Shown here: piece by piece, positions 1-33,585 of the stretch
Numbering within the stretch: the stretch's first letter is position 1
Layout of the letters: every line of letters starts with the position of its first letter
Assembly (NCBI GenBank): GCA_903846025.1
Contig: CAIMZP010000007.1
Span: 1 to 33,585, forward strand
Source of the DNA: an uncultured beta proteobacterium
GTDB taxonomy: Bacteria; Pseudomonadota; Gammaproteobacteria; Burkholderiales; Burkholderiaceae
Length of the DNA stretch: 33,585 nucleotides
Direction of reading: 5' to 3'
Made by a program: the position numbers and the translations under genes
The notes under the pieces: generated by a model
Told to the model about the DNA's origin: nothing
Seen by the model: the letters and a program-made list of their open reading frames with translations, nothing else
The model's database searches: none

Positions 1-128
1 TGCCGCTCGATGACGTGGGTCTGATTAACGGCATCAGCAAGAGCTATTTTTCCGGTGATGTGGTCAGTCGCAGCGATGCGCGCGAAGTCGCCGCTGCCTG
101 GACGCCGTATTGCAGCGTCGCGACCTGG
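1..128 (+). pseudogene. C-terminal fragment of a DNA-3-methyladenine glycosylase II (AlkA-like), truncated at the window edge and broken at the junction with tex
   Basis: Frame 3 translates as [42 protein letters not shown], resembling the C-terminal part of AlkA-type glycosylases. It then runs into antisense tex sequence and a stop. Local GC is about 60% in 1-120 against about 33% in 121-240. Confidence 0.6.
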
Positions 129-2048
129 TTTTTCTAATTCTTTAATGATGTCAGTTACTGTTGGCACACCAAATTTTTCATCTGAATATTTTTCAGGATT
201 TAAGTTACTCAGTATTACCGCATCACCAATAACTTCTTTTATCCCCCTTTTAATGTCCTTCAAAATCTTCTCCACCAAAGGATAGGATTCTGGGTGGACA
301 GCCGAAGCATCTAAAGGATTACTGCCATTCATAATCCGCAGAAAACCAGCGGCCTGCTCAAATGTTTTTTCACCCAGGCGAGGTACGCTCCGCAAATCTG
401 CTCGAGATTCAAATGCTCCATGAGCATCGCGATGAGCCACAATGCCTTGAGCAACCGTGCTCGATAATCCAGAAACTCTTGATAACAATGGCACTGAGGC
501 AGTATTTACATCTACACCGACGGCATTTACACAATCCTCCACTACCGCTACCAAAGATTTGGCCAATTGAGTTTGCATTACATCATGTTGATATTGCCCA
601 ACTCCGATCGACTTAGGATCAATCTTCACCAATTCAGCCAAAGGGTCTTGCAAACGACGGGCAATAGATACGGCACCTCGCAAGGACACATCCATACCGG
701 GAAGCTCTTTTGAAGCGTACTCTGAAGCCGAGTAAACCGATGCCCCCGCTTCCGACACCACAATCTTGGTAAGCCTGAGCTCGGGCCTTGCTTTGATGAG
801 ATCTTGAGCTAATTTATCGGTCTCACGAGATGCGGTGCCATTCCCGATTGAAATCAGTGTTGCCTGATGCTTCTCCGCTAATTTAAAGAGGGTATGGAGC
901 GAGCCATCCCAGTCATTTTTTGGTTGGTGCGGATAAATTACTTCGGTATCAAGCACCTTGCCCGTAGCATCTACCACTGCCACCTTCACACCAGTGCGCA
1001 TACCTGGATCAAGGCCAATTGTCACACGTGGGCCGGCAGGCGCCGCTAGTAACAAGGCCTTAAGGTTAAGTGCAAATACATTAATGGCCTCTGCCTCAGA
1101 TCGCTCTCGCAAGGCGCTCATGAGTTCAGTTTCCAGATGCATTGAACTCTTAATGCGCCAAGTCCAGCGAACAGTTTCAGAAAGCCACTGGTCGGCTGGA
1201 CGGCCCTCATTCTTAATCTTAAATTGATTGGCGATTCGAGATTCGCAAGGATTATGCGGGGCATCCCATTTAGGCTTCTCTTCTTCAGTATCCAAGCGTA
1301 AATTGACCATCAGCATCTGTTCGCGACGCCCTCTAAATAATGCCAATGCCCTGTGAGACGGAATCGCTTTAATGGGTTCAGAGTAATTAAAATAATCAGA
1401 AAATTTCTCGCCTTCTTGCTCTTTACCTAAAATCACTTTAGCTTCGACCACACCATGATCCTGCAAATAGATTCTCAATGACTGAACTAGCCCTGCATCC
1501 TCTGCAAAACGCTCCATCAAAATTTGACGAGCCCCCTCTAAGGCTGCTTTAGTATCGGGCACCCCTGGGTTATCACCCTGATCAGAAGTAAAAGCTTCTT
1601 TAATATATTGAGTAGCTTCTCGCTCGGGATTCAGCAAAGGATTGCAGAGCAAATCATTTGCCAAAGACTCAAGTCCTGCCTCAAGTGCAATTTGCGCCTT
1701 TGTACGACGCTTCAGCTTATAGGGCAGATAAAGATCTTCTAGGCGAGTCTTATCTTCTGCATGTACTAGTAAATTTAATAATTCTGGCGTCATCTTCCCC
1801 TGCTCTTCGATTGAAGTGATGATGGTTTTTCGACGATCCTCCAATTCACGCAGATAACTTAAGCGCTCTTCTAATAAACGCAATTGCACATCGTCTAAAC
1901 CGCCAGTAGCTTCTTTACGATAGCGCGCAATAAAAGGAACGGTTGCACCTTCGTCCATTAAAGCGATGGCTGCTGCTACCTGGGCGGGTTTAGCAGAGAG
2001 CTCAAGAGCAAGACGTTGTTCAATAGAAGGGAGCATGGAATGAGTCAT
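117..2048 (-). CDS. tex: Tex-family S1 RNA-binding transcription accessory protein, C-terminus missing
   Basis: The reverse complement translates as [77 protein letters not shown]..., ending ...[22 protein letters not shown], a Tex hallmark just before the S1 domain. The frame stays open to the window edge but the homology stops at about 117. It is absent from the ORF track because it has no stop in the window. Confidence 0.92.
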
Positions 2049-2081
2049 TTACTAAAAAATTGTTGAATTTGCTATGAGGGG

Positions 2082-2117
2082 AAAAACAAGAGCCACCCTC
2101 GGGTGACTCTTGTTTTT
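2082..2117 (-). terminator. Intrinsic (possibly bidirectional) terminator downstream of typA
   Basis: aaaaacaagagccaccctcgggtgactcttgttttt is a near-perfect inverted repeat flanked by A and T runs. On the minus strand the single mismatch becomes a G-U pair. Confidence 0.85.
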
Positions 2118-2142
2118 ATAACAGCCTGGCTTACTAAAATTA

Positions 2143-3957
2143 CTAGCGGGAAGCCTTCTTGCGATCATGCTCTTTTAAGTAACGTTTACGAACACGGATA
2201 CTCTTAGGCGTTACCTCAACCAATTCGTCATCGCTAATAAATTCAACCGCATATTCCAATGTTAAATCGATTGGTGTTACGAGGCGAACCGCTTCATCAG
2301 TACCCGAAGAGCGAACGTTGGTTAATTGCTTACCTTTAATGGGGTTCACAACTAAATCGTTATCGCGACTATGAATACCAATCACCATGCCTTCATACAC
2401 AGGATCGCCATGTTTTACAAACATGCGACCACGATCCTGTAGCTTCCAAATAGCGTAAGCAACAGCTTCACCATCATCCTGGCTAATTAATACGCCGTTA
2501 TGGCGCTCACCAAGAATGCCGTCTTTAGCGGGTGCATAAGAATCAAATGTGTGACTCATTAAACCGTTACCGCGAGTCATGGTCATAAAGTCACCCTGGA
2601 AGCCAATTAAGCCACGTGCAGGGATACGGTACTCAAGACGGGTACGGCCTTTACCGTCACTCACCATATCTTGCAACTCACCCTTACGTTTGCCCAAGTC
2701 TTCCATAACAGCACCTTGAGTAGCATCCTCAACGTCGACGGTTAAATTCTCAAATGGCTCCATCTTGACACCATTCTCTTCATGAAAAACAACGCGCGGA
2801 CGTGACACAGCTAATTCATAGCCTTCGCGACGCATGGTTTCAACCAAGATAGTTAAATGCAATTCGCCACGGCCAGAAACTTCAAAAACCGTATCGTCGT
2901 CAGTTTCTTTTACACGCAAGGCCATATTAGACTTAAGCTCACGATCTAAACGCTCACGAATCTGACGGCTAGTAACAAACTTACCTTCGCGGCCCGCAAA
3001 TGGGCTAGTGTTCACCATAAAGTTCATGGTCAACGTAGGTTCATCAATTTTAAGCATTGGCAATGCCTCTGGCTTGTCAACCGAACAGACAGTAGTGCTA
3101 ATCGCCAAATCCTCAATGCCGTTAATTAATGCGATATCGCCAGCAATGGCTTCGTCAACGATTTCACGCTCAAGACCTTTAAACTTCAGGACCTGGTTAA
3201 TACGGCCCTTAAATGGCACGCCATCTGGACCATTCAAGCAAATTACTTCCATGCCAGATCTAACCCGACCACGGTTCACGCGGCCAATCCCAATTTTTCC
3301 TACATAACTGTTGTAGTCAATCGAGGAAATCTGGAACTGCAAAGGACCATCTGGATCATCATCACGGACTGGAACATGCTCTAAAACAGCATCAAATAAG
3401 GGACGCATGTCACCTTCACGAACATCTTCGGTCAAGCCAGCATAACCATTTAAGCCTGATGCATAGATAATTGGGAAATCTAGCTGCTCTTCAGTAGCCC
3501 CCAATTTGTCGAATAGTTCAAAAGTAGCGTTGATTACATAGTCGCAACGTGCGCCTGGACGATCTACCTTGTTGACCACCACAATTGGCTTCAAACCAAG
3601 AGCTAATGCTTTTTTGGTAACGAAACGGGTCTGAGGCATTGGGCCTTCTACCGCATCAACCAGCAATAAAACACCATCAACCATGGAGAGTACCCGTTCT
3701 ACTTCGCCACCGAAGTCCGCGTGTCCTGGTGTGTCAACAATATTGATGTGTGTGCCATCGTATTCAACAGCACAATTCTTGGACAAAATTGTAATACCAC
3801 GTTCTTTTTCCAAATCGTTTGAGTCCATGACGCGTTCGGTCATTTTTTCATTTGAACGGAATGTGCCAGATTGGCGCAAGAGTTGATCAACCAAAGTAGT
3901 TTTACCGTGGTCAACGTGGGCGATGATGGCAATGTTACGGAGTGCGCGTTTAGTCAT
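2143..3957 (-). CDS. typA: Translational GTPase TypA/BipA
   Basis: 604 aa. Starts [31 protein letters not shown], with [24 protein letters not shown] and [10 protein letters not shown]-motifs and a BipA-type C-terminus. Confidence 0.97.
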
Positions 3958-4029
3958 GTGAAGCTTCTAAAGTTAAGAATAAGAAATTCTGGTTGAAATA
4001 AGGTTAATCGGTAAATAAGTCAAATAGGT

Positions 4030-4941
4030 TTACTGGGTTTGAGAAATCAAGCGTTTGGGATGTAGCACCCCAGAGCGCCAATCGGCAGTACCAATAAAAT
4101 TATGGGGAGCGACGGTAGCACGATAAATCCGCACTAAGGTCTCGATGGATGGCAAATTCAAAGGGACACGTTGGCCCATCTCGAGGCGCTTTGCTTGCTG
4201 CTCATCTACAGTGAGGTGTGGCAATGTTTGTAATAGCGCGTCCACTGGCAAGATGTAGCTTGAACTTTCTTGCAAGCATTGCTGAATTGATTCCATGGTG
4301 AATGCCTGCTCTAGGCTTAAATGCCCCACCTCAGTACGGCGCAGGCCAACTAAATGAGCGCCACAACCCAAAGCTTTCCCCAGGTCCTCTGCCAGTACGC
4401 GAATATAAGTACCTTTGCTACAGCTGACTTCTAAAGTAGCTTCCGGCCAAACAATTTTGGTCCAGCGAATCTGGTAAATAGTGATGTTACGAGCTGCGCG
4501 CTCTAACTCGACACCAGCACGAGCATATTCATACAAGGGCTTGCCATCGCGCTTGAGCGCCGAATACATTGGGGGCACTTGGCTGATCGGGCCGGTAAAT
4601 TTTGGTAGTAAGTCATTGAGCGCCAACTCGAGAGCTACCTGATCTGCAAATTCAGGGACTGGAAGCTCTTGAGTAACAAGACCTTCTGCATCGCCAGTAT
4701 CAGTGCACTGACCAAACTTTACCTGGGCAATATAAGTCTTGTCTGCTTCTAATAAATCTTGAGAATATTTTGTTGCCTCACCTAGACAAATAGGTAGTAA
4801 ACCAGTTGCCATTGGATCTAGGGTGCCGGTATGGCCTGCTTTTTCTGCATTGAACGCGCGCTTAACAGCAGTAACTGCGCCTTGCGAGCTCATTCCAGCA
4901 GGCTTATCAAGCAACACAACACCGTCGATACGTAAAGACAT
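4030..4941 (-). CDS. truB: tRNA pseudouridine(55) synthase TruB
   Basis: 303 aa with GVVLLDKPAGMSSQGAV, AGHTGTLDPMATGLLPICLGEATK and CSKGTYIRVLAEDLG motifs; lies in the rbfA-truB context. Confidence 0.96.
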   Translation of the reverse strand: MSLRIDGVVLLDKPAGMSSQGAVTAVKRAFNAEKAGHTGTLDPMATGLLPICLGEATKYSQDLLEADKTYIAQVKFGQCTDTGDAEGLVTQELPVPEFADQVALELALNDLLPKFTGPISQVPPMYSALKRDGKPLYEYARAGVELERAARNITIYQIRWTKIVWPEATLEVSCSKGTYIRVLAEDLGKALGCGAHLVGLRRTEVGHLSLEQAFTMESIQQCLQESSSYILPVDALLQTLPHLTVDEQQAKRLEMGQRVPLNLPSIETLVRIYRATVAPHNFIGTADWRSGVLHPKRLISQTQ

Positions 4942-4944
4942 GAT

Positions 4945-5313
4945 TTAGGCGCTCTCGTCTTTGCGATCGCTATCAACCGCTTCATCAATTAAGCGAGACA
5001 TTTCTATACCGTGCTCTAAGGAGCTATCAAAATGAAAATGCAGGGTTGGAACAGTATGGATATGTAAACGCTTGAATAATAAAGAATGTAAATAACCTGC
5101 CTTGTCCTGCAGCGCCTTCAAAGCAACCTCTGGCGCAGCACCTAGTACAGAGAAGAACACTTTAGCGTGAGCTAGATCCGGCGTGAGTTCAATGCTTTGC
5201 AAGGTAATTAAACCTAAGCTTGGACTACGCAATTCACGTGGAATAAGTTCAGCCAGGTCTCGCTGAATTTGATCTGCGAGACGCTGGTTGCGATGTGGGC
5301 TAGTTTTTTGCAT
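4945..5313 (-). CDS. rbfA: 30S ribosome-binding factor RbfA
   Basis: 122 aa; [34 protein letters not shown]; sits between infB and truB. Confidence 0.94.
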
Positions 5314-5330
5314 AAAGTCTTTATAAATCT

Positions 5331-8123
5331 TTAAAGTGTCCTAGCCACTTCAGTAACTTCGTACGCTTCCAGTTGATCGCCTTCTTTGATATCGTTGAAG
5401 CCTTTTAATGACAAGCCACACTCAACACCCGCGCGAACTTCTTTTGCATCGTCTTTAAAGCGCTTGAGTGAATCTAATTCACCAGACCATACGACAACGT
5501 TATCACGCAAGAGGCGGACGCTAGAGGTGCGTTTAATAACACCGTCAGTAACCAAACAACCTGCGATGGCGCCAATCTTCGATACCAGGAAGACTTGACG
5601 AATCTCAACCATACCGGTAATTTCCTCTTTCTTGTCTGGCGTCAACATGCCGCTCAAAGCCGCCTTCACTTCATCTACCGCATCATAAATAATATTGTGA
5701 TAACGAATATCAACGCCATTATTTTCAGCCAACTTACGCGCTGCACCATCTGCGCGAGAGTTAAAGCCAATGATGACTGCTTTGGAGGCAACCGCTAAAT
5801 TAACATCAGTCTCAGTAATGCCACCAACACCAGCATGAACGATTTGAACCTTCACTTCTGGGGTGGATAACTTCTGCAAGGACTGTGATAGAGCCTCTTG
5901 CGAGCCTTGAACATCCGCCTTAATAATCAGAGGCAACAGCTTCGCTTCAATCGCACCCTCTTCCATATTTTCCATCATGGTTTCAAGTTTGAAAGCCTGT
6001 TGTTTAGCCAACTTCACATCACGGAACTTACCTTGACGGAACAGAGCAATCTCACGGGCTTTACGCTCGTCAGGCACTACTTGCACAGACTCACCAGCAG
6101 CAGGAACTTCAGATAAACCTTGAATCTCAACTGGAATAGAAGGGCCAGCTTCATTGCAAGCTTTGCCATTCTCATCTAGCATCGCACGAACACGACCATA
6201 GGTTGAGCCGGCTAACAACATGTCGCCACGTTTAAGTGTGCCGGACTGAACAAGCACAGTTGCGACAGGACCACGACCCTTATCAAGGCGCGCTTCAATC
6301 ACAACACCATGTGCAGGGGCATCTTTAGCAGCTTTGAGCTCTAAAATTTCCGCTTGCAGAAGAACGTTCTCGAGCAAGGCATCAATGCCCTCGCCTGTTT
6401 TTGCGGAGACAGGAATAAATGGCACATCACCACCGTATTCCTCAGGAACCACTTGCTCTGCAACCAACTCCGTCTTCACGCGATCTGGATTGGCATCTGG
6501 TTTATCGATCTTATTAATAGCCACAACAATAGGAACGCCAGCCGCTAATGCATGGTGAATCGCTTCTTTGGTTTGGGGCATGACACCATCATCAGCAGCT
6601 ACTACCAAAATGACGATATCGGTTGCCTTAGCACCACGCGCACGCATAGCCGTAAAGGCCTCGTGACCCGGAGTATCCAAGAAGGTGATCATGCCGCGTG
6701 GTGTTTCTACGTGGTATGCACCAATATGCTGAGTAATGCCACCAGCTTCACCAGTGGCTACTTTTGCAGCACGAATCTTATCGAGTAAAGACGTCTTTCC
6801 GTGGTCAACGTGACCCATTACTGTGACGACTGGTGGACGCGGCAATAACTCTGCATCATGACCATCAAGTCCAAGATCTAAATCTGGATCTTCTAATTTT
6901 GCAGCATGGGCTACGTGTCCCATTTCTTCCACAATGATCATTGCAGTATCTTGGTCTAGGATCTGATTGATCGTCACCATTTGTCCCATTCCCATTAAGA
7001 GCTTAATCACTTCAGCACTCTTAACAGCCATGGCATGTGCTAGCTCAGCAACAGTAATGGTTTCAGGGACATTCACATCATGAACAACCTTCTCGGTAGG
7101 CACCTGGAAGTTGGTATCGGTGTTTGCTTCAGCAATTTGACGTTGTTTTCTACGTCCACCACCTGAGCGCCAGCCACCCACACCACCCATATTATCGCCA
7201 CGAGTCTTCAGACCGCCGGTCTTCTTAGCGCCTTCTTCTTTCCAAGTAGAAGAGGTCTCTGCAGATTTAATCGTCTTAGCGCCAACTTTGGCAACGGCCT
7301 TCTTCTTATCGTCCGCACCTTCAACCTTGGCAGGTTTATGTAAGGTACCTTTCTTCGCTTCTTCAGCGGCAATTTCACTTGGCGCCTTCAGAACGCGCGC
7401 AGGCGCGCTCATCATGTCACGAATAGCCAAAGCTTCTGCTTCTGCTGCAGCACGACGTTTAGTGATGTCGGCTAATTTTGCTTTATTTGTTTCCGCTAAA
7501 TCTTTTGCGGCTTTATCAGACTTTGCTTTTTTATCGGCCGCTTCGGCAGCAGCAGCTAAAACTGCGGGCGCTTCATCGACGAGTTTTACTTCCTTTTTAG
7601 GGGCAGGTGCAGCCGCTACCGCTGCAGCAGCTGCTTCTTTTTCACGTGCATCTTCCGCAGCTTTCATTTCCGCTTCTTGACGAGCGAGCAATTCAGCTTG
7701 ACGAGTTGCTTCAGCAGCGCGTTTTTCCAACTCCTGCTCAGAAAGAATCGATTTGGCTGGTGTGCTTACAACGGCTACAGTGACAGGTGCTTCCTCTACT
7801 TCTGGGACCTCAGGAGCTTCATCGCCACTCTTTACTAGTACACGCTTCTTGCGTACTTCAACCTGTACGGTTCGAGTGCGTCCAGTGGAATCAGCTTGAC
7901 GAATTTCCGAGCTCTCACGCTTAATCAAAGTGATCTTTTTGCGATTACCCGCATCCGTATTACCGTGCTCTTTTTGCAAATGCTCAAGCAAGACAGTTTT
8001 GTCCTTTTCGGTAATGCTATCGTCCTCAGAACTTTTATCGATACCGGCCGACTTCAATTGCTCTAAGAGGTCAGGTGCAGTCCGTTTTAATTCGTTAGCG
8101 AGTACTTTTACTGTTGTTGCCAT
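5331..8123 (-). CDS. infB: Translation initiation factor IF-2
   Basis: 930 aa with an Ala/Lys/Glu-rich N-terminal region, then [40 protein letters not shown] and [14 protein letters not shown]. Confidence 0.98.
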
Positions 8124-8136
8124 GTACTACTTCCTC

Positions 8137-9618
8137 TCATGAAGTAAACCAATGTTCGCGCGCTTTCATGATGAGCGTTTTCGCAGTTTCTTCGTCAATT
8201 TGTGTCGCCTCAACTAGCTCATCAACAGCCAGTTCAGCTAAGTCGTCACGGGTATGAACTTGATTGTCAGCAAGCTTTGCAATCAATTCAGTGGTCATTC
8301 CCTCAAGGGAACGTAAATCTTGTGAGACTTCGCCAACGCGCTCTTCTTTGGCCAATTCCATGGTCAATAAAGAGTCACGCGCACGAGTACGCAATTCATT
8401 TACAGTATCTTCATCAAAGGAGTCAATTTCCAACATTTCCGAGAGAGGGACATAAGCAACCTCTTCCAATGTATTGAAACCTTCCGCGATCAAGATATCA
8501 GCAACCTCTTGATCTACGTCCAATTTATCCATAAATAATTGACGTACAGAAGACGCTTCTTTTTCTGTTTTCTCAGCAGACTCTTCGGGAGTCATGATGT
8601 TAATCTGCCAACCAGTCAATTCACTAGCCAAACGGACATTTTGTCCGCTACGACCAATCGCAATTGCTAGGTTTTCTTCATCAACTACAACATCCATAGC
8701 ATGACGCTCTTCATCAACCATGATCGATGAAACCTGAGCAGGAGCTAAAGCGCCAATCACGAACTGTGCTGGATCTTCAGACCACAATACGATATCGACT
8801 GCTTCACCAGCAACCTCATTGCGAACTGCGGTGACGCGAGTTCCACGAACGCCAACGCAGGTGCCAATAGGATCAATGCGCTTGTCGTAGGTAATCACAG
8901 CAATCTTGGCGCGAATACCAGGGTCGCGAGCCGCGCCCTTAATTTCCAATAAACCCTGCTCCATCTCGGGAACTTCGTTTTCAAATAACTTAATTAGGAA
9001 TTCTGGGCAAGTACGGGAAAGTTCAATTTGTGGCCCACGTGCTTCACGATCCACTTTAAGAATATAGGCACGGACGCGGTCGCCAGAACGCAAATTCTCT
9101 TTAGGAATCATTTGATCGCGGCGTAGCAATGCCTCAACACGACCAGATTCGATAATCAGGCCATTCTTATCAGCGCGCTTAACAGTACCAGTCATGACTT
9201 TTTCGCCACGCTCAAGGTAGTCATTCAGGATTTGCTCACGCTCAGCATCACGAATACGTTGCAAGATCACTTGCTTAGCAGCCTGCGCACCGATACGGCC
9301 AAAAGCTAAGGATTCAATTTGCTCCTCAATGAAATCGCCAACTTCCATGTCAGACAATTGTTCTTGAGCCTCAAACTGTAGGATCTCTTTATCTGGCTCT
9401 TGTAAACCAGCTTCATCAGGAACCACCAACCAGCGACGGAAAGTTTCGTATTCACCAGATTCACGGTCTATCGCCACGCGAATATCAACATCTTCTGTTG
9501 GGTAACGTTTTTTAGTAGCTGACGCCAACGCCATTTCAAGCGCCTCGAACACAATTTCACGATCAACATTCTTTTCACGCGCTAAAGCGTCTGCCAACAT
9601 GAGAACTTCTCGACTCAT
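8137..9618 (-). CDS. nusA: Transcription termination/antitermination factor NusA
   Basis: 493 aa; S1/KH region with [15 protein letters not shown] and [24 protein letters not shown]-terminal acidic repeats. Confidence 0.97.
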
Positions 9619-10106
9619 GACTTTCTTCCTTTGAAATCAATAACAGGGACCAACCGAGTCTTATCGACCTCGGCTAAAGAAAACTCCAATTGAGACTCAG
9701 TGCCATCGGCACCCTCAAACAACAAACCAAACTTGGCATCAGGTGAATTGAGATCACCAGTCAGCAAGCCTTGTAAAACACCACGAAACTTCTTGCGCTC
9801 ACCAACGGCAACGCGCAACTTCAAATCCACTTCCATTCCAGAAAAACGCTCATAATCGGCAGCTGACTTCACGGGGCGATCTAACCCTGGAGAGGAAATC
9901 TCTAAACGCTCAAAAGGAATGTTTTCCACTGGCAATGTATAGCTCAGTTGGTGACTAACCTTTTCGCAATCTTGAACGTTAATCAAACGGTCGTAATCAG
10001 GGTTTTCAATTGTCACGCGCAGCAAGCCTCCGGCTTCACGCTCGATATCAACCAGCGTGTAACCTAAGTTTTCCAGCTCTGCAGAAATAATCCGCTGATC
10101 TTTCAC
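9615..10106 (-). CDS. rimP: Ribosome maturation factor RimP
   Basis: 163 aa; [47 protein letters not shown]; overlaps the nusA start. Confidence 0.95.
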
Positions 10107-10130
10107 GACTCCCCTTCATACCAAAATGGC

Positions 10131-10156
10131 AAAAAAAAATGGGCTTTGAAGCCCAT
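10131..10156 (-). terminator. Intrinsic terminator between rluB and rimP
   Basis: On the minus strand: ATGGGCTTCAAAGCCCAT followed by a run of T (plus strand aaaaaaaaatgggctttgaagcccat), ending about 25 nt upstream of the rimP start. Confidence 0.85.
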
Positions 10157-10240
10157 ATTCTCGAAATTCAGAACAGGCCGACTTACGTTGATCGCAACAT
10201 CAGTCGGGAATAACCAAAGCTGGCAGCAAACTGCTGCAAG
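10131..10240 (-). ncRNA. Candidate structured leader RNA/attenuator of the rimP-nusA-infB operon, or a free-standing sRNA
   Basis: A minus-strand TATAAT (10247-10252) is followed by GCAGCA-GTT-TGCTGC (10223-10237), a two-segment stem CCGACT/AGTCGG with inner GTTG/CAAC (10178-10207), and the terminator at 10131-10156. Confidence 0.5.
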
Positions 10241-10246
10241 TCCAAA

Positions 10247-10273
10247 ATTATAGCTGATTTAAGGGAAAACCAA
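10247..10273 (-). promoter_or_regulatory. Candidate sigma70-type promoter for the rimP operon leader
   Basis: Minus strand TTGGTT, 15 nt, TATAAT immediately after the rluB stop at 10280. The -10 is perfect; the -35 and its spacing are weak. Confidence 0.45.
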
Positions 10274-10279
10274 TAGGAA

Positions 10280-12046
10280 TCAGAAGCTTTCGTTAGGATT
10301 CCTAGGCTTTCGAGGGCCCTTAACAAAGGGTTTTCGCCCTTTTGGTGCACCCCGTTTGGGGCCATTACCTGGGGTTTGGGGGGTAGCCGTCACAAAAGCA
10401 GACTGTCCATGATGGACTTTTTTGCCCTTATTTCGGTTTTGCCCCTGAGCTCCCTGCCCACCTTGGCCAGAAGATTGTCCAGGCCGACCAGCCTGAGCGC
10501 GTCCTCGGAAAGGACCACGTCCTTCACTCACACCGCCACCAGCAGGCTTACCACCCCTACCCTGATGAGTTAGCTCATGATGCCCACTAGCCATCGTCAA
10601 AGCGTCGCGAGAGCCCCAATACGATACTGAGGTTTGCATTGGATCTGGCTGGAAATCTCCTTCAGGACCACTGTGGCGATCGCGCCCATGAGCGCCAGCA
10701 CCTTGAGTGCGACCTTTGTCTTGTGCCTGTGGCACTTTTAGACCAGCAGATCGCATTAAACTTCCAACGCCTTCAGGAGAAACTTCTTCCCACTTGCCGC
10801 GTCGTAGGCGTGGGGGCAACAAGAACATGCCATAACGAGTGCGCAATAAGCGGGACACTGTATGTCCTACTGTTTCAAACATACGACGCACTTCACGGTT
10901 ACGCCCTTCACTTAAAGCTACGTGATACCAGCGATTAGCGCCATCACCACCGCCTATCGTGAGGCGCAAAAATTTAGCTTCCCCATCATCCAATTGAATG
11001 CCAGTTTTGAGTTGGGCCATCGAGTCTTGGCCAAGTTCGCCCAAAATACGAACAGCATATTCACGCTCAACACCATACCGGGGATGCATTAAACGATTCG
11101 CTAACTCACCGGAAGTGGTAAATAAGAGCAATCCTTCAGTATTAAAGTCCAAACGACCAACCGCAATCCAGCGACCCTGACGTGCTTTAGGCAAACGATC
11201 AAAAACCGTTGGACGACCTTCGGGATCGGATTGACTCACGATCTCACCTGCAGGCTTGTGATACAAAATTACGCGCGGAGGTTTTGAAGCAATTTTGCGG
11301 TGAACTGGTTTACCATTAATGCGCACTTGATCTGTTGGCCCAATGCGCTGACCAATATGGGCAGGCAGCCCATTAACAGATACGCGACCTTGAATAATAA
11401 GGTCTTCCATATCTCGACGCGAGCCCATGCCGACATCAGCTAGGACTTTATGCAACTTAACAGTATCTTCATCATCAGCGTCATCATCCAAGCCATCGAG
11501 GTCTGACCAAACTTCATCGCGCAAACTCATTGGCAAGTCGTCAACATTGGCAAACTGCAGACTACTCATCTCATCTTCACTAGGCACATCAGCGTCGTCA
11601 TCATGACGTACGCGTTGAGCCCGACGCTCCGCACCAGTCTGATGAGAAACCTCATTTTCATTTACGCCATCAGGATTTTTGAGTTCTTCCGCCTCCGGCG
11701 CATCCAGTGCAGCATCAAATTCTCCGGAAACTACAGAGGCAAATAACGCCTCGCTCTCCGCGGGATTGGGGGCCATCTTAGAGGATTGATTTCCTCCTTG
11801 GTTGCCACCACCCTCGCGAGGGGCTTTGGATGCTTCGCTACCTTCTCTGCGAGGCCGATCCTTATTAAAGGGGCGCTTCTTGTTAAAAGGGTGCTTGCCA
11901 CTGCCAGTTCGGCGTGGACGACGTTCGCTACCCTCGCGTCCTTCGGTCTTAGCACCATCCACATGGGGTGGAGCAGACTCAGAATGTGAGGGGGCTGCCG
12001 ATGGATTATCTGCTGGGGATGAATTGTTTTCGTTAGAGCTTGTCAT
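10280..12046 (-). CDS. rluB: 23S rRNA pseudouridine synthase RluB-like, with long low-complexity N- and C-terminal extensions
   Basis: 588 aa. The S4 domain starts at [31 protein letters not shown]; RsuA/RluB catalytic block is [37 protein letters not shown]. Flanked by K/R/E/D/G/Q-rich tails. Confidence 0.93.
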
Positions 12047-12052
12047 TAATGA

Positions 12053-12790
12053 TTATTTTTGATCGTCCAATTTTTCATCAGACTGGGGGGTAACTTCTTC
12101 TACTTCTTCCATTATTTCTTCAACGGTTTCTTCTGTCACTTCAACCGTTACTTCTTCAAGTACTTCACTAGATATTTCATCTGCAGTAATTTCTGCTGTG
12201 AGATGGCCCACCGTCTCCACTATTGCAGTAGCATCAAATTCGATAATGGCTTGTCCAAGGTGCTCTGCTGCAGCCATGGGCGCAGTATCTTCCAGCATAG
12301 GCAAACTTTGCAAGTTTGTTAAGCTAAGATCATCTAAAAACTGCTTGGTAGTGGCATACAAGCCTGGACGACCTACCGTCTCTTTGTGGCCAATCACTTC
12401 TACCCAGCCACGATCTTCTAGCTGCTTCATTACATTTGTGCTTACCGTCACGCCGCGAATTTCTTCAATTTCACCTCGTGTTACTGGTTGCCGATAAGCA
12501 ATAATCGCCAACGTTTCCATTACTGCCCGTGAATATCTAGGTGGCTTCTCGGGCGTAAGTCGATCGAGATATTCGCGCATCGACAAGCGACTTTGAAAAC
12601 GCCAACCAGTCGCAATATGAAGAAGCTCCATACCCTTGTCATCCCATGCTTGCTGAATTTCGAGCAGGGCATCGTTGATCTCCGCTGCAGTGACATCCTC
12701 TACAAATAAGCGAGTGATATCGGCAACAGACAGTGGCTCCTGGGCGCACAGGAGGGCTGTTTCAATTACGCGCTTATTGTGATCGTCCAT
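12053..12790 (-). CDS. scpB: Segregation and condensation protein B, with an acidic C-terminal tail
   Basis: 245 aa; [56 protein letters not shown]. Confidence 0.95.
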
Positions 12791-12970
12791 AAAATTTGGG
12801 CTATCAGGCAGTTTCCTGATGGGGCTTTAAAAAAAGTATTTCAATAATGGGTTTGGGTGTTCTATAGCTACTACAGGGACTCCATATTAAGGAGATTTGC
12901 CTGTACTGCAAGGATGCTCTTTTCGTACACCGTGGTGCCCATTATAAGGTAGCCTCAATACAATAGCCAT

Positions 12971-13885
12971 ATGCTTGAAATTAACCCCCCATCCCGACTA
13001 CTTGATTCCAAAACCCACCAGCGCCGACGTTTTTTAAGCCGAGGCCTTGGTTTAGGGGCGCTAGCCAGCAGTTTTAGCCTTTCTGGCTGCGGCCTAATGG
13101 GCACCCAAAAACCGGTTATAGGTCTAGCACTAGGGGCGGGTGCAGCGCGAGGATTTGCCCATATAGGGGTAATTAAGGCCTTGGAAGCTCAAGGTATTAG
13201 ACCTGATATCGTCGTTGGCAGTAGCGCTGGAAGTGTCATTGCCGCTTTGTTTGCCTCTGGCGCAACTGGAAATACCCTCAATCGCCTTGCCCTTAACTTA
13301 GATGAAGCCACAATTGCGGATTGGGGTTTGCCATTTGCCGGTCGCTTTGGTGGCCTCATTAAAGGTGACGCACTGCAGGCCATGATCAATCGAGAGGTGC
13401 AAAATAAAGCGATTGAGCAAATGCGCATTCCCTTGGGAATTGTGGCGACCGAACTGCAATCCGGTAAAGGCGTGCTGTTTCGGACTGGAAACACTGGCTT
13501 AGCCGTGAGAGCTTCTTGTAGTGTTCCAGGCGTTTTTCAGCCAGCAGTTATTGGCGGTAAAGAATATGTAGATGGTGGTTTAGTGGCGCCAGTGCCAGCG
13601 GCTTATGCAAGGCAAATGGGAGCGACCATCGTGATTGCAGTAAACATCTCTTCAGAGCCCATCCATCAAGATGCGAGTGGTACCTTTGGTGTCCTGCAAC
13701 AAACCATCTCCATCATGCAACAAAGCATTAATCAATATGAATTAAAGAGTGCTGACATTGTGATCACTCCTCACCTCATGCAAATGAGTAGTGGCGATTT
13801 CAAATCAAGAAATTCCGCAATTCTAGCGGGTGAGGTGGCAGCGCAAGAACAAATGGCATTAATTAAAGCAAGACTGCGAGCCTGA
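12971..13885 (+). CDS. Patatin-like phospholipase family protein (RssA-like) with a putative Tat/lipoprotein signal
   Basis: 304 aa; oxyanion GAGAARG, nucleophile elbow GSSAGS, catalytic Asp in VDGGL. N-terminus is HQRRRFLSRGLGLGALASSFSLSGC. Confidence 0.92.
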   Translation: MLEINPPSRLLDSKTHQRRRFLSRGLGLGALASSFSLSGCGLMGTQKPVIGLALGAGAARGFAHIGVIKALEAQGIRPDIVVGSSAGSVIAALFASGATGNTLNRLALNLDEATIADWGLPFAGRFGGLIKGDALQAMINREVQNKAIEQMRIPLGIVATELQSGKGVLFRTGNTGLAVRASCSVPGVFQPAVIGGKEYVDGGLVAPVPAAYARQMGATIVIAVNISSEPIHQDASGTFGVLQQTISIMQQSINQYELKSADIVITPHLMQMSSGDFKSRNSAILAGEVAAQEQMALIKARLRA

Positions 13886-13908
13886 TTCAGCCTAGCTTGC
13901 AGGGGTAA

Positions 13909-14592
13909 TTAAAGGCTACGAGATTTACGCTTGATTTTATTAACCTCATCAAGCAAATCTTGATGTTCGGCATTGCCCAGGTTCTCGCTACCATCCAAAC
14001 GACGTGCCCCATCAAAACGCTTATCCCAGTAAACACTGGTCAGATCATCGACACGAACATTTGTCCCTTTGGATGGGGAGTGAATAAATTTATTGTCGCC
14101 AACATAAATGCCAACATGAGAAAAAGTTAGGCGCATCGTGTTAAAGAAAACCAGATCGCCAGGCCTCAACTCATCACGATTAACAGGTTTGCCTACGAGA
14201 CTCATTTGTGTTGACTTACGTGGCAACAAAAAACCCAGCTTATCTTTAAAGACGTATCCAACAAAGCTACTGCCATCCAAGCCAGACTGAGGCAACTCCG
14301 CATCCCAACGATAACGCACGCCAATAACTTCCATTGCGCGATTAATTAGTTCATCGGACCTTACGGTCACAGAATCAGCCAAGCGATCAGAAACCCGAGC
14401 AAAGTAAGACCTGCCTACCTGAAACATTGATTCCTTGGGCACCTCTACAGAAGGCTCTTTTACAAACTCAGCACTAGAATCAGCTGCAAAAGCAGGATTA
14501 ACACCAAGGAGGGTCGAAGCGAAGAACACTAAAGCCGCATGCATAGCAATGCGTTTGAGCAGGCGTCTGTGTGGATCTTTTTGAAAGGACAT
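13909..14592 (-). CDS. NlpC/P60-fold (C40-like) secreted protein lacking the canonical catalytic Cys
   Basis: 227 aa with a signal peptide. LRPGDLVFFNTMRLTFSHVGIYVGDNKFIHSPSKG is NlpC/P60-like; the expected DCSGF reads DGSSF. Confidence 0.9.
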   Translation of the reverse strand: MSFQKDPHRRLLKRIAMHAALVFFASTLLGVNPAFAADSSAEFVKEPSVEVPKESMFQVGRSYFARVSDRLADSVTVRSDELINRAMEVIGVRYRWDAELPQSGLDGSSFVGYVFKDKLGFLLPRKSTQMSLVGKPVNRDELRPGDLVFFNTMRLTFSHVGIYVGDNKFIHSPSKGTNVRVDDLTSVYWDKRFDGARRLDGSENLGNAEHQDLLDEVNKIKRKSRSL

Positions 14593-14720
14593 CCTGTCAG
14601 TTTAACAAAAAATAGGTAATGAGCCAAATATTGGATATAAGCCTAAGCCATTGTTTTTAATAATTTTTTTGCCTTAAATCAAAAAATATGCACCAAAATA
14701 GATCACTATAAAATAGTTTT

Positions 14721-16391
14721 TTAAGTTAATTCTGCCGCCATAAAGAGCTCTTTTGTATAGCTTTGGCGGGGATGTTTAATAAGTGTTTCGGTATCCCCAA
14801 ACTCTACTACCCTGCCCTCCTTAAGCACTATGACTTCATGCGACATAGCCCGAATAACAGCCAAATCATGGCTAATCATTAAGTAGGCTAGGTTGTATTT
14901 CTTTTGCAATTCAGCAAGAAGGGCTAGCACTTGTTTTTGAATGGTGACGTCCAGTGCGGAAGTGGGTTCGTCCAAAACCAAAATCTGAGGCTTAAGAATC
15001 AGTGCACGTGCAATTGCAATACGCTGCCTCTGTCCTCCAGAAAACTCGTGTGGGTAACGCGTTAATGCCGAACGATCAATGCCGACCTCCCGTAAAATAT
15101 CTAAGACGCGTACCTCACGCTCTGCCATAGAAATTTTAGGGCAATGGATATCCAAACCTTCAGACACAATTTGCATCACAGTCATGCGAGGTGATAGCGA
15201 ACCAAAGGGGTCTTGGAAGATGACCTGCAAACTAGAGCGCATATTCCGACGTTCAATGGGTTTTAGTTTCTGCCAATCAGCTCCGAGCACATCAACGACG
15301 CCAGTGACTAGCGCAGCTGAGTCGCCTAGCAAACCAAGGACCGCCATCCCTAAGGTTGTTTTGCCGGATCCTGACTCACCAATCACACCAATCGTTTGCC
15401 CTTGTTTTAATGCAAAACTCACTTTACGTAAAACCTCATGACTGGATGATTTTTTGAACCAAGCTGTTCCCTCATTGCTTGGATAAGCAACCGATAAACT
15501 CTCAGCACTCAATAGCACAGGTGCCAAGGGCATTAATGGAGCTAGGTTTCGAACTGGTTCGCTATTAACTAGCGCTTGAGTGTAAGCATTCTCAGGGTGA
15601 TTAAAAATCTGTTGAGTAGCGCCACACTCCATAAGACTCCCTTGATTTAAAACTGCTACGCGATGAGCAAAATGCTTAACCAAATTTAGATCATGGGTAA
15701 TTAACAGGATCGCCATACCGCCATCATTCTTGGACTCTTCTTGAAGATCTTTTAATAACTCCAGAATCTGCAAACGCAAACTGACATCGAGTGCAGTCGT
15801 TGGTTCATCTGCAATCAGCAGACGTGGCTTACAAGCAAGCGCCATCGCAATCATGGCGCGCTGGCGTTGGCCGCCAGAAAGCTGATGCGGATAAGAATAA
15901 AACCGCTTATCTGCCTGGGGTATGCCCGTCTTCTTGAGTAATTCAATTGCGACAGAGACGCACTCTGCTTTGGAAATTAGTGGTTGATATACCCGCACTG
16001 CTTCCACAATTTGATTGCCTACCGTAAATAAGGGATTGAGAGCGGTCATGGGTTCCTGAAAGACCATGGCAATCTCACGCCCCCGAATCTGTCGAATTTC
16101 TTGAATAGGTAGGGCCAGCAAGTCGACTGAAACTTCTGGGGTTTTGGAATCTTTACCCCGCCACAGAATTCGACCAGATACTTTGGCGCTCTCTGGCTCA
16201 AGGCGCAAAGGCGAAAGCGCAGTCAACGTCTTGCCAGAGCCAGACTCACCAACCAGTGCTACACGTTCGCCTACGCCTATATCGAGATTCAAATGGTTGA
16301 CGGCAAATTTTTCACGCCGGCCAGAGCCAAATGAAATACAGAGATCATCAAATCGTAATAGGGGTTGAATCACTTTAGGAAATGAGATCAC
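14721..16391 (-). CDS. ABC transporter, two-domain ATP-binding protein (YejF/DppDF-like)
   Basis: 556 aa with two Walker A motifs (GESGSGKT twice), two [16 protein letters not shown] signatures and two Walker B segments. Confidence 0.95.
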
Positions 16392-17413
16392 GAGCGCCCG
16401 CCTTTCACAGTACTAGTTTTTCTAGTATCAAAAGCATCACGCAAAGCCTCACCCATAAAAGTCAATAAGAGCAAAGTAGTTACTAACACAACAAAAGTGG
16501 ACAAGGAAATCCACCATGCATCTAAATTACTTTTTCCTTGTGAGAGCAATTCACCCAAGCTGGGTGTGCCAGGGGGTACTCCAAGCCCTAAAAAATCCAG
16601 GCTAGTTAAAGATAAAATAGCGGCGCTCATACGAAAGGGTAAAAAAGTAATCACTGGAGTCAAGCTGTTCGGCAAAATATGGCGACGCATGATTTGGAAA
16701 TTGGTTAAACCAAGCGCTCTTGCAGCACGAACATATTCCAACGCACGATTGCGGAAAAATTCAGCGCGTACATAGTCTGAAAGACCCATCCAACCAAAGG
16801 CAGCTAGCAATATGATCAAGAGCCAAATGCTGGGATTAAAAATCGAGGCAAAAATAATTAGAAGGTAAAGCTCGGGCATGGCCGACCAAATCTCAATCAA
16901 GCGCTGAGATACCAAGTCAAACTTACCGCCAAAAAACCCCATCAATGAACCGGTAATGATCCCGACCCCAACACCTACAATCGTCAGCGCCAATCCAAAG
17001 AGAATGGATAAACGAAAACCATAAATCAAGCGCGCCAAAACATCGCGCCCTCGATCGTCAGTGCCCAGCCAATTCTCCCTAGATGGAGGTGCAGGATTGG
17101 GAACATTTGAAAAATAATTGAGCGTTTCAAAGCTATAGGTAATTGGCGGGTAAATCGCCCAATTACCTTCGCTAGTAATGTTGCGACGAATATCTGGATC
17201 CAAAAAATCAGTGGGGGTAGCAAAATCACCACCAAATACTCTCTCAGGTTGATTTTTTATAATTGGGAAATAAAAATGTCCTTGATATCGCACGATCAAA
17301 GGTTTGTCATTGGCGATCAACTCAGCACATAAGCTCAGTCCAAATAAGATCATGAAGAGCCATAAGCTGGCGTAACCTACGCGACTATTTTTAAAGCGCA
17401 ACCAACGACTCAT
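16388..17413 (-). CDS. Peptide ABC transporter permease (YejE-like)
   Basis: ORF 16388..17464; the start at 17413 (MSRWLRFKNSRVGY) is preferred because it gives a 4-bp ATGA overlap with the upstream permease. WLGTDDRGRDVLARLIYGFRLSILFG is a DppC/YejE-type motif. Confidence 0.93.
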   Translation of the reverse strand: MSRWLRFKNSRVGYASLWLFMILFGLSLCAELIANDKPLIVRYQGHFYFPIIKNQPERVFGGDFATPTDFLDPDIRRNITSEGNWAIYPPITYSFETLNYFSNVPNPAPPSRENWLGTDDRGRDVLARLIYGFRLSILFGLALTIVGVGVGIITGSLMGFFGGKFDLVSQRLIEIWSAMPELYLLIIFASIFNPSIWLLIILLAAFGWMGLSDYVRAEFFRNRALEYVRAARALGLTNFQIMRRHILPNSLTPVITFLPFRMSAAILSLTSLDFLGLGVPPGTPSLGELLSQGKSNLDAWWISLSTFVVLVTTLLLLTFMGEALRDAFDTRKTSTVKGGRS

Positions 17414-18486
17414 GAACCGCCCCCTGCACCGAACTGGATACGTGGGTCTACGTAAACATAGCAAAGATCAGAAATCAGCTTAGTAAACAAACCAATCAGG
17501 GTAAAAAGGTATAGGGTGCCAAAGACCACAGGATAGTCGCGACGCATAACAGATTCATAGGAAAGCAATCCCAGGCCATCTAATGAAAATAACGTCTCAA
17601 TTAATAGGGATCCAGTAAAAAAGGCCCCAATAAATGCCGCGGGAAAACCCGTAACCAAGGGCAACAAGGCATTACGAAATACATGCTTCCATAGCACCTG
17701 TTGTTCAGTAAGCCCCTTTGCTCTGGCTGTAAGAACATATTGTTTTCGGATTTCCTCTAAGAATGAGTTCTTCGTCAACATAGTCACCACAGCAAAACTA
17801 CCTAAAACCGATGCAGTGATAGGCAAAACCAAATGCCATAGGTAATCCATAACCTTGCCGATCCAACTGAGCTCATCCCAGTTATCTGAAGTTAGGCCAC
17901 GTAGAGGAAATAGCTGCAGAAAACTGCCGCCGCCAAAGATTACCAACAACAATACGCCCAAGACAAACCCTGGAATAGCGTAGCCTACCAAAATCATGCT
18001 ACTGGTGATGGCATCAAAGCGTGAACCATCGCGCACCGCCTTAGCTATTCCCAAGGGAATGGAAACCAAATAGGTAATAAAGAAAGTCCATAGACCAATA
18101 CTGATGGAAACAGGGAATTTAGAAACCACTAAATGCCAGACACTCTCGTGCTGGTAGTAGCTTTGCCCTAGATCAAATCTCGCAAAGCGCCCCAACATCA
18201 TAAAGTAGCGCTCCAAAGGAGGTTTATCAAAACCATAGAGCGCTTTGACCTCCTCCAAGCGCTCTGCATCAACCCCTTGGCGACCACGATAAGTTGCACC
18301 TGCGCCCGAGGACTCTGAGCCGCCTACCGCAGCATTGCCTTTGCCCTTCAATTCCAACACCATTTGCTCAACGGGGCCACCTGGAACAAACTGCACTACA
18401 GCAAAAGTTAAGGTTAAAACACCCAACAAAGTAGGGATCATTAAGAGCAATCGCTTAAAAATATATGCGCGCATTTGTCCTTGCAT
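17410..18486 (-). CDS. Peptide ABC transporter permease (YejB-like)
   Basis: 358 aa; MRAYIFKRLLLMIPTLLGVLTLTFAVVQFVPGGPVEQM..., QYVLTARAKGLTEQQVLWKHVFRNALLP EAA loop. Confidence 0.94.
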   Translation of the reverse strand: MQGQMRAYIFKRLLLMIPTLLGVLTLTFAVVQFVPGGPVEQMVLELKGKGNAAVGGSESSGAGATYRGRQGVDAERLEEVKALYGFDKPPLERYFMMLGRFARFDLGQSYYQHESVWHLVVSKFPVSISIGLWTFFITYLVSIPLGIAKAVRDGSRFDAITSSMILVGYAIPGFVLGVLLLVIFGGGSFLQLFPLRGLTSDNWDELSWIGKVMDYLWHLVLPITASVLGSFAVVTMLTKNSFLEEIRKQYVLTARAKGLTEQQVLWKHVFRNALLPLVTGFPAAFIGAFFTGSLLIETLFSLDGLGLLSYESVMRRDYPVVFGTLYLFTLIGLFTKLISDLCYVYVDPRIQFGAGGGS

Positions 18487-20354
18487 TATTTAGACTCTTC
18501 TTTCCACCAATTTTGCATAATCCATGGCTCGGCGGAGTAGTACAAAGGCGGCTCAGGATATCGCATCTCTTTACGATACGCTACTCGGTGTGTAGGGTTG
18601 TACCACTGCGGAATCACATAGTAACTATTCCACAATACTCGGTCCAGCGCTCTGGTAGCAGCACGCAATTCTTCACGGTTCTTCGCTTTTGTTACCTCAT
18701 TAATTAAAGCATCTACTACAGGCGACTGAATGCCAATGACATTATCAGAACCCTTCTCTTTGGCGGCCTGACTACCAAAGCGATCCCACAATTCATTGCC
18801 TGGATTTTGTGAGTCTGGAAAACGTATAGTAGTCATGTCAAAGTCATACTCATTCATTCGCTTCTGATGCAAGGCAAAGTCACTCGTTCGAATATCGACC
18901 TCAATACCCAACTTCTCGAGATTACGCATATAGGCTGATATCACTCTCAAAAAGAATGGCCCATCCTCCACCATTTCAAAACGAAATGGCTCACCTTGCA
19001 TATTGCGTAGTGCCCCATCGCGATATTGCCACCCTGCCTGAGCTAATAAGTCTCGAGCTTTCTTAAGATTTTTCCGCAAACTATTTGGGGGATTTGTCGA
19101 TGGGGCCGGAGACATAGGGTCAAAGACGGCATCTGGAACCCACTGAGGATATTGCGCTTTGAGTGGTTTAAGTAACTTCAACTCTGCGTCAGTTGGTTTG
19201 CGCGGGCCATCAAAGTTTGCACTAAGGTCGCTATTGGTGAAGTAACTATTAATCCGCCCATATTGATCGAAAAAAATTTGGCGATTGAGCCATTCAAAAT
19301 CCAATGCATAACCCAATGCCTCTCGAACGCGTGGATCGTGAAAAATTGGGCGACGCATATTCATGGCGAAACCCTGCATACCGGCGCCATTATGATTTAA
19401 AAAAGCCTTTTTGAGCAAAATACCATTATCAAATTTAGAGCCGACATATCCTTTAGCCCAAATCTTAGCGCGGTACTCGACTAAAGCATCGAACTCACCT
19501 GCTTTAAATGCTTCGAGACGAACGGCATCATCACTGTAGAGCTTGTACAAAATGCGATCAAAGTTATAAAAACCCACGCGCACATTTAACGGTTTACTTA
19601 GCTGATCAACCCAGTAATTAGGATTCTTTTTATAGACAATAGATTTGCCTGCTTTAAAAGACTCAATCAAATAAGGGCCACTACCAATAGGGGTTTCAAA
19701 AGCCAGATTTTCAAATGGAATCATCGAACCATTCGCAGCCTTGCCCCAGTTGCGGGAAAAAATAGGAAGTGTGCCCACCATGATGGGCAGCTCTGTGTTG
19801 CTATTCTTAAAATCAAAACGCACTTCACGCTCAGATAAAACCACGGCCTGCTTTACATCTGCAAAAGTTGTTTTATAGCGAGGGTGGGCTTTACCACTCA
19901 TTAAGACGTCAAAACTATATTTAACATCCGCAGCCAATACGGGAGTACCGTCAGAAAATTTGGCCTCAGGTCTAATCCTAAAAGTAGTGGACTTGTGGTC
20001 CGCGGCAACTTGAATATCTTCCGCAAGCAGGCCGTAAATGCTGGAAACCTCGTCAGCGCTCCCTTCAGCCAAGGATTCAAACATCAATTCAATTCCAGGC
20101 GCACTTACTCCACGCAGTGTAAAAGGATTGAATTTATCAAAACTGGTTCTTTGCCCTGGGTTGGGCAAAGTCAGCGTCCCACCCCTGGGGGCATTGGGAT
20201 TCACGTAGTCAAAGTAACTAAACCCGTCTGGGTATTTCGGTTTGCCATACTGGGCTATGCCCTGAGCAGCTTGCGTTTGATTGCCCAGCACCCCTGCAAT
20301 AAGAGTAAATAAGAAACTGAGGAAGATCTGACGGATGGGGGTGGGAGTAAACAT
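18486..20354 (-). CDS. Extracellular peptide-binding protein, SBP family 5 (YejA-like)
   Basis: The ORF is called from a TTG at 20378; ATG at 20354 (MFTPTPIRQIFLSFLFTLIAGVLG) gives a plausible signal peptide. Contains YDFDMTTIRFPDSQNPGNELWDRFGSQAAKEKGSDNVIGI. Confidence 0.93.
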   Translation of the reverse strand: MFTPTPIRQIFLSFLFTLIAGVLGNQTQAAQGIAQYGKPKYPDGFSYFDYVNPNAPRGGTLTLPNPGQRTSFDKFNPFTLRGVSAPGIELMFESLAEGSADEVSSIYGLLAEDIQVAADHKSTTFRIRPEAKFSDGTPVLAADVKYSFDVLMSGKAHPRYKTTFADVKQAVVLSEREVRFDFKNSNTELPIMVGTLPIFSRNWGKAANGSMIPFENLAFETPIGSGPYLIESFKAGKSIVYKKNPNYWVDQLSKPLNVRVGFYNFDRILYKLYSDDAVRLEAFKAGEFDALVEYRAKIWAKGYVGSKFDNGILLKKAFLNHNGAGMQGFAMNMRRPIFHDPRVREALGYALDFEWLNRQIFFDQYGRINSYFTNSDLSANFDGPRKPTDAELKLLKPLKAQYPQWVPDAVFDPMSPAPSTNPPNSLRKNLKKARDLLAQAGWQYRDGALRNMQGEPFRFEMVEDGPFFLRVISAYMRNLEKLGIEVDIRTSDFALHQKRMNEYDFDMTTIRFPDSQNPGNELWDRFGSQAAKEKGSDNVIGIQSPVVDALINEVTKAKNREELRAATRALDRVLWNSYYVIPQWYNPTHRVAYRKEMRYPEPPLYYSAEPWIMQNWWKEESK

Positions 20355-20404
20355 ATATGCAACAATTGTAGATAGCAAACTACATTTGAAGCAAAGGACA
20401 CATT

Positions 20405-21187
20405 ATGGGCTTTCTCGCTGGCAAAAAAATTCTTATTACCGGCCTTCTTTCTAACCGCTCTATTGCCTATGGTATTGCTAAGGCATGCCATCGCGAAGGG
20501 GCAGAATTAGCCTTTACCTACGTGGGTGACCGCTTCAAAGACCGCATTGTCGATTTTGCTAAGGAATTTGCAACTGATCTCATTTTTGACTGCGATGTCA
20601 GCAGCGATGAGCAAATTGAGGCTCTTTTTAAAGATTTAGCTAAAACCTGGCCTCAGTTTGACGGATTTGTACATGCCATCGGCTTTGCCCCTCGCGAAGC
20701 TATTGCAGGCGACTTCTTGGACGGTTTGAGCCGTGAATCCTATCGTATTGCCCATGATATTTCCGCTTATAGCTTCCCTGCAATGGGTAAAGCAGCTTTG
20801 CCTATGCTCCGCCCCAATGCGGCATTGCTGACACTTACGTATTTGGGCTCAATGCGTACTGTGCCTCACTACAACACCATGGGTCTAGCAAAAGCCTCTT
20901 TAGAGGCCTCTGTGCGCTACCTCGCCAATTCATTAGGCCCTAAAGGTATTCGTGTAAATGCTATCTCTGCTGGGCCGATTAAGACTTTAGCCGCCTCCGG
21001 CATTAAAGACTTTGGCAAGATTTTAGGTGCCGTTGAGGCAGCCGCGCCAATGCGTCGCAATGTCACCATTGATGATGTAGGAAATGCAGCTTCATTCTTA
21101 CTTTCGGATTTGGCCAATGGTATTACTGCTGAGATCGTGTATGTCGACAATGGCTTTAGCCAAGTTGCAGGCGGAATGGGCGAGTAA
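20405..21187 (+). CDS. fabI: Enoyl-[acyl-carrier-protein] reductase (NADH) FabI
   Basis: 260 aa; [77 protein letters not shown]-like AAAGGA upstream. Confidence 0.97.
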
Positions 21188-21189
21188 GA

Positions 21190-22536
21190 TTGAGCGAGCC
21201 ACAACCTAGCCCAGTTTCACTGAAAGAAGCATTAAAGTTTTGGGCCAAGCTAGGTTTTATTAGTTTTGGTGGTCCTGCTGGCCAAATTTCAGTTCTGCAC
21301 CAAGAGTTAGTTGAAAAGCGTCGCTGGATTTCGGAGAGGCGCTTTTTGCACGCACTGAACTATTGCATGTTGCTACCAGGCCCTGAAGCCCAACAGTTAG
21401 TGACCTATATTGGCTGGTTGATGCACCGAAGTTGGGGTGGCATTCTTGCGGGCACCCTTTTTGTTCTGCCATCACTGTTCATTTTGATCGCTTTATCATG
21501 GGTCTACCTTACCTTTGGGCATGTACCTTGGATTGCGGCAATCTTTTTTGGCATCAAGCCTGCAGTCACCGCCATTGTTCTGCATGCGGCAGTTCGCATT
21601 GGCAAGCGCACGCTACATAATCAGCCCTTGCGCTGGATTGCAATTGGCTCGTTTTTGGCAATTTTTGTCCTCAATCTGGCTTTTCCTTTAATTGTTTTAG
21701 TGGCGGCGACCGTTGGCATTTGGGGCGGTAAACGCTATCCACAATATTTTCAACAAGCTGGGGCATCTGGCAAAAATGAGGCGAAGTCTTACGGTCCTGC
21801 ACTTATTGACGATCAAACGCCTAGCCCTGAGCATACTCAGTTCAAGTTGCATAAAACCCTAATGCATACAACGGTTGCCCTAGTTCTTTGGATTACGCCC
21901 ATTGCTGCCTTGATATTGGTCTTTGGGTGGCATACCCTCTACCCAGAAATTGCTTGGTTTTTTACCAAGGCCTCATTCCTGACTTTTGGTGGTGCTTATG
22001 CGGTATTGCCCTATGTTTATCAAGGGGCAGTAGATCAATTTCACTGGCTCAGTGCTGGACAAATGATGGATGGGCTTGCCTTAGGTGAGACTACACCTGG
22101 ACCACTCATTATGGTCGTAGCTTTTGTTGGTTATCTTGCAGGGCACATTCAGCATCTTATTGGCTATAGCAACCCATTTTGGTTTGGGGTGCTTGGGGCC
22201 TGCATAGCAACCTGGTTTACTTTTCTACCTTCATTCTTTTTCATTTTAGTTGGCGGCCCCCTCATTGAGTCGACGCATGGCAAGTTGAGCTTTACTGCAC
22301 CCTTGACTGCGATTAGTGCGGCAGTAGTTGGCGTCATCGCCAATCTTGGCCTATTTTTCGCTTATAACGTCTTCTTGCCTCATGGCTTAGGTGGATCGAT
22401 CTCTTGGATTTCTATCGTCATTAGCCTACTTGCAGGTCTAGCCCTGTTTAAGTTTCAAAAGGGCATTCTCCCGGTTTTAGCGGGATCCGCTCTAGCTGGT
22501 CTCCTATCGTATTTAGTAGGTAGTTTATTGATCTAA
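21190..22536 (+). CDS. chrA: Chromate efflux transporter (ChrA/CHR family), TTG start
   Basis: 448 aa with two CHR-type repeats: FISFGGPAGQISVLHQELVEKRRW...LLPGPEAQQLVTYIGW and FLTFGGAYAVLPYVYQGAV...GLALGETTPGPLIMVVAFVGY. Confidence 0.93.
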   Translation: MSEPQPSPVSLKEALKFWAKLGFISFGGPAGQISVLHQELVEKRRWISERRFLHALNYCMLLPGPEAQQLVTYIGWLMHRSWGGILAGTLFVLPSLFILIALSWVYLTFGHVPWIAAIFFGIKPAVTAIVLHAAVRIGKRTLHNQPLRWIAIGSFLAIFVLNLAFPLIVLVAATVGIWGGKRYPQYFQQAGASGKNEAKSYGPALIDDQTPSPEHTQFKLHKTLMHTTVALVLWITPIAALILVFGWHTLYPEIAWFFTKASFLTFGGAYAVLPYVYQGAVDQFHWLSAGQMMDGLALGETTPGPLIMVVAFVGYLAGHIQHLIGYSNPFWFGVLGACIATWFTFLPSFFFILVGGPLIESTHGKLSFTAPLTAISAAVVGVIANLGLFFAYNVFLPHGLGGSISWISIVISLLAGLALFKFQKGILPVLAGSALAGLLSYLVGSLLI

Positions 22537-22576
22537 TAGATCGGCGTTTTTTACTGAAATTGGCATAATGGGGCTT

Positions 22577-23452
22577 ATGCGAATTGAACCTCAAACTATT
22601 TCCCATCTCCAGGAATGGGCTGGGAAAACAGAGTCTACTAAAGACACTGTCACAGTCGCTCCCGTGCGCGCACTCTCAGCAACCTTAGATCATCTGGATC
22701 CCGACCCCATTAAGGGAGATTTTTTGCCAGAACTTTGGCATTGGCTCTACTTCTTGCCACATGCGCGTCAATCAGAAATTGGTCCAGATGGGCATCCTAA
22801 GCGAGGTGGATTTATGCCACCAGTCCCCTTGCCACGTAGGATGTGGGCTGGAAGTCGCCTTCAATGGCTTGCCCCATTAACCGTAGGCGAAGACATTGAG
22901 CGAGTTTCCACAATCCAATCGGTTACTCATAAATCAGGCCGAAGTGGTGATCTGATTTTTGTTTTAGTTAAACATGAGATCTCCAATCAGAATGGATTGG
23001 CTTTAATTGAAGAGCATGACATTGTTTATCGCGATGTTGCGGGTGCTAACGATAAGCCGGTAGCCCCAACGCCAGCACCCACAAATGCTACATGGTCTAA
23101 AACAATTACGCCTGATGATGTTTTACTATTTCGCTACTCTGCCCTCACGTTTAACGGTCATCGAATTCACTACGATCGAAAATATGTGACAGAGGTGGAG
23201 GGCTACCCAGGTTTAATTGTTCACGGCCCTTTGATTGCTACCTTATTAGTAGATTTAGTGCGTCAAAGCATTCCCGCTTGTAAATTAAAGCGTTTTGAAT
23301 TTCGCGCCATTCGCCCCGCCTTTGATATTCATCCACTGAAGGTCTGTGCAAAACCCGATCTTGAAAATGATCCCTCCGGAAAAACGATTTTGATTTGGGC
23401 GCAAGATCATGAAGGCTGGTTAACCATGCAAGCTACTGCTGTATTAGCCTAG
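22577..23452 (+). CDS. FAS1-like/MaoC-type dehydratase, similar to mesaconyl-C4-CoA (3-methylfumaryl-CoA) hydratase
   Basis: ORF from 22568; the second ATG at 22577 is equally plausible. HWLYFLPHARQSEIGPDGHPKRGGFMPPVPLPRRMWAGSRLQW and hot-dog segment FRYSALTFNGHRIHYDRKYVTEVEGYPGLIVHGPLIATLL. Confidence 0.85.
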   Translation: MRIEPQTISHLQEWAGKTESTKDTVTVAPVRALSATLDHLDPDPIKGDFLPELWHWLYFLPHARQSEIGPDGHPKRGGFMPPVPLPRRMWAGSRLQWLAPLTVGEDIERVSTIQSVTHKSGRSGDLIFVLVKHEISNQNGLALIEEHDIVYRDVAGANDKPVAPTPAPTNATWSKTITPDDVLLFRYSALTFNGHRIHYDRKYVTEVEGYPGLIVHGPLIATLLVDLVRQSIPACKLKRFEFRAIRPAFDIHPLKVCAKPDLENDPSGKTILIWAQDHEGWLTMQATAVLA

Positions 23453-23453
23453 T

Positions 23454-24824
23454 ATGCCCACACCCCATTTATCCCAAAAATTAGCCAGCTTTGCCGCGCA
23501 ACTACAAATTAGTGATGTGCCGCAAAAGGTAATTCATCGCGCAGAAGATTTATTGGTGGATTGGTTTGGTTCCGCCATCGCTGGTAAAGGATCCCGTCCT
23601 GTAGAAATCATTACTCACTTTGCACAGCAGATGGGCGGCTTCTCTCATTCGCATGCGGGTCCTTCTGAGCTACTAATGAGTCGCACCAGTTCCAGCCCTT
23701 TTTTGGCTGCGCTAGGCAATGCCGCTGCCTCCCATGTCGCCGAACAAGATGATGTTCACAATGGCTCCGTATTTCATCCAGCTACCGTTGTTTTTCCTGC
23801 AGCGCTAGCGACGGCTCAAGCTATTGGCGCCTCTGGTGAAGAGCTACTCACCGCAGCTATTGCAGGCTACGAAGTCGGCATTCGCGTTGGAGAATTCTTA
23901 GGCCGCTCGCATTACAGAACATTTCATACAACTGGAACTGCAGGCACACTTGCGGCGGCAGCTGCAGTAGGTCACCTATTAAAGCTAAACCCCGAGCAAA
24001 TGTTGCATGCCTTTGGTTCAGCAGGGACCCAATCAGCCGGTCTTTGGGAATTTTTACGTGACGGGGCTGATTCCAAACAATTGCACACTGCACATGCATC
24101 TGCTGCTGGCTTAATGTCTGCCTACTTGGCCCAGTCTGGATTTACCGGTGCGCGACATATCTTGGAAGGCAAGCAAGGGTTGGCTGCTGGTATGTCAACG
24201 GATGCGGATCTGAGCAAGCTCACTGACAACTTGGGGGTTCGCTGGGCTATTGCTGAAACCAGCTTTAAATTCCATGCCTCTTGTAGGCATACTCACCCTG
24301 CTGCAGATGCGCTATTGCAGGTCATGCTATCGCACAACCTTGCGCCTAGCGACATCAGTAAAGTGGAAACTTTAGTGCACCAAGGGGCCATTGATGTTTT
24401 GGGTCCGATAACAAACCCGATTACCGTCCATCAATCAAAGTTTTCGATGGGAACTGTTTTGGCTTTAATTGCCCATTATCAATTTGCAGGCCTGCAAGAA
24501 TTTTCAGAGCACTTTCATGATGAAGCGATTTGTAATTTTCGTGATCGGGTCATCATGATTTTAGATCCTGAAGTCGATAGCGCCTATCCGCAACGATGGA
24601 TCGGTAAAGTTAAAGTGTATTTACACGACGGTTCCATTTTAGAGGGGCGAGTAAATGAACCCAAAGGGGATCCGGGCAATACTTTAAGTCGTACAGAAAT
24701 TACCGATAAAGCTCTGCGTCTTGCCGCTTTTAGTGGTGGCGCATCACCCAGCGAAATGAATACAGTGCTTAAGCTCTTGTGGAATATTCGTAAACAGCCC
24801 AAGATAGGCTTCTTGCTGACCTAG
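23454..24824 (+). CDS. MmgE/PrpD family protein (2-methylcitrate dehydratase / cis-aconitate decarboxylase-like)
   Basis: 456 aa; DWFGSAIAGKGSRP, AEQDDVHNGSVFHPATVVFPAALA, GTAGTLAAAAAVGHLLKL, SFKFHASCRHTHPAADALL. Confidence 0.92.
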   Translation: MPTPHLSQKLASFAAQLQISDVPQKVIHRAEDLLVDWFGSAIAGKGSRPVEIITHFAQQMGGFSHSHAGPSELLMSRTSSSPFLAALGNAAASHVAEQDDVHNGSVFHPATVVFPAALATAQAIGASGEELLTAAIAGYEVGIRVGEFLGRSHYRTFHTTGTAGTLAAAAAVGHLLKLNPEQMLHAFGSAGTQSAGLWEFLRDGADSKQLHTAHASAAGLMSAYLAQSGFTGARHILEGKQGLAAGMSTDADLSKLTDNLGVRWAIAETSFKFHASCRHTHPAADALLQVMLSHNLAPSDISKVETLVHQGAIDVLGPITNPITVHQSKFSMGTVLALIAHYQFAGLQEFSEHFHDEAICNFRDRVIMILDPEVDSAYPQRWIGKVKVYLHDGSILEGRVNEPKGDPGNTLSRTEITDKALRLAAFSGGASPSEMNTVLKLLWNIRKQPKIGFLLT

Positions 24825-24864
24825 CTTATCTTATCTATTATTCATCAACCCCCACCCTCTTTTT

Positions 24865-25710
24865 ATGAATCCACTTGATACCCCTCTTGGCTTTAGCTGT
24901 AACTTTTTATTTGTACCTGGCACACGTCCTGAACGCTTTTTGAAAGCCTTAAATAGTGGAGCAGATGCAGTAGTTTTGGATTTGGAGGACGCCGTCGCCG
25001 ATGGCGATAAGGAGAAAGCCCGTGACTCGATTCGAGCAGCATGGCCTACCTTTTCAACAGAAGAAAAAAAACGTTTAGTGATTCGATCCAATTCACCGGG
25101 CAGCCGTTACTACGCTGCCGATCTGATTTTGGCTCAAGAGTTACATATTGCCTGTTTACTAATTCCAAAAAGTGAATCACTTGATCAAATTAATGGTGCG
25201 GCACTAATACTACCCAATACCGCAATTATTCCGATGATTGAAACCGCTATCGGCCTTGATCACCTCAACGATATTGCCAATTCGCAACAAGTATTACGTC
25301 TAGCCTTAGGTAATCTCGATCTTCAGGCAGATCTGGGAATGGTTTGCGATATACAAGAATCCGAATTACAAATGGCTCGCTATCAAATTGTCTTGGCTTC
25401 ACGAGTTGCAAAGATTTCTCCTCCAATAGATGGGGTTACTCCATCCACAGATGATATTGAGCGCATTACTAGTGATGCTCAGCGGGCTAGACGAATGGGT
25501 TTTGGTGGCAAGCTTTGCATCCATCCAAAACAAATCCCTTTGGTCAAAATGGCTTTTATGCCCACCACCGAAGAGATTGCGTGGGCCAACAGAGTGATTG
25601 AGGCAGACCAATCATCCAAAGGTGGCGCCGTACAATTAGATGGCCGCATGATCGATCGCCCCGTCGTCCTTCTCGCGCGAAGAATTTTGGCGATTAGTGG
25701 TAAACACTAG
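24865..25710 (+). CDS. HpcH/HpaI aldolase / CitE-like CoA ester lyase (citramalyl-CoA or malyl-CoA lyase-like)
   Basis: 281 aa; CNFLFVPGTRPERFLKALNSGADAVVLDLEDAVADGDKEKAR, IPMIETAIGL, GFGGKLCIHPKQIP. Confidence 0.92.
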   Translation: MNPLDTPLGFSCNFLFVPGTRPERFLKALNSGADAVVLDLEDAVADGDKEKARDSIRAAWPTFSTEEKKRLVIRSNSPGSRYYAADLILAQELHIACLLIPKSESLDQINGAALILPNTAIIPMIETAIGLDHLNDIANSQQVLRLALGNLDLQADLGMVCDIQESELQMARYQIVLASRVAKISPPIDGVTPSTDDIERITSDAQRARRMGFGGKLCIHPKQIPLVKMAFMPTTEEIAWANRVIEADQSSKGGAVQLDGRMIDRPVVLLARRILAISGKH

Positions 25711-25764
25711 CAAAGATTTTTCTTAAGGCTGGCAAAATTAGCAAGCATAAAAAAGGAGATATTT

Positions 25765-26757
25765 ATGAAAATTAAAAGAAATTGGCTCATACCAATCGTA
25801 GCAATTGTTAGCGTTCAGTGTTTGTTTGCCAGTAGCATTGCCTTAGCCCAAAAAGATTGGCCAACACGGTCTATTTCACTAGTAGTTCCCTTTGCGGCCG
25901 GCGGCCCAACTGACACTATTGCGCGCCTGATCGCTGTACCTATGGGCCAAGCTTTGGGGCAAACAGTGATAGTAGATAACGTCCCAGGTGCAGGTGGCAC
26001 AATTGCCTCCACTAAAGTGGCTCGAGCTACTCCCGATGGTTACACCATCTACATTCATCATATGGGTATGGCGACAGCCAATGCACTGTATGACAAGCTA
26101 CCCTACGATCCATTGACGAGCTTTGAATACATTGGCCAAGTAGCAGATGTGCCCATGGTATTGCTCGGTAAAAAAGATTTGCCAGCCAATAACTTTAAGG
26201 AACTTGAGGCCTACATCAAGGCAAATGGCTCGAAGGTAACCATGGCTAACGCAGGTCCAGGGGCTGTTTCTCAGTTATGTGGACTGCTCTTTCAAAGTCG
26301 CTTAGGAATCAAGCTCACCAACATTCCCTACAAAGGAACTGGTCCCGCATTAACAGATTTGTTAGGCGGTCAGGTTGATCTTTTATGCGATCAAACTACC
26401 CAAACGATTCCTTATATTAAGGATGGTCGCGTCAAGGTATTTGGTACCACCACCATGAAGCGTTTACCAGCCATTCCCAATGTACCCACTCTGAATGAAC
26501 AAGGTCTCAAAGGTTTTGAAGTCAAGGTATGGCACGGAGTGTATGCTCCAAAAGGTACGCCACAACCAGTCTTAGATAAACTCAATGCCGCCCTCAAGAA
26601 GGCATTGAACTCACCTGATGTGAGAAAGCGCTTAGAAGATGCCAACATTGATATTGTGCCGATGGAAAAAGTATCCGCTCAAGGCCTCAAATCACACCTA
26701 GAAAGTGAAATCAATATTTGGGGTCCAGTGATTCGTAAGTCGAATATTTCGGACTAA
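25765..26757 (+). CDS. Tripartite tricarboxylate transporter (Bug/TctC family) substrate-binding protein
   Basis: 330 aa; signal peptide then WPTRSISLVVPFAAGGPTDTIARLIAVPMGQALGQTVIVDNVPGAGGTIASTKVARATPDGYT; SD AAGGAG upstream. Confidence 0.95.
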   Translation: MKIKRNWLIPIVAIVSVQCLFASSIALAQKDWPTRSISLVVPFAAGGPTDTIARLIAVPMGQALGQTVIVDNVPGAGGTIASTKVARATPDGYTIYIHHMGMATANALYDKLPYDPLTSFEYIGQVADVPMVLLGKKDLPANNFKELEAYIKANGSKVTMANAGPGAVSQLCGLLFQSRLGIKLTNIPYKGTGPALTDLLGGQVDLLCDQTTQTIPYIKDGRVKVFGTTTMKRLPAIPNVPTLNEQGLKGFEVKVWHGVYAPKGTPQPVLDKLNAALKKALNSPDVRKRLEDANIDIVPMEKVSAQGLKSHLESEINIWGPVIRKSNISD

Positions 26758-26775
26758 TTAAGCATTAATGATCAT

Positions 26776-26820
26776 TAAAAAGCCAGCTAAATGGACTAAC
26801 CCCCAAAAGCTGGCTTTTTA
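26776..26820 (+). terminator. Intrinsic terminator after the Bug gene
   Basis: taaaaagccagct ... agctggcttttta: 13-nt perfect inverted arms with T run, just downstream of the stop at 26757; may also terminate the opposing transcript. Confidence 0.9.
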
Positions 26821-26867
26821 GTTTCCTCACGAATCAATAAAGCATTCTAAGGGTTGCTTTCTGTAAA

Positions 26868-27245
26868 TTATTTACAGGGATATTGCTGCGCAAGGAAGCG
26901 GATTAATGTTTTAGCTGCACGCTCTTGATTAAATTGTGGATGAATTTGGTTCCATAATAAAAACTGCTCGAGTATCGCTTCGCGAGTACCGCTCTGCTCT
27001 GGAAAGCAAATGCTGGGTTTTGTATTGAGATTTTTATTTGCTAAATACGATTGGTATACGCCTTCACCAAATCCAAAGCAAAAGTTTTGCGCATCAATAT
27101 CGTTAGTATTTTTACAAAGCGACACCAAAGCAGCTGTAGATGCATCGCTAGTGTTGAGCACTGTTTGTGCAAATGCACTTTGCAACGATGCAATCGCAAT
27201 AACAACAAGTAATATCACTCTCAAGGTATTTTTAAATATAGTCAT
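26868..27245 (-). CDS. Rap1a/Tai-like domain secreted protein
   Basis: 125 aa; signal peptide ending ...SAFA, four Cys in the spacing C..FCFGFGEGVYQSYL..ICFPE..LARFLAQQYPCK-like pattern typical of Rap1a/Tai proteins. Confidence 0.6.
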   Translation of the reverse strand: MTIFKNTLRVILLVVIAIASLQSAFAQTVLNTSDASTAALVSLCKNTNDIDAQNFCFGFGEGVYQSYLANKNLNTKPSICFPEQSGTREAILEQFLLWNQIHPQFNQERAAKTLIRFLAQQYPCK

Positions 27246-27267
27246 AGCTCTATTTTCTTAATATGAA

Positions 27268-28410
27268 TTAACGTCTAAATCCGCCCATACGACCACCGCC
27301 GAATCCTGCGCGACCGCCAAAACGATCTTGATTGGAATCAAAGCGCGCTTGATCTCTGAGGACATTTTCTTGCGCCGCTTCACGGTAGGCGCTGGGATTA
27401 GACCTATCCTCCTGAGCATCATTACGCGACTCTTGATTTAATCGATCCACCTGAGTGCGCTCTTGGGGCGTAGCATTTTTCTGAAAATCACTATCTGCAC
27501 GCTGGCTCGCAGATCTGGCCACCTGCTTATCTTGAGGGGTAGCGTTATTTTTCCAGTCATTCATGAGTCGCTGCTGGTTTTGAATGCTACTTGGCCCAAT
27601 GATGCCTCGCGTAGATCTGCCAGCCGAACCGGTATTGTTTACATTGATGGTCCCAGATGACCAGCTAGGAGTTGCCCAAAAAGCATCGCCTACCGCTAAG
27701 CCCATGCCAAAGGTCATGGCGCCCCAAGCTGGGTTATATGCAGGATATGGCGGATAGGCTGGGTAAGGCCAAGATCCATAAACTATCGTAGGGTTATATG
27801 CTGGCACATACACAATTTGGGTATTAGGAGGGTCGATGATGACATTGGAGTCAATCCCTGTGGTGACTGTCATTTGCGCATTCGATTTAAGGGTGCCTGC
27901 TTGCACAGCACGTTTACGAAGTGTCTGTACTGCCTTCATCGTATCAGCAGGCTGCAGCTTATAAGCATTACCTAAATTTTGCGTCCACTGTAATTGATTA
28001 CCCATCATCCCAAGAGATTGTGGAAAAGAAATGAGTGATTTAACGCTATCGTTCCAGGATTGCGCCTTTAAAGCATTTTGAAGTTGCGCTTCTTTTAAGT
28101 TAGCATTACTTCGCTGCCAGTTATATGCCTCAGCCACCTCTAAAGGATAGGTTGAGGCCAATAACATCAAAGAAAGCAAAGGGTCTGGATAGAGGGCAAT
28201 TGGAGAAACTAGAGACTCTAGTTGCGCTGTATTCATTAACAGTGGCGCAACCCCATAGCTTGAGTTTGAATCATTGCTTTGAGAAGATGTGTCGAACTGG
28301 TTGGAGGAATTTGAGCTTCCCGCGCAGCCATTAATGAAAGCAATCATCGATACCATCGCAATAAGACGTACTGAATTTTGCTTATAGTTAAATTGCTTTA
28401 CTGATTTCAT
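27268..28410 (-). CDS. DUF3300-containing lipoprotein with a Gly/Arg-rich C-terminus
   Basis: ATG at 28410 follows an SD-like TTGAGG (the ORF track starts at an upstream TTG). Lipobox-like INGC. DUF3300-like LESLVSPIALYPDPLLSLMLLASTYPLEVAEAYNW; tail RFGGRAGFGGGRMGGFRR. Confidence 0.88.
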   Translation of the reverse strand: MKSVKQFNYKQNSVRLIAMVSMIAFINGCAGSSNSSNQFDTSSQSNDSNSSYGVAPLLMNTAQLESLVSPIALYPDPLLSLMLLASTYPLEVAEAYNWQRSNANLKEAQLQNALKAQSWNDSVKSLISFPQSLGMMGNQLQWTQNLGNAYKLQPADTMKAVQTLRKRAVQAGTLKSNAQMTVTTGIDSNVIIDPPNTQIVYVPAYNPTIVYGSWPYPAYPPYPAYNPAWGAMTFGMGLAVGDAFWATPSWSSGTINVNNTGSAGRSTRGIIGPSSIQNQQRLMNDWKNNATPQDKQVARSASQRADSDFQKNATPQERTQVDRLNQESRNDAQEDRSNPSAYREAAQENVLRDQARFDSNQDRFGGRAGFGGGRMGGFRR

Positions 28411-28446
28411 AAAAAACCTCAATAGATTTTATTATCTCTTTTTTTG

Positions 28447-29067
28447 CTAACCCGCCCTAAACAAATATCCTGACTGGGCTTTCTCACGGTGCTGGCGATA
28501 CAAATAATAAAAACTTCCAAACAAAGCCCAAAAAGCTAAAAATGGATCTATTACATAGTCCCATAAATTACGAGATTCATGCCAATGGCCAGACCACGAA
28601 ATAACAGCTAAGGCCAAAATCCAAACCCCCTTAGTCCAACCAATAAGGCCACAAATTACTGCAAAAATTAACACCGCAATTAATAAACCGATCGAACCAT
28701 AACCCCAAGCATAGGGATCAATCATTCCAAGACCTAGCGCCATTGGATAAAACCCAATAGCTATCAAGCCAATGGTGAACTTAAACCCAATGGGCGTGGC
28801 TTTACCCTTGGGTATCAAGGAGCTCCATAGCAACAATAAGCTAACGATACTGAGGTCGCCCGTAATGCCTCGGACATACCCAGCTAACGGTAACTCCATA
28901 GACATACCTAGTGGCCAAAAAAAGATGTTCCCTAGCATTAGCAGTAAGAGTACACGAACACCAAATGGGATCTCGCCTGGAATCAGTTTTTGCATCAGCC
29001 AAATGCAGATTATGGAACAGGAAATCGACATCTCAATCAGAGCAATGCTTTGCATGTAGTTATTCAT
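28447..29067 (-). CDS. Polytopic membrane protein of unknown function
   Basis: 206 aa, many hydrophobic segments; 4-bp ATGA overlap with the upstream gene supports translation. Confidence 0.8.
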   Translation of the reverse strand: MNNYMQSIALIEMSISCSIICIWLMQKLIPGEIPFGVRVLLLLMLGNIFFWPLGMSMELPLAGYVRGITGDLSIVSLLLLWSSLIPKGKATPIGFKFTIGLIAIGFYPMALGLGMIDPYAWGYGSIGLLIAVLIFAVICGLIGWTKGVWILALAVISWSGHWHESRNLWDYVIDPFLAFWALFGSFYYLYRQHREKAQSGYLFRAG

Positions 29068-30323
29068 GGTTGCGTCTCTTTGGATATTATTTTCTCTGGG
29101 GTTTTTAGTTGACTATGTACATGCTCAACCCAATCGGACCCAAAATAGACATGACGAATTTTTTTACGATCCCAGGTATATACCAAATGTACATCGCTAC
29201 CATCTGCAGTAATTAAATAGGGATATGAAAATTCCCGACGCTGTTCGTTAGGTAAGGCCTCATCATCCTCGAGCACTTGGACCACCTGCCAATCATTCAT
29301 CTGACCCTCACTCATCATCATGACTAAGCGATAGCGTCCCGTTTCAATGTTATTAAGTACCATCAGCCGCAAACCATTATTAAGTGTCAAAGCAGCTATT
29401 GCAGAATTGGGGTTGGGTATCGGGATATCCCCCGCAACTTGCCAGCTTTTTCCAGCATTGCTGGTTTGACTTACTGGAATTTGCTTTACCTGAGCGCTAC
29501 CTCTTGTTTGCCTGAAGAATGCACTCGCTTGCTGTGCATCATCTACAAAAACAACTGGCTGAATAGCGTCACGTCCAGAACTCATACGACGTTTATCAAT
29601 AACTTGGTCAACGTCAATTCTCAAGAATTCACCGAATCGACCGATCCACTCGTGATAGGCTGGCAAGCCCAGAAGACCATCAGAAAATGGTAGTGCTGGT
29701 GACTTTACTAATGTACTGAGATTTATTAACGGAGATGTAATGAGCCGTTTTGGCTGTCCCCACGTTAAGCCCTCATCATCAGAGATGATGGTAGAGATTG
29801 AGCTGCCAGCCCAACCTCCAATCGAAACTGTTACAAAAAATAACTGTAGGCGGCCATCAGCCATTCTGGTGGGAACAGGATTTCCCAACTTAGCGATATA
29901 GCGTGATAGCCCAGTCTCTGCACTCACACGATCCATTACTACTGTAGGAGCACTCCATTTAGCCGTCTGAGGATCAAATACAGCGCTATTAATAACAACA
30001 TCTTTAGCGCCTTCCCTGCTTCCTGAAAACCAAAAAGCCCGAATCCCACCATCTTTTAAAACAATCAGAGAGGCCGCATGAACAGAAGCAGCCCCCGTAT
30101 CAGGCAACCAATTTAATTGTGCTTGAGTAGCGCTTGATTTAACGGATGATCCATTCTTATAGAGTGGGATAGTTCTGGTGATTTCTGGTGATAACGCTTC
30201 GATCGATGCGGTTTTGACGGCATCAGTCAATTTAAATGGCGCCCATGCAGGCTGACTATCAATATGCAGGTAGCCTAATACTGCGGAGAGCATTAAAAAA
30301 CAGAGCGCAATCACCCGAGTCAT
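29064..30323 (-). CDS. BNR/sialidase-like (BNR_2-type) secreted protein
   Basis: 419 aa; signal-like N-terminus, HAASLIVLKDGGIRAFWFSGSREGAKDV, Asp-boxes SDDEGLTWG and (degenerate) TSNAGKSWQ. Confidence 0.87.
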   Translation of the reverse strand: MTRVIALCFLMLSAVLGYLHIDSQPAWAPFKLTDAVKTASIEALSPEITRTIPLYKNGSSVKSSATQAQLNWLPDTGAASVHAASLIVLKDGGIRAFWFSGSREGAKDVVINSAVFDPQTAKWSAPTVVMDRVSAETGLSRYIAKLGNPVPTRMADGRLQLFFVTVSIGGWAGSSISTIISDDEGLTWGQPKRLITSPLINLSTLVKSPALPFSDGLLGLPAYHEWIGRFGEFLRIDVDQVIDKRRMSSGRDAIQPVVFVDDAQQASAFFRQTRGSAQVKQIPVSQTSNAGKSWQVAGDIPIPNPNSAIAALTLNNGLRLMVLNNIETGRYRLVMMMSEGQMNDWQVVQVLEDDEALPNEQRREFSYPYLITADGSDVHLVYTWDRKKIRHVYFGSDWVEHVHSQLKTPEKIISKETQP

Positions 30324-32041
30324 CGACAGGCATCCTTTTCTGTAGAAAGAGGTGATATGGTGACGGGGGTAGAAATCAAGTATTCATTTACAAACAAATA
30401 TTTACCGATTTCACCCATCAATATTGCCTTAATTTCTGCATTAGACTGACGGGCTCGCATCTCCATACGCTGCCCCAGAATTTTGCAGGATTCACAAAGT
30501 TCAGGTTGAGTCCCCATAGGCATTTGCACTGCGACCAAAGGATAGGCACTAGTAAGGCCTTCGATATTGCCAGCGTCTTTTGCTAAATAGCCATGCAATT
30601 GCGCGCCAGGTAAAAGTAAGCGGTACTCTTCATCCTTGGCGCGATAGTCACATGGAATCCAAACCTCTTGCCCAACAACACTCTGAATAGATGTGGCGTT
30701 ATAACGCCCTAAACTACCCTCCAATGGAGAAAGGCTGCTGGTCAAAGCGCAATAACAGATAAAGCATGCAGATAAAGCAATCGACTTGGACTTATTCTTG
30801 CTAAACAAACCCACCAAGACAAGAACAATCGCAGCACTTATCAATATCCAATGCCAGTGAGGGTATGCCCATACCCCCAACTCTCCCGAAAAATGTGTTG
30901 CCTGTAAATTAGCGCCCACCCAGAGCAAGCTTACTAAAAAAATTAGTTGCACTACTAAGGCAACGCGAAAGCCCCATAAAGGTAAGCGATCCCAATGTAA
31001 GGCGATGAGTGCAGCAAAGGCTGGCATTACTGGCAGAAGATAACGTCCAGAGCGCTGGCTGGGAAAACTAAAAATAATAAAGAAGGCTGCTATCCATAGA
31101 AGTAATAACATTTCCTCAATAGAAAGGAAACGACGCTGACGCCAACATTGAATTAATGTTGAAATCAAAACAAACAAAAATAAACCAGCATTGGCGAGAG
31201 TTGTGAGCACTAGCATCCAAATACTGTCACCACCTCGCACTAAATCCAAAAGGTAACTGTTACTACGCGCATCAAACTTACCCGCATTTTCACCAAGTAC
31301 AAACTCCCTCCAAACTGCCTCCGGAAAAGGATCTAAGACAAACCAGAGGGCAAAGATAATCAAAGCCAAGGCAACGATCAAAAAGACTTTGTAGGCATCT
31401 TGAATTATTAACTTAGATGCGCTCCACTCACGCCAGCGCCAATAGTACAAAATTAAAGCAACTGAAGCAGGCACGATATAAGCAAATGATTTTGCTAGGA
31501 GCGCCACTCCAAAGCAGATTCCTGCAATTACTGGGAAAAGGAACCTAGAATCGAAAGCGGCTTTGCCCCAATACAACAAAGCCATAAAGGGTAAGCTTAA
31601 CCAGAAGACCTCTGGGGAATCAGTGAGGAATGGGCGACCATAACGATAGGTGGCAAAAAAGGAGAGCCAAACTAACCCCGCAAGTAATCCAGTCTGCGTT
31701 CTGCCACTAAATCGACGGACTGCTAAAAATAAGAAAAATGCCGTGAGTCCGGTATAAAAAACACTAGGCCAGCGCAGCGCTGCAAGCGTCCAGTCACTAC
31801 CCCAGTGCGTGCTTGCAATTCCCTCCCAAAATACCAGCGGTGGTTTGGTATTTTTGATGCCCACCATCTCCGATTGCAGCGGCAGCCAAGAGCCCGTACC
31901 TGCAGTCATTCGGACTATGTGCATATAAGGATACTCATCGCCGTTTTTGGGGGCAAATCGACTATCTAGCCCATACAGGTAAGTAAATACGCCCAGAAGC
32001 AGGATCAGGATTGCGCTACGGAATGTGAAAGTACCTCGCAT
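30320..32041 (-). CDS. Glycosyltransferase family 39 / ArnT-like integral membrane protein
   Basis: 573 aa; first periplasmic loop FAPKNGDEYPYMHIVRMTAGTGSWLPLQ...NTKPPLVFWEGIAS; about 10 hydrophobic segments; RSGRYLLPVMPAFAALIALHW. Confidence 0.9.
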   Translation of the reverse strand: MRGTFTFRSAILILLLGVFTYLYGLDSRFAPKNGDEYPYMHIVRMTAGTGSWLPLQSEMVGIKNTKPPLVFWEGIASTHWGSDWTLAALRWPSVFYTGLTAFFLFLAVRRFSGRTQTGLLAGLVWLSFFATYRYGRPFLTDSPEVFWLSLPFMALLYWGKAAFDSRFLFPVIAGICFGVALLAKSFAYIVPASVALILYYWRWREWSASKLIIQDAYKVFLIVALALIIFALWFVLDPFPEAVWREFVLGENAGKFDARSNSYLLDLVRGGDSIWMLVLTTLANAGLFLFVLISTLIQCWRQRRFLSIEEMLLLLWIAAFFIIFSFPSQRSGRYLLPVMPAFAALIALHWDRLPLWGFRVALVVQLIFLVSLLWVGANLQATHFSGELGVWAYPHWHWILISAAIVLVLVGLFSKNKSKSIALSACFICYCALTSSLSPLEGSLGRYNATSIQSVVGQEVWIPCDYRAKDEEYRLLLPGAQLHGYLAKDAGNIEGLTSAYPLVAVQMPMGTQPELCESCKILGQRMEMRARQSNAEIKAILMGEIGKYLFVNEYLISTPVTISPLSTEKDACR

Positions 32042-32248
32042 CGTGACAGTTTAAAGGTCTTATCGTCACTAATGGAAATTCCCAGTCCGATCAATCCCCA
32101 AACACCCTCACCACCGGGCTCATGCATCAGCTTCGACGCAAAACCACTTAACTCCTTATCATACAAACATACGAGCAATAAGATGACTCTCAAATGAATC
32201 ATTGCCCAAAACAGAATGCGATCAACCAGAACAATGGAGATTATTCCC

Positions 32249-32578
32249 ATGCGACCACGGTATTTGAAGTCAGTTTTTCTGGCGATGTCTTTTTTAGGCT
32301 TAGCCCAATGGAATGAAGTCACTTTTGCGCAAAGTGCTGAGCAGCTCTATGAACGTGCTCTAGCTGGCACCTGCACCAATTGCCACGGCACAGATGGCAA
32401 AGGTGTAGTTGATGGCGGCATACCCCTTATTAATCAGCTGAGTAGCGCAGAAATACTGACGCAATTAAAAGCTTACAAGTCAGGAACACTTGACGGTACC
32501 ATCATGCCGCAACTGGCAAAAGGTTACTCCGATCAACAGCTCACCACTATTGCCAATCAATTTGGCAAAAAACCATAA
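32249..32578 (+). CDS. Monoheme class I c-type cytochrome (FccA/sulfide dehydrogenase cytochrome subunit-like)
   Basis: CTNCH heme motif, distal Met in GTIMPQLAKGYSDQQLTTIANQF; signal peptide. ORF runs from 32216 but GGAG precedes the ATG at 32249. Confidence 0.88.
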   Translation: MRPRYLKSVFLAMSFLGLAQWNEVTFAQSAEQLYERALAGTCTNCHGTDGKGVVDGGIPLINQLSSAEILTQLKAYKSGTLDGTIMPQLAKGYSDQQLTTIANQFGKKP

Positions 32579-32584
32579 GAGGTT

Positions 32585-33585
32585 ATGATGGATCGTCGAC
32601 ATTTTATTGGTCAAAGTGCTGCAGCGCTTGGCTTGCTAGCAGGCTTTTCAGGGCAGGCTCGAGCCAATCTTTCTAAGGCCGAAATTCTAGTGATCGGCGG
32701 GGGGTATGGTGGAGCTACTGCTGCCAAATATTTACGCCTCTTTTCAAATAATACCGCTCGGGTGACTTTGATTGAACCCAATACCGCATTTTTATCCTGT
32801 CCATTATCTAATCTAGTGATCGGTGGATCACGCACCATGTCGGAGATCACGACATCATATGAAAACCTTTCTAAGCGCCATGGAATCAAGATCATCCAGG
32901 AGTCCGTTGTCAGTATTGATGCTGATAAAAAAACCGCCAAACTTTCCTCTGGAAAAATCCTGCGCTATGACAAGATAGTTGTTTCTCCAGGTGTAACGCT
33001 GATAATGGACAGCATTGAAGGTCTTGCGCAGGCAAATAAAGAGGGTGTTACCCTCCAGGCCTGGAAAGCAGGTCCAGAAACAGTAGCGCTGCACAAGCAA
33101 CTAGTTGGTATGCGTGAAGGTGGCACATTTGCCATCAGCATTCCTGAGGCACCCTATCGCTGCCCTCCTGGGCCTTATGAACGCGCCTGCTTGGTAGCTA
33201 ACTATTTGAAACAACACAATCCTAAATCTAAAGTACTAATTTTGGATGCTAACCAAGATGTCACCTCCAAGGGTGCGCTATTTAAAAAAGTTTGGGCAGA
33301 ACAATACGCTGGAATGATTGAATATCTTCCAAGGCACAATGTCACCGCAGTTGATGCAAAAACTAAAACCATTAAGCTTGAAGTCCAAGAAGACTTCAAG
33401 GCTGACGTTCTTAATCTGCTGCCCGCTATGAGCGCTGGAGAAATTGCAGTCAATAGCGGTTTAGCTAATTCCAACGGGAAGTGGGTAAATGTACATTTCA
33501 TCAATTTTGAATCTACTGCTCGCAAAGATATTCATGTGCTGGGAGATTCCATTCAGGTGGCTAATGCAATGCCCAAGTCAGGACA
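32585..33585 (+). CDS. Flavocytochrome c sulfide dehydrogenase-type flavoprotein (FccB-like), truncated by window edge
   Basis: MMDRRHFIGQSAAALGLLAGFSGQARA (Tat-like signal), EILVIGGGYGGATAAKYLRLF FAD motif, TAFLSCPLSNLVIGG. Not in the ORF track because it has no stop in the window. Confidence 0.87.
   Translation, partial: MMDRRHFIGQSAAALGLLAGFSGQARANLSKAEILVIGGGYGGATAAKYLRLFSNNTARVTLIEPNTAFLSCPLSNLVIGGSRTMSEITTSYENLSKRHGIKIIQESVVSIDADKKTAKLSSGKILRYDKIVVSPGVTLIMDSIEGLAQANKEGVTLQAWKAGPETVALHKQLVGMREGGTFAISIPEAPYRCPPGPYERACLVANYLKQHNPKSKVLILDANQDVTSKGALFKKVWAEQYAGMIEYLPRHNVTAVDAKTKTIKLEVQEDFKADVLNLLPAMSAGEIAVNSGLANSNGKWVNVHFINFESTARKDIHVLGDSIQVANAMPKSG

Follow-up and report, generated by a model that had tools for sequence, protein, structure and literature searches.

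A MepS-related NlpC/P60 protein lacking the catalytic cysteine in most of the genus Polynucleobacter

The C40 locus and its product

The window, which is the whole stretch of 33,585 nucleotides analyzed here, comes from the metagenome-assembled genome of an uncultured beta proteobacterium that belongs to Polynucleobacter (G000). Its gene for an NlpC/P60 (C40) protein lies between the yejABEF genes and a convergent patatin-like gene, and the features needed below are as follows.

12971..13885, plus strand: patatin-like phospholipase (RssA-like), convergent with the C40 gene (NCBIfam PRK10279)
13909..14592, minus strand: Cys-less NlpC/P60 (C40) protein of the MepS lineage (227-aa ORF, Pfam, NCBIfam)
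13912..13974, minus strand: C-terminal helix, residues 207-227 (alignment and model)
13996..14361, minus strand: NlpC/P60 domain, residues 78-199 (domain model and PDB fold matches)
14080..14082, minus strand: His171, position of the third catalytic residue (invariant in aligned homologues)
14116..14118, minus strand: His159, position of the first catalytic His (invariant in all aligned homologues)
14266..14268, minus strand: Ser109, codon AGC, where DCSG has an invariant Gly (orthologue motifs and column comparison)
14272..14274, minus strand: Gly107, codon GGC, in place of the catalytic Cys, motif DGSSF (sequence and MepS alignment)
14299..14304, minus strand: Asp97-Ala98 replacing the canonical Gly-Gly of the pre-nucleophile loop (alignment columns)
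14362..14436, minus strand: linker, residues 53-77, KESMFQ.G.SYFARVSDRLADSV, conserved within the DGSSF group (column counts)
14482..14592, minus strand: putative signal peptide, residues 1 to about 37, ...NPAFA-AD (by eye)
14721..20378, minus strand: yejF, yejE, yejB and yejA, oligopeptide ABC transporter, directly upstream of the C40 gene (NCBIfam PRK15134 YejF, PRK15021, PRK15133 YejB)

The C40 reading frame starts with ATG, and its product of 227 aa matched Pfam PF00877 (NLPC_P60) over the full profile (1-105 of 105) with 91.6 bits against a cut-off of 23. MepS (Spr), the murein DD-endopeptidase / LD-carboxypeptidase of Escherichia coli, was its best sequence match in both NCBIfam (PRK10838.1) and the PDB (2k1g, 7v6s, 8xud/8xup), with an NCBIfam score of 95.4 bits, below the equivalog cut-off of 186. 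In the alignment with E. coli MepS, Gly107 stands opposite the Cys of GIDCSGF, His159 opposite the His of RHVGIY and His171 opposite the His of FVHA. The catalytic Cys that an active C40 peptidase carries in D-C-S-G is therefore replaced by Gly107, whereas the catalytic His and a third polar residue (His/Asn/Gln) are present. A first-pass annotation of the window, made from the sequence alone, had described an intact frame with a signal peptide in which DCSGF had become DGSSF, and had read GAT GGC AGT AGC TTT on the minus strand; the frame and these codons are confirmed (TTG GAT GGC AGT AGC TTT at 14280-14263), as is the replacement of the Cys. The signal peptide reads by eye as the signal-peptidase-I type, and no lipobox, such as the lipoprotein MepS has, was visible in it by eye. 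Scanning the gene for promoters and terminators gave matches no more numerous than shuffled sequences did.

The AlphaFold model of the full-length protein was poor (pLDDT 67), with a helix at residues 7-28 in the signal region and another predicted at low confidence at 58-89, in the linker. The model of the NlpC/P60 domain alone reached a pLDDT of 80.7 and a pTM of 0.80, and its sole low-confidence stretch was residues 95-104, the loop of the changed glycines. The best Foldseek matches of the domain model were Acd24020 of C. difficile and E. coli MepS (TM 0.81-0.88), the top PDB folds being 7cfl and MepS 8xup/7v6s, with a TM of 0.81-0.86 to MepS. The C-terminal helix is common to most Polynucleobacter orthologues, including those of a clade that retains the Cys, and is missing from most outgroups and from the clade with the motif FDAS(A/T)F.

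In every Polynucleobacter locus that was long enough, yejA-yejB-yejE-yejF and the C40 gene follow one another on one strand, and in most of them a convergent patatin-like gene, scpB and rluB lie 3' of the C40 gene. The gene order is identical in Cys-bearing (L193-L198) and Cys-less loci. Among the other families sampled, five have the C40 gene convergent with a patatin gene (L178, L188, L189, L190, L192), and this was the only part of the arrangement they kept; a link of the C40 homologues to yej was not seen in any of the other families sampled. The E. coli order is mepS-pdeN-yejABEF: there mepS precedes yejA, and pdeN separates the two, whereas the C40 gene lies downstream of yejF. The yejABEF neighborhood expected of a MepS orthologue is thus found; given the score under the equivalog cut-off, we regard the protein as a MepS relative without filing it as MepS. 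YejABEF of Agrobacterium imports muropeptides with a different binding protein, YepA, which is confined to Alphaproteobacteria (PMC9790009); by analogy, and as a suggestion only, the Polynucleobacter C40 locus might be tied to peptidoglycan recycling through yejABEF. At its N terminus, the patatin-like protein of the window has a twin-arginine-like stretch and then LSGC, and it may be a Tat-exported lipoprotein. In three genomes (G050, G037 and G068; L204-L206) the patatin gene is gone from the locus and the C40 gene is retained.

Distribution of the nucleophile motif and history of the loss

The motif was read directly in the orthologues of 70 Polynucleobacter species (L003-L072), of which 61 lack the Cys, as DGSSF (44), DGSGF (5), DASGF (4), DASSF (3), DASAF (4; one LDASAF and three FDASAF) or DASTF (1), and nine keep DCSGF. 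The 80 loci from named Polynucleobacter records were likewise all Cys-less. When 186 genomes of the genus were scanned for exact matches to a degenerate pattern for GLDCSGFV with AGY serine codons, the Cys form was matched in 16, including all nine with DCSGF loci. In the other families of the order, DCSG was present in 24 of 25 homologues, the 25th being unmatched by the search expression. None of the 110 distinct orthologues of the Cys-less clade, aligned from independent genomes, has a Cys at the nucleophile position, which rules out sequencing error, and the frame is open in all orthologues that were read. In the FDAS(A/T)F clade (L069-L072, L199-L202), with genomes of 2.3-2.9 Mb, the Gly-Gly loop aligns with a gap of one residue. 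In one complete, single-contig genome of the genus (G142), neither the C40 gene nor yejB nor the patatin gene is present, which looks like loss of the entire cluster; the C40 gene is therefore dispensable there. Where other genomes gave no clear orthologue, the assemblies are fragmented, and in two of them the yejB contig stops near yejE/yejF.

In a species tree of IF-2 and TypA (30 genomes, 1,502 columns), the Cys-bearing species are sister to all Cys-less ones (92/92), and the motif changes once. The C40 gene tree, computed without the four changed columns, also gives one change, with the key fork weakly supported (86/52). This weak support would fit a different history of the same pseudoenzyme, in which the FDAS(A/T)F clade and the main clade lost the Cys separately, in at least two events, and came to share Ala by convergence; the two-protein data likewise leave a grouping of FDAS(A/T)F with the Cys clade standing (AU p=0.146). 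The larger set of IF-2, TypA, RpoB and RpoC (22 genomes, 4,303 columns), in which just two FDAS genomes had all four proteins, rejected that grouping (AU p=0.001), and we consider repeated loss quite unlikely. That the Cys-bearing copies were acquired by horizontal transfer or are hidden paralogues was ruled out by the shared neighborhood and by a species tree that the motifs follow.

Because the Cys-bearing clade is sister to all Cys-less species and the alternative grouping is rejected, the most likely history is a single loss of the Cys in the ancestor of all Polynucleobacter but one early clade, with a change from Cys to Ala and then to Gly. Parsimony on the species tree places Ala as the first Cys-less state and has Gly arise once, on the branch of DGSGF and DGSSF. 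The step from TGY to GCN takes two nucleotide substitutions, and therefore an intermediate, which is unseen, probably existed. The first-pass annotation had raised fixation of Gly among orthologues, which was not found: Ala appears to be the oldest Cys-less form, Gly came later, and the early clade retains Cys.

Selection on the altered domain

The Cys-less domain is under strong purifying selection. Pairwise NG86 estimates over the domain, for which pairs are non-independent and dS is high, gave a dN/dS of 0.012 for the DGSSF sequences (400 pairs, dS 0.1-1.2); the DGSGF group (10 pairs) stood at 0.009 and the Cys clade (7 pairs) at 0.039, and the linker ahead of the domain was faster (0.094). 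This agrees with the selected role that had been proposed for the protein at first pass. A decaying gene, or an error in the reads, is an explanation to which we give negligible weight, as every orthologue read is open, the domain dN/dS is about 0.012 and 61 of the 70 species lack the Cys; isolated decay is ruled out by the orthologues together with the dN/dS. Neither isolated decay nor a Cys in all orthologues, which the earlier annotation had named as outcomes contrary to its reading, was observed. The ratio of C40 to housekeeping distances was alike within groups (1.65 in the Gly group and 1.68 in the Cys clade) and rose to 2.1-2.5 when the FDAS clade was compared with the others, suggesting that the FDAS branch changed faster early on.

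Among the 118 positions of the domain, 34 are invariant in 30 canonical sequences, and 29 of these 34 are still invariant in the 110 distinct Cys-less sequences, including Tyr94, Asp106, Ser108, His159 and His171. The fold and the other cleft residues are thus preserved. The five exceptions are Gly97, Gly98, Cys107 and Gly109, all around the nucleophile, and A86S in one sequence. Gly97-Gly98, invariant in the 30 canonical homologues, is substituted in most Cys-less ones and wholly or partly retained in the DASGF and DASSF groups; the loop changes therefore apparently came after the loss of the Cys.

Proposed role of the Cys-less protein

The Cys is gone, yet the other active-site residues are almost unchanged in more than 100 species, and the Polynucleobacter protein is therefore probably a non-cutting, wall-binding protein. 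We infer that it does not hydrolyze peptidoglycan by the C40 mechanism; its old cleft would bind stem peptides or a partner, and its role would be regulatory. The earlier reading of the protein as a pseudoenzyme is well supported; the roles it suggested, a scaffold that binds peptidoglycan or regulates amidases, are guesses, and none of the present results pointed to amidase regulation.

Considering the sequence, the structure models and the analogies described below, we propose the following model, to which we give a probability of about 60%. The nucleophile Cys would have become Ala in the common ancestor of all Polynucleobacter minus one early clade, giving a natural counterpart of MepS(C68A), and Ala would have become Gly on the branch leading to the window. 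Gly97-Gly98 and Gly109 were altered too, apparently freed of constraint, and the remaining cleft stayed fixed. The exported, presumably periplasmic protein would dock stem peptides, or partners of MepS-type enzymes, without cleavage, and may, by binding peptidoglycan as a competitor or adaptor, restrain or position the active endopeptidases of its own cell. Candidates for these are present in the window genome: a second C40 protein with a lipobox-like signal, whose canonical DCSGL motif (L001) also answers the question, put at first pass, of whether a Cys paralogue exists in the same genome, and two M23 proteins (L276 among them), NlpD-like and MepM-like by sequence reading, of which the MepM-like one would be the second target.

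Both catalytic His residues are invariant, which goes beyond what simple binding strictly requires and speaks against the binding model; the catalytic His of RipD was lost. The absence of the gene from G142 also weighs against the model. Taken alone, invariance of the two His residues is only modest evidence, since the Cys-less sequences share as many as 52 invariant positions among the 118 of the domain. The same invariance would be expected if the protein were still catalytic, with His159 and His171, together with Tyr94, Asp106 and Ser108, holding a metal or activating water or a serine, and all cleft residues invariant in canonical enzymes, bar the Cys and the three glycines, are indeed invariant in the 110 Cys-less sequences. 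No new replacement nucleophile is common to all groups, position 109 being Ser, Gly, Ala or Thr, and Ser108 is just as invariant in canonical enzymes; there is thus only a slim chance that this explanation holds. If true, a cysteine peptidase would have been converted genus-wide to another wall enzyme with a Cys-bearing sister clade surviving, a rare replacement of mechanism within one family.

The known systems nearest to the protein are MepS and its mutant. The Polynucleobacter protein shares the Tyr, Asp, Ser, His and His positions of MepS and a gene position near yejABEF, and it differs in having no nucleophile Cys, in its altered Gly-Gly loop and Gly109, and in having no lipobox. MepS(C68A) is catalytically inactive (PMC7049810, PMC5549755) and has the same change from Cys to Ala at the nucleophile as the DASGF orthologues; it is man-made and otherwise unaltered, whereas the natural form is long-evolved and carries Gly in the window. 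Overproduced MepS(C68A) rescued growth on mecillinam only in the presence of native MepS, which its authors read as titration of Prc (PMC5549755). By analogy, the Polynucleobacter protein might be a decoy, an inactive copy that engages an adaptor or protease and thereby lets more of the active paralogue accumulate, and a paralogue of the active type does exist in the genome. We regard this as unlikely, since in the Polynucleobacter genomes sampled (G000, G020, G032) the only carboxy-terminal protease found is CtpA-sized, at 480 aa; a long Prc, 758 aa in the outgroup G079, was not found in these three, and an invariant cleft is not in itself demanded by decoying.

For the preferred reading, that of a non-cutting binding protein, the closest precedent is the mycobacterial RipD (Rv1566c; PDB 4jxb, 4lj1; NF033743), a non-catalytic, peptidoglycan-binding NlpC/P60 protein (PMC12067865). 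RipD is likewise secreted, with its nucleophile replaced (Ala83) and active C40 paralogues in the genome. It has also lost the catalytic His (Ala83-Ser132-Glu144; PMC12067865), whereas His159 is kept in the Polynucleobacter protein, and it bears C-terminal pentapeptide repeats. The match of our protein to NF033743 was 35.1 bits, below the cut-off of 215, and the two Cys-less proteins are of independent origin. A literature search on Polynucleobacter with NlpC gave nothing, and the other searches gave either RipD and MepS papers or no result. The degenerate LytM factors EnvC and NlpD are also regulatory proteins with a peptidoglycan hydrolase fold and no catalytic residues; they differ in being amidase activators with the M23 metallopeptidase fold, and no sign of such an activating role was seen for the Polynucleobacter protein.

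Non-catalytic NlpC/P60 proteins are thus already known, and what is new here is the stepwise, genus-wide history with the histidines retained. Pseudoenzymes of cell-wall hydrolases are mostly known from single proteins. Here, one genus and one locus offer an ordered series of a Cys-bearing sister clade, an Ala stage and a Gly stage, in which just the glycines flanking the nucleophile change progressively. This raises the question of what non-cutting job a MepS-type protein can have, which work in E. coli has addressed through the C68A mutant; the same change has been tried by nature in well over 100 freshwater species, many of them cultured. For most copies in Polynucleobacter, annotation as a "C40 peptidase" misleads.

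Three minor observations concern the window and its genome. The G000 assembly gave no match to rpoB or rpoC despite a stated completeness of 91.8%, which is likely a gap in the metagenome assembly. A small Rap1a-immunity-like protein (PF18602) is encoded directly downstream of a DUF3300 protein (26868-28422, minus strand), and a BNR-repeat (sialidase-like) protein adjoins a PMT-type glycosyltransferase (29064-32041, minus strand).
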